64,000 bases of DNA, from the NCBI GenBank assembly GCA_905234475.1, contig CAJOHX010000004.1, forward strand, positions 1-64,000. Direction: 5' to 3'. The position numbers were made by a program, and so were the translations under genes. The stretch comes from an uncultured Bacteroidales bacterium (GTDB lineage: Bacteria; Bacteroidota; Bacteroidia; Bacteroidales; UBA932). This document shows, piece by piece, positions 1 through 64,000 of the stretch. The notes under the pieces are model-generated. The model searched no databases, was not told the DNA's origin, and worked only from the letters and a program-made list of their open reading frames with translations. The stretch's first letter is position 1; every line of letters starts with the position of its first letter.

Positions 1-11
1 TATTGCTTCAT
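1..11 (-). CDS. Start of a further fimbrillin-like gene (partial, runs off the window)
   Basis: Only the first codons (ATG AAG CAA) are visible on the minus strand. The sequence before the ATG, CTTCATATTC followed by a T-rich stretch, GCTTGGAGAT and a palindromic repeat, matches the start regions of the three complete fimbrillin-like genes to the right almost base for base. By that analogy it is the next gene of the array. No protein feature can be seen, so the identity is inferred from context alone. Confidence 0.45.
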
Positions 12-25
12 ATTCTATTTGCTTG

Positions 26-56
26 GAGATTCGCCGAACACGTCGGCGAATGACGG
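26..56 (-). repeat. Palindromic repeat, family B
   Basis: On the minus strand this reads GTCATTCGCCGAC...TCGGCGAATCTC. The 9-bp stem ATTCGCCGA/TCGGCGAAT closes a 5-nt loop. It lies between the partial gene at the window edge and the next fimbrillin-like gene. A second half-copy (GTCGGCGAATGACGG) sits at 64-78 and directly abuts the stop codon of that gene. Confidence 0.85.
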
Positions 57-78
57 TTTGGTTGTCGGCGAATGACGG

Positions 79-948
79 TTAGTCGTCCTGGGCCTCGCCG
101 CCGTCGATGGTGGAGCCGGCGACCCAGTTGTTGATGGTCATGGAGCCGAGGTCGATCCGGTCGCGGCCGATGTTCAGGTTCACCGTGGTGTACTGACCGC
201 CCGCCAGGGGGATGTCGGCGCTGTGGGTGAAGACGTAGTCCTTGCCGTCGATCGTGATGGTGAGGGTGCGCAGGCCCGTCTGGGGAACCTGCAGGCCGCT
301 CCAGGCGGCGTCGGACTTCTTGGAGAGGGCCACTTTGGCGGCCTCGCCGGTGGCGGTCACCGGCGCTGCGGCCAGGTAGTTGACCGTGGCGGTCTTCTTG
401 GCCGTGGCCGTGACGGCGGAGACTGTCGGGGTGGTCTCCCACTGGTTGCGGAAGTTGAGATTGACGTCCAGCCGCGCCATGGCGTGGCCGAAGGTCAGGG
501 CCACCGGGGTGGCCGAGGCTTTGAGGCCGGTCGCGTTCACGGCAATCATCAGGTCCGAGGCCTTGTAGTCATCGGGATCCAGGGTGAAGGGATCGGCCGT
601 AAAGTCTTTGACCGTGCGGACGGGATGGATGCCGAGGAAGTAGTGCGGCGAGGAGACGTCTTCCCAGAGCATCTGGGCGGCGGGGGTCCATTTGACTCCG
701 TCGTAGGTGTTCACGACACCGTCCACCACGCGGGTGGCGGGGACTTCCGTGGCGCTGCCCGTCCAGGCGTAGACGGTGATCTGGTCTTTGGCGTCGAAGG
801 TCGCCTTGTCGCCGGTGGTGGAGACTTTGGTCATCGCTCCGATGCCGGCCTGGATGGTGATCTCCCGGGTACGGCCGGGGAATTTGTCGCAAGCGGCGAG
901 AGCCAGGAGGGCGGCCGCGGCGGCGAAGTATTTGATAAGTGTCTTCAT
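79..948 (-). CDS. Fimbrillin-like lipoprotein, paralogue 1
   Basis: This is probably a structural or tip subunit of a Bacteroidales type V-like fimbria exported as a lipoprotein. The start at MKTLIKYF gives a lipoprotein signal ending in LAAC, with the lipid-bearing Cys near residue 19; the longer ORF start adds a non-signal leader encoded by the upstream repeat. The mature part has fimbrillin-like spacing: an early ITIQAGIGAMTKV segment, a 'D.I.VYAW' strand and a C-terminal NINNW strand. It is about 290 aa and very close to the next paralogue, especially around SGLQVPQTGLRTLTITIDG. It is the third of the fimbrillin-like genes after OmpA and the FimB/Mfa2-like gene. The fimbrillin assignment rests on pattern and context, not on a database search. 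Confidence 0.78.
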   Translation of the reverse strand: MKTLIKYFAAAAALLALAACDKFPGRTREITIQAGIGAMTKVSTTGDKATFDAKDQITVYAWTGSATEVPATRVVDGVVNTYDGVKWTPAAQMLWEDVSSPHYFLGIHPVRTVKDFTADPFTLDPDDYKASDLMIAVNATGLKASATPVALTFGHAMARLDVNLNFRNQWETTPTVSAVTATAKKTATVNYLAAAPVTATGEAAKVALSKKSDAAWSGLQVPQTGLRTLTITIDGKDYVFTHSADIPLAGGQYTTVNLNIGRDRIDLGSMTINNWVAGSTIDGGEAQDD

Positions 949-962
949 ATTCGTTTTGCTTG

Positions 963-990
963 GAGATCCCCGATCAAGTCGGGGATGACG
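963..990 (-). repeat. Palindromic repeat, family B
   Basis: The stem is ATCCCCGA/TCGGGGAT with loop TCAAG. Stem bases differ from the other copies, but both arms change together. It lies between the stop codon of fimbrillin paralogue 2 (992) and the start of paralogue 1 (948). Confidence 0.85.
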
Positions 991-991
991 G

Positions 992-1867
992 TTAGGAGGC
1001 AGGTTTAAAGACATCGCCGCCGTCAATAGAGGTGCCGGCTTGCCAGTCGGTGATGACAATAGAATCGAGCTCAATCGTGTCACGGCCCATGGTCAGGTTC
1101 AGCGTAGTGTACTGGCCTCCCACCAGAGGGATGTCGGCGCTGTGGGTGAAAACGTAGTCCTGTCCGTCGATCGTGATGGTGAGGGTGCGCAGGCCCGTCT
1201 GGGGGACCTGCAGGCCGCTCCAGGCGGCGTCGGATTTCTTCGCCAGAGCTACTTTGGCGGCATCGCCGGTCGGCGTGACGGCCGCGCTCAGCAGGTCCAC
1301 CGTGGCGGCCTTTTTGGCCGTAGCCGTGACGGAGGAGACCGTCGGGGTGGTCCCCCACTGGTTGCGGAACGCAAGGTTGACGTCCAGCCGCGCCATGGCG
1401 TGGCCGAAGACCAGCGCCACCGGGGTGGCCGAAGGGGTAAGGCCGATCAAGTTCGTGGCGAGCAGGAGGTCGGAGGCTTTCTGGTCCGCTGGATCCAGGG
1501 TGTACGGGTCGGCCGTGAAGTCCGTGATGGTGCGGAGCGGATAGACGCCGAGGAAGTAATGGGCCGACTCGTCGTCGTCCCAGAGCATCTGGGCGGCGGG
1601 GGTCCACTTGCCGTCGGTGCCGAGGGTGTTGGCGACGCCGTCCACCGCGCGTGCGGCAGGGACGGCCGTCTTGTCGCCCGTCCAGGCGAAGACGGCGATC
1701 TTGTCGCCCGCCTCGAAGGCGGCTTTGTCGCCGGTGGTGGCGACCTTGGTCATGGCGCCGATGCCGGCCTGGATGGTGATCTCCCGGGGGGTGCCGGAGA
1801 ATTTGCCGCAGGAGGCGACGGCCAGCAGGGCGGCCGCGGCGGCGAGGTATTTGATTATTGGCTTCAT
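992..1867 (-). CDS. Fimbrillin-like lipoprotein, paralogue 2
   Basis: This is a second fimbrillin-like subunit of about 291 aa. The chosen start (MKPIIKYL) matches the position used by the flanking paralogues; an in-frame ATG two codons upstream is also possible. The lipoprotein signal ends in AVASC. The body aligns with paralogue 1 through ITIQAGIGAMTKV, the QMLWDD region and the DYVFTHSADIPL segment. The nucleotide sequence is nearly identical over stretches of roughly 100 bp, which points to recent duplication or gene conversion. It is separated from its neighbours only by short spacers containing a palindromic repeat, so it is likely co-transcribed from the promoter upstream of the OmpA-family gene. 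Confidence 0.78.
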   Translation of the reverse strand: MKPIIKYLAAAAALLAVASCGKFSGTPREITIQAGIGAMTKVATTGDKAAFEAGDKIAVFAWTGDKTAVPAARAVDGVANTLGTDGKWTPAAQMLWDDDESAHYFLGVYPLRTITDFTADPYTLDPADQKASDLLLATNLIGLTPSATPVALVFGHAMARLDVNLAFRNQWGTTPTVSSVTATAKKAATVDLLSAAVTPTGDAAKVALAKKSDAAWSGLQVPQTGLRTLTITIDGQDYVFTHSADIPLVGGQYTTLNLTMGRDTIELDSIVITDWQAGTSIDGGDVFKPAS

Positions 1868-1881
1868 ATTCATTTTGCTGG

Positions 1882-1909
1882 GAGATTCCGGGTCAAGCCC
1901 GGAATGACG
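1882..1909 (-). repeat. Palindromic repeat, family B
   Basis: The stem ATTCCGGG/CCCGGAAT has loop TCAAG. It abuts the stop codon of fimbrillin paralogue 3 at 1911. It is almost identical to the copy at 2802-2829. Confidence 0.85.
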
Positions 1910-1910
1910 A

Positions 1911-2786
1911 TTACTCGGTGGGTTTGAAGATTTTTCCGTTGAGGTCGTCGCCCTGGCTGGTCCAGTCGGCGATGGAGATGTCCGAGGCGAGCTCGATCGT
2001 GTCGCGCCCGAGGAGGAGGTTGAGCGTCGTCACCTTCCCGCTCGCGAGGGGGATGCTTTCGCCGTGGGTGTAGACGAAGGCCTGGCCGTCGATCGTCACG
2101 GTGACGGTCTTCATCCCCTCCTGGGGAACCTGCAGGCCGGCCCAGGAGGCATTGTCCGTCTTGGCGAGGTCCACTTTGACGGCATCGCCCGTGGCCGTGA
2201 CGGCTTTGGCGAGGAGGTCCACCGTGGCGGTCTTTTTGGCCGTGGCCGTGACGGAGGCGACTGTCGGGGCGGTCTCCCACTGGTTCTTGAACGCGAGGTT
2301 GACCTTCAGTTTCGCCATCATGTGATCAAAGACCAGCTCCACGGAGGATTCCGATGAGAGGAGGCCCTCCAGGTTCGTGGCGACCAGCAGGTCGGAGGCC
2401 GCCTGGTCCGCCGGGTCCAGGGTGTACGGATGGGCCTTGAAAACCGTCACCGTCTGCACCGGCCAGAGGCCGAGGAAGTAGTGTATCGAGGCCTCGTCCG
2501 CCCAGCGCATCGGGGCGGCGGGGGTCCATTTGTCACCATCGAAGGTGTTGACGACGCCGTTCACCATGGGCGAGGCGGGGATGGTCGTCTTGCTGTTCGT
2601 CCAGGCATAGACGGCGATCTGGTCGCCCGCCTCGAAGGCGGATTGGTTGCCGGTGGTCTCGACTTTGGTTTGCGGGCCGATGGCGGCCGTGACAGTGATC
2701 TCCCGGGGGCTGCCGGGGAATTTGCCGCAGGCAGACAGAGACAGGAGGGTCGCTGCGGCGAGGAGGTATTTGATTGTTGGTTTCAT
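1911..2786 (-). CDS. Fimbrillin-like lipoprotein, paralogue 3
   Basis: This is a third fimbrillin-like subunit, about 291 aa, and the most divergent of the three complete copies (REITVTAAIGPQTKV replaces REITIQAGIGAMTKV). The start at MKPTIKYLL gives a lipoprotein signal ending in SLSAC; the ORF-track start 10 codons upstream is encoded by repeat and spacer sequence. It keeps the overall layout, with VYAW near residue 65 and a C-terminal IADW strand. It is the first fimbrillin-like gene after the FimB/Mfa2-like gene. Whether it forms the stalk, a tip or an accessory subunit cannot be told from the sequence. Confidence 0.78.
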   Translation of the reverse strand: MKPTIKYLLAAATLLSLSACGKFPGSPREITVTAAIGPQTKVETTGNQSAFEAGDQIAVYAWTNSKTTIPASPMVNGVVNTFDGDKWTPAAPMRWADEASIHYFLGLWPVQTVTVFKAHPYTLDPADQAASDLLVATNLEGLLSSESSVELVFDHMMAKLKVNLAFKNQWETAPTVASVTATAKKTATVDLLAKAVTATGDAVKVDLAKTDNASWAGLQVPQEGMKTVTVTIDGQAFVYTHGESIPLASGKVTTLNLLLGRDTIELASDISIADWTSQGDDLNGKIFKPTE

Positions 2787-2801
2787 ATTCCTTTTGTTTC
2801 G

Positions 2802-2829
2802 GAGATTCCGGGTCAAGCCCGGAATGACG
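2802..2829 (-). repeat. Palindromic repeat, family B
   Basis: The stem ATTCCGGG/CCCGGAAT has loop TCAAG, as in the copy at 1882-1909. It lies in the spacer between the FimB/Mfa2-like gene and fimbrillin paralogue 3. Confidence 0.85.
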
Positions 2830-2838
2830 ATGATTAAG

Positions 2839-3714
2839 CTATTCGGGATCGGTGACGGTGCCGTTGATGGTCCAGGCGTCGGTCCAGTCGTTGATGGCGG
2901 AGGAGGATACGGTCATCTCGGGCAGGAGGTCGTTGTAGTCCAAATTAAGATTGTAAGCTTTGCCGCCCTGCATGACCGGGCCGGTGACATTGAAGGAGCC
3001 CTCCACGGAGCCGTCAGCGCCTACTTTATTGATGGTGATGGTGCTGTGCTCCTGGCCGGAGGCCGTGGGCATCAGGTTGATGGTACCGCCATTGTCGCAT
3101 TTGATCTCGCCAGGGTCGACCTCATCGGACGGACGGCCCTGGCGGCCGTTGTCGTCGACCGCCGTGAGATCCAGGGTCTGGGCGGCATTGGTCACGTTAG
3201 CCGTGAGATGCATATCGGCCGGCACGTTGTTGACGTTGACCGACAGCTTCGCGAGCGCGCGGCCGAGGTTTATGGGCTGAACCGTGGCAGATCCCGGGCG
3301 TATGGGAGCCACGCCAGAAAAGACATCGTAGCCAGCTATAAGTCTGAGTATTCTCGCTCTGACCATGAAGCCGAACAACTTGGTAGGGGGCAGACCCTCG
3401 AGCTGGAAGCCGTCGGCCTCCGACATGTTGACGGTGACCAGTACTTCGTAGTCTCCCTCGGGAAGCTGCTGGAGCTCGCTCGAGACCGCCTCCACGCTGG
3501 TGAACTCCCGGGTGTAGGAGACACCGGAGCCGTTTACGACCAAGTAGACGTGGTGGACGGGGGTGCCGGCGTCTTCGGCCCGCTCCCAGCGGAGCGTCGG
3601 AGCGAAGCCGACGGTGCCGGGCTGCAGGTCGTGGTTATCGTGGAAGCAGCCCGTCAGGAGGAGCGTTGCGGCCGCAGTGGCCAGGATAATGTTTCCTTTC
3701 ATGGCTGTCGTCAT
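2839..3714 (-). CDS. FimB/Mfa2-like (or DUF5119-type) fimbrial lipoprotein
   Basis: This is a lipoprotein of about 291 aa that probably anchors or caps the fimbria encoded downstream. The chosen start (MTTAMKGN) overlaps the stop of the OmpA-family gene as ATGA, which suggests translational coupling; MKGN four codons later is the alternative. The lipobox is LLTGC, followed by a short 'DL.PGTVGF' stretch and a long beta-rich domain. The C-terminal strand INDWTDAWTINGTV is typical of fimbrillin-related folds. The sequence differs clearly from the tandem paralogues, and its position between OmpA and the fimbrillins matches where FimB/Mfa2 genes sit in related loci. The family name is from pattern recognition only. 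Confidence 0.68.
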   Translation of the reverse strand: MTTAMKGNIILATAAATLLLTGCFHDNHDLQPGTVGFAPTLRWERAEDAGTPVHHVYLVVNGSGVSYTREFTSVEAVSSELQQLPEGDYEVLVTVNMSEADGFQLEGLPPTKLFGFMVRARILRLIAGYDVFSGVAPIRPGSATVQPINLGRALAKLSVNVNNVPADMHLTANVTNAAQTLDLTAVDDNGRQGRPSDEVDPGEIKCDNGGTINLMPTASGQEHSTITINKVGADGSVEGSFNVTGPVMQGGKAYNLNLDYNDLLPEMTVSSSAINDWTDAWTINGTVTDPE

Positions 3715-4979
3715 TTTGCGAATCTGATTTCGGCGCGACGGGCGGTCTGCGCGTCGGGCGCGTTGTAGTCGATGCCGTGGTAGTAGGCCTTGACGATGCG
3801 CTCCGGGGCGACGCCGTGGGCGATGTACCATTGGCGGACCGCCTCCATGCGGCGCTCAGTGAGCTTCTCGTTATATGCCGCGCTGCCGCTGCGGGAAGCG
3901 TAGGCGTGGATCTCCAGCTGGAAGTCCGGGTAGCGCTCCAGGATCGGGAGGGCCGTCTCCAGCGAGGAGGCATAGGCGTCTTCGACGCTGCTGCTGTTGT
4001 TGGCGAAGTAGACCGTCGGGATGGGCGTCTGGAAGGCCTCTTCCTTGGCCACGGCAGCGGCCTTTTCGGCGGCCTCGCGCTCAACACGCTCGCGCTCCAG
4101 GCGTTCGCGTTCGGCGCGCTGCGCCGCCTCGCGTTCCGCTTTTTCGCGGGCGGCCTGCTCGGCCGCGATGCGCTCACGCTCCGCAGCTTCCCGTGCCAGG
4201 CGCGCGGCTTCTTCCGCGTCCTTGATGGTGGTGGGGTTGGCGGGCTGGCCGTACTCCCGGGCTTCGCCCAGGCTGCAGGCCAGCCGGACGCCGGCGTCCC
4301 AGAGGAGGTTGCTCCTGTGGGCGTGCTCCGGGATGTTGTCGAAACGCTCGCCGGTCAGGCACGTGATGCCGCTGTAGAGCGCAGCGCTCAGGCGGCTGCC
4401 GATGGGGATGCCGAAGCTGGCTTCCCCGCCCCAGCCCAGGTGCCACTGGCGGGGCTGGCCGATCTGTTTGTCCGGGGCGACGAGCACCGTCCGCGTGGTC
4501 ACGGCGGCGATCTGCGGGGAGAGGTTCAGCGACCAGCGGCTGCCCGGCTTCGTGAAGAGGCTGAGCAGGTTGACATTGGCCTGGAGGGCCACCTTGCCCC
4601 ACTGCGTCGCAGTGCGCAGGTCTTCGTAGGCCCAGCCCGTTTCGTCCAGGACGGGAGAGAAATAGCGGATGCCGTCTTCCGACAGCCAGTAGGGGCAGCA
4701 GTCCAGCGCGAACTGGCTCTGGCCGCCGTACTGGACGCCGAGCTCCACGGACAGGAGGCGGTTCAGGCCGATGCCGGCGAAGGCTCCGCCCTGGGCACCC
4801 CAGTGGATGCCGTCTTCGGTGATGCTGCGGAAGGTGGCCTGCCCGAAGGAGGTGCCACCCCGAACGCCCACGTACCAGCGGTACTCTGCAGGCGCGAACG
4901 CCTGCCCCCACGCGCCTTGCGCGGCGCACGCGCACACGATAAGCGCCGCCAGCAGGGGTTTATTCTTTAGATGGATCAT
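3711..4979 (-). CDS. OmpA-family outer-membrane protein, first gene of the fimbrial operon
   Basis: This outer-membrane protein of 422 aa is predicted to tie the outer membrane to peptidoglycan. Residues 1-25 form a signal peptide (cleavage after GAWG). Residues 30-240 look like a beta-barrel with aromatic strand ends (RWYVGVRGGTSFG). Residues 245-305 are a charged E/R/A-rich coiled coil (AEREAAQRAERERLERE). The C-terminus has the OmpA peptidoglycan-binding pattern: a DFQLEIHAYASRSGS core, NEKLTERRMEAVRQW, and a final RRAEIRF strand. OmpA-fold genes heading fimbrillin operons are known in Bacteroides. The gene sits directly behind a full consensus promoter and overlaps the next gene by 4 nt. 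Confidence 0.85.
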   Translation of the reverse strand: MIHLKNKPLLAALIVCACAAQGAWGQAFAPAEYRWYVGVRGGTSFGQATFRSITEDGIHWGAQGGAFAGIGLNRLLSVELGVQYGGQSQFALDCCPYWLSEDGIRYFSPVLDETGWAYEDLRTATQWGKVALQANVNLLSLFTKPGSRWSLNLSPQIAAVTTRTVLVAPDKQIGQPRQWHLGWGGEASFGIPIGSRLSAALYSGITCLTGERFDNIPEHAHRSNLLWDAGVRLACSLGEAREYGQPANPTTIKDAEEAARLAREAAERERIAAEQAAREKAEREAAQRAERERLERERVEREAAEKAAAVAKEEAFQTPIPTVYFANNSSSVEDAYASSLETALPILERYPDFQLEIHAYASRSGSAAYNEKLTERRMEAVRQWYIAHGVAPERIVKAYYHGIDYNAPDAQTARRAEIRFAK

Positions 4980-5012
4980 ATTGATAAAAACACTTCTAAC
5001 TCACTAGTCCTT

Positions 5013-5043
5013 CAAATTTAATGATTCTCAATGAGAATGCAAA
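5013..5043 (-). promoter_or_regulatory. Consensus Bacteroides-type promoter of the fimbrial operon
   Basis: On the minus strand TTTG (5040-5043), a 19-nt spacer and TAAATTTG (5013-5020) match the Bacteroides -33/-7 pattern exactly. The start codon follows about 35 nt downstream. The spacer is mostly a palindrome, listed separately. Confidence 0.7.
5024..5038. promoter_or_regulatory. Candidate operator: palindrome in the promoter spacer
   Basis: ATTCTC-AAT-GAGAAT is a perfect 6+3+6 inverted repeat lying entirely between the -33 and -7 boxes of the fimbrial promoter. A dimeric regulator bound here would cover the promoter. No regulator gene is adjacent, so the binding protein is unknown. Confidence 0.45.
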
Positions 5044-5075
5044 CAAAATCGCCGCCCGATTTTGTCGGACGGCGA
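5042..5075 (-). terminator. Rho-independent terminator after the 5104-5649 gene
   Basis: On the minus strand the stem TCGCCGTCCGA / TCGGGCGGCGA (one mismatch) closes a CAAAA loop and is followed by TTTTGTTT. It starts about 30 nt after the stop codon of the upstream gene. The -33 box of the fimbrial promoter begins inside its T tract. Confidence 0.75.
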
Positions 5076-5103
5076 ATTATTGCAAGGATTTGGGTGAAGC
5101 CTG

Positions 5104-5649
5104 CTATTTCTGGTTCGGGTGGAGCTTCTTGTAGAACTTGAGGCCGTTCAGCAGGGAGCCGAAGTTGCTCTTGGTGATGTAGTTGGCACGGACAAGGTCG
5201 TCGCGCTTGACGCTGAATTCCATGATCTTGCTTCCCAGAAGCCTTCTCGAGGTGAGGGTGACCGTCTCCATGTTGTCGCTGGGATAGCCGGCGGCGAGGC
5301 AGCCCTTTATTTCCTTGGTGGACCGGCGCTGGGCCTTGAAGAAGGCCTTCAGGTCGTTCATGGTCGCAATCGCTTCGTCAATCGTATCGCCGATGGGGAT
5401 GAAGAGCTCGTAGACCGGGTCAAAATTGAGCTGGACGATGTCGCCGCCGATGCCGAGGTGGCCGACCGACAGCCAGTATTTGCCGGTGTCCTTCATCTGG
5501 AACACCTCGATCTCGCCGGACAGGGAGTTCTCGCCGTATTCGGTCTCGACGGTGCAGATCTCAAGTCTGTTGGCGGCCTTCTCGAGGAACTGGGCGGAGG
5601 CCATCAGCGGCATCACCGCCACGAGCAGGGTAATAAGGATTCTTTTCAT
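5104..5649 (-). CDS. Secreted protein of unknown function
   Basis: I do not recognise this 181-aa protein. It starts with a clear signal peptide (MKRILITLLVAVMPLMASAQ, cleavage after SAQ) and has no lipobox Cys, so it is probably periplasmic or surface-exposed. The mature part is mixed alpha/beta: a strand-rich half (GEIEVFQMKDTGKYWLSV) with a helix rich in charged residues (ATMNDLKAFFKAQRRS), and a basic C-terminus. The gene is monocistronic, with a TATTTTTG box upstream at 5688-5695 and a strong terminator downstream. No function is suggested by the neighbours. Confidence 0.75.
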   Translation of the reverse strand: MKRILITLLVAVMPLMASAQFLEKAANRLEICTVETEYGENSLSGEIEVFQMKDTGKYWLSVGHLGIGGDIVQLNFDPVYELFIPIGDTIDEAIATMNDLKAFFKAQRRSTKEIKGCLAAGYPSDNMETVTLTSRRLLGSKIMEFSVKRDDLVRANYITKSNFGSLLNGLKFYKKLHPNQK

Positions 5650-5732
5650 GGTATGGACGTTTTAATTGTGTGTTTGCGGTTTCCGCACAAAAATAGCAAA
5701 TATTATGCTAAAGTCCGCGGCCTTGCCTGCCG

Positions 5733-6578
5733 CTACGGCAAAAGGTTGATGATTTTGCGGGTTGCTTCCTCAGGGAGGGCGGTGTGGTAAGCCATGTCAA
5801 AGACATAGGGCACCTTGACGGCGTAGAACGGGAGCAGGCGACGGGTGAAGCTTTCCAGCGCCTGCGCGTCGGTCGTCCCCAGGTAGGCCGGGAGGAAGAT
5901 GTTCCAATGGGCGGTGAGGGTCTCGGGACTCACGTGGAAGAGGTCCTCGGCCCGGGTCTTGTCCATGTTGTGGCACATGGTCCACAGGATGGACAGGTCC
6001 CATTCGGGCAGTCCGTAGCTGAATTCACCCACATCGATCCACCAGACGCCCTTGCCGTCGGTGATGATGTTCCCGAAATGGAGGTCGCCGTGCAGGCAGG
6101 TGGCGGCGTCCGGGACCTTCTCGATGAAAGCCAGGGCACGCTGCCGGTAGGCCTCGGGGACCAGGTCCTTTTCCAGATAGAATTGCCGCAGGGCCTGCCG
6201 GTAGGAGCGCAGGCGCGAGGGGTCCGCCGCCCGGGCATGGAGCGCGCGGGCCTGCCGGGCGAATTCCAGGGAGATTTCTTCGAGCCGCGCCGGCTCTTCG
6301 GAGACGATGCGCGTGAAGGAGCGTTTGCCGGGAATGAATTCATATTCAGCGCCGAAGCGCTCTCCGTCCGTCACCAGGCGATAGGGCTCCGGCGTGGAGA
6401 TGCCCATTTCGAAAACGGTGCGGGCTGTCAGGAATTCCGCTTCCGCCCTGTCTGCCTCGAAGCCCGGGTTGTAGAGCTTGGCCATGGTGTTGCGGGACTT
6501 GTGTTTGTAGGAAACAGCCGTTCCGCCTTCACCGCTGCGGACGTACTCGTCCAGGTCAATGGTTTCGTAGGATTGCAT
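5733..6578 (-). CDS. Aminoglycoside phosphotransferase/choline kinase-fold protein
   Basis: This is a cytoplasmic small-molecule kinase-fold protein of about 281 aa. The kinase catalytic loop is HGDLHFGNI near residue 190 and the metal-binding motif is IDVGEF (DVG in place of DFG). An N-terminal ATP-lobe stretch reads GGTAVSYKHKSRNTMAKLYN. The overall pattern resembles the TIGR02172-type phosphotransferases of Bacteroidota and Firmicutes, whose substrate is not known; there is no reason to call it an antibiotic-resistance gene. The start MQSYETID was chosen over the track's upstream start because a complete promoter (6584-6615) lies immediately before it. Transcription would give a very short or absent leader. 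Confidence 0.75.
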   Translation of the reverse strand: MQSYETIDLDEYVRSGEGGTAVSYKHKSRNTMAKLYNPGFEADRAEAEFLTARTVFEMGISTPEPYRLVTDGERFGAEYEFIPGKRSFTRIVSEEPARLEEISLEFARQARALHARAADPSRLRSYRQALRQFYLEKDLVPEAYRQRALAFIEKVPDAATCLHGDLHFGNIITDGKGVWWIDVGEFSYGLPEWDLSILWTMCHNMDKTRAEDLFHVSPETLTAHWNIFLPAYLGTTDAQALESFTRRLLPFYAVKVPYVFDMAYHTALPEEATRKIINLLP

Positions 6579-6583
6579 GGGTG

Positions 6584-6615
6584 CAAATTTAAGCCACAGA
6601 ACCAGTAAATCCAAA
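6584..6615 (-). promoter_or_regulatory. Consensus promoter for the phosphotransferase gene
   Basis: On the minus strand TTTG (6612-6615), a 20-nt spacer and TAAATTTG (6584-6591) match the Bacteroides promoter pattern. The ATG is at 6578, so the transcript would be nearly leaderless. Confidence 0.5.
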
Positions 6616-6642
6616 TCTTTGCAAAGTGGCTGAGAATAAAAG

Positions 6643-6676
6643 AAGACGGACACCAATTAGGGGTAGTGTCCGTCTT
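6643..6676. terminator. 11-bp perfect hairpin, probable terminator
   Basis: AAGACGGACAC and GTGTCCGTCTT form a perfect 11-bp stem around a 12-nt loop, flanked by A-rich and T-containing sequence on both sides. It lies between the phosphotransferase promoter and the tRNA-Leu terminator. It could stop transcription in either direction. No gene clearly ends here. Confidence 0.5.
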
Positions 6677-6783
6677 TCAAAGTTCGCTAATGAATTATCT
6701 ATATGATAACACTGCAAAGGTAGAGAAAAAAAATGAACCCGCAAGTCATCTCCTTACGAATGTTGTATAACACTTTTGTATAA

Positions 6784-6817
6784 CAAAAAGACAACCTCTT
6801 GCGAAGCTGTCTTTTTG
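6784..6817 (-). terminator. Terminator apparently belonging to tRNA-Leu, now 2.5 kb away from it
   Basis: On the minus strand the reading is CCGAGGCA (tRNA 3' end copy), then CAAAAAGACA-loop-TGTCTTTTTG, a perfect 10-bp stem ending in a T run. In a normal arrangement this would directly follow the tRNA-Leu gene. Today the tRNA ends at 9381 and the hairpin is separated from it by the putative island. Confidence 0.65.
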
Positions 6818-6829
6818 TGCCTCGGGCGG
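6816..6829 (-). repeat. Putative attachment site (distal copy of the tRNA-Leu 3' end)
   Basis: TGTGCCTCGGGCGG matches 9379-9392 exactly over 14 bp. Twelve of those bases are the 3' end of tRNA-Leu. Direct repeats of a tRNA 3' end bounding a DNA segment are the usual footprint of tyrosine-recombinase integration. Confidence 0.65.
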
Positions 6830-6935
6830 AAGCTAAATAACTGGTGGCTATCGTGTATTCTTGGTGGCTATCAAACTATTTGTATATCAAGTGGTTGAAT
6901 TATATCAGCGGAGTATTCAAATAATAAGCGGAAAA

Positions 6936-6985
6936 GGTGACCAAAAGTGACCAAATTTTAAAGGAGGTGACCAAAAGTGACCAAA
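6936..6985. repeat. Tandem 20-bp repeats near the left island end
   Basis: GGTGACCAAAAGTGACCAAA occurs exactly at 6936-6955 and 6966-6985 with a 30-bp period, and each unit itself contains two GTGACCAAA half-sites. A related GTGACCAAATTT occurs at 9304-9315 near the other end. Short phased repeats near attachment sites are often recombinase arm-binding sites; that role is inferred here. The rest of the 6,830-7,063 gap is AT-rich with no ORF I can support. Confidence 0.6.
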
Positions 6986-7021
6986 GAATTCTATCAATAA
7001 TTGATGGTCAGATGATGCGCC

Positions 7022-7045
7022 ATATAAGAATATTTCTTATATTTG
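7022..7045 (+). promoter_or_regulatory. Promoter and candidate operator of the ParDE-type pair
   Basis: The -7 box TATATTTG is at 7038-7045, about 19 nt before the antitoxin start. ATATAAG (7022-7028) and CTTATAT (7036-7042) form a perfect 7-bp inverted repeat overlapping that box, placed where an autoregulating ParD dimer would bind. No good -33 box is seen. Confidence 0.5.
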
Positions 7046-7063
7046 TTGCAAATATTGATAGAA

Positions 7064-7312
7064 ATGAAAACAACTACTGTTGCATTAGGGTCTCATTTTG
7101 ACGAATTTATCCAGGCCAGCGTTCTTGGCGGCCGTTACACGAACGCCAGTGAGGTGATTCGTGCCGGGCTCAGGAGGCTGGAAGAAGATGAGCAGAAGAT
7201 AGCAGCTCTCCGTGCTGCCATAGAGGAAGGTGAAGCAAGCGGGTATGTCGAAGACTTTGACTTCGAATCCCACTTGGAGGAGTTGAAGGCAAAACGGAAG
7301 AACAATGGCTAA
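7064..7312 (+). CDS. parD: ParD/CC2985-family antitoxin
   Basis: This 82-aa antitoxin should bind its own promoter as a ribbon-helix-helix dimer and neutralise the toxin encoded next to it. The N-terminal half (TTVALGSHFDEFIQASVLGGRYTNASEVIRAGLRRLEE, quoted in part) carries the strand and the characteristic 'RYTNASEVIRAGLRRLE' helix of this family. The acidic C-terminal tail would wrap the toxin. The start MKTTTVAL was preferred to the track's start seven codons upstream because the upstream ATG lies inside the -7 box. It overlaps the toxin gene by 8 nt. It is carried in the putative tRNA-Leu island, where such pairs often stabilise the element. Confidence 0.88.
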   Translation: MKTTTVALGSHFDEFIQASVLGGRYTNASEVIRAGLRRLEEDEQKIAALRAAIEEGEASGYVEDFDFESHLEELKAKRKNNG

Positions 7313-7601
7313 GATCAGATTATCCAGAAAGGCAATAGCCGATTTGGATGGCATTTGGGACTATACCGCCCAAACCTGGTCGGAAGGACAGGCGGTCATC
7401 TATTATCGGCAGATATATGGCGCTATTCAGGGATTGAACAATCTGCCTGTTTTCCTTGAAAAGAGATATGACGTCATAAAGCCGGGGCTCTTTGGTTTTA
7501 AGGTAGGGCACCACATCCTTTTTTACAAAAAGGGCAACAATGGCTCCATTAGCGTAGATCGTATCCTCCACGAGAAGATGGACTATCAAAGACACCTGTA
7601 A
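7305..7601 (+). CDS. parE: ParE/RelE-superfamily toxin
   Basis: This 98-aa protein of the ParE/RelE superfamily is expected to act on DNA gyrase or on translation when free of its antitoxin. Visible family marks are the N-terminal KIRLSRKAIADLDGIWDYT helix pair, the mid-region FLEKRYDVIKPGLFGFKVGHH, the strand HILFYKK, and the C-terminal VDRILHEKMDY (the R-I-L-H motif common to ParE). The gene overlaps parD by 8 nt, so the two are translated together. The target cannot be decided from the sequence. Confidence 0.88.
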   Translation: MAKIRLSRKAIADLDGIWDYTAQTWSEGQAVIYYRQIYGAIQGLNNLPVFLEKRYDVIKPGLFGFKVGHHILFYKKGNNGSISVDRILHEKMDYQRHL

Positions 7602-7641
7602 TACTTGGATTCGATAAATCGGAATTTAACCACTTAATAAC

Positions 7642-7848
7642 ATGGGCAGTTTCTGGAACAAGACAAAAGTGTTTTTTGAATCGAGAGGATGGCGCATCTT
7701 CTGGTCATTGTTTGTCATCGCCGTTTTCGTCAACTTATTGCAGATGGATTGGTTCCGTGTGGTCCTCCTCATCACGCTTCTCATCTTTGTCATAAGGAGA
7801 GTATTCGAGATTGTGCAGGCCATTAAATCTAAAGCGAAGGACCAGTAA
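7642..7848 (+). CDS. Small membrane protein, unknown function
   Basis: This is a 68-aa protein with two hydrophobic segments, at roughly residues 19-33 and 38-53 (VVLLITLLIFVIRRVFE). It has a positively charged start (WNKTKVFFESRGWR) and a basic tail (KSKAKDQ), which suggests an inner-membrane hairpin with both ends in the cytoplasm. It follows the toxin gene by 40 nt in the same direction and lies inside the putative island. No family was recognised. It may be an island accessory protein; this is inference. Confidence 0.6.
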   Translation: MGSFWNKTKVFFESRGWRIFWSLFVIAVFVNLLQMDWFRVVLLITLLIFVIRRVFEIVQAIKSKAKDQ

Positions 7849-7919
7849 ATTCACTATTTATTTACTAGTATTGAACGACATTTAATCGTGTCTAGTTTTA
7901 GACGTTATTTACGCACCTA

Positions 7920-8048
7920 ATGGAAGTTTTACGCTTAATCACTTATGAATCACCCGTGACAGAGGTCATTGAGGTCATGTTGGAAGGCATTGTCTGTGCC
8001 AGTGGAGAGGTCCCTGATATGGAACACGGCTGGGATTTGGACTTTTAA
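7920..8048 (+). CDS. 42-residue peptide gene, missing from the ORF track
   Basis: The frame ATG GAA GTT TTA ... GAC TTT TAA encodes 42 aa with the core ESPVTEVIEVMLEGIVCASG and an acidic, aromatic tail ending GWDLDF. From memory, many Bacteroidales genomes have similar unannotated short proteins (a 'Y-x-P-x-x-E-V-x-E-x-E-x-x-G-x-x-C-x-S' layout) placed next to fimbrillin-like lipoproteins. This one ends 19 nt before such a gene and reads in the same direction. There is no signal peptide. GTCTA-GTTT-TAGAC at about 7890-7903 forms a small hairpin upstream. The role is unknown. Confidence 0.65.
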   Translation: MEVLRLITYESPVTEVIEVMLEGIVCASGEVPDMEHGWDLDF

Positions 8049-8067
8049 CCTATTGAAAAACTGCAAG

Positions 8068-9117
8068 ATGAAACGCATCCTAACGAGTGTTTTAATGACG
8101 GCCTGCGCGGCCGTGCTGATGAGTAGCTGCCAGAAGACGCCGGCCGAAAAGAAGGAAGGCATTCCGATGACAATTCAGGCGTCCGTAATCGCTCCGGCGA
8201 CCACGAAGACGATTTATGAATACGACACGGAAGACAGGACGCTGAAAGGCTCCTGGGACTCGGAAGAGTCCATCACGGTGGTCTCTTTCGGCCGGGACGG
8301 CATCACGGCCATCGATATCTTCACTTCTACCGGGGAGGCCGGCCGCAAGAAGGCGGAATTCTCCGGTACCTGGACCGAAAACGAAGGGGACAAGGTCATC
8401 TGCCTGTATCCGTCCTTGGATACGTACGCGGGCAATTCGATCTTCGATGGCGTGAGGCTGTACTCTCCGACCATTTATATGAGGAGTCTTTCGACCGCTT
8501 CGGGCGCCCTGCAGCACGATGATCCGTCTTCTATCTCCGATGTCGACCTGATGCTGGGTGAGGTGCTGATCTCCGGCGATGTCGCCCACGTGTACCTGGA
8601 GCACCAGCTCGCCGTGTTCCGCATCGAGGTGACCCTTAGGAACTTCCCGTACGAGGCGCCTCCCGGTTCGCCCTTCGACCAGGCAAGGGTCAATTCCATC
8701 CGCATCAAGTGCGTCGATCCCGATTCGGAAGAAGAGGAAGAGTGGGGCGTGAATGGCGATCCGGTCTTTGTCCGGATGTCCGGGCTGGATGTGACCACCG
8801 GAAGCTACACGGGGGAGCCCTTCACGATCGAGCGGGGACCGCTGGACTATTACCTGCTCGACAGCGGCAACAACAGCGATCTCACGCTGATGGAGGAGGA
8901 TGTGGTTGAAAAGACTTTCTTTGTGCCCGTCCGCTTCGACAAGGATCTCGAGGCGGGATATGAACTCTGTCTCCAGTTCGGCGGCAACTATTACGACGAC
9001 GAGGAGGAACGCCGGAATTCGGTCACCGTGTTCCCGGGCTGCGACATGCGGAAGACGATCACGAGCAAGCTCTCGCTTGAAAATGGTAAAATCTACGGCC
9101 TCAAGGTAACCATATAG
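8068..9117 (+). CDS. Fimbrillin-like lipoprotein in the putative island
   Basis: This is a lipoprotein of about 349 aa. The start MKRILTSV gives a signal ending LMSSC; the track's start 33 codons upstream overlaps the 42-aa peptide in another frame and was rejected. After the Cys comes a layout typical of fimbrillin-like proteins: an early TIQASV...TTKT segment, a GSWDSEESITVVSF strand, FSGTW, and a late EYELCLQFGG-like beta region (here GYELCLQFGG). It is unrelated at the sequence level to the three tandem paralogues at the left end. It is probably exported and surface-anchored. Family assignment is by pattern only. Confidence 0.68.
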   Translation: MKRILTSVLMTACAAVLMSSCQKTPAEKKEGIPMTIQASVIAPATTKTIYEYDTEDRTLKGSWDSEESITVVSFGRDGITAIDIFTSTGEAGRKKAEFSGTWTENEGDKVICLYPSLDTYAGNSIFDGVRLYSPTIYMRSLSTASGALQHDDPSSISDVDLMLGEVLISGDVAHVYLEHQLAVFRIEVTLRNFPYEAPPGSPFDQARVNSIRIKCVDPDSEEEEEWGVNGDPVFVRMSGLDVTTGSYTGEPFTIERGPLDYYLLDSGNNSDLTLMEEDVVEKTFFVPVRFDKDLEAGYELCLQFGGNYYDDEEERRNSVTVFPGCDMRKTITSKLSLENGKIYGLKVTI

Positions 9118-9173
9118 GCTTATATCCTGTCTGAAGTCCTTTTTGATTGCATTTGCGGCTAACTCTACGCTGC

Positions 9174-9194
9174 GATATAAACTCTTTTTATATC
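9174..9194. other. AT-rich hairpin after the island lipoprotein gene
   Basis: GATATAAA and TTTATATC are perfect 8-bp arms around a CTCTT loop, 57 nt after the lipoprotein stop. It could help end transcription or protect the 3' end, though a following T tract is lacking. The rest of 9,118-9,378 has no supported gene. Confidence 0.4.
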
Positions 9195-9380
9195 ACAACA
9201 ATCCCGGCCAGCTGGATCTGAGTAAATATCAAGTCCACATATTTTTGATGATACACGTACGGAGTGAGGTCGCTGGAAAAGGGTTCTTAAATGTGGTCAA
9301 ATTGTGACCAAATTTGGTGAATAGAAAAATTAAAGACTTTGTAAGTGCTTGAATATTGGCAACATACAAAGTCATTAATG

Positions 9381-9465
9381 TGCCTCGGGCGGGACTCGAA
9401 CCCGCACGGCCGTTTCGGGCCAAGGGATTTTAAGTCCCTCGTGTCTACCATTCCACCACCAAGGC
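9381..9465 (-). tRNA. tRNA-Leu (anticodon TAA)
   Basis: On the minus strand the sequence begins GCCTTGG and ends CCGAGGCA, giving a 7-bp acceptor stem with a G-T pair. The anticodon arm reads GGGAC-TTAAAAT-CCC with anticodon TAA. The extra arm is long, as expected for a leucine tRNA, and the T arm is GCGGGTTCGAGTCCCGC. CCA is not encoded. TACCTTTG just upstream (9473-9480) is a -7 box. The 3' end is the proposed integration target of the adjacent island. Confidence 0.96.
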
Positions 9466-9759
9466 GTGGATGCAAAGGTAGCTATTTTTCGGGATACTGA
9501 AATACCCCCGACCCGAAAACGGTCGGAGTATCGCGGTCTAACCGTAGGGCTGGCATCGAAAAAGGGCGATATCGATGCGACCCCTGGCTGCACACCCGGG
9601 GGTCGCACCGAAAAACGCCAAAATCGATCCCAACCCCATTGTATTATCCTCCGGTTAGGGCAGTCGCAGCTGCGCATAGCCCGGAGCCGCCGCGTTCCGC
9701 AATGCGCGGCGGTGACTGCCCAATACTGTCTTTATGTGCTGGTGCGGTGAATGGCGCCG
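9466..9759. other. Non-coding stretch with a GC-rich hairpin
   Basis: Nearly 300 nt lie between tRNA-Leu and the esterase gene. They hold the tRNA promoter (9473-9480) and a strong hairpin, TGCGACCCC (9576-9584) pairing with GGGGTCGCA (9599-9607). The short ORF in the track covering 9466-9750 has no codon-usage or homology signal and is not called. Nothing else was identified. Confidence 0.45.
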
Positions 9760-11238
9760 CTACCGCATCATGAAAAAGCCGCGGGATTCGGTCTGGGCGG
9801 CGGGGTCGATGGTCTTGGCGATGATCGCCGCCATCTTGCGGGCGCCTTCCTGGGTGGGGTGGATGCCGTCGGCGGCGAAGAGGTTCGCGCTGTCCTCGAA
9901 CGGGGTGTGGAGGTCGATCAGGCCGGCGAGGCCGTTCTTCTTGACGGCGGCCTCAAGGATCGGGATGATCTCGTCCGTAATCACCTTGTCGTTGATGGTC
10001 CAGCTGCGCTTGAAGGCCGGCACGGGCGCGACCAGATAGATCTTCGGCTTGGACGGCAGGGCCTGCAGGGCGTCGATCATCTGCTGGAGGTCGCCGGCGA
10101 AATCATTCTTGTAGACCCAGTTGTAGTCCTTGGTGTCGTTGGTGCCGAGCTTGATGACGACCACGTCCGGCTCGAAGGCCTGCGCGTCCTCCCAGGCGAG
10201 CTCCTTCATGTAGGGGAAGTCGCCCTTGTTGAGAAGCGTGCGAGCGCCGACGCCGAAATTGCGCACCCAGTAGCCGTCGCCCAGCATGGTCTGCATCTGG
10301 GCGGGATAGCCGTTGGTGTCGTTGAGGTCGATCAGGTAGCCGTCGGTGATGCTGTCGCCGATGCAGGCCACGCGCACGGCGTCCTGCTTCGGGGCCTTCA
10401 GGTGGTCCAGCCAGGCGGAGAGGTCGGAGACCATCTGGTCGTGGTAGGCGAAGAACGGCATGTAGCCGAAGCCATGGCCGCCGGTGGGATAGATATGGAT
10501 CGAACAGGAGTTGCCGGCATTGCGCATCGCGGTGTAGTAGGCGATGGCGTTCGGCACGGGCGGGACCAGCGCGTCGTCGCTCGCCAGCAGCAGGATAGCC
10601 GGCGGGGTGAGGTGGCTGCGGACCTGCTTCTCGTTGCTGTACAGGTCAATGAGCGAAGGATCGTTCTGCAGGTCGCCCAGCAGGCCGTCCAGCGATCCCT
10701 GGTGCGTGCCGGGGCCCATCGTGATGACGGGATAGATGAGGATCTGGAAGTCCGGACGCAGCTCGTACGGGGTGTGCGTGGCGATGGTCGAAGCCAGGTG
10801 TCCGCCCGCGGAGGAGCCCATGATGCCGATGTCGCGGGGATTGAGATGCCACACCGCGGCGCTGTCGCGCATGGTCTTCATGGCATTCTCCACATCCGTG
10901 AAAGGCAGGGAGCGGTCCCCGTGCGGGATGCGGTAGTTCACGAGCGCGAAGGCGATGCCGCGCTCGTTGAAGAACGTCGCCCAGGAGGCTCCCTCATGGG
11001 TGTTGGAGAGCACCGCATAGCCGCCGCCCGGGCAGCACACGACACCGCGCCCGGTCGGCTCCTGCGGCAGGTAGACCACCATCTGGGCGGCCCCGTCCGG
11101 GGTCAGGTTGAGCGTAAACTGGCGCGCCGGCTTGGCGAGCCCCTCGGGCTCGGCGGCCTGGCCGAACATGAAACCGGGCTGTGCGGCGCCCATCAGGCAC
11201 GCCGCCAGCAGCAGGGAAACCAACAAAAACCTCTTCAT
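9760..11238 (-). CDS. Two-domain esterase: alpha/beta hydrolase fused to an SGNH hydrolase
   Basis: This is an exported carbohydrate esterase of about 492 aa with two separate catalytic domains. The start MKRFLLVSL begins a signal peptide cleaved near GAAQ. The first domain (about 20-300) is an acetyl-xylan-esterase-like alpha/beta hydrolase: oxyanion stretch CCPGGGYAVLS, nucleophile GSSAGGH, Asp in SDDALVPP, and His in GGHGFGY. The second (about 300-480) is a GDSL/SGNH hydrolase: block I GDSITDG, block III GTNDTKD, and block V DGIHP. The gene starts 13 nt after rodA, so it is probably transcribed with the rod-shape operon. The substrate (acetylated plant glycan or acetylated peptidoglycan) cannot be decided from the sequence. 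Confidence 0.85.
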   Translation of the reverse strand: MKRFLLVSLLLAACLMGAAQPGFMFGQAAEPEGLAKPARQFTLNLTPDGAAQMVVYLPQEPTGRGVVCCPGGGYAVLSNTHEGASWATFFNERGIAFALVNYRIPHGDRSLPFTDVENAMKTMRDSAAVWHLNPRDIGIMGSSAGGHLASTIATHTPYELRPDFQILIYPVITMGPGTHQGSLDGLLGDLQNDPSLIDLYSNEKQVRSHLTPPAILLLASDDALVPPVPNAIAYYTAMRNAGNSCSIHIYPTGGHGFGYMPFFAYHDQMVSDLSAWLDHLKAPKQDAVRVACIGDSITDGYLIDLNDTNGYPAQMQTMLGDGYWVRNFGVGARTLLNKGDFPYMKELAWEDAQAFEPDVVVIKLGTNDTKDYNWVYKNDFAGDLQQMIDALQALPSKPKIYLVAPVPAFKRSWTINDKVITDEIIPILEAAVKKNGLAGLIDLHTPFEDSANLFAADGIHPTQEGARKMAAIIAKTIDPAAQTESRGFFMMR

Positions 11239-11251
11239 ATCTCGGGTTAAC

Positions 11252-12565
11252 TTAAAAATACTTCTTCTCCTGGCGGTCCAGTGCCACAAAGATAAACAAC
11301 ATCATCGAAAAAGCCCAGAGCGACGAGCCGCCGTAGCTGAGCAGCGGCAGCGGGATGCCGATGACCGGCATCAGGCCGATGGTCATGCCGATGTTGATGA
11401 ACAGGTGCATGAACAGGCACGACGCCAGACAGTATCCGTATATTCGCGTAAACGCCTCCCGGCTCTTGTCCGCATCGTTGACGATGCGCCAGATCAGGAA
11501 CACGTACAGGGCGATCACGATCAGGCAGCCCACGAAGCCCCATTCCTCCCCGACAGTGCAGAAAATGAAGTCCGTACTCTGCTCGGGCACAAAGCCATAG
11601 GTGGTCTGCGTGCCCTGCAGGTAGCCCTTGCCGAACATGCCGCCGGAGCCGATGGCGATCATCGACTGGCGGACGTTGTAGCCCACCCCCGCCGGGTCCT
11701 CCTTGAGCCCCAGCAGCACCTCGATGCGCTTGCGCTGGTGGTCCTGCAGGACGTGCTCGAAGATGAAACCGGTCGCGAAGACCATCATCACGCCTGCGGC
11801 GAATGCCAGCACGGTGCGCAGCAGCGCGCGGCGCCGCAGCACCCGCTCCTCGCGGCGGCTCGTCCGCAGCACCTGGATGAAGTACACCAGGCAGATGCCG
11901 AACAGCACCGCCACCGCCACCCACCATTGCGTGACGAGCGTCAGGATAAACAGCAGGATGGCCATGCCCAGCTGGAAGAGCCACCAGCCGGACAGCCCCT
12001 CGCGGTACAGGACAAAGAGAAATCCCACGTACACCAGCGCGGAGCCCGTCTCGCTCTCCCCCAGGATGGCCAGCATCGGCAGCCCGATGATGGAGGCCAC
12101 CATCAGCAGGTGCATGCGCTTGGACATGCGGAAATTGGGCTTGCTCATCACCGTGGCCAGAACCAGCGAGGTAGTAATCTTGGAGATCTCCGCCGGCTGG
12201 AACTTCACCGGGCCCAGCTCAAACCACGAGTGCGAGCCCTTGACGTCCTTGCTGACGAAGATGACCAGCACCAGCAGGAAGAATACCACGATGTAGGCAT
12301 ACGACGAGAAGACCTCCCACAGCCTCGGATTGATGACGAACAGGATCAGGATGTCCAGCACGAACGCCGTCGCGATCCACATGGCCTGCTTGCCGCTGCG
12401 CGCCGTCCAGTCCAGGATCGAGGACGGCTCGGTGGAATGGATGGAGGCGTAGATGTTGATCCAGCCGATCAGCACCAGCAGCAGGTAGCACGCCACCAGC
12501 GTCCAGTCCACGGTCTTGCCGAGTCCCCGGTCGAAAGAGCCGGGCAATCCATCCGCCTGCCTCAT
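11252..12565 (-). CDS. rodA: Rod-shape peptidoglycan polymerase RodA
   Basis: This 437-aa SEDS-family glycosyltransferase polymerises lipid II during side-wall growth with the PBP2 encoded just upstream. About ten membrane segments are visible. Conserved SEDS stretches include GSHSWFELGPVKFQPAEISK near residue 110, GESETGSALVYVGF, GYNVRQSMIAIGSGGMFGKGY, and the C-terminal GLMPVIGIPLPLLSYGGSS. The start MRQADGLP lies 1 nt after the mrdA stop. The length is near that of the Bacteroides protein. It is the last canonical member of the mreBCD-mrdA-rodA operon. Confidence 0.95.
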   Translation of the reverse strand: MRQADGLPGSFDRGLGKTVDWTLVACYLLLVLIGWINIYASIHSTEPSSILDWTARSGKQAMWIATAFVLDILILFVINPRLWEVFSSYAYIVVFFLLVLVIFVSKDVKGSHSWFELGPVKFQPAEISKITTSLVLATVMSKPNFRMSKRMHLLMVASIIGLPMLAILGESETGSALVYVGFLFVLYREGLSGWWLFQLGMAILLFILTLVTQWWVAVAVLFGICLVYFIQVLRTSRREERVLRRRALLRTVLAFAAGVMMVFATGFIFEHVLQDHQRKRIEVLLGLKEDPAGVGYNVRQSMIAIGSGGMFGKGYLQGTQTTYGFVPEQSTDFIFCTVGEEWGFVGCLIVIALYVFLIWRIVNDADKSREAFTRIYGYCLASCLFMHLFINIGMTIGLMPVIGIPLPLLSYGGSSLWAFSMMLFIFVALDRQEKKYF

Positions 12566-12566
12566 A

Positions 12567-14390
12567 TCAGAAGAATTTGGTCCGGATCAGACGGTCCTCC
12601 AGGTACTGCCGCTCGGGGGAAATCTCCCCGGTGAGGTATTTCTCCAGCATGAGCGACGCCACCGGCAGCGCCCAGGTGGCGCCGAAGCCGGCGTTCTCGA
12701 CATACGCGGCCACGGCAATCTTGGGATCGTCCTTGGGCGCGAAACAGATAAAGACCGAATTGTCCTTGCCGTGCGGGTTCTGCGCGGTACCGGTCTTGCC
12801 GCACACGTCCAGGCCCGGGATGCGGGCGGCGAAGGCGGTCCCGCCCGCCGAGCCGCCGCCGTTCACGGCCATGTACATGCCCTGCACGGCCGTGTGGAAG
12901 TGGGCCGTGTCCACGAGGGTGTACTGCCGCTCCTTGAATTTGGGGTCGATGCTGACCCCGTCGGAGTCCTTGACGATGTGGGGAATGTAGTAGTAACCCC
13001 GGTTGGCCATCGTGGCCGCGAGGTTGGCGATCTGCAGGGGCGTGGCGCCGATCTCACCCTGTCCGATGGACAGCGAGATGACGGTCTGGAAGCGCCAGCG
13101 GCCGCTGCCGTAGACCTTGTTGTAGAAGTCGGAGGTGGGGATGTTGCCGCCCAGCTCCGAAGGGAAGTCGCTGCCCAGCTTGCGGCCGAAGCCGAAACTG
13201 AGGACGTACTCCCGCCACTTGTCGAACGCCTCGGCCGTGGTCTTGTACTGCTTGTTGTCCAGGATGTTGCGGAAGACGTAGCAGAAGTAGCCGTTGCACG
13301 AAGTGGCGATGGCGCTCAGCAGGTTCAGCGGGGAGGCGTGGTTGTGGCAGCCCAGGCGCCGCCCGTTGCCGTAGGGGAAGCCGCCCACGCAGGGGTAGCT
13401 GTCGGAGGGCTTCAGCACGCCCTCGTCCAGGCCGATCAGGCCGTTGATGAGCTTGAACACGGACCCCGGCGGGTAGGACGCCTGGACGGTGCGGTTGAAC
13501 ATCGGCTTGCGCGGGTCGCGCGAAATCTCGGCGTAGTGCTTGCCGATGTCGCTGAGCACGTCCACGTCGATGCCCGGGCTGGAGACCATCGCAAGGATCT
13601 CGCCGGTGGACGGCTCGATGGCCACGACGGAGCCCACCTTGCCCTCCATCAGGCGCTGGCCGTACTGCTGGAGGTGGGCGTCAATCGTGGACACCACGTC
13701 ATGGCCGGGCTCCGCTTCCTTGTCCTCCGCGCCGTCCTGGTAGGGCGACTGGAGGCGGTTGCGCGAGTCGCGCAGATAGATGTGGTAGCCCTTGACGCCG
13801 CGCAGCTCTTCCTCCATGGCCGCCTCGAGGCCCGTCTTGCCGACATAGTCGCCGGAGCGGTAGTCGGGGTGGTCCTTGAGGAAGTCGGCGTCCACTTCGG
13901 AGATGTAACCGAGGAGGTTGCCGCCGGCGTTGAAGGGGTACTGGCGGATGCTGCGCACCTCCGCCTTGAAGCCCGGGAAGCGATAGGCCTCCTCAGCGAA
14001 CTTGATGTAGTTCTCGGGCGTGATGTGCTTGATGAAGGACAGCGTCTGGTAGCCGATGCGCGTGCGGTACTGGCGGTAGTAGGCCATCCGCTCGCGGATG
14101 AAGTCCACCGTCGTGTCCAGCGCCGCGGCGAGCGCCACCGTGTCGAAGGGGGCCACGTCGCGCGGGGTCACGGAAATGTCGTAGCAGACCTCGTTGCCCA
14201 CCAGGATCTCCCCGTTGCGGTCGTAGATCACCCCGCGGGGCGGGTAGATGTAGTTGTAGACCATCGAGTTGTTCGATGCGTCCTTCTTGTACTTGTCGTT
14301 GACGATCTGGATATAGAACAGCTTGGCCAGCAGGATGACCGCCACGGCCACCAGCCCGATCAGAAGCTTGTCTTTGCGGTTTATTTCCAT
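12567..14390 (-). CDS. mrdA: Penicillin-binding protein 2 (elongasome transpeptidase)
   Basis: This monofunctional class B PBP of 607 aa cross-links peptidoglycan in the elongation complex. One N-terminal membrane anchor (about residues 9-28, LIGLVAVAVILLAKLFYIQI) is followed by the PBP dimerisation domain. The transpeptidase motifs are all present: SVFK (in YPPGSVFKLING), SCN (ATSCNGYF) and KTG (CGKTGTAQN). The gene overlaps mreD by 10 nt and is 1 nt from rodA, the standard pairing of a SEDS polymerase with its PBP. Length and motif spacing are normal for the family. Confidence 0.95.
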   Translation of the reverse strand: MEINRKDKLLIGLVAVAVILLAKLFYIQIVNDKYKKDASNNSMVYNYIYPPRGVIYDRNGEILVGNEVCYDISVTPRDVAPFDTVALAAALDTTVDFIRERMAYYRQYRTRIGYQTLSFIKHITPENYIKFAEEAYRFPGFKAEVRSIRQYPFNAGGNLLGYISEVDADFLKDHPDYRSGDYVGKTGLEAAMEEELRGVKGYHIYLRDSRNRLQSPYQDGAEDKEAEPGHDVVSTIDAHLQQYGQRLMEGKVGSVVAIEPSTGEILAMVSSPGIDVDVLSDIGKHYAEISRDPRKPMFNRTVQASYPPGSVFKLINGLIGLDEGVLKPSDSYPCVGGFPYGNGRRLGCHNHASPLNLLSAIATSCNGYFCYVFRNILDNKQYKTTAEAFDKWREYVLSFGFGRKLGSDFPSELGGNIPTSDFYNKVYGSGRWRFQTVISLSIGQGEIGATPLQIANLAATMANRGYYYIPHIVKDSDGVSIDPKFKERQYTLVDTAHFHTAVQGMYMAVNGGGSAGGTAFAARIPGLDVCGKTGTAQNPHGKDNSVFICFAPKDDPKIAVAAYVENAGFGATWALPVASLMLEKYLTGEISPERQYLEDRLIRTKFF

Positions 14391-14896
14391 CGCTCGCCGG
14401 TCTCTTCAAGCATCAGGTACGCGACGAACACGCCCACGGCAGAACTGACCGCGAGTGAGAGGGCGAACTTCAGCACATTGAACCACAGGGGGCGCGTGCC
14501 GGCGCTGTCCGCCCACAGGAAGACCAGCAGGAAGAGTGCCGTCACCAGCAGCACGGCCGGCACGAATTTCTGCCAGCCCTGGCGGTGGAAGGAGAGGTCT
14601 TCGCCCCGGGAGAACAGCTCCGCGCCAAAGACCAGCGAGACAACGGGGCGGCGCAGCAACGCCACGGGCACGAGCGCGAGCGAGGTCATGCCGATCTGCC
14701 CCGTGACGAGGAAATCCATCAGCAGGCCCGTCACGAAGGCGACGACCATCGCGTAGATGGGGCTGCGCCCGACGGGCAGGCACAGGATCATCACGGGCAG
14801 GAACGCAATCAGCAGGTACTGCGAGAAATTGCCGTAGTTCCACAGGGCCGCCTGCGCCAGGAAGAGCAGGATGTATTTGAGCGTGGAAGCTTTCAT
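14381..14896 (-). CDS. mreD: Rod shape-determining protein MreD
   Basis: This 171-aa inner-membrane protein links MreC and MreB to the cell-wall synthases. It is nearly all hydrophobic, with about five membrane segments (for example YLLIAFLPVMILCLPVG and FVPAVLLVTALFLLVFLW). Sequence conservation in MreD is always low, so the assignment rests on size, topology and operon position. The gene overlaps mreC by 4 nt (ATGA) and mrdA by 10 nt, which suggests coupled translation. Confidence 0.9.
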   Translation of the reverse strand: MKASTLKYILLFLAQAALWNYGNFSQYLLIAFLPVMILCLPVGRSPIYAMVVAFVTGLLMDFLVTGQIGMTSLALVPVALLRRPVVSLVFGAELFSRGEDLSFHRQGWQKFVPAVLLVTALFLLVFLWADSAGTRPLWFNVLKFALSLAVSSAVGVFVAYLMLEETGERWK

Positions 14897-15726
14897 CGGC
14901 GGCCCTCCCCGGCGGCTTCGACCGCCATGATTTCAGCGCGTTCGAGATTGTCCACCACGGTCACGTAGCGGACCGTGGCGAAATCCTGGAAGAGGGCCAC
15001 GTCCACCGCCCGCGTGGAGCCGTCCACGAGATGCGTGCGGCCCGTGGTCCCGATGGGGATCCCCGGCGGGAAAATGGTGGAGTAACCGCTCGTGCGGACC
15101 GTGTCGCCGGGCTCGATGGCATAGTGCGGCGGGATGTTGCGCACCACGGCGCCGGCGGTGCCGATCCCGTCCCAGGAGAGCGGCGCCACGACGTCGGACG
15201 AGCCGACGCGCGCACCGACGCTCATGTCGGGATTCATCAGGGTCAGCCCGTAGGAGAAATGTCTGTCCACGGCCTCCACGATGCCCACCACGCCCCGGTC
15301 GGAGATGATGCCGCTCTGGGGCCGGACGCCGTCTTCGCTCCCCTTGTCGAGGATGATGTAGTTGTGAGTCCGGTTGCGGCTCATCTTGACCACGGTGGCG
15401 GGAATGTAGCGGTAGCTGGCCTTGGGCGGCGAGCCCGTGCGCGCCTGCCCCTCCCGTTCGGCTTCCTGCCGCTCGTAAGCGCGCAGGCGCTCCTGCAGCG
15501 CGGCATTCTCCGCCTGGAGCTCCTCGTTGAGCCGCTCCAGCTGGAAATGACTGCGCAGCGTCTCGCCGCTGCCCCACAGCAGCGCCATGACGCGGTGCGA
15601 GGCCCGGTTGATCCAGATGTTCTGCAGGGCCGATGTACCGTGCAGCATTACCAGCGCAGCAACCTCCATCAGGATGAAGGTTGCCGCGCAGATAAGGATA
15701 GACGATGACTTCCGGCCCTGTGCCAT
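14893..15726 (-). CDS. mreC: Rod shape-determining protein MreC
   Basis: This 277-aa periplasmic scaffold has one N-terminal membrane segment (about residues 10-28, ILICAATFILMEVAALVML), a coiled coil (residues 60-95, LNEELQAENAALQERLRAYE) and a beta-rich domain with typical MreC signatures: NYIILDKGSEDGV, GVVGIVEAV, and the ending GDTVRTSGYSTIFPPGIPIG. It sits 1 nt after mreB and overlaps mreD by 4 nt. It is expected to bind PBP2 and MreD. Length is normal for Bacteroidota. Confidence 0.94.
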   Translation of the reverse strand: MAQGRKSSSILICAATFILMEVAALVMLHGTSALQNIWINRASHRVMALLWGSGETLRSHFQLERLNEELQAENAALQERLRAYERQEAEREGQARTGSPPKASYRYIPATVVKMSRNRTHNYIILDKGSEDGVRPQSGIISDRGVVGIVEAVDRHFSYGLTLMNPDMSVGARVGSSDVVAPLSWDGIGTAGAVVRNIPPHYAIEPGDTVRTSGYSTIFPPGIPIGTTGRTHLVDGSTRAVDVALFQDFATVRYVTVVDNLERAEIMAVEAAGEGRR

Positions 15727-15727
15727 C

Positions 15728-16756
15728 CTAACGCATCAGGAAGGAGTAGCGGTCGGTGTGCTTGAGCGCATCGCACGTGCCGCGCGCCACCGCGTGAAGC
15801 GGGTCGTCGGCCACGTGGAAGGCGATGTTGACCTTGTCCTGGAAACGCTTGGCCAGGCCGCGGAGCAGGGCGCCGCCGCCGGACAGGTAGATGCCGTTCT
15901 CGACGATGTCGGCGTAGAGCTCCGGCGGGGTGTTCTCCAGGACGTGGAGGATGGAGGTCTCGATCTTGGCGATGGACTTGTCCAGGCAGTGGGCGATCTC
16001 CTGATGGGTGATCGTGGCCTCCACCGGGTGGGCCGTCATGAGGTTCGGGCCGCGGACGATGAAGGGGGCGGGCTCCTCCTCGGCCGGAAGGTCGGGGATC
16101 ACGGCGCCCACCGCCACCTTGATCTTCTCGGCGGTAATCTCACCCACCTTGATGTTGTGCTGCTGGCGGAGGTAGTACTGGATGTCGCTGGTGAAGACGT
16201 CGCCCGCCGTGCGGATGCTCTCCTGCTCGACCAGGCCGCCCAGGGAGATCACGGCGATCTCCGTGGTGCCGCCGCCGATATCGACGACCATATTGCCCTG
16301 CGGGGCCTCCACGTTGAGGCCCGTGCCGAGCGCCGCCGCCATCGGCTCGAAGATGAGGAAGACATCCCGGCCGCCGGCGTGCTCGGTAGAGTCGCGCACG
16401 GCGCGGATCTCCACTTCCGTGGAGCCGGAGGGAATGCCAACCACCACCTTGAGGTTGGGGGTGAAGATCTGGTGGCGGCGTCCGCCGGCCTGGCGGATGA
16501 AGCCGCGGATCATCATCTCCGCCGCATTGAAGTCGGCAATCACGCCGTCGCGCAGCGGACGGACGGTCTTGACGCCCGGGCTGGTGCGCTCATGCATGAG
16601 CTTGGCCTGCTGGCCCAGGGCGATGCATTTGCCCGTATTATTGTCGATGGCCACGATGCTGGGCTCGTCCAGCACAATCTTGTCATTCTGGTAAATGACG
16701 GTGTTGGCGGTGCCGAGGTCGATGGCCAGTTCCTGGTTCAGGAAAGAGAATGCCAT
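15728..16756 (-). CDS. mreB: Rod shape-determining protein MreB
   Basis: This 342-aa bacterial actin polymerises along the inner membrane and positions the elongasome. Diagnostic motifs are the phosphate-1 loop DLGTANTVIY at residues 14-23, the phosphate-2 loop VDIGGGTTEIAVISLGG near 160, and the adenosine motif LSGGGALLRG near 290. The start MAFSFLNQ includes a hydrophobic N-terminal patch that may contact the membrane. It is the first gene of the shape operon, with a TAAATTTG -7 box about 30 nt upstream. Confidence 0.96.
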   Translation of the reverse strand: MAFSFLNQELAIDLGTANTVIYQNDKIVLDEPSIVAIDNNTGKCIALGQQAKLMHERTSPGVKTVRPLRDGVIADFNAAEMMIRGFIRQAGGRRHQIFTPNLKVVVGIPSGSTEVEIRAVRDSTEHAGGRDVFLIFEPMAAALGTGLNVEAPQGNMVVDIGGGTTEIAVISLGGLVEQESIRTAGDVFTSDIQYYLRQQHNIKVGEITAEKIKVAVGAVIPDLPAEEEPAPFIVRGPNLMTAHPVEATITHQEIAHCLDKSIAKIETSILHVLENTPPELYADIVENGIYLSGGGALLRGLAKRFQDKVNIAFHVADDPLHAVARGTCDALKHTDRYSFLMR

Positions 16757-16784
16757 AGTGCTAAAAGGGTTTGCTATTGAATGA

Positions 16785-16792
16785 CAAATTTA
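16785..16792 (-). promoter_or_regulatory. -7 box for the mreB operon
   Basis: TAAATTTG on the minus strand matches TAnnTTTG and lies 29 nt before the mreB ATG. No clear TTTG is found at the -33 position. Confidence 0.4.
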
Positions 16793-16804
16793 AATAAAAA
16801 TCTT

Positions 16805-16812
16805 TAATTTTG
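16805..16812 (+). promoter_or_regulatory. -7 box for ispD
   Basis: TAATTTTG on the plus strand matches TAnnTTTG and lies 20 nt before the ispD ATG. The short 76-nt divergent gap thus holds -7 boxes for both directions. Confidence 0.4.
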
Positions 16813-16832
16813 TGGAAAGATAATCTGGTTTT

Positions 16833-17516
16833 ATGCGCAGAAAAATCTACGGTATTTTCGTGGCCGGCGGCAGCGGCACCCGGATGGGTGGAGACATCCC
16901 CAAGCAGTTTCTCCTGCTGGACGGGAGGCCCATTCTCCAGTGCACCATCGAGCGCTTCCTGGAGGCCGTTCCGGACATGAAAGTCATCACCGTGCTGCCC
17001 CGCGCCGGCTTCCAGACCTGGAAGGATCTCTGCGCCGCCTATTCCTTCAACTGCCCGCAGATGCTGGTGGCCGGCGGGCTGACCCGTTTCCACTCCGTGC
17101 AGAATGCGCTGAAGAAAGTGCCGGACGGCGCGATCGTGTGCATCCACGACGGCGTGCGGCCGCTGGTGACCCCCACCCTCATTTCGCGCATGCTGGAGCG
17201 CATGGAGCGCGAGGAGTGCCGCGCGCTGATCCCGGTCCTGCCGGTCACGGACACGCTGCGCGCCAGGGACCCGGAGCAGCCGGACCCGGACCGCGCCGCC
17301 GTGGTGGCCGTGCAGACCCCGCAGATATTCCGTTCGGAGGACATCAAGGCCGCCTACGCGCAGGCCTACGACCTGTCCTTCACGGACGACGCCTCCGTGG
17401 CCGCCAGAATAGGAATACCGCCCGCCTTCGAAGAGGGCGAGCGGTTCAATCTCAAGATCACGACCCCGGAGGACCTGGTCCTCGCGGAGGCGATCCTGTC
17501 TATACGGCAGGGGTAG
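16833..17516 (+). CDS. ispD: 2-C-methyl-D-erythritol 4-phosphate cytidylyltransferase
   Basis: This enzyme of 227 aa transfers CMP from CTP to methylerythritol phosphate, the third step of the non-mevalonate isoprenoid pathway. The CTP-binding loop VAGGSGTRMGGDIPKQF spans residues 10-26. The family markers AGGLTRFHSVQNAL (about 80), HDGVRPLV (about 105), VAVQTPQIF and FTDDASVA are all present, as is the C-terminal KITTPEDL. The lone gene faces away from mreB and converges on the Lrp-type gene, with which its last 17 nt overlap. Confidence 0.95.
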   Translation: MRRKIYGIFVAGGSGTRMGGDIPKQFLLLDGRPILQCTIERFLEAVPDMKVITVLPRAGFQTWKDLCAAYSFNCPQMLVAGGLTRFHSVQNALKKVPDGAIVCIHDGVRPLVTPTLISRMLERMEREECRALIPVLPVTDTLRARDPEQPDPDRAAVVAVQTPQIFRSEDIKAAYAQAYDLSFTDDASVAARIGIPPAFEEGERFNLKITTPEDLVLAEAILSIRQG

Positions 17517-18000
17517 GATGGAAGGTGGTCGCCTTGTAGTCCTTAACCCACACTTCCCGCTCGAAGGACTGGTCCAGTGAGATCATTGTGTCCGTGGACT
17601 GGATGTAGGGAATCCGCTGGATCGTGTTGAGCAGGATGCTCATCAGGTGCTCGTTGTCAAAGCAGTACACCTTCAGGAAAAGCGCCGCCTTGCCGGTGAC
17701 GAAGTGGCATTCCACGATCTCGGGAATGTGCTTGAGCGCGGCGACGACGTCGGGATACTTGTTGTCCTCGGAGAGGTTCACGCTGATGAAGGCACAGACG
17801 TTCAGTCCGAGGGCGCCCGGCTTCACCACCATGCGGGAGCCGGTGATGACCCCGTTGTTCTCCATCTTGCGGACGCGCTGGTGGATGGCCGCGCCGGAAA
17901 TGCCGCATTCGCGGGCGATTTCCAGGAAGGGCATCCGGGCGTTGTTCACCAGGAAGGAGAGGATCTTCCGGTCGATTGCATCAATCTGGTAGTTGGACAT
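17500..18000 (-). CDS. Lrp/AsnC-family transcriptional regulator
   Basis: This 166-aa regulator is expected to sense an amino acid or related ligand. Residues 5-65 form the winged helix-turn-helix (DAIDRKILSFLVNNARMPF; ISGAAIHQRVRKMENNGVI). Residues 70-155 form the RAM effector-binding domain with the pattern ...VECHFVTGKAALFLKVYC. The target genes are not visible from context. It ends inside the 3' end of the convergent ispD gene (17-nt overlap), and the topA stop codon follows its start by 16 nt, so it may be transcribed after topA. Confidence 0.92.
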   Translation of the reverse strand: MSNYQIDAIDRKILSFLVNNARMPFLEIARECGISGAAIHQRVRKMENNGVITGSRMVVKPGALGLNVCAFISVNLSEDNKYPDVVAALKHIPEIVECHFVTGKAALFLKVYCFDNEHLMSILLNTIQRIPYIQSTDTMISLDQSFEREVWVKDYKATTFHPTPAV

Positions 18001-18016
18001 ACGCTATTGGGTTGTA

Positions 18017-20329
18017 TTATGATTTCTTTCGGAATCGTCTGGCCTTGGGCGCCGCGCCCGGCTCCGGGGCGGTCTCGATGATCCGGCGGCAGTCCTCCTC
18101 CGTCAGGAGGGAGGCGTCGGTCCCGCGCGGAATGCGGTAGTTGCGCTCGCCGCACTTGACGTACGGGCCGTAGCGGCCCTGCAGCACGGAGATGCCCGCC
18201 TCCGGGAATTCCCGGATCACCGGGGTGGCATTAGCGCCCGAAAGGGCCTCCTGCACGAGCCGGATGCATTCCTGCTGGCCGATGCGCTGCGGATCCGCGC
18301 CGCGCGGCAGGGAGATGTTCTTGTCGCCGTATTTGACGTAAGGGCCGAAACGCCCCTTCATTACGAAGATGTCCACGCCTTCGTAGTTGCCCACCCGGCG
18401 GGGGAATTCCAGCAGCTTGAGCGCCTCCTGGAGCGTGATGGTCTCGATGAGCTGGCCCTTCACCAGGCTGGCCGACTGGCGGTCGTCGCCCTCGCCCTTC
18501 TGGACGTAGGCGCCGAACTGGCCGAAGCGGGCCACGACGGGCTTGCCGTCCGCCGGGTCCACACCCAGCTCCCGCTCCACGTGGGCGAACTGGCGGTCCT
18601 CCATCATGGTCTCCACTTTCTTGTGGAATTGGCCATAAAGCGTTGCGATGACCTCGTTCCAGACAAGCTCGCCGTCCGCGATCCGGTCGAAATCCTTCTC
18701 CACGTTGGCCGTGAAATCATAGTCCATGATCTTCGGGAAGCTCTCCACCAGGTAGTCCGACACGATCATGCCGATCTCCTGCGGGATGAGCTTGCCGCGC
18801 TCCGCGCCCACGGTCTCGTTCTTGACGGATTCCACGACCGTGGAGCCCTTGAGCGCGAGGTTGGTCACGGGGACCTTGCGGCCCTCGACGTCACCTTTGT
18901 AGAGGTAGCCGCGGCCCGTGGTCAGGGTGGAGATGGTCGGGGCGTAGGTGGACGGGCGTCCGATGCCGAGCTCCTCCAGCTTCTTGACGAGGGTGGCCTC
19001 GGAATAGCGGGCCGGCGCCGCGGTGTACTTGCATTCGGCCGTGATGCCTTTCGCCGTGAGCGGGTCGCCTTCGGACATCGGCGGGAGGATGGTGTTGTCC
19101 TCCGCCACGTCGTCGTCGCTGCCCTCCATGTAGAGCTTCAGGAAGCCGTCGAAGAGCACTTCCGTGGCCTGGATGCCGTATTGCTCGGGACGCTTGTCGG
19201 AGGCCACCTTGATGGCGGTACCGAGCACCTGGGCCTCGGCCATCTGGGAGGCGACGGTGCGCTTCCAAATCAGCTCGTAGAGCTTTTTCTCCTGCGCGGT
19301 GCCTTCGATGTCGGTGTTGGCGATATAGGTCGGGCGGATGGCTTCGTGCGCCTCCTGGGCGCCCTTGGAGCGCGTCTTGTACTGGCGCGGGTGCGAATAT
19401 TCGGGTCCGAAATTGTCCAGGATGAACTGCTTGGCAGTGCCGAGCGCGAGGGAGGACAGGTTGGTCGAGTCCGTACGCATGTAGGTGATGAGACCCCGCT
19501 CGTAGAGCCCCTGCGCCAGGCGCATGGTCAGCGCCACGGGGAAGCGGAGCTTGCGGGAAGCCTCCTGCTGGAGCGTGGAGGTCGTGAACGGCGGAGCCGG
19601 GAAACGGGTGGCTTCCTTCTTCTCGACAGAAGCGACGCGGTACACGGCGCCAATGCTGTCCTGCAGGAAGGCGCGGGCCTGGTCGATGGTGGCGAAGCGG
19701 GTGTCCAACTGCCCTTTCACCTTGACGTCCCCGACCAGGAACTGCGCTTCCACCTTATAATAAGGGGTGCTGTCGAAACCGATGATCTCCTTCTCGCGGT
19801 CCACCACCAGGCGGAGCGCCACGGACTGGACCCGGCCGGCGGACAGGCCGCGCTGGACCTTGCGCCACAGGATCGGGGAGAGCTCGAAGCCCACGAGGCG
19901 GTCCAGCACGCGCCGGGCCTGCTGCGCCTTGACGAGGTTGTCGTCGATGTCGCGGGGGTTCTCGATGGCGTGGAGGATCGCGTCTTTGGTGATCTCGTGG
20001 AAGACGATGCGGCGGGTGCGGCTGCGGTCCAGGCCAAGCGTCTCGACAAGGTGCCAGGAGATGGCTTCTCCCTCGCGGTCCTCATCGGAAGCCAGCCAGA
20101 CGAGCTGCGCCTGGTCGGCGGCTTTCTTCAGGTCGGCGACGACTTTTTTCTTGTCCGCGGGGACCACGTATTCGGGCTTGAAGCCGTCGGCGATGTCGAC
20201 GCTGAGCTTCTTCTCCTGCAGGTCCCGGATGTGTCCGAAACTGGACTTGACCGTGTAATCCCTGCCTAAATATTTCTGGATGGTCTTCGCCTTGGCCGGC
20301 GACTCCACGATGACTAAATTCCCCTCCAT
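18017..20329 (-). CDS. topA: DNA topoisomerase I
   Basis: This type IA topoisomerase of 770 aa relaxes negative supercoils. The Toprim domain starts at residue 4 (VIVESPAKAKTIQKYLG) and contains the metal-binding SDEDREGEAISWH. The catalytic tyrosine lies in GLITYMRTDS. Instead of zinc fingers, the C-terminus holds a series of glycine-rich Topo_C repeats (FGQFGAYV, KGRFGPYVKYG, QGRYGPYVKCG), the form usual in Bacteroidota. The protein ends in a basic tail (KARRFRKKS). It diverges from the PBP1A gene. Confidence 0.96.
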   Translation of the reverse strand: MEGNLVIVESPAKAKTIQKYLGRDYTVKSSFGHIRDLQEKKLSVDIADGFKPEYVVPADKKKVVADLKKAADQAQLVWLASDEDREGEAISWHLVETLGLDRSRTRRIVFHEITKDAILHAIENPRDIDDNLVKAQQARRVLDRLVGFELSPILWRKVQRGLSAGRVQSVALRLVVDREKEIIGFDSTPYYKVEAQFLVGDVKVKGQLDTRFATIDQARAFLQDSIGAVYRVASVEKKEATRFPAPPFTTSTLQQEASRKLRFPVALTMRLAQGLYERGLITYMRTDSTNLSSLALGTAKQFILDNFGPEYSHPRQYKTRSKGAQEAHEAIRPTYIANTDIEGTAQEKKLYELIWKRTVASQMAEAQVLGTAIKVASDKRPEQYGIQATEVLFDGFLKLYMEGSDDDVAEDNTILPPMSEGDPLTAKGITAECKYTAAPARYSEATLVKKLEELGIGRPSTYAPTISTLTTGRGYLYKGDVEGRKVPVTNLALKGSTVVESVKNETVGAERGKLIPQEIGMIVSDYLVESFPKIMDYDFTANVEKDFDRIADGELVWNEVIATLYGQFHKKVETMMEDRQFAHVERELGVDPADGKPVVARFGQFGAYVQKGEGDDRQSASLVKGQLIETITLQEALKLLEFPRRVGNYEGVDIFVMKGRFGPYVKYGDKNISLPRGADPQRIGQQECIRLVQEALSGANATPVIREFPEAGISVLQGRYGPYVKCGERNYRIPRGTDASLLTEEDCRRIIETAPEPGAAPKARRFRKKS

Positions 20330-20397
20330 TTCTCGTTCTTTAGGTTTTCAGACTGCAAAGAAAATCACAAACTCGGTAATTTTCAAAATATAATCGT

Positions 20398-20405
20398 TAA
20401 TTTTG
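20398..20405 (+). promoter_or_regulatory. -7 box for the PBP1A-ddl-prmC genes
   Basis: TAATTTTG matches TAnnTTTG and lies 31 nt before the PBP1A ATG. A -33 TTTG is not evident. Confidence 0.35.
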
Positions 20406-20436
20406 CGCTCAGTAATCTGGAGTCATAATATTTATT

Positions 20437-22833
20437 ATGACATTTTTTTCGCCGATGAAAGAGAAGAACAAGAAAAAGATCGTCAAGTGGTTTTGGATCC
20501 TGGTCGCGGCTCCTTTCGCCCTTGTTCTCCTGCTCCTGCTGCTGGTGGGCATCTTCGCCAAGATCCCCTCATTCGAGGAGCTGGAGCACCCGGACAACAA
20601 GCTGGCCACCCAGGTCATCGCAGAGAACGGAGAAGTTCTCGCCACCTTCCATATCGAGAACCGTACCTATGTCAGCTACGACGAGCTGTCCCCCCACCTG
20701 GTGAACGCCGCGGTGGCCACGGAGGACGCCCGTTTCTACAAGCATTCCGGCATTGACATGAAAGGTCTCGCGCGCGTGCTCGTGAAGACGCTCCTGCTGC
20801 GCGATTCCAGCCAGGGCGGCGGCAGCACCATCACCCAGCAGCTCGCCAAGACCCTGTATCCCCGCCAGGAGATCCGGAGCAAGTTCCAGATGGTCTTCAT
20901 CAAGCTCAAGGAGTGGATCACCGCCGTCAAGATCGAGCGCGACTACACCAAGAACGAGATCGTGGACATGTACCTCAACTCCATCTTCTTCGGCAGCAGC
21001 GCCTATGGCGTCAAGGCTGCCGCGGAGACGTACTTCGCCAAGGAACCCGCGGACCTGACCGTCGAGGAGGCGGCCCTGCTGGTGGGCATGGTCAACAAAC
21101 CCACGCGCTACAACCCCGTCCTCAACCCCGACCGCTCCCTGGAGCGCCGCAATTTCGTCATCGGCCAGATGGAGAAGAACGGCTACCTGACCGCCGCGGA
21201 GCGCGATTCCATCCGCGCCATCCCCATCACGCTCAACTTCCAGGTGCAGGACCACAACGCCGGCCGCGCCCCGTATTTCCGCGACATGCTCCGCCGCGAC
21301 ATGTCCGCCCAGCGCCCGCGCCGGGAGGACTACCAGTGGCCGGAGGATTTCGCGCACGACTCGCTCCGCTGGCGCGACGACCCGATCTACGGCTGGCTCA
21401 ACAAGCACAAGAAAAACGACGGCTCGTCCTACGACCTCGACCGGGACGGCCTGCGCATCTATACTACCATTAACTACAAGATGCAGCAGTACGCCGAGGA
21501 GGCCGTGGCGGAGCACATGGGCAAGAACCTCCAGCCCGCCTTCGACCGCGAGCTGCGCGGCAAGCGCAACCGCCCCTTCGCCAACGACGTGGACACCAAG
21601 ACCGCCAACACGCTGATGAACCAGGCGCGCCGCTGGAGCGACCGCTACCGCCTGCAGCACCGCGCCGGCAAGTCGGACGAGGAGATCCTCGCCCAGTTCT
21701 CCAAGCCGGAGAAGATGCGCGTCTTCGCGTGGAACGCCAAGGGCTACATCGACACCACGATGACCCCGGACGACTCCATCCGCTACTACAAGAGCTTCCT
21801 GCGCTGCGGCTTCATGGCCATCGAGCCCAACACCGGCTACATCAAGGCCTATGTCGGCGGCCCCAACTACCGCTATTTCAAATACGACAACGTTCGCCAG
21901 GGCAAGCGCCAGGTCGGCTCGACCATCAAGCCGTACCTGTATACCCTCGCCATGCAGGAGGGCATGACCCCCTGCGACCGGGTGGTCCTGCTGCCGCAGA
22001 CCTTCGTCCTGCCCAACGGCAACGTCTGGACGCCGCGAAGCACGGACAAGCAGGAGATGATCGGCCAGATCGTCACGCTCCGCTGGGGCCTCGCCCACAG
22101 CTCCAACAACGTGTCGGCCTTCCTGATGAAGGAGCTCGGCCCCGCCGCCCTCGTGCGCATGGTGCACCAGATGGGCGTGCAGACGCACCTGGATGAGGTT
22201 TATTCCCTGTGCGTGGGCGCCGCCGAAGTCCCCGTATTCGACATGGTGGCCGCCTTCAACACCTTCCCTTCGCACGGCACCTACGTCACCCCGCTCTATG
22301 TCACCCGCATCACCGACAGCGACGGGCGCGAGATCGACACCTTCTCCAACCAGAAGCACGACGTAATCTCCGAGCAGACGGCCTACCTGATGGTGGACCT
22401 GATGCGCGGCGTAGTCAACGAAGGCACCGGCAACCGCCTGCGCTCCGTGTACAAACTGCTCGGCGAGGTGGCCGGCAAGACCGGCACGACCAACGACAAC
22501 TCCGACGGCTGGTTCATCGGCTACACGCCCAACATCACCGCCGGCGTGTGGGTGGGCGGCGAGGACCGCTACGTCCACTTCGCCTCCACCGCCCTGGGCC
22601 AGGGTGCCAACGCCTCCCTGCCGATCTGGGGCATCTGGATGCAGAAGTGCCTGGCCGACCCGACCATCGGCTGGTCCATGGAAGACGACCATTTCCAAGC
22701 CCCGAGCGGCGGCGCGCTGCTGTACAACTGCGCCACCGACGGTTCCTTCCTGGGCGGCTACGGCGATGACTACATGGGTTCCGACGGCGCCGGCGGCGAG
22801 CGGGACGAAGAAGAAGATTACTATTTCAATTAG
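20437..22833 (+). CDS. Class A penicillin-binding protein 1A
   Basis: This bifunctional peptidoglycan synthase of 798 aa has one N-terminal membrane anchor (about 20-42). The glycosyltransferase domain holds ATEDARFYKHSGID, GGSTITQQLAKTLY and KNEIVDMYLN. The transpeptidase domain holds STIK (VGSTIKPYLY), SSN (HSSNNVSAFL) and KTG (AGKTGTTNDNSDGW). The C-terminus is acidic (GERDEEEDYYFN). An in-frame ATG at 20455 (MKEKNKKK) is the alternative start; I kept the first because of its AT-rich leader. ddl follows after 7 nt, so a peptidoglycan precursor enzyme is co-expressed. Confidence 0.94.
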   Translation: MTFFSPMKEKNKKKIVKWFWILVAAPFALVLLLLLLVGIFAKIPSFEELEHPDNKLATQVIAENGEVLATFHIENRTYVSYDELSPHLVNAAVATEDARFYKHSGIDMKGLARVLVKTLLLRDSSQGGGSTITQQLAKTLYPRQEIRSKFQMVFIKLKEWITAVKIERDYTKNEIVDMYLNSIFFGSSAYGVKAAAETYFAKEPADLTVEEAALLVGMVNKPTRYNPVLNPDRSLERRNFVIGQMEKNGYLTAAERDSIRAIPITLNFQVQDHNAGRAPYFRDMLRRDMSAQRPRREDYQWPEDFAHDSLRWRDDPIYGWLNKHKKNDGSSYDLDRDGLRIYTTINYKMQQYAEEAVAEHMGKNLQPAFDRELRGKRNRPFANDVDTKTANTLMNQARRWSDRYRLQHRAGKSDEEILAQFSKPEKMRVFAWNAKGYIDTTMTPDDSIRYYKSFLRCGFMAIEPNTGYIKAYVGGPNYRYFKYDNVRQGKRQVGSTIKPYLYTLAMQEGMTPCDRVVLLPQTFVLPNGNVWTPRSTDKQEMIGQIVTLRWGLAHSSNNVSAFLMKELGPAALVRMVHQMGVQTHLDEVYSLCVGAAEVPVFDMVAAFNTFPSHGTYVTPLYVTRITDSDGREIDTFSNQKHDVISEQTAYLMVDLMRGVVNEGTGNRLRSVYKLLGEVAGKTGTTNDNSDGWFIGYTPNITAGVWVGGEDRYVHFASTALGQGANASLPIWGIWMQKCLADPTIGWSMEDDHFQAPSGGALLYNCATDGSFLGGYGDDYMGSDGAGGERDEEEDYYFN

Positions 22834-22840
22834 CCCTCCT

Positions 22841-23857
22841 ATGAGCAAATACAAAACCATCGCCGTCATCTACGGCAGCGACTCCTCCGAGTGGGAGGTC
22901 TCCTGCCGCAGCGGGGAGTTTGTCGCCTCCCGCATCGACGGCAGCGAATACGACGTGTACGAGATCTTCGCCCGCTTCGGCAAGTGGCAGCTCGTCGCCG
23001 CCAAGAAGCGCAATTCGATGCGTGTCACGTTCCCCGAAGGGTCCCGCCCGGAGGTGGACAAGACCGATTTCACCGTGCAGGTGCTCGGCGAGCGCGTCAA
23101 GTTTGACTTCGCCTACATCGTGCAGCACGGCGCGCCCGGGGAGACGGGCCAGATCGAGGGCTACCTCGAGATGCTCGGCATCCCGTGCAGCACCTGCGAT
23201 TCCAGCACCTGCTCGATTGTCTTCGACAAATACGCCTGCAAGTGCTATATCCGCGAGCTCGGGCTCGCGAAATGCGCCCCCGACGTGTTCATCCGCCACG
23301 GCATGGACCACGAGGAGATGAAGGCCGAGGTGGCGCGCAAGCTGCAGTTCCCCGTGTTCGTGAAGCCCACGCAGGGCGGCTCCAGCTTCGGCGTCACGCG
23401 CGTGACGAAGCCGGAGGATGTCGGACCCGCCGTCCAGTTCGCTTTCAGCGAGAACCATACGGTGCTCATCGAGCAGGGCATCAGCGGCCGTGAGCTCACC
23501 TGCGCGGCGTATTTCGACGGCAAGGAAGTTAAGACGCTTCCGCTGATCGAGATTGTCTCCGACAACGAGTATTTCGACTACGACGCCAAGTACAACGGCC
23601 ACAGCCAGGAGATCTGCCCCGCCCCCGTGTCCGACGAGGTCCGCGAGCTGGTGCAGAAGACCACGGCCAGGATCTATTTCCGGCTGGGCTGCCGGGGCGT
23701 CGTCCGCATGGACTACATCCTCGCCGAGGACGGGCTGTACTTCCTGGAGATCAACACGATCCCGGGCATGACGAGCGCTTCGCTCGTGCCCCGGATGGTC
23801 CGCACCGCCGGTCTGGACATGACCGCCTTCCTGACGACCATCATCGAGAACTGCTAG
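22841..23857 (+). CDS. ddl: D-alanine--D-alanine ligase
   Basis: This ATP-grasp ligase of 338 aa makes the D-Ala-D-Ala dipeptide of peptidoglycan precursors. The true start is MSKYKTIAV; the track's earlier start lies inside the PBP1A gene in another frame. Family motifs are the N-terminal IAVIYGSDSSEWEVS, the ATP-binding VKPTQGGSSFGVTRV (about 180), and the C-terminal RMDYILAEDGLYFLEINTIPGMT. It follows the PBP1A stop by 7 nt and precedes prmC by 3 nt. Confidence 0.95.
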   Translation: MSKYKTIAVIYGSDSSEWEVSCRSGEFVASRIDGSEYDVYEIFARFGKWQLVAAKKRNSMRVTFPEGSRPEVDKTDFTVQVLGERVKFDFAYIVQHGAPGETGQIEGYLEMLGIPCSTCDSSTCSIVFDKYACKCYIRELGLAKCAPDVFIRHGMDHEEMKAEVARKLQFPVFVKPTQGGSSFGVTRVTKPEDVGPAVQFAFSENHTVLIEQGISGRELTCAAYFDGKEVKTLPLIEIVSDNEYFDYDAKYNGHSQEICPAPVSDEVRELVQKTTARIYFRLGCRGVVRMDYILAEDGLYFLEINTIPGMTSASLVPRMVRTAGLDMTAFLTTIIENC

Positions 23858-23860
23858 CGC

Positions 23861-24748
23861 GTGCTGCTCGCTGATTTCATCCGCAGCGGGACTGCCCGCC
23901 TGGAGAGCCTTTACCCTTCGCCTGAGGCGAGGGGTTTGGTTTTGATGCTCTGCCGCGAGCGGCTCGGGGTGACGAATTATACGCACATCGTCGAGCCGGA
24001 GTCGGCCGTGCCGCCGGAGCGCGAGGCGGACCTGGAGGCGGACCTGCGGCGCCTTTGCGCCGGGGAGCCGATCCAGTATGTGCTGGGGGTTGCGGAGTTC
24101 TGCGGGCACCGTTTCGCCGTGGGGCCGGGTGTGCTCGTCCCGCGGCCGGAGACGGAGCTGCTGGTCGCCGAGACCGTCCGCGCGCTGCGCGAGATGCCGC
24201 TCGACCGGGGGCCGCGGGTGCTTGATCTGTGCACCGGTTCCGGGTGCATCGCCTGGTCCGTCGCCCTCGAAATCCGCGACGCGCAGGTCATTGGCGTTGA
24301 CCTGTCTGAAGATGCCCTGCGCTATGCGCGCAACCAATTCCCGTCATCCGCCGGCTCTTCTTCGTCATTCGCCGGCTTGACCGGCGAATCTCCCACCTTC
24401 CTGCAGGCCGACATCCTCGACACGGAGCAGGCCTTCCCCTATGGCCCCTTCGATGCGGTCGTCAGCAATCCCCCGTACGTGATGGAGCGCGAGCGGGCGC
24501 TGATGCGCCCCAACGTGCTCGACTGGGAGCCCGCCAGCGCGCTGTTTGTCCCCGACGACGATCCGCTGCTTTTCTACCGGGCGGTCGCCCGCTGGGCGCA
24601 GCGTTTTCTGCGGCCCGGTGGCGTCGGCCTCGTCGAAATCAACGAGGCGCTCGGCCCCGAAACCGCCGCCGTCTTCCGCGCCGCCGGATTCAAAAACGTA
24701 CAAATCCTCCCGGATTTCGCCCACAAAAACCGCTTTATCCGATTCTAA
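23861..24748 (+). CDS. prmC: Peptide chain release factor N5-glutamine methyltransferase
   Basis: This SAM-dependent methyltransferase of 295 aa modifies the GGQ glutamine of release factors. It begins with GTG, 3 nt after ddl. Motifs are the N-terminal helical domain, the GEPIQYVLGVAEFCGHRF signature with VPRPETELLV, the SAM loop LDLCTGSGCIAW, and the catalytic NPPY (VVSNPPYV). Unusually, a palindromic repeat is translated inside it (residues about 163-180, SSSSFAGLTGESPTF) between a core strand-helix unit and the next strand. The insertion sits in a loop, so activity is probably kept. Confidence 0.94.
   Translation: MLLADFIRSGTARLESLYPSPEARGLVLMLCRERLGVTNYTHIVEPESAVPPEREADLEADLRRLCAGEPIQYVLGVAEFCGHRFAVGPGVLVPRPETELLVAETVRALREMPLDRGPRVLDLCTGSGCIAWSVALEIRDAQVIGVDLSEDALRYARNQFPSSAGSSSSFAGLTGESPTFLQADILDTEQAFPYGPFDAVVSNPPYVMERERALMRPNVLDWEPASALFVPDDDPLLFYRAVARWAQRFLRPGGVGLVEINEALGPETAAVFRAAGFKNVQILPDFAHKNRFIRF
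24363..24393 (+). repeat. Palindromic repeat, family B, inside prmC
   Basis: CGTCATTCGCCGG-CTTGA-CCGGCGAATCTCCC has a perfect stem (ATTCGCCGG/CCGGCGAAT). It is translated as SFAGLTGESP. A half-copy (CGTCATCCGCCGGCTC) lies just before it at 24341-24357. Confidence 0.88.
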
Positions 24749-24884
24749 AAGCCGGCAGGCAGTGCCCCGGCAAACCCGTGATATATATAATTGCGGGACA
24801 GCTGCCAGTTGGCGGAGTCTGGCGGCAGATTGCTGAATCGGAAAAACGGAATCTAAACGTTTAAAAGGAGGGGAAAACGGCTAA

Positions 24885-24910
24885 TTGTTCGTCAATTTGC
24901 AGTCGAACAA
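24885..24910. promoter_or_regulatory. Inverted repeat upstream of the 24923 lipoprotein gene
   Basis: TTGTTCG and CGAACAA form perfect 7-bp arms 12 nt apart, ending 12 nt before the ATG. It could be an operator or a leader hairpin. A 10-bp palindrome TAAACGTTTA lies about 30 nt upstream. The rest of 24,749-24,922 shows nothing clear. Confidence 0.35.
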
Positions 24911-24922
24911 ATTGATTGCAAA

Positions 24923-26107
24923 ATGAAAACAATGAAACGACTTCTTCCGCTCGGGCTGCTGCTGTTTGCCCTTGCCCTCACCGCCTGCGAAGGGCAGAAA
25001 AACCGCCTCGATCCCACCCCGGCCGACAACGGGCTCTTCACCCTGTCCGACGTGGCCAGAATCCTCTCCGACCTGCCGCTGGAACGCGACCACCTCGCCG
25101 AAGTCCACGACGCAGTCAGTGCCTCGTCGGGCCACGGCTACGACGAGGAGTACCTCCTCTCCGACCTGTTCAACGCGCCCGGCGCAGGCGTGGGCGACAA
25201 CGGCGAAAGCACCAAGGCCGGCGGTTATGCCACGCCGCTTCGCGACCTGTTCGCCGACTACTTCGCGCGCACCTACGGCACCAAGGCCGGGGCCGCGGAC
25301 GTCGAGCGCTACATCGACGAACTGAGCGGATCCGACATGCAGATCTACTGGCCGTTCTCACAAGACTGGGACGGCAAGAGCTTCCCCATTGTCACCTTCG
25401 ACCCGGGCTACGGTGCCGAATCCAACTACGGCTATGAAGTCCGCATTGACGCCTCCGGCGCCCACGTGGTGGACTCCGTCCTCGTCACCGAGCAGGTGGC
25501 CATGGAGCGCCCTGTGTGGGTGATCAACCGCAACGACGATGCGGCCTTCACGCCCTGGGAGCTATTTGCCGAAGAGCAGACCAAGGCCGGCAAGGACAAC
25601 AAGACGACAACCGCGGAGAACGAGTACATCTTCAGCATCTGCAATTTCAAGATGCTCCGCCACTACGACTCCTGGTTCGCCGGCGCGTCGGAATTTTTCA
25701 TCAAGACCGGCGCCGTGGACGGCTTCAAGGCGACCAAGGACGAGGAGCTCAAGAATTACTCGCCCAGCATGACGGATTTCATGGTCGTGGTGCGGCGCAA
25801 CCAGCTGGGCAAAAAGATTCCCTTCAACGCCGTCCTGCTGACCAATTTCACGGACCAGATGGAGAAGATTGCCTTCATGGTGATCGAGGACGACGGCGGC
25901 ACGACCACCAGCTGGAAATGCAGCGCCGTGGTCAAGTACAACTCCAAGCAGTACGGCTTCGAGCTGGAGATTCCCTACAAGGACAAGGACGATGTCGTCT
26001 GGCGCGGCCAGCTCACCCGCAATTATTTCAAGGATCTCTTCGACAAGGGCGGCGGCACCCTCACCAGCCGCCTCGGCGACGTCGAGATCACCTTCGCCCT
26101 GGAGTAA
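24923..26107 (+). CDS. Lipoprotein of unknown function
   Basis: I do not recognise this 394-aa protein. A signal peptide ends in a lipobox (LALTAC, Cys near residue 22), so it should be anchored in a membrane, probably the outer one. Mature sequence features are an Asp-rich N-terminal part (LSDVARILSDLPLERDHLAEV), and a WPFSQDWDGKSFPIVTFDPG region with a following strand-rich domain ending SRLGDVEITFALE. MKRLLP three codons later is an equally good start. It stands alone between prmC and hicA, with an inverted repeat before it. Nothing in the neighbourhood suggests a function. Confidence 0.78.
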   Translation: MKTMKRLLPLGLLLFALALTACEGQKNRLDPTPADNGLFTLSDVARILSDLPLERDHLAEVHDAVSASSGHGYDEEYLLSDLFNAPGAGVGDNGESTKAGGYATPLRDLFADYFARTYGTKAGAADVERYIDELSGSDMQIYWPFSQDWDGKSFPIVTFDPGYGAESNYGYEVRIDASGAHVVDSVLVTEQVAMERPVWVINRNDDAAFTPWELFAEEQTKAGKDNKTTTAENEYIFSICNFKMLRHYDSWFAGASEFFIKTGAVDGFKATKDEELKNYSPSMTDFMVVVRRNQLGKKIPFNAVLLTNFTDQMEKIAFMVIEDDGGTTTSWKCSAVVKYNSKQYGFELEIPYKDKDDVVWRGQLTRNYFKDLFDKGGGTLTSRLGDVEITFALE

Positions 26108-26130
26108 TCCGTCATATAACTAATATTTTT

Positions 26131-26173
26131 CTATTAAATAGTAAAATGTTTAATAGAATTATTACTATCTTTG
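26131..26173 (+). promoter_or_regulatory. Promoter and candidate operator of hicAB
   Basis: The -7 box TATCTTTG is at 26166-26173, 12 nt before the hicA ATG. CTATTAAA (26131-26138) and TTTAATAG (26149-26156) are perfect 8-bp arms spanning the -33 region, which is a natural place for HicB to bind and repress. Confidence 0.52.
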
Positions 26174-26184
26174 TATCGCTTGCT

Positions 26185-26373
26185 ATGAAATACACCGAGT
26201 TTCATCGGCTCGTTCTGGCCAACGGCTGGACGAAACTCCGGCAACTGGGCTCCAGCCATATTATTTACAAAAAGGGGGACCGGACCTACCCGGTCCCCTA
26301 TCATGGAGGAAAAGAAGTGGGCCGGGGGCTGGAAAGGAAAATGCGAAAAGAAATGGGATTAAAAAAAGTATGA
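26185..26373 (+). CDS. hicA: HicA-family mRNA interferase toxin
   Basis: This toxin of 62 aa has a double-stranded RNA-binding fold and is expected to cleave mRNA. It contains the family pattern: MKYTEFHRLVLANGWTKLRQ, then the active His in GSSHIIYKK, and VPYHGGKEVGRGLERKMRKEMGL. The ORF track buries it in a long out-of-place frame starting at 25516. The start here is fixed by the promoter box at 26166-26173, which would lie downstream of the in-frame ATG at 26146. The gene overlaps hicB by 4 nt (ATGA). Confidence 0.9.
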   Translation: MKYTEFHRLVLANGWTKLRQLGSSHIIYKKGDRTYPVPYHGGKEVGRGLERKMRKEMGLKKV

Positions 26374-26777
26374 CGACAATTGAAGCAATGATCGAACGGG
26401 CGTCCGACGGCACATTCGATGTCTACTGCAAGGATGAAATTTTCTCCGGGGCCGGGACGACCCTCGAAACGGCAAAGGAAGACATGGCACGGCAGATGGC
26501 TTTCTACAAGGAAACAGCCATCCAGGAAGGATTCAAATACCCGGCATTCCTGGATGAAGCGTATGAGATCCATTATTCCGTGGAGGTCACCAGTTTGTTG
26601 AAGTACTATGTCAATTCCGGAATCTTTTCGCTGGCCGGCATGGAAAAGATCACCGGCATCAACCAGAAACAATTGTGGTCCTATCTGAACGGCACAAAGC
26701 CCCGCAAGGCCCAGGCGGAGCGCATTGAGCGCGGCTTCCGCACCCTGAAAAACGACCTGGCTATGCTGTTTGCGTGA
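26370..26777 (+). CDS. hicB: HicB-family antitoxin
   Basis: This antitoxin of 135 aa neutralises HicA and probably represses the operon. The N-terminal partial RNase H-like fold is visible (IEAMIERASDGTFDVYCKD...FSGAGTTLETAKEDM). The C-terminal half is a helix-turn-helix DNA-binding domain (SLAGMEKITGINQKQLWSYLNGTKPRKAQ). The order toxin then antitoxin is usual for HicAB. Its last 17 nt overlap the 3' end of the convergent U32 gene, so the two transcripts are antisense there. Confidence 0.9.
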   Translation: MTTIEAMIERASDGTFDVYCKDEIFSGAGTTLETAKEDMARQMAFYKETAIQEGFKYPAFLDEAYEIHYSVEVTSLLKYYVNSGIFSLAGMEKITGINQKQLWSYLNGTKPRKAQAERIERGFRTLKNDLAMLFA

Positions 26778-28533
26778 CGGTCATTTCACAGGCGGCGCAG
26801 TCGAAGTGGAGGGCGAGGCGGCGGCCGTTGTTGAGAAGGAACAGCTCCTGCGGAGGCTTTGCGCCCTGGTACTTCGGGCACAGGCCCAGTTCGTAGCGGA
26901 CGCAGTACTTGCTGCGCATCAGGGGAGATCCTTCGACAGGCTCAGGATGACATGAGGCGGGAGATTCGCCGGTCACGCCGGCGAATGACGGTTGGAGGCG
27001 TGCAGCACGCTGTCTGCTGACGCCGACATTATCCAAATCTTCGGCAACGAGGCGGCGGATGCCGTTGATTGTAGAAGCGCTAAGCAGCGGCAGGCGGCCG
27101 CCGGGGGTGGCGATTTCGAGCTCGTCGAGCGAGAAATGGTAGACCCCGGCGCGCTTGGAGAGCTGCTCACGCAGCATCGCCTCGGCCCGTTCGCGGTTCT
27201 CCGCCGTCTCTACGTCCGTGTGGAACGGGCTGAGCACCTCGCGGCCGTCCTGACTGCGCGCCGTGACCTCCAGCACATAGTCGCCGTGCACCCGCACGGA
27301 CAGGCTTACCGGGACCTCCCGGCGGCAGACGCGCGTCTCCAGCTCTTTTTCGAAAGCCGTATTGATATTGCGGTAAAGCGTCATCCCCTCGCGCAGGTCG
27401 GGAACATCCTTGCAGCGGACCTGCAGGCCCTCGCAGACGTCGCCCCGGAAACCGGTCACGCCGTCCGCAGTGGCGATGGCGAAGCCGTCGCCGTTGTGCA
27501 GCTCGAGCCCGCCGCGGAGCGGCTTGACGCGGAACTGCATGCCCCGGCCGGGCTCGCGCCGCACGGCCTGGACCGTCCCGACGGCCTCCCCCATCGACTT
27601 GGGGGCGTCCATCGAGGACCAGCGGCCGCGCTTGCCGTCCAGAAACAGCTCCGTGTAGCCGCGGTTGAAGGTTTTGGCGGTGTCCGGGGTGAACCCGCCC
27701 GTCACCACCCCGAAGGAAGCGCGGCGGTAGCGGTCGGGATATTTCGCGACCAGCGCGTCCAGCGCCAGGGAATAGTCCCGGACCACATTGCGGACATAGG
27801 AGGCATTCTTGAGCCGCCCCTCGATCTTGAAGGAGCACACGCCGGCGTCGGCGAGCTCCTCCAGGCGGGCCTTCAGGTTGAAGTCCTTGAGCGACAGGAC
27901 GGCCTTGTTGCGCAGCAGCACGCGGCCGTCGCCGTCCACCAGGTCGTAGAGCGAGCGGCAGGCCTGAATGCATTCGCCGCGGTCGGCGCTCCGCCCGTCG
28001 ATATACTCCGACAGGCGGCACTCGCCGCTATAGCACACGCAGAGCGCCCCGTGCACGAAGAATTCCACCTCGCAGGGCACGGCGGCGCAGATCTGGCGGA
28101 TCTGCTCCAACGAGAGCTCTCGCTCCAGGATGATGCGCTCGCAGCCCAGCGAAGCGAAATAGCGGGCCCGCTCCACGTCCCGGATGGCGCACTGCGTGGA
28201 AGCGTGCAGGGGCACGGTGATATCGTCCCAGGCCGCGATCCGCGGCTCCCGGATGATGAAGGCGTCCGCCCCCGCCTCCTGCGCACGCAGCATCTGCGCG
28301 TGGGCTTCCGCCTCTTCGCCTTCGCGCCAGAGGGTATTGTAGGTCACGAAAATGCGCACGCCGAAGCGGTGCGCATAGGTGCAGAGTTCCGCAATGTCCT
28401 CGAAGCTGTTGCCCGCCGCCTTGCGGGCCCCGAAAGCGGGCCCGGCGATATATACGGCATCGGCACCGCAGTCAATGGCTGCGATGCCGATATCCTTGTT
28501 TCTGGCGGGAGCCAGCAGCTCAAGGCTTTGCAT
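26761..28533 (-). CDS. U32 peptidase-family protein (RlhA/TrhP-like)
   Basis: This 590-aa protein belongs to the U32 group, whose studied members (RlhA, TrhP) are needed for hydroxylation of rRNA or tRNA rather than for proteolysis. N-terminal ELLAPARNKDIGIAAIDCGADAVYI, the catalytic-core VEFFVHGALCVCYSGECRLSEY and the Cys pair in RGECIQACR are typical. KIEGRLKNASYVRNVV follows. A late Cys cluster (SKYCVRYELGLCPKY; HFDCAACE) probably binds iron-sulfur. Two different repeats are translated just before that cluster (SFAGVTGESP and CHPEPVEGSP). The start overlaps the TPR gene's stop by 1 nt. Confidence 0.88.
   Translation of the reverse strand: MQSLELLAPARNKDIGIAAIDCGADAVYIAGPAFGARKAAGNSFEDIAELCTYAHRFGVRIFVTYNTLWREGEEAEAHAQMLRAQEAGADAFIIREPRIAAWDDITVPLHASTQCAIRDVERARYFASLGCERIILERELSLEQIRQICAAVPCEVEFFVHGALCVCYSGECRLSEYIDGRSADRGECIQACRSLYDLVDGDGRVLLRNKAVLSLKDFNLKARLEELADAGVCSFKIEGRLKNASYVRNVVRDYSLALDALVAKYPDRYRRASFGVVTGGFTPDTAKTFNRGYTELFLDGKRGRWSSMDAPKSMGEAVGTVQAVRREPGRGMQFRVKPLRGGLELHNGDGFAIATADGVTGFRGDVCEGLQVRCKDVPDLREGMTLYRNINTAFEKELETRVCRREVPVSLSVRVHGDYVLEVTARSQDGREVLSPFHTDVETAENRERAEAMLREQLSKRAGVYHFSLDELEIATPGGRLPLLSASTINGIRRLVAEDLDNVGVSRQRAARLQPSFAGVTGESPASCHPEPVEGSPLMRSKYCVRYELGLCPKYQGAKPPQELFLLNNGRRLALHFDCAACEMTVTQTA
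26923..26951 (-). repeat. Repeat family A, inside the U32 gene
   Basis: On the minus strand TGTCATCCTGAGCCTGTCGAAGGATCTCC has short ATCCT/AGGAT arms. It is translated as CHPEPVEGSP, in the same frame and orientation as the copy in hemW. Confidence 0.85.
26960..26991 (-). repeat. Palindromic repeat, family B, inside the U32 gene
   Basis: The stem is ATTCGCCGG/CCGGCGAAT with loop CGTGA on the coding strand. It is translated as SFAGVTGESP, in the same frame as the copy in prmC. Only 8 nt separate it from the family A repeat. Confidence 0.88.
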
Positions 28534-29462
28534 TACTTGAGCGCGTCAAGCATCTTCTTGGCCTCGGCGCCGTACTTGGGATCGCTCACGGCCTTGCCGT
28601 AGAACTCCTTGGCCTTGGCGTTGTTCTTGGCCTGCTGGTAGAGGGCGCCCACGGTGTAGGCGATCTGGCCGGCGTTGCTGGCGGTCGGAGCCTTCTCCAG
28701 GTACTGCTCGAAGTACTTGATGGCGTCGTTGTTCTTGCCGGCGAGCTGGGAAGCCTGGCCGGCGATCTGCAGGGCCTGGGCGTTCTCCGCATACTCATTG
28801 GCCTTGACGGCGGCGGTCACGGCGTCGGCGTACTTCTTGGCCTTGAGGTCAGCGGCGGCATCCTTCAGGTAGAGGTTGCCGAGCTGCTTGTTGGCCGTGG
28901 CGGCCTGGCCGTTGGCGGCAGCCTTCTCGAAGGCGGCCTTGGCCTCGTCGGTCTTGCCGGCCCCGTTCAGGGCGACACCCAGGCGGAGGGCCACGGTGCC
29001 GTTGTCGGGATCGTCGGCGAGAAGCTCCTGATAGGCAGCGGCGGCCTTGTCATACTCCTTATTATTAAGGAGGGTGCCGGCCATCGAGTTCTTGACCTGC
29101 GGGATCAGGGTCTTGGCCTCATCGAACACGTCGAAGGCCTCGTATTTGTCAGCCACTTCCTGAACTTCCTTCAGGGCGGCGATCGCTTCTTCGAATTTGG
29201 TAGCCTTCACCAGATCCTTTGCGAGGGACAGCTTGATGTTGGGGATGATGCCCTTGCAGTTGGCGACGATCTCGGCGCCTTCGTCACCCAGGGCAGTGGC
29301 CTGCTCGAGGGCCTGTTCGAAAGCGGTGAGGGCGGCAGCCTTGTCCGTCTGCACGGCGGCGGCGCCAGAGTTGTAGAGTTCGGTCACGGCAGCCAAATCC
29401 TGGGCCCAGGCGGCAGCGAAAGCCAGGGTGAGGGCTGCGATGGTTGCGATTAATCTTTTCAT
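28533..29462 (-). CDS. Exported tetratricopeptide-repeat protein
   Basis: This is a periplasmic or surface TPR protein of 309 aa. The signal peptide is cleaved near AAWAQ. The rest is alanine- and lysine-rich helix pairs spaced about 34 residues apart. Clear TPR units include GTLLNNKEYDKAAAAYQELL near residue 125 and AGQASQLAGKNNDAIKYFEQYLEKAP near 240. TPR arrays mediate protein-protein contacts; the partner is unknown. It shares 1 nt with the U32 gene downstream. The TACATTTG box at 29500-29507 is its likely promoter. Confidence 0.88.
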   Translation of the reverse strand: MKRLIATIAALTLAFAAAWAQDLAAVTELYNSGAAAVQTDKAAALTAFEQALEQATALGDEGAEIVANCKGIIPNIKLSLAKDLVKATKFEEAIAALKEVQEVADKYEAFDVFDEAKTLIPQVKNSMAGTLLNNKEYDKAAAAYQELLADDPDNGTVALRLGVALNGAGKTDEAKAAFEKAAANGQAATANKQLGNLYLKDAAADLKAKKYADAVTAAVKANEYAENAQALQIAGQASQLAGKNNDAIKYFEQYLEKAPTASNAGQIAYTVGALYQQAKNNAKAKEFYGKAVSDPKYGAEAKKMLDALK

Positions 29463-29499
29463 GGTACTATAAGTTATTTAGTTTTTCCTTATGCGGATG

Positions 29500-29529
29500 C
29501 AAATGTAAGCATTTTCTTTTTTACTTTTG
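29500..29529. promoter_or_regulatory. Divergent -7 boxes for the TPR and DUF3109 genes
   Basis: TACATTTG on the minus strand (29500-29507) faces the TPR gene and TACTTTTG on the plus strand (29522-29529) faces the DUF3109 gene. Both match TAnnTTTG. Neither has a perfect -33 TTTG. Confidence 0.4.
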
Positions 29530-29583
29530 CAACCGTTACTGCGGAAGTGTCTCGAACATATTTCGTGCCAATTTTGTCTGACT

Positions 29584-30168
29584 ATGGGAAATAGCCCCTT
29601 CGGAACCATCATCCAGATCGGCGACATCCTCGTCTCGGAGGAGGTCGTGACGGAGTATTTCGCCTGCGATTACGGCGCCTGCAAGGGCGCCTGCTGCATC
29701 GAGGGCGACAGCGGCGCGCCGCTGGACGAGCGCGAGCCGGACGCGCTGGAGCGCGATTATCCGGCCTTCAGCGGGTACATGACCCCGCAGGGGCGTGCGG
29801 CCGTGCAGGCCAAGGGGTTCTTCGAGATTGACCGGGACGGCGACATCGTGACCCCTTTGGTGGAGCACACATGCGAGTGCGCTTTTTGCCACTTCGGCGC
29901 GGACGGCGGATGCCTCTGCGCCATCGAGACGGCGGGCCGCACCAAGCCGGTCTCCTGCTCCCTTTATCCCATCCGCGTGACCCGGCTCACCGGGGGCGGA
30001 CTCGCCCTCAATTTCCACCGCTGGGAGATTTGCAAGCCCGCCTTCGAGCGGGGCGAGCGCGAGGGGATCCGGGTGTACCAATTTCTGAAAAATCCCCTCA
30101 CGATCGCGTTCGGAGAGGATTTTTATGAGGCGTTGAGCGCTGCCGCTACACACCTTCTTCGCGGGTAG
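29584..30168 (+). CDS. DUF3109-family cysteine-rich protein
   Basis: This is a cytoplasmic protein of 194 aa in a family of unknown function that is nearly universal in Bacteroidota. Cysteine clusters suggest a bound metal or Fe-S centre: CDYGACKGACC near residue 28, then CECAFCHFGADGGCLC, SCSLYPIRV and WEICKPA. The GDSGAPLDE stretch is typical. The start MGNSPFGTII was taken over the track's upstream ATG because the conserved part begins there. It converges on the next gene, overlapping by 23 nt. Confidence 0.85.
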   Translation: MGNSPFGTIIQIGDILVSEEVVTEYFACDYGACKGACCIEGDSGAPLDEREPDALERDYPAFSGYMTPQGRAAVQAKGFFEIDRDGDIVTPLVEHTCECAFCHFGADGGCLCAIETAGRTKPVSCSLYPIRVTRLTGGGLALNFHRWEICKPAFERGEREGIRVYQFLKNPLTIAFGEDFYEALSAAATHLLRG

Positions 30169-30610
30169 CCTCCAGCGCGGAGACGACCCTCGAGAGGTCG
30201 CGCGTCAGCCCTTCCACTTCCATCCCCGCACCCGTCGGCGACAGGGTGATGCGGTCCTCCCACATCTTCAGCGCACGCGAGAAGCCCGAGCGGCGCAGGA
30301 AGGTAAATTTTCCTTCCCCCTCGTTTTCAAGGCGATAGCCCAGGTTCTCCATCACCTTCATGATGTCCGGGCGCAGCTCCTCCGGGGAGCCGTAGATGTG
30401 CGCCGTGCGCTTCGAGAACCCGAAGCGCGGATAGACCAGGGCGAAGACGAGCATGATGAGGGCGATCTGCCACAGGGAATCGTAGCCGTTGACGAACATC
30501 TTGGACAGGTCGGCCTCCACGAAACCCGTCAGGACCAGGGCCAGAATGATGACCACCAGAAGGATCAGGAGGTAGACGTAGTACTTAAGTGCGCGGATGA
30601 AATAGTTCAT
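30146..30610 (-). CDS. Two-segment membrane protein, unknown function
   Basis: This 154-aa protein has two membrane segments, at about residues 11-28 (VYLLILLVVIILALVLTG) and 46-62 (LWQIALIMLVFALVYP). A soluble C-terminal domain (residues 70-150) contains RPDIMKVMENLGYRLENE, resembling a small alpha/beta fold with a final GLTRDLSRVVSALE helix. I recognise no named family. A TAAATTTG box at 30616-30623 lies right before the start, so any leader is very short. Its 3' end overlaps that of DUF3109 by 23 nt. Confidence 0.78.
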   Translation of the reverse strand: MNYFIRALKYYVYLLILLVVIILALVLTGFVEADLSKMFVNGYDSLWQIALIMLVFALVYPRFGFSKRTAHIYGSPEELRPDIMKVMENLGYRLENEGEGKFTFLRRSGFSRALKMWEDRITLSPTGAGMEVEGLTRDLSRVVSALEATREEGV

Positions 30611-30669
30611 AATTACAAATTTAGCATTTTTTTGCTATTTTTGCATGTTGTTTATCAATTGTATCGATT

Positions 30670-31584
30670 ATGGAAAAAGAAGATCCCATCGAGAAGCTTG
30701 AGAGAAAGCAAGCGGAAAAGAAGTCCAACGGCGGCCTGAAGGCTGTCATGATCGCGATGATCATCATCGCCCTCGCCCTGGGTGCCGCCCTCTATTATGT
30801 GCTGACTTCGAAGAACAAGCTCGTCAATGAGCTGAATGAAGAAAAGGCCGACCTGACCGAACAGATCGTCGCCCTGCAGAGCGACTACGAGAACCTCTCG
30901 TCCGAATACGATGTCATCAACGCACAGCTCGACTCCTCCCGCGAGGAGATCGCCCAGCTCGTCGCCCGCGTCAAGAACACCGAGGCCACGGACCGTGCGA
31001 AGATTCGTCAGTATGAGAAGGAGCTCGGCACCCTGCGCACCATCATGCGCGGCTACATCGCCCAGATCGACTCGCTCAACACCCTCAACCACCAGCTGGC
31101 CGAAGAGGCCGCCACGGCTCGCAGGGAAGCTGAAGAGACCAAGCAGGCCAACGTCAAGCTCACCCAGCGCGTCGACGAGCTGGCCGGCCGCGTGACCGCA
31201 GGCTCCATCATCAAGGCGCACAACTTCGTGATGTATGCCTACAACAACAACGACAAGATCACGGACAAGGCCAACCGCGTCGTCCGGTTCCTGGTGAACC
31301 TCAGCCTCGTGGAGAACGACCTCGCGCCGCACGGCCCGGTCCGCGTGTATGTCCGCGTGACGGATCCGGACGGCAACCTGCTCTCCGACGGCCGCGGCAC
31401 CACCTTCACCTTCGGCGGCGAGACGCTGGAGGCCACGGCTTCCCGTGAGGTGGACTACCAGGGCCAGGAAGTGGACCTCGGTATCTACATCAACAACATT
31501 CCTTCCTTCCAGAAGGGTGTCTACACGGTCAACGCCTACACGACCCAGGCGCAGCTTGGCCACGGCGAGCTTCTGCTCCGCTAA
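30670..31584 (+). CDS. Membrane-anchored coiled-coil protein, unknown function
   Basis: This 304-aa protein has a charged N-terminus, one membrane segment (about 25-46, VMIAMIIIALALGAALYYVL), a coiled coil (residues 50-185, with heptads such as EEIAQLVARVKN) and a C-terminal beta domain (190-304). The C-terminal domain would lie in the periplasm. Proteins with this layout are common next to Bacteroidales housekeeping genes, but their role is not established. The TATTTTTG box at 30636-30643 is its likely promoter. Its stop codon overlaps the hemW start by 1 nt. Confidence 0.82.
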   Translation: MEKEDPIEKLERKQAEKKSNGGLKAVMIAMIIIALALGAALYYVLTSKNKLVNELNEEKADLTEQIVALQSDYENLSSEYDVINAQLDSSREEIAQLVARVKNTEATDRAKIRQYEKELGTLRTIMRGYIAQIDSLNTLNHQLAEEAATARREAEETKQANVKLTQRVDELAGRVTAGSIIKAHNFVMYAYNNNDKITDKANRVVRFLVNLSLVENDLAPHGPVRVYVRVTDPDGNLLSDGRGTTFTFGGETLEATASREVDYQGQEVDLGIYINNIPSFQKGVYTVNAYTTQAQLGHGELLLR

Positions 31585-32831
31585 TGGTCTATCTGCACGT
31601 CCCGTTCTGCAGGAGCTTCTGCACCTACTGTGATTTCTATTCGGAGATCGCCTGCCGGGACCGGGACGCGCAACTGTTCGAATCGTTCACGGACGCGGTC
31701 TGCGAAGAGATCTCCCGCCGGCGGGATGAGATCGAGGCGACGCGCAGCCTGAATACCTTCTATATCGGAGGCGGCACCCCAAGCGTGCTGCCTCCGATGT
31801 ATTTAAAAAGAATCATTTGTCATCCTGAGCTTGCCGAAGGATCTCCGTTCACCGAGTTCACCATCGAGGTGAACCCGGAGGACATTGTCGAGAAGGGCGA
31901 GGCGTACGTCCGGGAGCTGCTCGAGCTGGGGGTGAACCGCGTCAGCATGGGGGTGCAGTCGCTGGACGACGGGATCCTGCGCTGGATGAACCGGCGCCAC
32001 GACGCCGCCCATGCGCGGGAGGCGTTCCGCATCCTGCGAGAGGCGGGCGTCGGCAATATCAGCGTCGACCTGATTTTCGGCCTCTCACAGCTCCCGGAGG
32101 CTACTCTGGCGCAGACACTGGAGGAGATCATCACCTGGCGGCCGGAACACGTGAGCGCCTATCAGCTCAGCATCGAGGAGGGCAGCGCGCTGGGGCGCCT
32201 CGTGCGCGAAGGCCGCTATACCGAGGCCCCGCAGGAGCAGTGCGCCGCGCAGTACCAACTGCTGTGCGAGACCCTTCGCGCCGCCGGCTACGTCCACTAC
32301 GAGATCTCCAACTGGGCCCTCCCCGGCTTCGAGGCCATCCACAACGCCGCCTACTGGTCCCGGCACCCCTACGTCGGCCTTGGCCCCGGCGCTCACTCGT
32401 TTGACGGAAAAACCCGCTCCTGGAATGAATACTCGCTCTGCTCGTATTCATTCGCACTCTCAAACCCCCACCGCTTCGCGGAGCCCCCTATGGAGGGGGC
32501 ATCGCCCTCCACTTCCGTTCCGGGCGGCGACTCCGTTGCTGCGACTTTCTCCGAAAGTCTTGCTGACACTCCGTCGCGGCGCCTGAAGGCGCCCTCGCTT
32601 CGCTCGTATGCAAACCAGGCATCCGAGCAATTAACCGACATCGAGGAACGGGAGGAGGAGATTATGCTGGGGCTGCGGACGGCGAAGGGAGTACCGGAGG
32701 GGCTGCTGGATGCGGCGAAGGCCGCGGCGATGCTTGCCGACGGCCGCCTGGAGCGCGTCGGCCCGGACCACCTGCGTATCCCGGAAAATTACTGGTTCGT
32801 CAGCGATGATATTATCGCCGACTGCTGTTAA
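31584..32831 (+). CDS. hemW: HemW-type radical SAM protein with repeat-encoded insertions
   Basis: This is a radical SAM protein of 415 aa of the HemW (coproporphyrinogen III oxidase-like) family, now seen as a heme chaperone. The Fe-S cluster motif CRSFCTYC is at residues 9-16, followed by GGGTPSVLP and EVNPEDIVEKG. Two parts do not belong to the family: CHPELAEGSP (residues about 80-89) is a translated repeat. A stretch of about 60 aa before LTDIEEREEEIMLGLRT is low-complexity and hairpin-rich at the DNA level. Without these the length would be near normal. The frame is open throughout, so it is probably functional. Confidence 0.88.
   Translation: MVYLHVPFCRSFCTYCDFYSEIACRDRDAQLFESFTDAVCEEISRRRDEIEATRSLNTFYIGGGTPSVLPPMYLKRIICHPELAEGSPFTEFTIEVNPEDIVEKGEAYVRELLELGVNRVSMGVQSLDDGILRWMNRRHDAAHAREAFRILREAGVGNISVDLIFGLSQLPEATLAQTLEEIITWRPEHVSAYQLSIEEGSALGRLVREGRYTEAPQEQCAAQYQLLCETLRAAGYVHYEISNWALPGFEAIHNAAYWSRHPYVGLGPGAHSFDGKTRSWNEYSLCSYSFALSNPHRFAEPPMEGASPSTSVPGGDSVAATFSESLADTPSRRLKAPSLRSYANQASEQLTDIEEREEEIMLGLRTAKGVPEGLLDAAKAAAMLADGRLERVGPDHLRIPENYWFVSDDIIADCC
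31819..31846 (+). repeat. Repeat family A, inside hemW
   Basis: TGTCATCCTGAGCTTGCCGAAGGATCTC is translated as CHPELAEGSP. It breaks a conserved region between GGGTPSVLPP and EFTIEVNPED. Confidence 0.86.
32466..32625 (+). repeat. Hairpin-rich insertion inside hemW
   Basis: Three perfect hairpins follow one another: GCCCCCT-ATGG-AGGGGGC (32483-32500), GACTTTC-TCC-GAAAGTC (32543-32559) and GGCGCC-TGAA-GGCGCC (32578-32593). The encoded peptide is low-complexity and absent from typical HemW. The opening CCCCCACCGCTTCGCGGAGCCCCCT resembles intergenic repeats I recall from other Bacteroidales. It is probably a composite of inserted repeat units. Confidence 0.6.
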
Positions 32832-32851
32832 GGGTCCAAGACGTGGACCCT
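32831..32851. terminator. Bidirectional hairpin between hemW and comF
   Basis: AGGGTCCA and TGGACCCT form a perfect 8-bp stem around AGACG. It begins at the last base of the hemW stop codon and lies between two convergent genes. There is no strong T tract on either side. Confidence 0.5.
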
Positions 32852-32872
32852 CAACAGCACTTGGATGCGATG

Positions 32873-33616
32873 CTAATCCCCGACGGCGGCGAGGGTGGCG
32901 GCGGAGATGCGCACCTGCGGGCCGTAGGCCTGGCGCAGGGCGCGGTGGCACGCCGCCAGCGTGGCGCCGGTCGTAAAGACGTCGTCTACCAATAATATAT
33001 GCCGCGCAGCCGGAGGGGAAATGCGCCGCAGGACGAAGGCGCCGGCGACGTTGGCGGCCTTCGCGGCGCCCGACAGGCGCGTCTGGCTGCGGGTGCGGCG
33101 CCGGCGGCGGAGCAGCCGTTCCGCGCAGGGCGCGCCCAACGAGCGCGCGACCTCGCGGGCGATGACCGCCGCCTGGTTGTAGCCGCGCCGCCAGTGCCGC
33201 GACCAGTGGAGCGGGACGGGGACCACCAGGTCCACGTCCGCGTAGAGCGGCGAGGCCGCCAGCCGCTCGCCCAGCATCCGGGCAAAGGCCCGCCCGGCGG
33301 GGAAATTGCGGTGGTATTTCAGCGCTTGCGGTATCCGCTTGTAGCCCGAATCCGCCCGATAATGGAAAAGAGCCGCAGCATAGGCGTACGGCTCATATTC
33401 GTCCGGATCGAGGACGGCATTGAAACGGTCGGCCATCGGATTGTGGCCGAGAGGGGCGTAGCGGGTTTCCGGCAGATCGGCAAGACACTCGGTGCAGAGG
33501 TGCTGCTCCTGCGGGAGGAGCGGACGGCCGCACACCAGGCACACTCTCGGCAGGACGAGGTCCAGCAGGGCCGAGAGTGAAGTTTTCAAGTCAAGTCCGG
33601 TCAGCCGGGGGTCCAT
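32873..33616 (-). CDS. comF: ComF-family phosphoribosyltransferase-like protein
   Basis: This 247-aa protein of the ComF/GntX family is related to amidophosphoribosyltransferases; members take part in DNA uptake in some bacteria, though their biochemical role is unclear. An N-terminal zinc-ribbon-like pair of Cys motifs (CLVCGRPLL and LCTECLADLP) is present. The PRPP-binding loop is ILLVDDVFTTGATLAACHRAL near residue 210, preceded by RGYNQAAVIAREVA. It begins 3 nt after fabG, at the end of a leftward run of genes. Confidence 0.9.
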   Translation of the reverse strand: MDPRLTGLDLKTSLSALLDLVLPRVCLVCGRPLLPQEQHLCTECLADLPETRYAPLGHNPMADRFNAVLDPDEYEPYAYAAALFHYRADSGYKRIPQALKYHRNFPAGRAFARMLGERLAASPLYADVDLVVPVPLHWSRHWRRGYNQAAVIAREVARSLGAPCAERLLRRRRRTRSQTRLSGAAKAANVAGAFVLRRISPPAARHILLVDDVFTTGATLAACHRALRQAYGPQVRISAATLAAVGD

Positions 33617-33619
33617 CCG

Positions 33620-34357
33620 CTAGCAGTTCATCGCCCCGCAGCAGTTGATGACCTGTCCGCTGACATACGAGGAGAGGTCGCTCGCGAGGAAGAGCGCCAC
33701 CTTGGCGACTTCCTCCACCGTGCCGCCGCGACGCAGCGGAATGGTCTTGACCCAGGCCTCGCGGACCTCGTCGGGCAGCGCCGCCGTCATGTCGGAAATG
33801 ATGAAGCCCGGGGCGATGCAGTTGGCGCGGATGCCGCGGGGGCCCATTTCCTTGGCGATGGACTTCGCCAGACCGATCAGGCCCGCCTTGGAGGCGGAAT
33901 AGTTGCACTGTCCGGCATTGCCGCTGACACCCACCACGGAGGACATGTTGATGATGCTGCCCCCGCGCTGGCGCGCCATGATGGGCGTGACGGCGTGGAT
34001 ATAGTTGTAGGCCGACTTGAGGTTGACGTTGATGACAGCGTCCCACTGCGCCTCCTCCATGCGGAGCATAAGGCCGTCGCGGGTGATGCCGGCGTTGTTG
34101 ACCAGGATGTCGATGCGGCCGAAATCGGCCATTACCTGCTCCACCGTCTCGTGCGTCTGCGCATAGTCGGCGGCATTGGAGGCATAGGCCTTGACCTTGA
34201 CGCCCAGCGCCTCGAGTTCCGTGACCGTATCCTCAATGATCTTGATGTCCGTGAATGCGATGGCCGCCCCTTCGGCGGCGAATTTCAGGGCGACGGCCTT
34301 GCCGATGCCCCGGGATGCGCCCGTGATGAGCGCGACTTTCCCTTCGAGTAATCCCAT
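33620..34357 (-). CDS. fabG: 3-oxoacyl-ACP reductase
   Basis: This short-chain dehydrogenase of 245 aa reduces 3-oxoacyl-ACP in fatty-acid elongation. It shows the NADP-binding GASRGIGKAVA at residues 13-23, NNAGITRD near 85, the catalytic Ser in MSSVVGVSGNAGQ and YSASKAG near 150. The C-terminus GQVINCCGAMNC is an unusual variant of the common GQVI.VDGG ending. It stands 3 nt after the pepP-type gene's stop. Other SDR substrates remain possible, but size and motifs fit FabG well. Confidence 0.92.
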   Translation of the reverse strand: MGLLEGKVALITGASRGIGKAVALKFAAEGAAIAFTDIKIIEDTVTELEALGVKVKAYASNAADYAQTHETVEQVMADFGRIDILVNNAGITRDGLMLRMEEAQWDAVINVNLKSAYNYIHAVTPIMARQRGGSIINMSSVVGVSGNAGQCNYSASKAGLIGLAKSIAKEMGPRGIRANCIAPGFIISDMTAALPDEVREAWVKTIPLRRGGTVEEVAKVALFLASDLSSYVSGQVINCCGAMNC

Positions 34358-34360
34358 AAT

Positions 34361-35773
34361 TTATTGCTTGTCGTTTGCCATGGCGGTCTCGACCTCGTCC
34401 GGGGCGATCGGAAGGCGCTGCGGGCCGAGCCGGCGCGCGCCGCCTTCCGTCACGAGGACATCGTCTTCCAGGCGAATACCGCCAAAATCGTAATATTCAG
34501 AGAGTTTGTCGTAGTTGACACGGCCCTTGTCGGTGCCTTCCCGCTTCCACTGCTCGATGAGCGCGGGGATGAAGTAGATGCCCGGCTCGTCGGTGATGAC
34601 GTTGCCCGGGGTGAGGGCGCGGGCCATGCGCAGGCTGCCCAGGCCGAGCTGCGGCGAGCGGGTCTGGCCCTCGTCGTAGCCGACCAGGTTCTCGCCCAGG
34701 TCTTCCATGTCGTGGACGTCAAGGCCCATGTTGTGGCCCAGGCCGTGCGGCATGAACAGGCCGGCGATCCCGTCCGCGACCATCCCGTCGATATTGCCGC
34801 GCACGAGGTCCAGCTGCCGGAGGTTGTCCAGCATGTGGGCGGCCACCGCGAGGTGCACGTCGCGGTACGGCACGCCCGGGCGGATCATGCTGAATGCAAG
34901 CTCGTTGCACTCATACACCGTCTGGTAAATATCGCGTTGCTTCTGGGTGAAGCGGCCGGAGGTCGGGTAGGTGCGCGTGAAGTCGGAAGCGTAGTGGTCG
35001 TTGCCCTCCGCGCCGGCGTCGATCACCATCAGCTTGCCGGGCTCGATGGGGAGCGCGTGGCTGTGGCAGTGGAAGATCTCACCGTGCTGTGTGAGGATGG
35101 TCGGGAAGCTGGTGCCCCAGCCTTTCGCGAGGGTCACGCCCTCCATTTCCCCAACAATCTCCTGCTCGATGCGGCCGAGGCGGATGCCGCGGCGGGCAAT
35201 GGTGTGCATTTCATAGCCCAGCGCGCAGGCCGCGTCGATCTGCGCAATCTCGCGCGGCTCCTTGACAAGGCGAAGGGAAATGACGGCGCGCACCAGCGCC
35301 TCGGACGCCTTCGCGCAGCCGGCCTTGCCGGCCGACGTGACCTCGGAGGGGTCGAGGCCCAGCAGCGCGGCCATCTTCATCCGGTTGTAGTAGCGAGAAG
35401 CCGGCAGGAAATGCACCGGGCGGCCTTTCAGCGCAGCGCCCAGGGCATCGTAGGGCGCGGTCTTCGCCACCCCCACGCGGTCCGCCAGCGAGCGCACGGA
35501 CGGCATCGGGCCCATCCAGATGATGTCGTCGATGTCGAAATCGTCGGCATAGAGGGTCTCCTCCCCGGTCTCCAGGTCAATCGTCGCCGCGAAGCGCGGC
35601 TCGTCGATCCCGAAGAAATAGAGCCAGTTGCTGTCCTGGCGCCACTTGTAGCAATTGTCCTTGTACTGGGCGGGAGCGTCCACGTTGCCCAGGAACAGGG
35701 CGATGCCCTTCTGCTCCCCGAGGCGCTCCAGCAGCGCCTTGCGGCGCGCGATGTAAACTTCCTTTTCAAACAT
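34361..35773 (-). CDS. pepP: Xaa-Pro aminopeptidase (M24B)
   Basis: This metallopeptidase of about 470 aa removes N-terminal residues next to proline. The N-terminal creatinase-like domain covers residues 1-170. The pita-bread domain holds the dinuclear metal ligands: MVIDAGAEGNDHYASDFTRTYP (two Asp), HGLGHNMGLDVHD (His), DEPGIYFIP (Glu) and a final EDDVLVTE (Glu). The ORF track starts at a TTG two codons upstream; the ATG of MFEKEVY was chosen. It follows the NlpC/P60 gene by 12 nt. Confidence 0.92.
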   Translation of the reverse strand: MFEKEVYIARRKALLERLGEQKGIALFLGNVDAPAQYKDNCYKWRQDSNWLYFFGIDEPRFAATIDLETGEETLYADDFDIDDIIWMGPMPSVRSLADRVGVAKTAPYDALGAALKGRPVHFLPASRYYNRMKMAALLGLDPSEVTSAGKAGCAKASEALVRAVISLRLVKEPREIAQIDAACALGYEMHTIARRGIRLGRIEQEIVGEMEGVTLAKGWGTSFPTILTQHGEIFHCHSHALPIEPGKLMVIDAGAEGNDHYASDFTRTYPTSGRFTQKQRDIYQTVYECNELAFSMIRPGVPYRDVHLAVAAHMLDNLRQLDLVRGNIDGMVADGIAGLFMPHGLGHNMGLDVHDMEDLGENLVGYDEGQTRSPQLGLGSLRMARALTPGNVITDEPGIYFIPALIEQWKREGTDKGRVNYDKLSEYYDFGGIRLEDDVLVTEGGARRLGPQRLPIAPDEVETAMANDKQ

Positions 35774-35785
35774 AGTCAAAGCATA

Positions 35786-36667
35786 TTATTGGACCCGCAG
35801 CCGCTGGCCGAGCTTGAGCCGGGCTTTCTGGCTGAGGCCGTTCATCTCGCAGAGGGCCTCGACCGGGAGGCCGAACTGGCGGGCAATTTTCTGGAGGGTG
35901 TCGCCGGACTTGACCGTGTAGAACTCCGCCGAGGAGGCTTCCTCGAAACGCCACGTGGCGTCGGCATGGAGGACGAAATCCTTGTCGCCCGGCGGGGCGA
36001 CGTATTCCCCGTTCTCCCCCAGCAGCGCCCAGCTGCCGTCCGGGAACAGAATCACGCGGCGCTCCTGGATGGCGTTGAGCACGGAATCCCGCGCCGCCGG
36101 ACTGCGGCCGCTGAAGAGCTCCTGCAGGTTGAACAGCGCCCGGCGCTCCTTCTCCTCCGGCGGGAAATCCGGAAGGATCCGGCGTACGCCGATGAAGCGC
36201 TGCGCGTAGTACGGCTCGTCGATGTGGGAGATGGTCACGCCGGAGTTGCAGGCATGGATGAAGGTGAAACTCTTGTTCAGCGAGTCCGCCGCGATGAAGA
36301 TACCCACGTGGCCCGGGGTCTTCTTGGCACTCCGCCCGCCGAACACGATGATGTCGCCCTTCTGGTAATTCTCAATGCCCCCCTTGACCTCGCGGCCGTC
36401 CTTGGACTGGTCGGCCGAGGAGCGGGAGAGCTTATAGCCGAATTTATTAAAGACGTAGCAGGTGAAGCCGGTACAGTCGAAGCTCTGCGGGCCGTTGCCG
36501 CCGTACAGATACGGCTTGCCGAGATGCTTGCCGGCCTCCTTGATGATCTCGTCGGCCACCTTGCGGGGGTTCTCCTTCGCAGCGCCGTCATGCTCCTGCG
36601 CGGCCGCATGGAGGACGGCCGAGCAGCACAGGATGCTGACAAGCAGCAGGCGGATCAACTTCTGCAT
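35786..36667 (-). CDS. NlpC/P60 peptidoglycan hydrolase with LysM domain
   Basis: This exported cell-wall endopeptidase of 293 aa has a signal peptide cleaved near HAAAQ. The NlpC/P60 domain (about 35-160) shows the catalytic Cys in QSFDCTGFTCYVF and the His in KTPGHVGIFI, with a second polar residue in FIHACNSGV. A middle linker and SH3-like strand (RVILFPDGSWALLGENG) follow. A C-terminal LysM repeat (FYTVKSGDTLQKIARQFG) binds peptidoglycan. The start MQKLIRLLL is preceded directly by TATCTTTG (36674-36681), so this gene may have its own promoter within the leftward run. Confidence 0.92.
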   Translation of the reverse strand: MQKLIRLLLVSILCCSAVLHAAAQEHDGAAKENPRKVADEIIKEAGKHLGKPYLYGGNGPQSFDCTGFTCYVFNKFGYKLSRSSADQSKDGREVKGGIENYQKGDIIVFGGRSAKKTPGHVGIFIAADSLNKSFTFIHACNSGVTISHIDEPYYAQRFIGVRRILPDFPPEEKERRALFNLQELFSGRSPAARDSVLNAIQERRVILFPDGSWALLGENGEYVAPPGDKDFVLHADATWRFEEASSAEFYTVKSGDTLQKIARQFGLPVEALCEMNGLSQKARLKLGQRLRVQ

Positions 36668-36711
36668 ACTCCACAAAGATAGCAAAAAACATGCACATCT
36701 GCCGCACTTCG

Positions 36712-37338
36712 TCACGGCCAGTCCTCAGAGACGCAGGAGCTGTGGTACTCCGGGGCGGCACAGGCGCGGGCAATCTCCGCGATATTGCCGGGGCGCACAC
36801 CGCAGCCGGCCATGACCACGATGCGGCCGGCGGCGCGGCGCACCAGTTCGCCGATCAGGGCGCGGCCCGTGAAGGCGTCCGGCGCGTGACCGGAGGTCAG
36901 CAGCCGGTCGCAGCCCAGGGCGATGACGTCTTCGAGTGCGGCAAGGGGGTCGGCCGTCTCGTCGAAGGCGCGGTGGAAGGTGACGGAAAGGGGCCGGGCC
37001 GCGGCGATCAGGCGCCGCATCAGCGGGAGGTCCACTTCCCCGGCAGAGGTCAGCGCACCGATGACAACGCCGTTTACGCCCAACTCCCGGCACAGCCGGA
37101 TGCCTTCCAGCATCGCTTGCGTCTCCTCTTCCGTGTAGACGAAATCCCCGCCGCGCGGGCGCACCAGCACGTTCACGGGCAGGTGCGTGGCCGCAAGGAC
37201 GCGGCGCAGGAGCAGCTCCGACGGGGTCACGCCGCCGACCTCCAGCCGTTCGCACAGCTCAACCCGCTGCGCGCCGGTCCGTTCGGCGGCGAGCACGGCC
37301 TCCAGGGAGGTACAGCAGGCTTCGCGGAAATATTTCAT
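36712..37338 (-). CDS. cutC: CutC-family protein
   Basis: This TIM-barrel protein of 208 aa belongs to the CutC family, linked to copper handling in some bacteria, though the reaction is not established. It has the conserved opening EACCTSLEAVLAAERTGAQRVELCE, VLVRPRGGDFVYT near residue 60, GVVIGALTSAGEVD, and FHRAFDE. The start MKYFREACC forms an ATGA overlap with the transglutaminase-like gene upstream, so the two are probably translated together. Confidence 0.92.
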   Translation of the reverse strand: MKYFREACCTSLEAVLAAERTGAQRVELCERLEVGGVTPSELLLRRVLAATHLPVNVLVRPRGGDFVYTEEETQAMLEGIRLCRELGVNGVVIGALTSAGEVDLPLMRRLIAAARPLSVTFHRAFDETADPLAALEDVIALGCDRLLTSGHAPDAFTGRALIGELVRRAAGRIVVMAGCGVRPGNIAEIARACAAPEYHSSCVSEDWP

Positions 37339-39686
37339 CGGCACTGGGAGATTACCCGGCGGAGGTCGGAAGCCAGGGAGGTGTTGTAGCCCTTGGTAAG
37401 GTAGACAATACGCCCGAAGCTGTCGCAGACGGCGACGAGCGGCAGGCGGAAAGATTCCTCCCCGACGCCGGAAGCCAGCATCGCGGCGACCTTGCCGCCG
37501 GTGTCGGTGCCGAAAACGCTGTTCTCCGGATTGGGGCCGAACGCAGGGCCCAGGACAATGACCGGCCGCCCCCAGGCATCCAGTTCCGGCTTCGCCGCGG
37601 AGAGTTGCCGCATGGCGTGGACGGAGGGCTCGTCCCCCCGTCCCAGTACGGCGATCAGGAAATAACCGCGGCCGGCGGCCGAAAGGATCGAAGTCTCGAC
37701 GGCCTGACCGCCGTCAGGCAGGAAGGTCTGTTCGACATCGATGGACCCCAGGACAGGAAGGCCCGACTCCGCGGAACGGATCTCAAGTGGGACTATCGTC
37801 CTTTCTCCTTCCTTTATCTCAAAGAAGGAGGCCCGGGACAGGACGCTTCCGTCCGCCATCCTCCGGCCGGTGGTAAGCAGATAGTATCCTGCGTCAAGGC
37901 TGTAAGGGTCAGCGAACAGCGAACAAAAATCCAACGGACCATCCTCGTTGAAACTAAGGAGCTTACACGTCAGGCTGCCGTCTTCCGGGACGATCCTGGA
38001 GAGGGTGAAATGGGTATAATACAAAGGATTGTCGGAAAATGCGGCGGCATTTGCCGCGAAAGCGGCTTCCGGAATGCCCAGCACGAGCCTGCCCTGCGGA
38101 GCCGCTGCGGCCAGCACCACGTCGTTCCAACGGCCGTCGGCGAAATACTGGGCCTTGCCCGTGACTTCGTCGAGACGCGCCGGGAACCCGAACTTGCGGC
38201 ACATCGCGACGAAAAAGATGTCCCGCGAGCGGGTATCGGCCTCGCGGCCGCGCCACACGAACACCGGCGGTATCCTCAACCCCTGCGGGTTGGCCGCATC
38301 GTCGATCCTGACATGGTCGCAGACCCAGTCCCAGATCTCAAGAGGAGAGGAAAAAGACAGGCCCTCGCCGATCTCCGCGAAATAGGGATACAGCGCTTCC
38401 AGCTCAATGCGGGGGTTGTCCGTCCACACATCAAACGGATCATCGACATGGTCGAAAGCATCCTCCAAAACGTCGGCAGTGACATCATCCTGATCTTTGG
38501 CGGACAGGTGCGCAAGAATCTGGAGAGCGGTGGATTGATGTGCCTCCAGGAAAGCATCCGTCACTTCCCCGTTGCCATGTGCGTGGGCATTGCGGATGGC
38601 GTCCTCTTCCGCCAGGCGCTTCGCGTTCTCCGCGATCTGCTCCGCCGTGGCGGCGGACGGAAGCGGATTCTCCGGCGGCGGGACGATATCAAAGTCCAGC
38701 GCGAAGGGCTCGCCGAACGAATGGTCCAGGATGACCGTCACCTCCTCCGACGAAGCCCTGGCAAGGCCGAAGCGGCCCCCTTTGGACGCCCAGACCATCA
38801 TGTCGCCGAGGCCGGTATCCAAGGAAGCGTGTCCCCCGGCGTCCGTAAGGTAACTTGCAACAGTATAATACTCAGCGTAGTTGTAAATCTTGAATTCGAC
38901 GGCAGCATCCTGCACGGGCGCGCCCTGCGCATCCACCACCGTCACGGTCGTCCTGCGCGCAGGGACGTAGCCGCGGATGACGTTGATCTCGGTATAGGCG
39001 GAAGTCCGCAAGATGACGTCTTCCGGACCTTGATAGTCCCCGAACACCTTCGTGTGCAGCAGCAAGGCCCTGGATACGGCGGAATTGAACCATCCGAGAT
39101 CCAGCACCGGCTCCGGCTCGCAGGCGCCCATGAAATGCCATTTTCCGTCCACCCAGACCTCCACCCAGGCGTGGTTGTCGTCGGTGTGGGCCCAGCGCGG
39201 GGTGTAGACCTGCCGGGCCGGGATGCCGGCCGCACGCAGGGCAGCGACCGTCAGGACGGATTCCTCGCCGCAGCGGCCCGTGCCCCGTCGGACCGTGGCC
39301 ATCGGCCCGCTTGTCCGGGCGTCGGAAGGCCGGTAGGTTGCCTGCTCATGGCACCAGTGGTTGATCTCCAGCGCCGCCTCGCCCAGCGACAGGCCGCGCA
39401 CGCGCCGGCAGAGCGTGTCGGCATATTCCGTACGGAAATCGTCGAGCGTCTCGTTGTTGACGCGCAGCGGCAGCACGAAGTGGCGGAATTCCCGCTCGGG
39501 GATGTCCCAATGCATGCTGCGGCGCACCTCCAGCGTCTTGGCGACATTGGCCTCCCAATAGCTCCGGGGGTACTGGAGGCTGTCCGGCAGCGGCATTGAC
39601 GCGTAGAGCCAGTCGACATATTTCTTCGTGGGGGTGCTGCAGGCGGCAAGCAGCAGCACGGCCAAAACCAAGTCAATCCGTTTCAT
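37335..39686 (-). CDS. Transglutaminase-like lipoprotein
   Basis: This large lipoprotein of 783 aa begins MKRIDLVL and has the lipobox LLLAAC. The transglutaminase-core domain (about 90-220) keeps a full triad: Cys in GRCGEES, His in DDNHAWVEVW, and Asp/Glu in the following GKWHFMGACEPEP. After that come a beta domain (TTVTVVDAQGAPVQDAAVEFKIYNY, carboxypeptidase-regulatory-like), a helical linker and a long C-terminal beta region. The family cleaves or cross-links peptides; the substrate is unknown. The track's start is a GTG two codons upstream. It overlaps cutC by 4 nt. Confidence 0.85.
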   Translation of the reverse strand: MKRIDLVLAVLLLAACSTPTKKYVDWLYASMPLPDSLQYPRSYWEANVAKTLEVRRSMHWDIPEREFRHFVLPLRVNNETLDDFRTEYADTLCRRVRGLSLGEAALEINHWCHEQATYRPSDARTSGPMATVRRGTGRCGEESVLTVAALRAAGIPARQVYTPRWAHTDDNHAWVEVWVDGKWHFMGACEPEPVLDLGWFNSAVSRALLLHTKVFGDYQGPEDVILRTSAYTEINVIRGYVPARRTTVTVVDAQGAPVQDAAVEFKIYNYAEYYTVASYLTDAGGHASLDTGLGDMMVWASKGGRFGLARASSEEVTVILDHSFGEPFALDFDIVPPPENPLPSAATAEQIAENAKRLAEEDAIRNAHAHGNGEVTDAFLEAHQSTALQILAHLSAKDQDDVTADVLEDAFDHVDDPFDVWTDNPRIELEALYPYFAEIGEGLSFSSPLEIWDWVCDHVRIDDAANPQGLRIPPVFVWRGREADTRSRDIFFVAMCRKFGFPARLDEVTGKAQYFADGRWNDVVLAAAAPQGRLVLGIPEAAFAANAAAFSDNPLYYTHFTLSRIVPEDGSLTCKLLSFNEDGPLDFCSLFADPYSLDAGYYLLTTGRRMADGSVLSRASFFEIKEGERTIVPLEIRSAESGLPVLGSIDVEQTFLPDGGQAVETSILSAAGRGYFLIAVLGRGDEPSVHAMRQLSAAKPELDAWGRPVIVLGPAFGPNPENSVFGTDTGGKVAAMLASGVGEESFRLPLVAVCDSFGRIVYLTKGYNTSLASDLRRVISQCR

Positions 39687-39745
39687 ATCCACTAAGATAC
39701 AAAAAAACGCGGTGCCGCACCGAAATTTTTGATTATCTTTGGCAT

Positions 39746-41362
39746 ATGATGAAACGTTCTTCCTTCTCCCGCCTCGCCGCCCTGCTCGGCGGCGCCTGCC
39801 TGATTTGCGCCTCCGCCGGCGCCGCCAACCCTTACCTGCCCATGTGGGAGTACATCCCCGACGGCGAACCCTACATCTTCGAGGATCCCGACAACCCGGG
39901 CCAGTACCGCGTCTATATCTATGGCTCCCACGACATCGAGCTGACCACCTACTGCGGCCGCAACCAGGTGGTGTGGTCGGCCCCGGTGGACGACCTGCTG
40001 CATTGGCGCTACGACGGGGTGATCTTCGAGTCGGTGCTGGACGCCGACGGCAAGCCGCTCAATCCGGACGGCAAGGGCGACATCCTCTACGCCCCCGACG
40101 TGGTGGAGAAGGTCGGCCCTGACGGGAAGAAGACCTATTATCTGTATCCCAACACCCAGGCGGGAGGCCGCAACTCGATGATCGCCCGCTCCGACCGGCC
40201 GGACGGCCCCTTCACCGTGTGCAACTGGAGCAAAAAGAATCCACGGGCAACCGAAGGCGTGCTGGGCTTCGACCCGGGCGTGTTCATCGACGACGACGGC
40301 CGCGTGTACGGCTACTGGGGCTTCCAGCAGAGCTGGGGCGCCGAACTGGACCCGGAGACGATGTGCACCGTCAAGAAGGGCACGCAGGTCGTCAAGGACA
40401 TGGTCTCCAACCTCAACCAGGAGGGCGTCTTCCGCTTCTTCGAGGCCTCCTCGCTGCGCAAGATCAAGGATAAGTACGTGTTCGTCTACAGCCGCTGGAC
40501 GGCGGACGGCGAGTTCGGCCTGCCGGAGGCCAACAACACCCTCGCCTACGCCTGGAGCAACTCCCCGCTGGGGCCCTGGACCTACGGGGGCACCATCATC
40601 GACGCCCGCGGACGCGATGTCGACGAGCACGGCAACGCCATCTTCACCGCCTCGCCCGGCGGCAACACCCACGGCAGCCTTTGCGAAATCAATGGCCAGT
40701 GGTACATCTTCTACCACCGCCAGGCCGGTCTCGGCGGCTTCGACCGCCAGCCCCTGGTCGCGCCCGTGGAGGTGAAGGTCACCGAGGGCCCGGACGGCAA
40801 GGTCGAGATCTCCGAGGCGGAGTATACCTCCGAGGGCTTCGAGCTCGGCGGCCTGGACCCGCTCGTGCGCCATTCCGCCGGCATCGCCTGCTACTACACC
40901 GGCCCCGCGCCCGCCGAGAAGGACGACCTCGGCAACCGCTTTTCCGGCTCCTACATCCAGCCTTTCCGTCCCGTCTGGGACGGGAAATCCGACCCTTACG
41001 AGCTCAGCATCAACCATAACCCCGTGGTGAACAACACCGCCGGCTCCGTGGTGGGCTACAAGTATTTCAACTTTGACGGCCTGCGCGCCGCCCGGGCCGG
41101 CAAGCTGCTGCTCCGCCTCATCCCGCAGGGGGTCAAGGGGCGCATCGTCATCATGGCCGACCACCCGCGCCACGGCACGCGCCTCGGCGTGATCAAGCTG
41201 GGCGGCAAGGCATCGGAGGCGCCCGTCGAGCTCTGCGCCCGGGTGCCGAAGGCCAAAAAGCTGCAGGGAAAACACGCCCTCTACTTCGTCTTCGAATCCT
41301 CCACGCCCGACCGGTCAATGTGCGAACTCGAGGATTTCGTCTTCGCCCGCAGGAGACGCTGA
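39746..41362 (+). CDS. Glycoside hydrolase family 43 protein
   Basis: This exported enzyme of about 538 aa is probably an arabinofuranosidase or xylosidase acting on plant polysaccharides. The start MMKRSSFS begins a signal peptide cleaved near GAANP. The five-bladed propeller begins with EYIPDGEPYIFEDPDNPG and YIYGSHD, then LYAPDVVE, FDPGVFIDDDGRVYGYWG and FFEASSLRKI. Residues from about 440 form a beta-sandwich like a CBM6 domain (VGYKYFNFDGLRAARAG). TATCTTTG is only 5 nt before the start. It faces the leftward operon across a shared terminator. Confidence 0.88.
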   Translation: MMKRSSFSRLAALLGGACLICASAGAANPYLPMWEYIPDGEPYIFEDPDNPGQYRVYIYGSHDIELTTYCGRNQVVWSAPVDDLLHWRYDGVIFESVLDADGKPLNPDGKGDILYAPDVVEKVGPDGKKTYYLYPNTQAGGRNSMIARSDRPDGPFTVCNWSKKNPRATEGVLGFDPGVFIDDDGRVYGYWGFQQSWGAELDPETMCTVKKGTQVVKDMVSNLNQEGVFRFFEASSLRKIKDKYVFVYSRWTADGEFGLPEANNTLAYAWSNSPLGPWTYGGTIIDARGRDVDEHGNAIFTASPGGNTHGSLCEINGQWYIFYHRQAGLGGFDRQPLVAPVEVKVTEGPDGKVEISEAEYTSEGFELGGLDPLVRHSAGIACYYTGPAPAEKDDLGNRFSGSYIQPFRPVWDGKSDPYELSINHNPVVNNTAGSVVGYKYFNFDGLRAARAGKLLLRLIPQGVKGRIVIMADHPRHGTRLGVIKLGGKASEAPVELCARVPKAKKLQGKHALYFVFESSTPDRSMCELEDFVFARRRR

Positions 41363-41380
41363 AACAGGCCGGAGACACTG

Positions 41381-41415
41381 AAACAGGCCGGCCCCGCAAG
41401 GGGGTCGGCCTGTTT
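41381..41415. terminator. Bidirectional terminator between the GH43 and GH127 genes
   Basis: AAACAGGCCGGCCCC and GGGGTCGGCCTGTTT form a 15-bp stem with one G-T pair around GCAAG, bounded by A and T runs, so it can act in both directions. A partial duplicate GAAACAGGCCGG lies 20 nt before it. Confidence 0.85.
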
Positions 41416-41433
41416 CGTCAGACAAAAGACCAA

Positions 41434-43794
41434 TCAGATCTCGGGGAAGACGGTGAGCCTGATTGTGGATGCGCCGTAGGGCACGAGCTCGATGAAGGTG
41501 TCGCTGCCCGGTTCGGGAACGACGGTCTCGGGGAGATGGGGCGTGAGGTACGCATCTTCCATTTCCCAGCTGCAGTACCACTTGCCGTCTTTCTGGAACA
41601 GCTCGTTGTAGGCATCGCGGACCCGGCCGTAGTTGCCTTCCGGATTGACGTAGTACTTGTGGTTGCCGGCGCGGCTGAGCTGGACGAGCTTGCCATTGAA
41701 ACGGACATAGCCGCCGTCTTTCGCCGGTTTGCCGTTCTTGTCCAGCAGCTGCTCGTTGGTCACCTGGGTGAAGTGCTCGCCTTCATACGGCACGCTCGGG
41801 ATGACGTCGAAATCCCAGTCCTTGACACCCGTCACGGGGATGCGGATCTTCAGCGGGACGTTCTCGAGATCGAACGGGAAGCCCTTGGCGTGGGTCTTGA
41901 TGAGCTTGACCTTGTCCAAGTCGTCGTCGCGGATCGCGTAGTTCCATTTGCCGGCAGGCGTGATGTTCCAGTCCACGAAATCGGGATTCTTGGAAGCCTT
42001 GCCCGCGAGGTAGTCGTAGACCGTCGTGTCGACCTCCCAGTTGGCCGGGATGGCGTAGGTATAGGTCAGCGGACCGCGCACCACGCTCTCGCCCTGGACC
42101 GCGTTCTTGACGAACTCGATCTCCATGGGGAAGTTGACGCGGAAGGACTCGCCGCTCTTCCAGGTCTTGCTGACGGTCTGGAAGCCCTGCTTGTCGGAGG
42201 CCTTGCACCATCCGGGGATGCGGTAGGTGAAGTCCATCTGATGCGGCTTCTTCGAGACCTTGCCGTCCTGGTAGAAGGTGAACTTGAACTGGATGTTCTC
42301 CTCGAACGGGTAGTTGGTGATCTCCTCAATCTTCACGGTGACGCCGTCACCGAGGTCATATACCACGGACGAAGGGCCGTAGAGGGCCGCCACCGGCTGA
42401 CCGTTCTTGTCTTTCAGCCACATCCTGGACGCAAAGTTCGGGAAGTACCTGTGGAGGTTGCCGATGCAGCACTCCACCTCGTGGGCGGAGCGGTAGGCCA
42501 TCCAGGTCTTCGCCTTCTTGTAGTCGTTGTGGTTGGAGTTGCCCGTGCAGATGAACTGGTTGGGGCAGGAGAAATACTGCATGGCCTTGAAGTCCTTGGT
42601 CACTGCGCCGAAACCGGCGTTGTAGATGGCCCGCTCCAGCCTGTCGGCGAAGGTTGCATCGCCGGTGACCATCAGGTAATAGCCCATGGTCCAGGTGTAG
42701 TCGGAGATGTCGCAGGTCTCATGCGAAGCCAGGGATTCGACACCGGCCAGGCCTTCGGAGCTGGAGATGATGCCGTCGATGAGCATGTTCTCGTCCTCCA
42801 TCTTCTGGTCGCCCTTCAGGGCCGCCTCCTTGTAGATCTCCTTGCCCGTGAAGGCGTAGAGAAGCATGGGGAGCTTGAGGGTCTCGCAGAGGGTGACGCC
42901 GTGGCCCGTCATGGGCCGGTCGCTCAGGTACTGCTCCATGTTGCTCGGGACGAGCTCCCAGACCTTTTCCGCCAACTCGAGGAGCTTGGGGTTGCCGGTC
43001 AGGGCGTAGGTCCAGAGGATGCCTTCGATGTTGATGATGTAGCGGCTCTCGCTGAGCTCCTCCGGGGTGTAGGTGAAGTAGTTCTTCTCGAGTGCGACGG
43101 GGATCCGGGGATCGCCGGTGGCCTCGTAGTAGGTCTTCATGGTCCGGAAGAACACGGCGAAAGGCCAGCCCATGGACTCGCCCTCACGGCCGAGGCGGCC
43201 TTCGGGACGGCCGGCCTCGGAAATGATCCGGCGCCGCTCCATCTGGGCCTTCCGGCTCGCCTCACGCTCCTTGGCGCGAGGGTCGTTGGTGATCTGCGAC
43301 GCCAGGCCGAAGCCGAAGAAGCCCGCAAAGCGCTGGTTGTAAGCGGCCTCGTCGAACTTGGTGCCCGGCAGCGGGGGAAGCGGATGGTCCAGGACATAGT
43401 CCACGTTGGCCTTGCCCTTGGCCATGAGCTCCGGGTTGCCGAGGATGTAGCCCAGGCGGGTGAAGCCGTCCACGTAGTAGGCGGACTGCTCGAAACGCCA
43501 CCAGTCGGAGCCCCAGTAGTGGGGGTTCTTGCTCATCTCCAGGTCACCCGCCCAGCAGCAGCTGTCGAAGGGATACGACATCGCTTCCGGATGGCCCGTG
43601 AGGCCGTCCACCTGCCGCTGCAGGATCTCCCGGACCCAGCCCTCGGGGGTGATGTCCTCGATGAGGCCCTCCGCGAAAGCGGCATAGGGGGCTACGGGGA
43701 TCTTCGGTGCCCGGGCAACCGGGGCTTTGCCCTCTTCCCCGCAAGAGACGAGGAAGAGGACAAACCCGAGTAAGAGAAGGGATAATCTTTTCAT
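41434..43794 (-). CDS. GH127-type (DUF1680) beta-L-arabinofuranosidase lipoprotein
   Basis: This lipoprotein of 786 aa (lipobox LVSC) probably removes beta-linked L-arabinofuranose. The GH127 zinc-binding residues are in place: HETCDISDY carries the Glu and first Cys, and VECCIGNLHR carries the adjacent Cys pair, one of which is the nucleophile. The catalytic (alpha/alpha)6 barrel covers about residues 50-480, followed by beta-sandwich domains. It is the last gene of the leftward operon, starting 4 nt after the carboxylesterase gene. Related DUF1680 families (for example GH146) remain possible. Confidence 0.88.
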   Translation of the reverse strand: MKRLSLLLLGFVLFLVSCGEEGKAPVARAPKIPVAPYAAFAEGLIEDITPEGWVREILQRQVDGLTGHPEAMSYPFDSCCWAGDLEMSKNPHYWGSDWWRFEQSAYYVDGFTRLGYILGNPELMAKGKANVDYVLDHPLPPLPGTKFDEAAYNQRFAGFFGFGLASQITNDPRAKEREASRKAQMERRRIISEAGRPEGRLGREGESMGWPFAVFFRTMKTYYEATGDPRIPVALEKNYFTYTPEELSESRYIINIEGILWTYALTGNPKLLELAEKVWELVPSNMEQYLSDRPMTGHGVTLCETLKLPMLLYAFTGKEIYKEAALKGDQKMEDENMLIDGIISSSEGLAGVESLASHETCDISDYTWTMGYYLMVTGDATFADRLERAIYNAGFGAVTKDFKAMQYFSCPNQFICTGNSNHNDYKKAKTWMAYRSAHEVECCIGNLHRYFPNFASRMWLKDKNGQPVAALYGPSSVVYDLGDGVTVKIEEITNYPFEENIQFKFTFYQDGKVSKKPHQMDFTYRIPGWCKASDKQGFQTVSKTWKSGESFRVNFPMEIEFVKNAVQGESVVRGPLTYTYAIPANWEVDTTVYDYLAGKASKNPDFVDWNITPAGKWNYAIRDDDLDKVKLIKTHAKGFPFDLENVPLKIRIPVTGVKDWDFDVIPSVPYEGEHFTQVTNEQLLDKNGKPAKDGGYVRFNGKLVQLSRAGNHKYYVNPEGNYGRVRDAYNELFQKDGKWYCSWEMEDAYLTPHLPETVVPEPGSDTFIELVPYGASTIRLTVFPEI

Positions 43795-43798
43795 GAGA

Positions 43799-45466
43799 CT
43801 ATCTGCTGTTCATGATGGCAAGCGCCTCCCGGTCGGGAGCGTACAGGACGTAGCTCTGGTCCTCTAGAATCATGGTCGCGCCCTCTTCGGTGGTGTATTT
43901 GGGCCACTCGGGCAGGCCGGTCTTCAGGCCCTTGTTGGGGTCGCCGTTGGCCATGAAATTGTACAGGGCCTTGGACATCTTCTTGGAGAGGTTGCGCGGG
44001 TACTGTCCGCCGCCGGTGTGGGACACCTGCAGGTCGGTGTTCATGAACCAGAACGCGATGTCCATCGTATGGAAAGCATGCAGACGGCCGTCCAGGATGG
44101 GCGGCTGCCAGTCAAACCAGGCCACGTAGACCGGGGCGCCCTGCTTGACCTTGAGGTCGGCCGTGTGGAGGGCGTTGGCGCGGGAGCTGGCCACGAGGTC
44201 GTTGATCTCGATCGGGAGCTTCTTCGGGAAAGCCTTGGCAAAAGCGTCATAGACGGCCTCCGCCTTGTCCGGGCTAATGGCGGGCGCAAAGAAGCTGCGG
44301 CCGCCCTGGGACATCATCTGGATGACTTCCTCCCTGGAGGACGCGTGCTTCTTGGCGTCGTCGCGGGCGGAAGGCCATTCGGCCGTCGTGGTGCAGATCA
44401 GCAGGGGGACGTTGGCGCAGTGGTCGCCCTGGAAGAATTCGCCCACGGGAATGTGGTCGCCGTCAGCGATCGGGCCGAAGCCGAAGCGGCCGAGGCCGGG
44501 GTTGCTCATGGCATACTCCCGCTGGACCTTGTTGGCGAGCTCCATATACTCCTCGAACGGCATCTCCTGGAGCTTGTTCATCTGGTTCGGCTTCAGGCCG
44601 GCAGCCTTGAGGATGGCGGGGCCGAGGCCCTTGGCGGCATCCTTGTCGATGGCGGAAGTGGCGTTGCCGCTGAGGGCAACGGCCTTGTGGATCAGACCCT
44701 TGGTCTCAGGCATGGTCACCAGGTTGCAGACCTTGGCACCGCCACCGCTCTGGCCGATGATCGTCACATTGTTGGGGTCGCCGCCGAAATTGGCGATGTT
44801 GTTGTGGACCCACTTCAGGGCCTCCACGAGGTCGAGGATACCCACGTTGCCGGAATCCTTGAACTTGGGATCCACCTCGGAGAAATCGGTGAAGCCGATG
44901 GAATTCAGACGGTGGTTCGGCGACACGAACACGGCGTTGGTATAATGGCTGAAGTTCTCGCCATGATACTCGTGGTGCTCGATGCTGTTGCCGCTGGAGA
45001 AGCCGCCGCCGTGGATCCAGACGATCACCGGGCGCTTGCCGTTGTCGAGCGCCGGTGTCCAGACGTTGAGGTTGAGGCAGTCCTCGCTCATGTCGAAGTA
45101 GTTCCAGCAATCCAGGAAGGTGGCGATGTTGTTGGGATACTTCATGACGGACTGCGGGGCGCAGGCGCCGTAGAACACAGCGTCCTTGACGCCCTCCCAG
45201 GGCTGCGGCGGTTTCGCCGGCATGAAGCGGTTCTCACCGGCCGTGCTGGCGCCGTAGGGGATGCCGAGGAACGTGTAGGTATCGCGCATGATGTAACCCC
45301 TTACCTTGCCGTACTGGGTGTTCGCGATGGCGATGTTGTCGCCGATAAACAGCTGCTGGTCTGTGCGGCTGAAGAAGTTCTCTTCCTTGTCGTTGGTGCC
45401 GTTGTTGCAGGACACGGCAGCCACCACGGCGGAAAGGGTCAGGAGGGACAGTAAAACCTTTTTCAT
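43799..45466 (-). CDS. Type B carboxylesterase lipoprotein
   Basis: This lipoprotein of 555 aa (lipobox AAVSC) hydrolyses carboxylic esters. It has the family's NVWTPALDNGKRPVIVWIHGGGF oxyanion region (quoted in two parts: IVWIHGGGF), SEDCLNLNVW, the nucleophile GQSGGGAKV, and Glu/His candidates further on. Carboxylesterases in plant-glycan loci remove acyl or feruloyl groups; that role here is inferred from context. It starts 30 nt after the preceding hydrolase gene. Confidence 0.88.
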   Translation of the reverse strand: MKKVLLSLLTLSAVVAAVSCNNGTNDKEENFFSRTDQQLFIGDNIAIANTQYGKVRGYIMRDTYTFLGIPYGASTAGENRFMPAKPPQPWEGVKDAVFYGACAPQSVMKYPNNIATFLDCWNYFDMSEDCLNLNVWTPALDNGKRPVIVWIHGGGFSSGNSIEHHEYHGENFSHYTNAVFVSPNHRLNSIGFTDFSEVDPKFKDSGNVGILDLVEALKWVHNNIANFGGDPNNVTIIGQSGGGAKVCNLVTMPETKGLIHKAVALSGNATSAIDKDAAKGLGPAILKAAGLKPNQMNKLQEMPFEEYMELANKVQREYAMSNPGLGRFGFGPIADGDHIPVGEFFQGDHCANVPLLICTTTAEWPSARDDAKKHASSREEVIQMMSQGGRSFFAPAISPDKAEAVYDAFAKAFPKKLPIEINDLVASSRANALHTADLKVKQGAPVYVAWFDWQPPILDGRLHAFHTMDIAFWFMNTDLQVSHTGGGQYPRNLSKKMSKALYNFMANGDPNKGLKTGLPEWPKYTTEEGATMILEDQSYVLYAPDREALAIMNSR

Positions 45467-45496
45467 GTGTGTATTAATTAAGTGATTATCGTATGC

Positions 45497-46621
45497 TTAG
45501 CGACGGGCACCCTGGGGAGGACCCTGGAAATTGCCCTGCGGAGCGCCCTGGGGGGCACCCTGCGGACGTCCGCCGGGAGCGCCGCCGGGACCGCCCTGGC
45601 CACCCTGACCGCGCATGCGGTTCACGGCCTCATACTGACCCGGACGCACGGTATCGAGCCAGTTGGCATCGGTACGCGGCTTCGGGGACTTCTCGACCAT
45701 GTGGACCTTGATGTTCTGGCCGCCGAGGACAATGCGGTCCATGAAGGAATCGATTTCGTTCCAGAACCACTTCAGCGGGAGGAGCGCCATGGCGTGGTCG
45801 CCGCCGAAATACTCGCAGAGCATGTACGGGACGTCCATGGTGTAGAGCTGCTGGCTGACATAGTTGGGACCGAACCCGTGGCGGTTCGGATTGTTCTCGA
45901 TGTCAAAGGTAACGGTCGGGTCGGAGGAGCCGTGGAAGAAGCACATCGGGCACGGCTTTTTGTCCCACTTGAGCATGGTGTCGTTCTCGCCGGTCAGGTA
46001 GACCGCACCCGCCATGGGGATGACGCCGGCATAGTTGAAATCTTTGGGGAGGTTGTCCTTCGCCAGCTTGTGGCCAGAGCAGATGTAGTACTCGGCGTTC
46101 ATGCTGTTGATGGCGCCGGCGCTGCTGCCGCTGATGACGATCTTCTCGGGGTCGATGTTGTACTCGTCGGCGTGCTTGATCAGCCAGGTGGTAGCCGCAT
46201 AGATGTCCTCAACGCCGATGTCGATGGAGAACTGGAAAGCATTGTACCCTTCAGGAGGGGTGATAAGCGGCTTGCCGTCGCGGCCGCGGGCGGAGCCGAG
46301 GCGGTAGTCGATGGCGACGCAGACCCAGCCTTTCTCGCAGAGGTGGTCATACAGCGGGTTGCAGAGGGCGTCCACCCTGGAGCCCATGGCCCAGGCACCG
46401 CCGAAGGAATAGATGAACACCGGGCGCTTGCCCTCGGTCTTCTGTCCCTTCATCTGATAGATGTCCATCAGGATGGGTTTGCCGTCGCGGACGACGAACT
46501 CCACGGTATTCATGTCAGCTTTGGACACAATCTGCTGTGCCTGCTGCTGCGGGAACTGCGCGTTGGCGTTGATGGTGCAGGCCATCAGGAACGCGGCAAC
46601 GAGAATGAGTAATCTCTTCAT
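45497..46621 (-). CDS. Exported alpha/beta hydrolase with a G/P/Q-rich tail
   Basis: This is an esterase-like alpha/beta hydrolase of 374 aa with a signal peptide cleaved near NANAQ. The nucleophile motif is GSSAGAINSM near residue 150, the oxyanion stretch is FIYSFGGAWAMGS, and the acid and His are in HGSSDPTV and GGDHAMALL. The last 40 residues are a low-complexity tail built from G, P, Q and R (GGAPGGRPQGAPQGAPQGN), rare for an esterase. It lies in the leftward operon between two other hydrolases. Confidence 0.82.
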   Translation of the reverse strand: MKRLLILVAAFLMACTINANAQFPQQQAQQIVSKADMNTVEFVVRDGKPILMDIYQMKGQKTEGKRPVFIYSFGGAWAMGSRVDALCNPLYDHLCEKGWVCVAIDYRLGSARGRDGKPLITPPEGYNAFQFSIDIGVEDIYAATTWLIKHADEYNIDPEKIVISGSSAGAINSMNAEYYICSGHKLAKDNLPKDFNYAGVIPMAGAVYLTGENDTMLKWDKKPCPMCFFHGSSDPTVTFDIENNPNRHGFGPNYVSQQLYTMDVPYMLCEYFGGDHAMALLPLKWFWNEIDSFMDRIVLGGQNIKVHMVEKSPKPRTDANWLDTVRPGQYEAVNRMRGQGGQGGPGGAPGGRPQGAPQGAPQGNFQGPPQGARR

Positions 46622-46673
46622 GGTCGTTCAGTGTTTTTAAAGGTGTTGGTATAATTGGATTGGTTATGTCTGT

Positions 46674-47795
46674 CTAACGTCCCTGGGGGCGCGGGCCGCC
46701 GGGCATCCCGCCGGGCATCCCGCCGAACATGCCGCCCCGCTGCGCTGCGGCCTTCTTGGCCGCTTCCATCTCCTCGAGGCCGCCGAGCCAGCGGGACAGG
46801 GAATTCAGAAACTCGGCGCGGCAGTAGTCGATGTTGTCGTTCATGCCGTATTCCTTGAGCGTGAAGCCCCAGCCGTGGACGCCCTTGGGATACATGTGCA
46901 TCTCCGCCGTGACCTTGTTCTTGAGGCAGGCCTCATAGAAGCGCAGGCTGTTCTGGGGCGGGACGACCATGTCGTCGTAGCAGAGGGCGATAAACACCGG
47001 GGGCGTGTCGGGCGTGACCTGCTTCTCGCAGGAGAACTTCTCCACGAGGGCGTCCCTTTGGGCCTGGCGGGCCAGGTATTCGTCCATGGAGTACTTGGCG
47101 CGGTCGTTCCATGCGGTGTCGCTGCCGATCAGGGCGTTGCGCGTGCCGCCGTGGGTGATGGCGGCGTCCATGGAGATCACGGGATACACCAGGATGCCGA
47201 AATCGGGACGCGTCTCGGGGTCGTCGTACAGGACCACGCCACTGGCCGCCAGGTGGCCGCCGGCAGAGAAGCCCATGATGCCGACCTTCTTGATGCCGAG
47301 CTCGTCGGCATGGCTGCGCGCATAGCGGAAAGCATGGTGCACGTCCTCGAGGGGGGCATCCCACGTGCCGTTCGGCATGCGGTATTTGAGCACGCCCACG
47401 GTCACGCCCTGCTTCACGAGCCAGTCAGCGGGATAGATGCCTTCGTTGTAGGTGGCGATCAGCGCATAGGCGCCGCCGGGGCAGACGATGACCATCTGGC
47501 CGTTGGGCGTCTTGGGCTGGTAGATGTCCATGCGGGCATACTCGGAAATGTTGGTGATCGAGCCGGCCTGGTCGATGGACTCGGGACCGGGCGCGGTGGT
47601 CGGATGCTGGATGGGAGCAGCCAGGGTCTCGACCTTTTTGGCGATGACGGGATCGTCAGCCACCGCCTTGGCAGCGGCCTTCGCGTCCTTGGCATAGAAG
47701 AAGACCGTCCGGTCCGGGCGCAGGGAAATGTTGGGCTGGGCCAACAGGGAGAATGACAGGGCCGCAAAAGCGGCGGTCAGCAGGAATCGTTTCAT
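46674..47795 (-). CDS. Exported alpha/beta hydrolase, acetyl-xylan-esterase-like, with G/P/M-rich tail
   Basis: This esterase of 373 aa has a signal peptide cleaved near LLAQ. The oxyanion loop is IVCPGGAYALIA, the nucleophile is GFSAGGHLAAS, Asp is in CYDDMVVPP and His in GVHGWGF. These match the first domain of the two-domain esterase near rodA and are typical of acetylesterases in glycan loci. The C-terminus is low-complexity (MFGGMPGGMPGGPRPQGR), recalling the tail of the next gene in the operon. It begins 9 nt before the CE1-type gene ends. Confidence 0.84.
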   Translation of the reverse strand: MKRFLLTAAFAALSFSLLAQPNISLRPDRTVFFYAKDAKAAAKAVADDPVIAKKVETLAAPIQHPTTAPGPESIDQAGSITNISEYARMDIYQPKTPNGQMVIVCPGGAYALIATYNEGIYPADWLVKQGVTVGVLKYRMPNGTWDAPLEDVHHAFRYARSHADELGIKKVGIMGFSAGGHLAASGVVLYDDPETRPDFGILVYPVISMDAAITHGGTRNALIGSDTAWNDRAKYSMDEYLARQAQRDALVEKFSCEKQVTPDTPPVFIALCYDDMVVPPQNSLRFYEACLKNKVTAEMHMYPKGVHGWGFTLKEYGMNDNIDYCRAEFLNSLSRWLGGLEEMEAAKKAAAQRGGMFGGMPGGMPGGPRPQGR

Positions 47796-47804
47796 GGGAC
47801 GGGA

Positions 47805-48776
47805 TTATTTGCCGAGGAGGAAGAGGACGGGGACGTCAAGGCGGGAAGCCCAGGAGCCTTCCACGTGGGAAAGGCCCGGGTAGACCTTGCTGACATAGTG
47901 AGCGTCGTCCCAGCCGGCGTCCTTGAACATCTTGTCCAAGCGGTCCTGGTACTTGGGATACTGGGCGTCGAGGGTCTGGTCGCCGCGGTCCATGTAGAGC
48001 TTGCAGCTGTTGGGCTTAAGGTTTGCCTTCAGGTAGTCGACATAGCACTGGTTGGCCGCGTCGATGGACTCCTGCTCGGCACCGTAGTTGGTGATGTAGA
48101 GCACGGAGTGGGTGGACAGGCAGCCGGCGCCGCCGAACACCTCGGGATACTTGGTCACGGCATAGGAGGAGATCAGGCCGCCCATGCTGGAGCCCATGTG
48201 GAAGGTGTGGTCGCGGTCCTTGCGGGTCGAATAGGTCGCGTCGATAAAGGGCTTCAGCTCCTCGACGAGGAACTTCAGGTAGTTGTTGGCCAGGAGGTCG
48301 TCCTCGCCCATGCGCTTGCTCTTCGAATATTCCTTCAGCTCAGGGGAATAGAGGTCATAGACGTCCTGCGGGAAGTATTCCTGGCTGCGGGTGCGCATGG
48401 CGCAGGCCACGCCCACCACGATGCAGTTCTGGATCTTGCCCTCGGCCAGGAGGCCGCCGACGACTTCGTCCACCTGCCACTCCTGGTGGTTGAACATCTT
48501 CTCTGCATCCCAGAGATTCTGTCCGTCGGACATGTAGATGACAGCGTATTTCTTGCTTCTGGAATAGTCTTCCGGGAGCCAGACATACACGTTTCTCGGG
48601 GTGATGAGCCCCGAGGGGGATTCGAAGTTGGCGTAGAAGTCGAGTTTGCCCACGGAAACGTTGGGCTTGTTGGGATCGCCGTCACCCACGGTGCCGGCCG
48701 TCTCGTCCGCGCGGCAGGCGGTGAAGAGGGTCATCGCCAGCACAGCGGCAGTTGCCAGGATTTTGGAGAATTTCAT
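47805..48776 (-). CDS. CE1/esterase D-like lipoprotein
   Basis: This esterase of 323 aa is likely to act on feruloyl or acetyl groups. The start MKFSKILAT gives a lipoprotein signal ending LFTAC; the much longer ORF in the track reads through the spacer and into the GH32-like gene in another frame. The fold opens with VYVWLPEDYSRSKKYAVIYM, the nucleophile motif is GSSMGGLISSY, and acidic and His candidates are DRGDQTLD and GLSHVEGSW. It is the second gene of the leftward operon. Confidence 0.85.
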   Translation of the reverse strand: MKFSKILATAAVLAMTLFTACRADETAGTVGDGDPNKPNVSVGKLDFYANFESPSGLITPRNVYVWLPEDYSRSKKYAVIYMSDGQNLWDAEKMFNHQEWQVDEVVGGLLAEGKIQNCIVVGVACAMRTRSQEYFPQDVYDLYSPELKEYSKSKRMGEDDLLANNYLKFLVEELKPFIDATYSTRKDRDHTFHMGSSMGGLISSYAVTKYPEVFGGAGCLSTHSVLYITNYGAEQESIDAANQCYVDYLKANLKPNSCKLYMDRGDQTLDAQYPKYQDRLDKMFKDAGWDDAHYVSKVYPGLSHVEGSWASRLDVPVLFLLGK

Positions 48777-48805
48777 GGTAGATAACGTATTGATTTCAGT
48801 GATTC

Positions 48806-50440
48806 TCATTGGATGGAATAATCGATGCCGCCCATCTGCCAGGCTTCGGCGCTCCGGACCACCGTGCCGTTGCCGAAGGCTTTGACGAACACGCCGGTGC
48901 TCTCCTTGAGGATGGGGTAGGTGCGCAGCATCACCCAGGCCTTGTCGTTGACGAAGACCTCGACGATGGACTTGTCGATGAAGATCTTCACCTTCAGCGG
49001 CTCGTCCTTGGCGCAGGCGAAATCTGCAATCTCCGGCGTCCGTGGCACGAACTTCTCGGAGAGCGATCCGTGCGTGTGGTCCAGGATCATCCGCCAGCTG
49101 TTGCCGCCGCGAAGCGACACCATGCCCGCGTCGCGGTAGAACGTCAGGGCGGTGTACTCCCGCTGTTTGGGGTCCGCCAGGACCTTGATCTCGAAGTTCG
49201 GGGTGTCGACGTCGAACTGCAGGTCGAGCTCCATCGCGTCGCCCGAGATGCCCTTCAGCTGGACCTCCTTGTTGGCGGGGACCACGATGTCTGACAGGGC
49301 CTTCCTGCCCTTGCGGAACGTCTGATAGCCGTCGAACGGGCGGATGAGCAGGTTGTCCTGGCCATCGAGGGAGAGCACCTGGGGCAGCGTGAAGCATTCG
49401 ACGTTGGTGCCGGGGATGATCTCGAGCGGCTTGACATTGTAGAGTGCGACTACCTCGCCGCTGCCGTCAGGGAGCGGGAAGGCTGAAGGGGCGTGCGTGC
49501 CGCCGGGCCGGGCCGGGCCTTCGTTGATCTGGGCGCCGCCGGTCACGTGGAAGACCTGCTCGCGGGTGTCATAATTGCCGATGAGGTATTTGGCACCCCG
49601 CCGGTGGGAGAAATGCAGCAGCATGTACTTGCCGTCCTTGCCGATCGGGAGGAAATACGGGCAGCCCCCGTCGTCGCCCACGGCGGAGAACCAGTCGTCC
49701 TGGATGAAGGGATGGACATATTCCCAGGTCTTGAGATCCCGGCTGCGGAAGAGATAGCCGTTGCACAACCTCGTCCCCGCAGGCCCGGCCGGGATGGCGC
49801 CGCCCGAGAGGGCGTAGTAGAAGTCGCCGTTTTTCCAGACGCAGGGGTCGAACAGCGAATAGCTCAGGCCATCGTTGGCAATCGAAGGAGCGATGTAACC
49901 CACTTTATCCCAGTTGAGCAGAAGCGGATCGGAGGCGGTGGCGAACATGTTGCCCACGCCCATGCCGTTGTACACAGCCACGACCCGGCCGTCCGCCACC
50001 GTCGTGGCGCCGGAGAAGCAGGACCGCTCCTCGTCCGGATACAGGGCCAGGGGCAGGTCTTTCCAGTTGTACATGTCGTCGCTGACCGCATGGCCCCAGT
50101 GCACCCGGGGATCAGCCGTGGGGTAAGCCTGGTAGAAGAGATGCCACCGGCCGTTCCAGAAGCAGAGGCCGTTGGGGTCGTTGAGCTGCTTCTCCGGACT
50201 GGTGAAATGGTAGACGGGCCGGTGGTCCAGTTCGTCCAGTGCGGCCATCGCCTGGCGGTTCTGCCGGAACCACTGCAACATGGAATTGCTGCGGAGCTGC
50301 TCCATCTGCGTGGATTCGTCGGCGGCGAAGGAGAATTTCTCCGCCTTGGACGGTCCCGTCACGGTCGGCATCATGAAACCTTGGGCGAAAGCGCTCAGGG
50401 AAGAAGCCAGGAAGAGGACGAAGAGAAGCCGGATTTTCAT
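48806..50440 (-). CDS. GH32-like glycoside hydrolase with altered catalytic motifs
   Basis: This exported protein of 544 aa has a signal peptide ending near AFAQ. The propeller starts with the nucleophile motif QLNDPNGLCFWNGRWHLFYQ, as in GH32. Two other motifs deviate: the usual RDP reads FDP (SLFDPCVW), and the usual ECP, which holds the acid/base Glu, reads GCP (DDGGCPYFLPIG). A C-terminal beta-sandwich (residues about 380-530) has the typical IFIDKSIVEVFVNDKA. It is the first gene of the leftward operon. Specificity may differ from fructanases or the protein may be catalytically impaired. Confidence 0.82.
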   Translation of the reverse strand: MKIRLLFVLFLASSLSAFAQGFMMPTVTGPSKAEKFSFAADESTQMEQLRSNSMLQWFRQNRQAMAALDELDHRPVYHFTSPEKQLNDPNGLCFWNGRWHLFYQAYPTADPRVHWGHAVSDDMYNWKDLPLALYPDEERSCFSGATTVADGRVVAVYNGMGVGNMFATASDPLLLNWDKVGYIAPSIANDGLSYSLFDPCVWKNGDFYYALSGGAIPAGPAGTRLCNGYLFRSRDLKTWEYVHPFIQDDWFSAVGDDGGCPYFLPIGKDGKYMLLHFSHRRGAKYLIGNYDTREQVFHVTGGAQINEGPARPGGTHAPSAFPLPDGSGEVVALYNVKPLEIIPGTNVECFTLPQVLSLDGQDNLLIRPFDGYQTFRKGRKALSDIVVPANKEVQLKGISGDAMELDLQFDVDTPNFEIKVLADPKQREYTALTFYRDAGMVSLRGGNSWRMILDHTHGSLSEKFVPRTPEIADFACAKDEPLKVKIFIDKSIVEVFVNDKAWVMLRTYPILKESTGVFVKAFGNGTVVRSAEAWQMGGIDYSIQ

Positions 50441-50460
50441 GGTACACGATTCTTTTGATT

Positions 50461-50468
50461 CAAATATA
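50461..50468 (-). promoter_or_regulatory. -7 box for the leftward PUL operon
   Basis: TATATTTG on the minus strand matches TAnnTTTG and lies 21 nt before the GH32-like start. The surrounding sequence is very AT-rich. Confidence 0.38.
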
Positions 50469-50637
50469 TAATATATATACCCATTGTTTTTTCACTATCA
50501 CGTCATAAAATGGCACAACCATCATCGTTTCCCGATTCCGGCCGCTTCGCCTCGTTTTTCGCCGAATTGGATAAAAAAATGATAAATAAATGCCAATAAT
50601 TGAAAGGATAGGTAAAATAGTTCAGTAGGAATGTGCC

Positions 50638-50645
50638 TAAATTTG
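50638..50645 (+). promoter_or_regulatory. -7 box for the esterase-SusC-SusD operon
   Basis: TAAATTTG matches TAnnTTTG, 46 nt before the esterase start. The 250-nt divergent gap between the two PUL operons holds both -7 boxes and no ORF. I saw no clear regulator site in it. Confidence 0.38.
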
Positions 50646-50690
50646 AAAAAAATTTATAAATAGGATTTCTAACTCTAAAACTGATTAAAA

Positions 50691-51650
50691 ATGCAAACGA
50701 GAATCAATTGGCAAAGAATGCTGGCCTTCTCGGTGCTCGCGTTGATGTCCGTCAACGTCTTTGCACAGGCCGAGAAGATCCGCCTTTACGAAGGCAAGGC
50801 TCCCGGATCCGAAAAATGGACCCAGACGGAGTATCTCTTCCAGTATACGACGCCGCAGAATCCCACCGAGGTGGGCGAGTGCATCCTGAACGTCGTGGAT
50901 CCCGAGATCTGGTCCTATCTCCCGGCGCAGGGCACCGCGACCGGCGCTGCCGTCCTGGTCTGCCCCGGCGGCGGCTTCACGGCCCTGTCCTGGCACCAGG
51001 AAGGCCCCAACGTGGCCAAATGGTTCGCCGAGCACGGCATCACCGCGTTCGTGCTGAAATACCGCATCGCCTTCTCCGGCGGCGATTATGAGGAAGCGAA
51101 ATATGTCGCCGACCATTCCTACGGCAACCAGGGCCGCGACGCCCGCATGCGCGAGCTCACCGAGAAGCACGCCAAGATCGCCGAGGAGCAGGGCTATGAC
51201 CGCAAGATGGCGTGGGACGACGCCCGCGTTGCCATGACCTACATCCGCAAGAACGCGGACAAGTACGGCATCAACCCCAAGGCCATCGGCATCATCGGAT
51301 TCTCCGCGGGTGGCAACATCGTCTACCACGTGGCGCTCGACCATGACGAGATGAGCCGTCCGGACTTCCTCGGCATGTTCTATCCCGCCTGGTACGAGAG
51401 CGATGTCCCGGCCGACCCGATGCCGCTCTTCCTCTGCTCCAGCACGAGCGAGGCCTCTTCCGCCAACGGTTTCGGCGACATGCCCGCCCTCTACAACGCC
51501 TGGAACAAGACCCGCCAGCCGCTGGAGGTTCACTCCTTCACGAGAGGCTTCCATGGCTTCGGCTACCGCGACAACGGCCAGTCGGTCTACATCTGGCCGA
51601 CGCTGTTCGTCAACTTCCTCGACAACTGCGGCCTGCTGAAAAAGAAATAG
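50691..51650 (+). CDS. Exported alpha/beta hydrolase (acetylesterase-like), PUL operon
   Basis: This esterase of 319 aa has a signal peptide cleaved near VFAQ. The oxyanion loop is VLVCPGGGFTALSW, the nucleophile is GFSAGGNIVYH near residue 205, and the His is in GFHGFGY, as in acetyl-xylan-esterase-like BD-FAE proteins. It is the first gene of the rightward operon and lies 49 nt before the SusC-type gene, so the enzyme is made together with the uptake pair. The substrate is inferred to be an acetylated glycan. Confidence 0.86.
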   Translation: MQTRINWQRMLAFSVLALMSVNVFAQAEKIRLYEGKAPGSEKWTQTEYLFQYTTPQNPTEVGECILNVVDPEIWSYLPAQGTATGAAVLVCPGGGFTALSWHQEGPNVAKWFAEHGITAFVLKYRIAFSGGDYEEAKYVADHSYGNQGRDARMRELTEKHAKIAEEQGYDRKMAWDDARVAMTYIRKNADKYGINPKAIGIIGFSAGGNIVYHVALDHDEMSRPDFLGMFYPAWYESDVPADPMPLFLCSSTSEASSANGFGDMPALYNAWNKTRQPLEVHSFTRGFHGFGYRDNGQSVYIWPTLFVNFLDNCGLLKKK

Positions 51651-51699
51651 GCTACGGACCCAATCACACTCTCAATACTAACATCTAAAACAAACCACA

Positions 51700-54648
51700 A
51701 TGAACAAAAAACTTATTTCAAAGTTGTTTCTGTCTTTGTGCCTGACTTGCGCCAGCCTGACGCTCTTTGCGCAGACGAACGTGTCGGGTGTCGTCTCCGG
51801 CCCTGATGGCCTGGGGATTCCTGGCGCAGCGGTTTTGCTGCAAGGCACGAGGACCGGTGTTGCGACCGACATTGATGGTAAGTACACCATCACGGTGACG
51901 GGCAACAATCCTGTTCTGGAGATTTCCTGCATCGGCTACGAGACGCAGGAAGTTCCGGTGAACAGACGTTCTGTGATCAATGTCGTCCTGGAAGAGGAAT
52001 CCACCCTCCTGGACGAGACGCTCGTCATCGGTTACGCTGTCGGTAACAAGCGTTCCGTCTCCGGTACCGTCGAAAAGGTCACGGCCGACAGGCTGAACAA
52101 AGGTTATGTTGCGGATGCCATCGAAGCACTGGCCGGTAACATCCCGGGCCTGCTGATCACCAACAACGGTGGCAACATCAACGGCAGCCCGACCGTCCGA
52201 CTCAGAGGTACGACCTCCCTGTCCGGCGGCAACGACCCGCTCGTCATCATCGACGGTGTGTTCTCGAATCTCTCTGCCCTCCAGAACCTTTCGGTCGAGG
52301 ACCTCGCAGACCTCACCGTCCTGAAGGATGCTTCCGAGACCGCCCAGTACGGTAGCCGCGGCGCCGCCGGCGTCATCGTGGCCACCACGAAGCGCGGCGA
52401 GAGAGGCCAGTTTAACGTAGAGTACAGCGGCCGCTTCGGTGTCGGTACCATCGCCCGCGAGATCCTCCCGCTGAACGCAGACCAGTGGAGGCAGCTCGTC
52501 AACGACATCTGCCCGGGTTCCGGCTACGACATGGGTTACAACACGGAATGGATGAAGTGGGTCCGCAACGACCATCCGATGCAGAACAACCACACCATCT
52601 CCCTCACCCACGCCACGGACAATTTCAACATGCGTGCTTCCGTCGGTACCCAGCTGCAGAACAGCTTGATCCGCGACACCTACAACCACAACTACAACAT
52701 CAACTTCGCTGCCCAGCAGAAGGCCCTCGGCGGACGCCTCGTCTTCGACCTCAACCTCCGCGCTTCCCAGCGTGACCAGAAGAACGTGGGCAACAACGTC
52801 ATGTCCGGCGCCCTGACCTACAACCCGACCTTCCCCGGCTTCCTGAACCCGGAGACCGGCGTGTGGGACCGCGACCCGAACTCCATGATGGCCGGCCACC
52901 CGGGTGAGGCTTTCGAGTCCCCGACCTACATCACCGGCAACAACATCACGGCTTCCGGCAAGATCACCTGGAATATCATCCAGGGCCTGCAGCTGAGCGC
53001 CTTCGGCAGCTTCGGCCGCATGATCAACTCCAACAAGAACTACTCGCCGACCACCATCTCCACGAGCGTGGGTTCCGCGACGATCCGCAACACGGACCGC
53101 ACGGACATGATGGGCAACATCCAGCTCTCCTACGTGAAGACCTTCGGCAAGCATGAGATCAACGCCCTCGGCCTCGTGGAGGCCCAGAAAGTCGAGTCCT
53201 TCACCAGCTCGATGTCCGCTTCCAACTTCGACACCAACAAGTTCGGCTTCAACCGAATGGATGCCGGTGCCGTCGTGAAGTACGGCAACGTCTCCTCCAG
53301 CGCCTCCGCCAACCAGCTGCTCTCCTACATGGTCCGTCTGAACTACATGTTTGACAGCCGCTACGTGCTGACCGCCAACTTCCGTGCTGACGGTTCCTCC
53401 AAGCTCGGCAAGAACAACAAGTGGGGCTATTTCCCTTCCGCTTCCGCAGCGTGGATCATCACCAACGAGCCGTGGATGAAGGGCCTGAAGGCTCTCAACA
53501 ACCTGAAGCTCCGCGTCGGCTACGGCCTGACCGGTAACCAGGACGCCATCTCCGCCTACAACTCCCTGCAGATCATGAACCCGACTGGCATCACCAACTA
53601 CAACGGCATCCCGACCGTCACGTATGCCATCGGTTCCAACGCCAACCCCGACCTCAAGTGGGAGACCAAGGCCACCTTCGACGTCGGTCTGGACTTCGCG
53701 TTCCTCAAGTCCCGCATTTCCGGTACCATCGACTACTACCGGTCCAGGACCAAGGACCTGCTCTACACCTACAAGGTCCCTGTCCCTCCGTTCGTGTACA
53801 CCAGCCTCCTCGCCAACATGGGTGAGATGACCAACAACGGTATCGAGTTCGCCATCCGCGGCGATGTGATCCGCACCAAGGACTGGACGCTGAACATTTC
53901 CGCCAACGCCGCCTACCAGGTCAACAAGCTCGTCTCCCTCCACGGCACCTACAACGGTGAGGAGCTGACGACGCCGAAGTACATCGTCCTGGCCTCCGGT
54001 GCCGCCGGCGGTCTGACTTCCAACACGGGTGTCACCTACATGACGGAAGGCAAGCCGGTCGGCATCTTCCGCCTCCCTGTCCACGACGGCTTCGACGAGG
54101 ATGTCCAGGGCCACCTCCACTACCGGGTGAAAGACCTTGACGGCAACGGTGTCGACCTGTCCGACGAAGGCGACCGTGAAGAAATGGGCCAGGCCATGCC
54201 TAAGGTCACGGCCAACATGACCTTCACGCTGCGCTACAAGGACTTCGACCTCACCACCCAGCTCCAGGGCGCTTTCGGACACAAGATCTACAACTTCACC
54301 TCCATGTGTCTGCATGACCTGTCCGGCTTCCCGATGTACAACGTCCTCCAGGATGCCATCCAGGCGAACATCTACGGTCTGTCCCACACCTCCTACTATC
54401 TGGAGAAAGGCGACTACGTGAACATCGCCTACATCACCGTCGGCTACAACCTCCCGACCAGGATCACGAGGTCTTCCCTGATCAAGGGCCTCCGGGTCGC
54501 TCTCTCCTGCAACAACGTAGCTACGATCACCGGATACACGGGCTTGACCCCTATGATCAACTCCGCTTCCATCTCCGGTGGTGTCGACGCCCGCAACGTC
54601 TTCCCGATCATGAGGACGTTCACGGCCCAGCTCAATGTCAAGTTTTAA
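51700..54648 (+). CDS. SusC/RagA-type TonB-dependent outer-membrane transporter
   Basis: This transporter of 982 aa imports oligosaccharides or glycopeptides across the outer membrane with the SusD-type partner. The signal peptide ends near LFAQ. Residues 27-100 form the CarboxypepD-like domain (VSGVVSGPDGLGIPGAAV), and the plug (110-240) holds DAIEALAGNIPGLLI, LRGTTSLSGGNDPLVIIDGV and the LKDASETAQYGSRGAAGVI motif. The rest is a 22-strand barrel ending in VKF. It is on the short side for the family. The reverse strand shows an 889-aa ORF, which is a shadow. Confidence 0.95.
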   Translation: MNKKLISKLFLSLCLTCASLTLFAQTNVSGVVSGPDGLGIPGAAVLLQGTRTGVATDIDGKYTITVTGNNPVLEISCIGYETQEVPVNRRSVINVVLEEESTLLDETLVIGYAVGNKRSVSGTVEKVTADRLNKGYVADAIEALAGNIPGLLITNNGGNINGSPTVRLRGTTSLSGGNDPLVIIDGVFSNLSALQNLSVEDLADLTVLKDASETAQYGSRGAAGVIVATTKRGERGQFNVEYSGRFGVGTIAREILPLNADQWRQLVNDICPGSGYDMGYNTEWMKWVRNDHPMQNNHTISLTHATDNFNMRASVGTQLQNSLIRDTYNHNYNINFAAQQKALGGRLVFDLNLRASQRDQKNVGNNVMSGALTYNPTFPGFLNPETGVWDRDPNSMMAGHPGEAFESPTYITGNNITASGKITWNIIQGLQLSAFGSFGRMINSNKNYSPTTISTSVGSATIRNTDRTDMMGNIQLSYVKTFGKHEINALGLVEAQKVESFTSSMSASNFDTNKFGFNRMDAGAVVKYGNVSSSASANQLLSYMVRLNYMFDSRYVLTANFRADGSSKLGKNNKWGYFPSASAAWIITNEPWMKGLKALNNLKLRVGYGLTGNQDAISAYNSLQIMNPTGITNYNGIPTVTYAIGSNANPDLKWETKATFDVGLDFAFLKSRISGTIDYYRSRTKDLLYTYKVPVPPFVYTSLLANMGEMTNNGIEFAIRGDVIRTKDWTLNISANAAYQVNKLVSLHGTYNGEELTTPKYIVLASGAAGGLTSNTGVTYMTEGKPVGIFRLPVHDGFDEDVQGHLHYRVKDLDGNGVDLSDEGDREEMGQAMPKVTANMTFTLRYKDFDLTTQLQGAFGHKIYNFTSMCLHDLSGFPMYNVLQDAIQANIYGLSHTSYYLEKGDYVNIAYITVGYNLPTRITRSSLIKGLRVALSCNNVATITGYTGLTPMINSASISGGVDARNVFPIMRTFTAQLNVKF

Positions 54649-54673
54649 TTAAACCCCAAATCTCAGCAACATT

Positions 54674-56539
54674 ATGAAAAAATTATATTTTGCATTATTT
54701 GCAATCGTTGTCATGCTTGCTTCGGGGTGTGAAGGTTTCCTTGATGAGAACCCGAAGAGTTCGTTTATCGGCGTCGAGGCATACGCAAACCCCAAGCTTG
54801 TGTATATCAACTGCGTCGCTTCCCTGTACGTCCCCCGTGCAATTCCCAACCTCTCGGAATTTGACCAGGTCCTGTACTACTTCGACAACTGTGCGGGCGA
54901 CATGGTGATCACCCCGGGCCGGCGCAACGGCTGGGTCGACGGCGGTCCCCATCAGCAGATCTTCCAGCACGCCATCGACCAGACCTTCTCCAAACTGGCT
55001 GACGCCTGGAACTCGGTCTACACCTATATCGCACTCTGCAACCGGTCCCTCGACCAGGTGAAGGAGATCCTTGCGGACGGCGGCGATCCCAACGTCCTGA
55101 ACCCTTATATCAGTGAGATCTCCATCCTGCGCGACATCTACTACATGGTCGCCCTTGACTACTGGGGACGCATTCCTATCGTGGAGTCCGGCTCGGCCAG
55201 CATTGCGGACGTGAAGCAGTCTTCCCGCAGCGAGGCCCTCAAATGGCTCATCGAGGACGTGTCCACCCTCATCCCCGACCTGCCCAGTGCCCAGTCCCAG
55301 AAGACCGGCGAGTTCTATGGCCGTATGACCAAGGCCATCGGCTACACCCTGCTGATGAAGCTCGCGCTCAACTCCCCGATCTGGTCCAAGGACAACTGGG
55401 AAGACGGCGAGTATATCGCCAAGGTCGTGAAGGACAACTATCCCGAAGCCCACAACTTCCCCAGCCCGGTGGTTGGTGGCGGCAAGGACGATGACTCCAT
55501 CATCTTCCCGCCCGAGCTGATCAAGACCGGCCGCTTTGAGTACAACATGGACGACGTGTTCAACAAGGTGTCCGCCGCCGGCAAGAACTACAGCATCAAG
55601 TGCCCGGACGGGACGACCCGCAATGCCTGGGAGACCGTCGTGTGGTGCCAGGAGCAGATCGAGGCCGAGGGCTACAAACTCGCGACCAACTTCGGCGACA
55701 ACTTCACCGCCAACAACGACGCCACCTCTCCTGAGAACATCTTCGTGATGCCGATGGACGAGGACGCCGGCTTCTTCCAGTCTACCGTCTTCTTCTCGAT
55801 GAACTTCGACCACGCCAAGCAGATCGGCATCTCCATCGCCTGCAACGGCCCTATCTCCACCATCCAGTCCGCCAGACTGTGGGGCTATGATCCCGACACC
55901 ATGACCGCCGCTGATCCCCGTATGGGCCAGACGGTCTACTTCGGTGTCCAGAAGGGCAAGGACGGCGAACCGCTCGTGTCCACCAACGGTACCGACTGGA
56001 ACCCGCAGCTGGTCTACTATCCCGAGTATTCCCGTCTCGACTACCAGGAGTCCTATGCCGGCGCCAAGTGGGATTACCTCTTCACCTACGGCGGCCCGCG
56101 CGGCGGCAAGAAGCGTGACTGGGACTTCTCCGTGTCCAACCCGGCCTTCTACAACAACAGCGACCGCGTCGTCTGGCGTTATGCCGACTGCGTGCTCGCC
56201 GCTGCCGAGGCCTACAAGCGTCTGGGCAACGAGGGCAAGTGCGTTGAGATGTTCAACAAGGTCCGCTCCCGTGCACATGTCGCCGATTACACCGAGGTCA
56301 AGCCTTCCGACCTGCTCGACGAGCGCGCACGCGAGTTCGCGTGGGAGTACGGCCGCCGTACCGACCTCGTCCGTTTCGGCATGTTCACCCTGCCTACGGA
56401 TGACAAGTTCGTCGGTGTGCCCGCTCACTCGCTCGGCGGCAAGTTCCAGGAGGACCCGACCGGCAAGACCACGGTCTACCCGATCCCTCTCTCCGTGCTG
56501 CAGCTGAACCCGAACCTCACCCAGAATCCTTGGAAATAA
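54674..56539 (+). CDS. SusD/RagB-type surface glycan-binding lipoprotein
   Basis: This lipoprotein of 621 aa (lipobox ASGC) caps the SusC barrel and binds the glycan. The family pattern is visible: GCEGFLDENPKSSF just after the signal, N-terminal helices with YIALCNRSLDQVKEIL, the RDIYYMVALDYWGRIPIVE region, and a C-terminal block with RYADCVLAAAEAYKRLGNEGKCVEMFNKVRSRA and DERAREFAWEYGRRTDLVRFG (quoted in parts). It ends with a typical LNPNLTQNPW. It lies 25 nt after the SusC-type gene and before a strong terminator. Confidence 0.95.
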   Translation: MKKLYFALFAIVVMLASGCEGFLDENPKSSFIGVEAYANPKLVYINCVASLYVPRAIPNLSEFDQVLYYFDNCAGDMVITPGRRNGWVDGGPHQQIFQHAIDQTFSKLADAWNSVYTYIALCNRSLDQVKEILADGGDPNVLNPYISEISILRDIYYMVALDYWGRIPIVESGSASIADVKQSSRSEALKWLIEDVSTLIPDLPSAQSQKTGEFYGRMTKAIGYTLLMKLALNSPIWSKDNWEDGEYIAKVVKDNYPEAHNFPSPVVGGGKDDDSIIFPPELIKTGRFEYNMDDVFNKVSAAGKNYSIKCPDGTTRNAWETVVWCQEQIEAEGYKLATNFGDNFTANNDATSPENIFVMPMDEDAGFFQSTVFFSMNFDHAKQIGISIACNGPISTIQSARLWGYDPDTMTAADPRMGQTVYFGVQKGKDGEPLVSTNGTDWNPQLVYYPEYSRLDYQESYAGAKWDYLFTYGGPRGGKKRDWDFSVSNPAFYNNSDRVVWRYADCVLAAAEAYKRLGNEGKCVEMFNKVRSRAHVADYTEVKPSDLLDERAREFAWEYGRRTDLVRFGMFTLPTDDKFVGVPAHSLGGKFQEDPTGKTTVYPIPLSVLQLNPNLTQNPWK

Positions 56540-56561
56540 GGATTTCCTGAGCTGAATCCAT

Positions 56562-56601
56562 GAGAGAGGCCGGCCCCGCGGGGGCCGGCCTCTCTCTTTT
56601 C
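56562..56601 (+). terminator. Terminator after the SusD-type gene
   Basis: GAGAGAGGCCGGCCCC and GGGGCCGGCCTCTCTC form a perfect 16-bp stem around GCG, followed by TTTT. The core AGGCCGGCCCCGC is shared with the terminator at 41381-41415. Confidence 0.92.
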
Positions 56602-56616
56602 ACTCCAGATCCGCCG

Positions 56617-57792
56617 TTATTCCTTGAACAGCAGCGGGACCACCGCGTTCAGGTGGTGGCGGCAGTTGTACCAGGCATGCCCGCCGGGCGTCACCGAGAA
56701 CACGTGCCACATCTCCAGCCGGTCCAGCAGGTTGTGCATGGCGACGCAGCCCTCGTAGCCCGTGTCGTCAATGCCGGTGGCCACATAGATCAGGTTGTAG
56801 CCTTTGGCCTTGACATTCTCCCACTGGGCGGCGGCCTGCGGCGTGTCGCGCGCCGAACCCGGGACGACGAACAGGCTGCCGATCAGATCCGGCAGGGCCA
56901 GGAAGCAGTTCGACGAAGTGATGGACCCCATGGAAAAGCCGCCGACGGCCCGGTGGGCCTTGTCGGGGATGGTCCGGAAGTGGCTGTCGATATAGGGGAT
57001 GATGTCTTCCTTCAGCGACTGCGGGAAATTGCCCCGGGAGAAGCTGAGGGCGTTCTGCCGCTTGAAACGATAGCCCGGGACCTCGATGTGCTCCGCGGCG
57101 GCGTATTCCATGCGGTAGTTCGGCATAACGACGATCATGGGCTCCGCCTCGCCCTTCTCGATCCGGTTATCCAGGATCTGGCGGACCAGGCCGAGGTCCG
57201 CCCACTGCTCCTCGTCGCGCATGCCGCCGTGCATCAGGTAGAGCACCGGGTAGCGCTTGTCGGGATTCTCGTCATAGCCGTAGGGCGTATAGACGATCAT
57301 GCGCCGGTTGGCGTTGAGCGAAGGCGAATCGTACCAGATCTGGTGGAGGTTGCCGCGCTGGTTCGCCTCCCGGTAATTGGCGGAGTAGTCCCCGTCCACG
57401 ATGAAGGCGCTGAGCCAGTCGTAACCGTCCCGCTGGCGGTACGGGTTGGCCGGATCGCAGATGGACAGCCCGTCCACGATGAACACGTAGTTGTAGAAGT
57501 TGGGGCTGCAGGTGCAGGTGTATTCCCACACCCCGTCGGCGTTCTTCACCATGTCTTTCGGCCGGCAGGCGCGGGCCTCGCCGCCGAACTGGTTGACGAT
57601 GGTGTACTCCTCGTTCATGGTGCCGTTGACCTGGACGCTGCGCGCGTCCGGCGCCTCCAGCCTGAACGTGACCGTGGTGCCGTTGACCTCCGGGGAGACC
57701 ACATTGATGGTCTTGCCGATATTCGCCATTTCCTGCGCACCCGCACCCAATGAAAGCGCCATGAACATGGCAATGATAAACCGAGTTTTCAT
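56617..57792 (-). CDS. CE1-type esterase with N-terminal carbohydrate-binding-like domain
   Basis: This exported esterase of 391 aa (start MKTRFIIAM, signal ending GAGAQ) belongs with Bacteroidota CE1/esterase D proteins, many of which release acetyl or feruloyl groups from plant xylan. Residues 25-110 form an E-set/CBM48-like domain (VTFRLEAPDARSVQVNG; YNYVFIVDGL). The catalytic domain has VLYLMHGGMRDEEQW, the nucleophile GGFSMGSITS, and the His in TPGGHAWYNCR. It faces the SusD-type gene across the terminator, with a TAATTTTG box at 57823-57830 upstream. Confidence 0.88.
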   Translation of the reverse strand: MKTRFIIAMFMALSLGAGAQEMANIGKTINVVSPEVNGTTVTFRLEAPDARSVQVNGTMNEEYTIVNQFGGEARACRPKDMVKNADGVWEYTCTCSPNFYNYVFIVDGLSICDPANPYRQRDGYDWLSAFIVDGDYSANYREANQRGNLHQIWYDSPSLNANRRMIVYTPYGYDENPDKRYPVLYLMHGGMRDEEQWADLGLVRQILDNRIEKGEAEPMIVVMPNYRMEYAAAEHIEVPGYRFKRQNALSFSRGNFPQSLKEDIIPYIDSHFRTIPDKAHRAVGGFSMGSITSSNCFLALPDLIGSLFVVPGSARDTPQAAAQWENVKAKGYNLIYVATGIDDTGYEGCVAMHNLLDRLEMWHVFSVTPGGHAWYNCRHHLNAVVPLLFKE

Positions 57793-57851
57793 GATCTGTC
57801 CGATTTTAGTGTTATTCCTCTCCAAAATTACAAATAATTTGGCAGGGTACG

Positions 57852-57875
57852 AAAAAACCCCGCCGGAATGGCGGG
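57852..57875 (-). terminator. Terminator after tRNA-Val
   Basis: On the minus strand CCCGCC-ATTCC-GGCGGG is followed by GTTTTTT, about 10 nt after the encoded CCA of the tRNA. Confidence 0.88.
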
Positions 57876-57883
57876 ATTTGGGG

Positions 57884-57961
57884 TGGTGAGGCTTAGCAGA
57901 TTTGAACTGCTGACCTCTTGCCTGTCAAGCAAGCGCTCTGAACCAGCTGAGCTAAAGCCTC
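57884..57961 (-). tRNA. tRNA-Val (anticodon GAC), CCA encoded
   Basis: On the minus strand GAGGCTT and AAGCCTC form the acceptor stem, followed by A and an encoded CCA. The anticodon arm CTTGC-TTGACAG-GCAAG has anticodon GAC, which reads GUC (valine). The D arm (AGCTCAGCTGGTTCAGAGC) and T arm (AGCAGTTCAAATCTGCT) are normal. Confidence 0.94.
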
Positions 57962-57972
57962 GTTTGGGACTG

Positions 57973-58003
57973 CAAAGATACAACCTTTTTTCTATTATGC
58001 AAA
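57973..58003 (-). promoter_or_regulatory. Consensus promoter of tRNA-Val
   Basis: On the minus strand TTTG (58000-58003), a 19-nt spacer and TATCTTTG (57973-57980) match the Bacteroides promoter exactly, 12 nt before the tRNA 5' end. Confidence 0.75.
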
Positions 58004-58005
58004 AA

Positions 58006-58035
58006 AGATTCGCCGATCGAGTCGGCGAATGACGA
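58006..58035 (-). repeat. Palindromic repeat, family B
   Basis: The stem ATTCGCCGA/TCGGCGAAT is present with loop CTCGA on the minus strand. It lies right after the stop of the first DUF4230 gene and before the tRNA-Val promoter. Confidence 0.85.
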
Positions 58036-58042
58036 CGATGGG

Positions 58043-58708
58043 CTAGCGGCCGGCGGAGCCGCCGGGGCGGAGCGGGAGCTGTTTGCTGAGGATGATGTCG
58101 ACCTCGCGGTAGCCCAGGGAGGTGAAGAGGCGCTGAAGGCTGGCGACGCCGGAGGCCTCGGCCTGGTCCAGGACACCGGCCTGGACGGCGTCGGCGCGCA
58201 ACCGCTGCTTAGCCTGGAGGATGATGCCGACCGTCTCCTCATGCGTGCGGTGGCCGGAGAAGTGCTCGTAGTCCGTCGGGTTGATGATCACGTCCAGGAC
58301 CTCCACCGGCGGGAGCGTGACCCGCAGGGTGTCGCCCGAGACGGAGAAATCCGACGGCTTCATCTTGGTCAGGTCGAAGCCGGCGCGCACACGCCCCTTG
58401 CAGATGATCACGAAATCGCCGCTGCCGGTAAAGCGGCGGATGCCGTCGACGCGCCGCAACTCTCCCAGGTAAGAATTGTCCCGGTCCGTGAGGACCAGCT
58501 CCTCGTAAAAGCCGGCGCTGGACAGCTCGCCGATGCGGCGTACCTGCTCCACGACCGTGGCCGTCTTGTCGATCTGCAGGCCGCGGGACGAGCGGGTCCG
58601 GCCGGGCCAAATTACCCAGATCACCCCTGCCGCCAGACACAGGAGGAAGACCAGCAGCAGCACAAGGCGCCGCAGGCGGGATTCTCTGGGTTGACGGGGC
58701 TTGCTCAT
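58043..58708 (-). CDS. DUF4230 protein with a membrane anchor
   Basis: This 221-aa protein of unknown function has one N-terminal membrane segment (about 13-34, LVLLLVFLLCLAAGVIWVIW) after a basic stretch, with the DUF4230 domain outside. Domain features: VEQVRRIGELSSAGFYEELVL, FVIICKGRVRAGFDLTKM, and a C-terminal helix leading into the strand YREVDIILSKQ. It has no lipobox, unlike its neighbour. Its start overlaps that gene's stop by 4 nt (ATGA). The family assignment is from memory of the pattern, supported by the tandem paralogue. Confidence 0.78.
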   Translation of the reverse strand: MSKPRQPRESRLRRLVLLLVFLLCLAAGVIWVIWPGRTRSSRGLQIDKTATVVEQVRRIGELSSAGFYEELVLTDRDNSYLGELRRVDGIRRFTGSGDFVIICKGRVRAGFDLTKMKPSDFSVSGDTLRVTLPPVEVLDVIINPTDYEHFSGHRTHEETVGIILQAKQRLRADAVQAGVLDQAEASGVASLQRLFTSLGYREVDIILSKQLPLRPGGSAGR

Positions 58709-59304
58709 TCGAAGACGATCTGGATGTTCTCAAAACCCATCTGCTCCAGCATGGAGCGGAAAAACTCCTCCGCGTTGGCCTCGGCCTCGTCGAGGATGCC
58801 CAGTGTGGGCAGGTCGCGGACGATGTCGCGCTCGCCCTGCCGGAGCAGGGCCTGGCGCTCCCGGTCACTGAATTTCTGGCGGAAGCCGGTCACGTCCTCG
58901 TACTCGAGCCGGATCTCCTCCGGGGGGATGTTGATGGTGAGCACCGTCGCGTGCGGCAGCACCATGGCGACGGAGCGCGACTCCTCGTCCACCACGATCC
59001 TGTCCAGCGGGATGCGGTCGAGGTGGATGCCTGCCTTGAGGTAGGCGGTGCAGGTGAACAGGATGCGGCGGTTGCCGATCTTGAACCATTCCCCTTCGTC
59101 GCGGGCGCGGACGGCCTTGCGGACGGTGTATTCCACCGTGCCGAGCTCGGAGGTCTGGCTCAGCGCCTGGATGCGGCTGGCGAGCAGGTCCTGCAGCGAG
59201 GGGCCGCGGGAACATGCTGCCAGCAGGGCGACTGCCACGAGGAGGGAGATTCGCCGGTCAAGCCGGCGAATGACGGATCGGGGTGCGGACCGGAAACGGG
59301 ACAT
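58705..59304 (-). CDS. DUF4230 lipoprotein; repeat-encoded signal-peptide start
   Basis: This 199-aa lipoprotein has lipobox LLAAC and a DUF4230 domain: TSELGTVEYTVRKAVRA, then RRILFTCTAYLKAGIHLDRI, then VLPHATVLTINIPPEEI, ending in EQMGFENIQIVFE. It is a distant paralogue of the next gene. The basic start of its signal peptide (SVIRRLDRRIS) is encoded by a palindromic repeat, so the export signal was apparently built partly from inserted DNA. It follows the DUF697-type gene by 1 nt. Confidence 0.8.
   Translation of the reverse strand: MSRFRSAPRSVIRRLDRRISLLVAVALLAACSRGPSLQDLLASRIQALSQTSELGTVEYTVRKAVRARDEGEWFKIGNRRILFTCTAYLKAGIHLDRIPLDRIVVDEESRSVAMVLPHATVLTINIPPEEIRLEYEDVTGFRQKFSDRERQALLRQGERDIVRDLPTLGILDEAEANAEEFFRSMLEQMGFENIQIVFE
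59244..59277 (-). repeat. Palindromic repeat, family B, inside a DUF4230 gene
   Basis: On the coding strand GTCATTCGCCGG-CTTGA-CCGGCGAATCTCCC has a perfect ATTCGCCGG/CCGGCGAAT stem. It is translated in a different frame from the prmC copy, giving VIRRLDRRIS. Confidence 0.88.
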
Positions 59305-59305
59305 G

Positions 59306-60292
59306 CTACTGCGCGGCTTCGGCGGGGACTTCCGCGGGTTGTTCTTTCTCGCCGTTGATCCACGCGTCCAGCTTCTGCCCCATCAGGGACAGGCCGGAGA
59401 TGGTGGTGTCCCGGGACAGGACCAGGAAGGACTTGACCGCGTCCAGCATGGCGCGGCGGCGCACCTTGGCCCCAGACTTGCCGGACAGGGCCTGCGCGCC
59501 TTCGCGCAGGTACGCCAGCGTCACGTGGCCGATGCGCAGCGACAGCAGGGTGTTGGCCGTGCCGTCCACCAGCGACTTGGTCACCGTGCCCACCAGGGGC
59601 ATGTTGGAGAGGGCCTTGAGCTGCAGCATCTCCGGATCCACCTCCACCTTGTCGAGGGCGTCGGAAAGGTAGTAGCTGAAGAGCGAAGTCGCAAGGATCC
59701 GGGCGTACTGCCTGCCGAGCTGGCCCCAGGTGGGACGGTAGCCCGAGCAGCGGATCACGTCTGCGATCATCCGGCAGTTGATCACCAGCGAGGTGATGGC
59801 GTCGATGCGCCCGACCTGCGAGACCGTGGTCACGAGGAAAACGGTCTTCGCCCACTGGTGGATGTGCTCCTGCGCCTTCGCGAAACGGCGGTCCAGCTCG
59901 CCCTGGATGATGCCCCGCAGCTCCGCCAGGTCATAGAAACGGTCCAGCTGCGCGAGCAGTTCGCTGCGCCGCGCGGCGGCTTCCTCCGCCGGCAGGTCGC
60001 CGAGGTTGTCGGCCAGCGAGCGGGCAAAGGACTTCAGCTCCCTGCGCAGCTCGGGCGTGTCCTCCGCGGCGGGGTCCACCGACAGCTTCGGGAAGGGCTT
60101 CGCAAACAGGATGCGGCAGGTCGGGATGACGACCAGCCACACCAGCGCCCCGGCCAGCAGGCCGTAGAAAACCCACGCGAGCACGGGCGAAGCCGCGGCG
60201 AGCTTGTCGCCGATCACGATGACATTGCCGGCCAGCAGGATGACGGTGACCAGCGCCAGGCTGACGCCCAGGGTGACCAGCGTGCGTTTCAT
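59306..60292 (-). CDS. DUF697-type (YcjF-like) membrane protein
   Basis: This inner-membrane protein of 328 aa has two N-terminal membrane segments (about 7-27 and 35-58), a helical region, and a C-terminal part with the DUF697-like pattern LSNMPLVGTVTKSLVDGTANTLLSLRIGHVTLAYLREG. DUF697 proteins such as YcjF are paired with GTPases (YcjX). Here the partner is the dynamin-like GTPase directly upstream, whose stop overlaps this start as ATGA. It is probably the membrane receptor or anchor for that GTPase; this is inference. Confidence 0.75.
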   Translation of the reverse strand: MKRTLVTLGVSLALVTVILLAGNVIVIGDKLAAASPVLAWVFYGLLAGALVWLVVIPTCRILFAKPFPKLSVDPAAEDTPELRRELKSFARSLADNLGDLPAEEAAARRSELLAQLDRFYDLAELRGIIQGELDRRFAKAQEHIHQWAKTVFLVTTVSQVGRIDAITSLVINCRMIADVIRCSGYRPTWGQLGRQYARILATSLFSYYLSDALDKVEVDPEMLQLKALSNMPLVGTVTKSLVDGTANTLLSLRIGHVTLAYLREGAQALSGKSGAKVRRRAMLDAVKSFLVLSRDTTISGLSLMGQKLDAWINGEKEQPAEVPAEAAQ

Positions 60293-62055
60293 ATAATGAT
60301 GTCTTTAAGCTGACGCAGCAGGGATTCGAGCGTGTCCAGCAACGCGTCCTCTTCCGGATGCGTCATCTGCTGCAGCCGCTCGGTGAACTGGCCGCGGATC
60401 TGGCCGAGGTAGCCGGCCTGGATGCGGTCGATCTCCGCCGTGAGCAGGCGCTTGAGGTTCTGGATCGTATGTCCCTCGGCGTCGCCGTAGAAATAATGCT
60501 CCATGTTGGCGATGCTCTCGCGGACCGTGTCGGCCTTGAGCGGGAAGATCGACGGGCGCATGAAGCGCTTCACCTTGTCTTCCGGGATGTTCTGCTCGCT
60601 CTCCGCGCGGACGGTTTCCAGCGCGGCAAGCGGCTCCAGGGGCACGCCGAGGCGGGCGTTCACCGCCTCGAAACTGTCGCGCTGCCGGTCGCCGAACAGG
60701 CGGTACAGGCGACCTGTCAGCTTCTCGTCCACGTCGTAGAGGAACGACGCGAGGATCTCCTTGAGCAGCGCGAGGCACTCCTTGCCGGACATCGACTTGT
60801 TGACCATGCTCTTGGCGAGGGTCTTGAAAAGGGACCGGTCGGCGTCTTCGGAGATATTGGCCACGATGGTGTCGTAGTCGGTCTGCGAGAGGCCCAGGGC
60901 CTTGTCCAGGCCGTCCAGGTGCTCCTGCAGGGCCTGGCGGTCGCGGCGCCGGGCGTCGAGCTCCTGCGTCCGCTCCCAGATCTTCTTCACGAGGTCGTCG
61001 CGGAGCTTGTCGGTCCGCTCCAGGCAGCGCTCCAGGCGCTGCTCGCCGACCTGGGAAGTGATCTTGCCGACCAGGCGCTCCTCCACCTCCTCGAAGGCAT
61101 GATACTCCCGCTCCAGCTCCGCCTCACAGCCCGGCCGGGCATTGCCCTTGAGGTGGTCCGTGACCATGCCGAGGTTGAGGCAGCTGACGTAGTCGGGCTC
61201 GATGTTGAAGCCCTTGCGCTTGATCTCCTCGTACTCGCTCTTGCTCTGACGCTCCACCTCCGCGCGACGCTGCTCGTCATTCTGCCACCAGGAAGCGTCG
61301 AAGATATTGTGGATCAAGTACACCGGCACGGAGCCGTTGTATTCGCGGAGCTTGTCGAGATACTCGTTGGAAGTCACGTTGAAGGCCGACACCGAGCTGT
61401 GGACGAACAGGATCAGGTCCACGCGCCGGGACATGGCGTCATACAGGGCGCCGGAGAGGTTGATCCGGTTGCCGTCGAAGCCCGGCATGTCCGCCAGGAA
61501 AATCTTGCCGGCGTCGGTCCCGGTGAGCATCTTGCTGCCGGGGGTGGTGATGGCCGTGATGATGGAGTTGTCCTGCCGGCTGTACGACGGGGCGATGTAG
61601 TTCTCGATGTTCTCGTCGCTGAGCGGATAGGCCTCGCGGGTGAGGTGCTCGCGCAGCTCCGAGTCGTCCTCGATGATGCCGCGCAGCTTGTCGATAATCA
61701 GGTCCAGGTCCTTCTCCTTGCGGGATTCGTCCTTGGAGGAATAGATCTCAATCGCCGGTTCGGCACCCGCCTCCACGCTCGAGATGATGGTCGGACGCAG
61801 GGTGCATTCGAGCTTGTCGGTGGGGCTGACGTAGCGATGCGCCAGCAGGTTGACGAGGGTGGATTTGCCCGACTTGACGGGCCCCACCACCAGCATGATG
61901 AACGAGCCGTGGCGGTACTCCTGCGCGCGGCGGGCAAGCCGCTGCAGGCCGGCGGCGATCTCTTCGTCGCCGCCCAGCCGCGGCACGTATTCCGCGCTCA
62001 GGGCTTCCAGGAGCGCGGATACCGCATCAAGCTTCTTCTCGTTGCCGGCTGCCAT
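60289..62055 (-). CDS. Dynamin-like GTPase
   Basis: This large GTPase of about 588 aa has the start MAAGNEKK; the track's start eight codons earlier lies over the previous gene's stop. G1 is GPVKSGKSTLVNLL near residue 58, with switch Thr in LECTLRPTII, and G3 is LADMPGFDGNRINLSG. G4 is unusual (YLIHNIFDAS rather than T/NKxD), as in several bacterial dynamin-like proteins. Long helical stretches after residue 280 (ERLVGKITSQVGEQRLERCLE; LDARRRDRQALQEHLDGLD) would form the stalk. No membrane segment is present. It probably remodels or tethers membranes with the DUF697 protein. Confidence 0.85.
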   Translation of the reverse strand: MAAGNEKKLDAVSALLEALSAEYVPRLGGDEEIAAGLQRLARRAQEYRHGSFIMLVVGPVKSGKSTLVNLLAHRYVSPTDKLECTLRPTIISSVEAGAEPAIEIYSSKDESRKEKDLDLIIDKLRGIIEDDSELREHLTREAYPLSDENIENYIAPSYSRQDNSIITAITTPGSKMLTGTDAGKIFLADMPGFDGNRINLSGALYDAMSRRVDLILFVHSSVSAFNVTSNEYLDKLREYNGSVPVYLIHNIFDASWWQNDEQRRAEVERQSKSEYEEIKRKGFNIEPDYVSCLNLGMVTDHLKGNARPGCEAELEREYHAFEEVEERLVGKITSQVGEQRLERCLERTDKLRDDLVKKIWERTQELDARRRDRQALQEHLDGLDKALGLSQTDYDTIVANISEDADRSLFKTLAKSMVNKSMSGKECLALLKEILASFLYDVDEKLTGRLYRLFGDRQRDSFEAVNARLGVPLEPLAALETVRAESEQNIPEDKVKRFMRPSIFPLKADTVRESIANMEHYFYGDAEGHTIQNLKRLLTAEIDRIQAGYLGQIRGQFTERLQQMTHPEEDALLDTLESLLRQLKDIII

Positions 62056-62060
62056 GGGGT

Positions 62061-62804
62061 TTAGTCCTTGTCGGACCAATAGGTGATCTTGCGATACTCG
62101 CGGTTCACGTAGGTGTCAGTCTCGACCTCGGGCTCGCTGTCATCCCAGGGCTCCTCCCAGCTGTCCGTGGTCGTGGTGACCAGGCGGACCGTCCAGTTGC
62201 CCTTGTCGTCGAACTCCTGGTAGTCGTACTCGATGGTGCAGGACTCGTTGTAGCCTTCGTTGTAGCTCTCGAAGGTGATCCGGCTCGGATAGAACTTGTC
62301 GCCCTCGTACTCGTACTTATAGTCGGCGCCCCATTCCCAGCCGGTATACTCTTCGGTGGCTACGCGATCCTTCGCGTCATAGGTATACTTATAATGGCTC
62401 TCGTTAAACACATCCAGGTCGTCGTCAAGGAAGTTGCCCTCCTCGTCGAGAACCGAGCAGTCGTAAGAGACGAGCCTGCCCTTCGCATCACGGGTGATCG
62501 TCGACCACTGGCTGGTGCCGGCGATGAAATTGCCCTCGGTGTCGTAGATGTAGAGGTTGCCATACTCATCCTGGATCACGCGGCCCTCCCGGTCGAAGGA
62601 CATCAGGAGTTCGTCCTGCTCGAGCCAGGGGTCGCCCTGCTCATCCTCCGAGGAGGTCTCCAGGAGCAGCACGGAGTAGAAAACGTTCTTCACGTCGCCG
62701 GTCATTCCGAAGGTGTGCACGTCTGCGGAGGTCTTCTGGGCGCCCTTCTCGCAGGACACGAGGGCGAAGACCGCCATCAGCACAAAAACTGCAATCTTTT
62801 TCAT
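62061..62804 (-). CDS. Lipoprotein with YD-like beta repeats, unknown function
   Basis: This 247-aa lipoprotein (start MKKIAVFV, lipobox ALVSC; an ATG two codons upstream is possible) is rich in Asp, Glu, Tyr and Trp. It has repeated short beta-hairpin units such as FDREGRVIQDEYGNLYIYD, TYDAKDRVATEEYTG and YDYQEFDDKGNWT, reminiscent of RHS/YD repeats but far too short for a toxin. It lies 5 nt before the dynamin-like gene, so it heads that operon. TATCTTTG at 62827-62834 is its likely -7 box. Function is unknown. Confidence 0.75.
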   Translation of the reverse strand: MKKIAVFVLMAVFALVSCEKGAQKTSADVHTFGMTGDVKNVFYSVLLLETSSEDEQGDPWLEQDELLMSFDREGRVIQDEYGNLYIYDTEGNFIAGTSQWSTITRDAKGRLVSYDCSVLDEEGNFLDDDLDVFNESHYKYTYDAKDRVATEEYTGWEWGADYKYEYEGDKFYPSRITFESYNEGYNESCTIEYDYQEFDDKGNWTVRLVTTTTDSWEEPWDDSEPEVETDTYVNREYRKITYWSDKD

Positions 62805-62857
62805 ATTCATTTTGGTTATATCAAGGCAAAGATAATGATTTCAAGGAATATCCCCAA

Positions 62858-63985
62858 CTATCGCGCACTGGCGATGACCTCGGCGAGGAGCCTGACGCCG
62901 GCTTCCATGCGGGAGGCGTCGAGGAAGGAGAAGTTGAGCCGCATGGTGTTGCGGTGCGAGCCGTCGGGGTAGAAGAAGGAGCCCGCGACGTAGGCGACCC
63001 CGGCGGCGAGCGCCCGGTCGTACAGCGCCACGGTGTCGATCTCCTCCGGCAGGGTTACGAACAAGAACAATCCCCCCTCCGGATGCGTCCAGGACACGCC
63101 CTGCGGCATGTATTTGTCCAGCAGGGCGAGCATCTTGTCCCGCTTGGCGCGGTACAGCGCGATGCTCTTCTGCAGGTTGGCGTCCAGCGCGCCGCTGCCC
63201 ATGAATTCCGCCGCCATGTACTGGTCCATGATCGGCGGGCAGAGGTCCAGCGACTGCTTGCAGACATAGATCTGGTCCAGCAGCTCCACGGGTCCGAGGA
63301 TCCAGCCCAGCCGGAAGCCCGGGGCGAAAATCTTGGAGAAGCTCCCCAGGTGGAGCGTCCGCTCCGGCGCCAGGGAATAGATGGTCGGCACCGGCTCGCC
63401 GCTGTAGCGCAGCTCCCGGTACGGGCTGTCTTCTACGATCAGGAAATCCTGCTCCCGCGCCATCGCCACCAGCTTTTCGCGCGCCTCCAGCGTCATCGTC
63501 TCCCCGCTCGGATTCTGGAAATCCGGGATCACGTAGCAGAACTTCGGCCTCTTGAGGCCAAATTCTTCCAGGGTGCGGATCTCCGCGCGGTAGGATTTGA
63601 AGGACTGCAGGGCGCCGAGGTAGGTCGGGGCGGTGGTCAGGACCACGTCGCCGGGATTGACGAACACGCGCGTGCAGACGTCGATGCCCTGCTGCGAGGA
63701 GGTCGTGATCTGCACGTTCTCCACCGGGACGCCGTAGCGCCGGGAGATCACCTCCCGCAGCTCCGGCACGCCCTGCGTCGCCCCGTACTGGAGCGCCCTG
63801 GCGCCGTATTTCTCCAGCACCTGCGCGCTGATGCGGCGGATATCCTCAATAGGAAAGGTCGCCGCATCGGGATAGCCCCCGGCGAAAGAATAGATCGCCG
63901 AGAGATCCACCTTCTTGAAGATCTCGCGCACCGGGGACCGCATAAACGATCCTACATCCTCGGAGAAGAACTTATCGTACTCCAT
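62858..63985 (-). CDS. PLP-dependent aminotransferase, class I/II
   Basis: This fold-type I aminotransferase of 375 aa resembles 2-aminoadipate/aromatic aminotransferases (the MocR-related group without a DNA-binding domain). Residues: YSFAGGYPDAATFP near the start, YGATQGVPELREVISRRYG, TTSSQQGIDVCTRVFVNPGD, YVIPDFQNPSGETM (the Asn and Asp that hold PLP), DSPYRELRYSG, and the PLP lysine in LGSFSKIFAPGFRLGW. The substrate is not certain. It begins 15 nt from the window end. Its stop lies about 50 nt from the lipoprotein gene, which has its own promoter box. Confidence 0.88.
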   Translation of the reverse strand: MEYDKFFSEDVGSFMRSPVREIFKKVDLSAIYSFAGGYPDAATFPIEDIRRISAQVLEKYGARALQYGATQGVPELREVISRRYGVPVENVQITTSSQQGIDVCTRVFVNPGDVVLTTAPTYLGALQSFKSYRAEIRTLEEFGLKRPKFCYVIPDFQNPSGETMTLEAREKLVAMAREQDFLIVEDSPYRELRYSGEPVPTIYSLAPERTLHLGSFSKIFAPGFRLGWILGPVELLDQIYVCKQSLDLCPPIMDQYMAAEFMGSGALDANLQKSIALYRAKRDKMLALLDKYMPQGVSWTHPEGGLFLFVTLPEEIDTVALYDRALAAGVAYVAGSFFYPDGSHRNTMRLNFSFLDASRMEAGVRLLAEVIASAR

Positions 63986-64000
63986 ATCTCAGATCAGCGT

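Follow-up and report, generated by a model that had tools for sequence, protein, structure and literature searches.

Two unrelated palindromic repeats, neither of them autonomous, have very probably invaded the hemW gene of an uncultured Bacteroidales bacterium, each at a permissive loop, in a recurrent, tolerated and in-frame invasion. A CGTC-tagged REP would have entered the first loop (site 1) and a longer multi-hairpin repeat, element C, the second (site 2). The gene lies in a stretch of 64,000 nucleotides, hereafter the window, from a draft MAG of 2.31 Mb (53 contigs, 86% complete). A preliminary description of this DNA had reported two repeat-derived insertions in hemW. Both segments do come from different dispersed repeats, but only the second lengthens the protein. 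What had been missed is that both sites are recurrent targets across the genus and not peculiar to the window's hemW copy.

We assign the ORF at 31584-32831(+) (Table 1) to HemW on the basis of its score against the equivalog model TIGR00539 (216.7 bits, curated cut-off 205.4), the CxxxCxxC cluster motif (CRSFCTYC, residues 9-16) and a HemN-like predicted fold; heme binding and transfer are predicted functions. The top PDB fold match of the AlphaFold model (pTM 0.84, built from 58 sequences) is HemN 1olt (E 1e-19). The closest named relatives of the protein come from rumen and gut Bacteroidales MAGs, including Candidatus Cryptobacteroides species. Its radical SAM motifs are intact and the core is under purifying selection, with a dN/dS of 0.15-0.21 against five relatives. 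Both repeat segments are open and in frame, so full-length HemW containing the two is presumably made, and it would retain its activity. In the model, residues 291-343 (insert 2) have a pLDDT below 50 and are predicted to form an unstructured loop between strands 277-280 and 346-349, the remainder being mostly above 90; segment 1 lies in a high-confidence region. Mapping the inserts on a structure had been proposed beforehand, and the open frame, the constrained core and the predicted disorder of insert 2 agree with the earlier view that HemW tolerates insertion around an intact core.

Table 1. Features of hemW, its two repeat segments and a second REP-bearing gene of the window.
Feature	Position	Strand	Description and basis
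hemW (radical SAM heme chaperone)	31584..32831	+	415 aa, intact frame; ORF list, TIGR00539, AlphaFold model
Site 1 CGTC/TGTC-tagged REP ("family A")	31818..31846	+	TGTC-ATCCTGAG-CTTGC-CGAAGGAT-CTCC, translated CHPELAEGSP; genomic copies, stem-loop architecture
Left hairpin of site 2	32423..32453	.	GAATGAATAC-tcgctctgctc-GTATTCATTC; 10-nt perfect arms
Element C at site 2	32463..32606	+	144-nt multi-hairpin dispersed repeat, translated in frame (HRFAEPPMEGASPSTSVPGGDSVAATFSESLADTPSRRLKAPSLRS)
Hairpin in element C	32471..32481	.	CCGC-ttc-GCGG; fold; corresponding hairpin in C5 copy with other letters
Hairpin in element C	32483..32500	.	GCCCCCT-atgg-AGGGGGC; fold
Perfect hairpin in element C	32543..32559	.	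GACTTTC-tcc-GAAAGTC; hairpin count and fold
Perfect hairpin in element C	32578..32593	.	GGCGCC-tgaa-GGCGCC; hairpin count and fold
Right end of site 2 insert	32607..32622	+	TATGCAAACCAGGCAT; resembles right end of ispG copy (ACGCAAACCAAGCA); sequence comparison
REP dimer in U32/TrhP-like gene (26761-28533, -)	26928..26989	-	In frame (FAGVTGESPASCHPEPVEGSP); same REP superfamily as site 1

At site 1, the residues CHPELAEGSP follow GGGTPS and are encoded by TGTCATCCTGAGCTTGCCGAAGGATCTCC. The corresponding 25-nt pattern, GTCATCCTGAGC-N(0-14)-GAAGGATC, has 12 exact-pattern copies in the genome compared with none for the reversed control, and is rarer among the sampled relatives than in the window's genome. 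Segment 1 thus belongs to a dispersed multi-copy family and, judged by its architecture, fits the CGTC-tagged REP type. The superfamily is defined by a CGTC (or TGTC/CCTC) end, an AT-starting stem of 8-9 bp, a loop of 4-5 nt and a short unpaired tail, which in most, though not all, of its members fits CCA (PMC3733652). The REPs of the window resemble it in their CGTC or TGTC tag, AT-starting stem of 8-9 bp and 5-nt loop; a tail is present as well, reading CTCC at site 1 in place of the usual CCA. Moreover, the hemW member begins with TGTC (31818-31821) and has two mismatches in its stem of 8 (loop 5), unlike the other REPs of the window, where the tag is mostly CGTC and the stem of 8-9 is without mismatch. 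A scan for GTCAT-stem-loops returned 12 hits in the window, whereas the reversed sequence gave one and 20 Markov controls gave 0-5; ten (C/T)GTC elements in the window have a 5-nt loop. Intragenic CGTC REPs are known, including two insertions within one gene, their hosts include Bacteroidetes, and the superfamily takes in RPE-4 and RPE-6 of Rickettsia (PMC3733652); hemW is not among the genes named in the text of that paper.

The preliminary description had this repeat interrupting the region after GGGTPS. It is indeed dispersed, but the spacer between P70 and E91 is 20 aa long, which equals the genus median of 20 (other families, 17-21). Therefore the repeat DNA replaced host codons without lengthening HemW, and we dropped the reading of segment 1 as a net insertion; the insertion event at this site would have been one without net change in length.

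Two further observations concern REPs elsewhere in the window. In the U32/TrhP-like protein, a linker that precedes MRSKYCVRYELGLCP contains a pair of CGTC REPs read in frame, which makes the gene of this protein the second in the window with coding REPs. Positions 95-2843 hold a ~919-bp unit in three diverged tandem copies, and CGTC REPs recur there at the same spacing (966, 1885 and 2805). A Y1 transposase was also considered as the mover of these REPs. The genome has one Y1_Tnp match above the Pfam cut-off (contig C31) and one below it (C7). The C31 gene, of the REP type, is flanked by two near-identical hairpin pairs beginning GTCGTCAATGTCC (L097:1225-1318 and 2297-2390) and not by the CGTC-AT repeats of the window. 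This candidate was therefore rejected, as no Y1-REP link is established. No transposase flanked by CGTC repeats is reported in PMC3733652.

Segment 2 (~32423-32622) adds ~54 aa to HemW, the interval between N281 and E348 holding 66 residues in the window compared with a genus median of 12. Two other copies of element C are found in the same genome, at G000:C5:9023-9159 and G000:C49:6887-7020, as expected from the earlier statement that the second insert is repeat-derived. These two are 96% identical to one another. With the C5 copy, the nearest to it in this genome, the hemW copy shares only 78% identity, so the arrival of element C in hemW is not recent. The three perfect hairpins first described were about right in number: the insert holds four non-overlapping perfect hairpins with arms of at least 6 nt, against 0.8 expected per 205 nt of window. 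Only these local hairpins stand out, since the total fold is no more stable than that of shuffles (z = -1.38) and whole-insert folding energy is not significant for either the hemW or the C5 copy. The hairpins keep the same order in these two copies with different letters, and across copies the arms inside element C vary yet remain paired.

To place the two sites in a wider context we surveyed 80 HemW proteins of the genus (the window's included) and 18 from other families, and called a loop lengthened when it exceeded the maximum of the 18 by at least 8 aa. Site 1 is lengthened in 12/80 genus proteins and in 0/18 of the others (range 17-70 aa versus 17-21), and site 2 in 27/80 and 0/18 respectively (20-104 aa versus 28-30). 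On a tree built from core columns, the fewest state changes are 7 for site 1, with 13 rows marked as filled when the replacement in the window is included, and 19 for site 2, with 27 rows filled. Our control for the rate of loop insertion was a single gene, the upstream neighbour of hemW, which is kept in all 80 relative loci fetched and has an insertion of at least 10 aa in 2/80. The burden carried by hemW had been called unusual; this stands when other families are the reference, whereas within the genus it does not. Sharing of the segments with homologues in other genera had been named as the finding that would overturn the description, and the 18 other-family proteins are without them.

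The occupants of the two loops are of several kinds. Site 2 of many close relatives (L099-L106, L110, L111) holds a 113-bp repeat, element B, which occurs there in both orientations (inverted in L102, by inspection), whilst in L100 only its ends are left. Element B is dispersed in 15/15 genomes searched, with 7-27 matches per genome. Its ends are the inverted repeats GGCGGCAACTGCCCC...GGGGGCAGTTGGCCGC, it was also observed at loci L198-L227, and the window's own genome has 12 matches, up to 95% identical to the query. In one relative (L112) site 2 is occupied by a CGTC REP, and in another (L166) such a REP sits at site 1. Element C was found at site 2 in 0/15 of the closest relatives read there, and the two repeat sequences of the window occur at their respective hemW sites in none of the closest relatives. 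Thus, several element families converge on two HemW loops, in a host group (Candidatus Cryptobacteroides) new for such elements. The same two loops have been entered repeatedly, likely because insertions there, unlike those in the core, can be survived, a matter of selection after insertion and not of function. We infer that the repeats are mobile and that the inserts are close to neutral.

Inserts that persist across species and remain in frame, as element B does in L099-L106, L110 and L111, might instead have been recruited for a function, either in regulating hemW translation through mRNA hairpins or as a new interaction surface of HemW. We regard this as very unlikely, given that unrelated elements occupy the same loop in both orientations and that L100 retains nothing of element B at site 2 beyond its ends; moreover, disorder is predicted for insert 2 of the window, and the total fold energy of this insert is unexceptional. 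Loops between conserved strands often vary in length, and some inserts found in the genus have low complexity, so both loops could also be ordinary linkers grown by slippage and drift whose resemblance to repeats is incidental. The 25-nt pattern matched by segment 1, with its 12 genomic copies and none in the control, the two further genomic copies of segment 2 together with its homologues in relatives, the 7-27 occurrences of element B per genome and the 28-30 aa to which other families hold site 2 make this extremely unlikely. The dispersed copies refute it for the window and for the carriers of element B, although it may hold for single other relatives.

Least probable of all, in our judgement, is that hemW is a decaying pseudogene or that the MAG is misassembled at its repeats. 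The genome is a draft in 53 contigs, 86% complete, and repeats promote misassembly; against this, the frame and motifs are intact, the core dN/dS is low, the HemW score exceeds the equivalog cut-off, and dozens of genomes that were assembled independently have in-frame inserts at these loops.

Element C is present in 28/151 sampled genomes of the same genus; among ~200 genomes sampled from the order, no other genus has it. No RNA family in Rfam matches it, nor does any annotated plasmid or phage. In two relatives (L229, L230) it lies in frame in ispG, in the same reading frame as in hemW, the shared reading being ...SVPGGDS..AA....LAD.P.R.L.APSLRS.A.QA... In rsmE (L236) it is found in the opposite orientation, just before the conserved ILIGPEGDFSP motif. 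At least 10 fetched copies sit directly behind a tRNA or tmRNA terminator. No element-borne terminal inverted repeats were seen in the copies compared; a strong inverted repeat exists on the left flank only, and it is specific to each copy. It scores at least 10 in 20/36 copies, compared with 0.7% of random windows, and on the right side in 3/35. In hemW this repeat is GAATGAATAC/GTATTCATTC, and the position of the hairpin matches that of the copy-specific repeat left of other copies. Its left arm begins in native W-N codons and its right arm is an inverted copy.

At tRNA targets, the stretch from terminator to element holds an inverted copy of the 3′ end of the same tRNA. The score for the copy's own tRNA is at least 10 in 5/14 cases against 1.1% of mispaired controls, and tRNAs of the window's genome without element C have a mean score of 6.0 (2/28 above 10). 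The repeat extends past the terminator into the tRNA gene by 15 nt at tRNA-Leu and tRNA-Met, 13 at tRNA-Ser and 11 at tRNA-Ala; further cases include one at a tRNA-Ala whose 24-nt arms begin ATGCTCCACA. For rsmE, alignment to the solved, insert-free RsmE 3kw2 identifies the outer arm as native coding DNA for ILIGP. Read from these alignments of tRNA 3′ ends and RsmE codons, the outer arm is host target DNA, which the inner arm duplicates in inverted form. This suggests fold-back copying of the target flank at insertion, the mechanism that we prefer. In hemW, conservation of the arm among relatives is limited to its first few letters, and so the left hairpin is probably, by analogy with the other targets, host flank plus inverted copy. 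Under fold-back copying, a strand would fold back at the target, copy 8-24 nt of adjacent host DNA in inverted form and then be joined to element C; the resulting start hairpin would let the element settle behind tRNA terminators and in frame in hemW, ispG and rsmE.

Whether element C is a kind of mobile repeat that spreads with inverted duplication of the flank of its target, each copy starting with a hairpin of host DNA, is a tentative proposal to which we give somewhat less than an even chance. Close to an even chance should be given to a reading in which no flank is copied at insertion. Here, element C would prefer pre-existing hairpins such as tRNA terminators, or template switching at quasi-palindromes would homogenise the arms after insertion. 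The copies just behind tRNA and tmRNA terminators and the internal arms that differ between copies while staying paired would both follow from it. However, the repeat enters the tRNA gene beyond the terminator and each matches its own tRNA, and the outer arm in rsmE consists of conserved ILIGP codons, where no hairpin is expected.

The hemW case works in the manner of the Rickettsia palindromic elements (RPE-1 to RPE-7), but its host group is new. Like element C, which measures 144 nt in hemW and is also present in ispG and rsmE, RPEs are palindromic, ~100-150 bp long and located inside conserved genes, whose frame they preserve. Different RPE groups have been found at the same place of orthologous Rickettsia genes (PMC3767692), and one RPE-bearing enzyme is active (PMC2229807, a review). 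The present case differs in its host, a Cryptobacteroides-like member of the Bacteroidota, in its sequences, and in that unrelated REP, B and C families share the HemW loops. Element C itself is not an RPE by host (a Bacteroidales MAG) or by distribution (confined to the genus in the genomes sampled). Moreover, the target flank stands in inverted copy ahead of it, a feature for which we found no report for RPEs in the literature searched. Bacterial MITEs (such as Correia/NEMIS, ERIC/IRU and YPAL; PMC2229807) are likewise small and non-autonomous, and within genes they can be translated in frame, but in the sequence examined element C shows no terminal inverted repeats that belong to it and its left hairpin is made of host DNA.

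Palindromic repeats that code for protein are best known from Rickettsia; these findings add to their hosts a large group of uncultured Bacteroidales from the gut. HemW offers a natural experiment, in which one conserved enzyme has two loops with dozens of filled sites, several families in both orientations and empty sites in close relatives. When rumen MAGs are annotated or their protein structures predicted, in-frame repeats of this kind can be misleading. The inverted flank copy gives a testable signature of the spread of element C, whilst the spread of CGTC REPs was left open by PMC3733652. A limited search of the literature found no report of such a copy at a target. Fold-back (hairpin-primed) inverted duplication after DNA breaks in yeast (PMC10622511) would join a short inverted copy of the flank to other DNA, the arrangement present left of element C, but is known as a eukaryotic chromosome rearrangement and not as a route of bacterial repeat spread; a link to element C would thus be conjectural.

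Lastly, some tRNA loci show related arrangements. Four tRNA genes of the window's genome that lack element C (tRNA-Pro, -Leu, -Arg and -His; L291, L297, L280 and L293) are followed, past the terminator, by their own 3′ end in inverted copy, and in two of the four this is followed by repeat-like DNA of the CGTCGCTTCGCTCCG type. To the right of element C there is in L246 a direct copy of the left-flank sequence (terminator and inverted tRNA-Cys end), and in L250 a direct copy of the left-flank tRNA-Ser 3′ end, each possibly the product of a second event.
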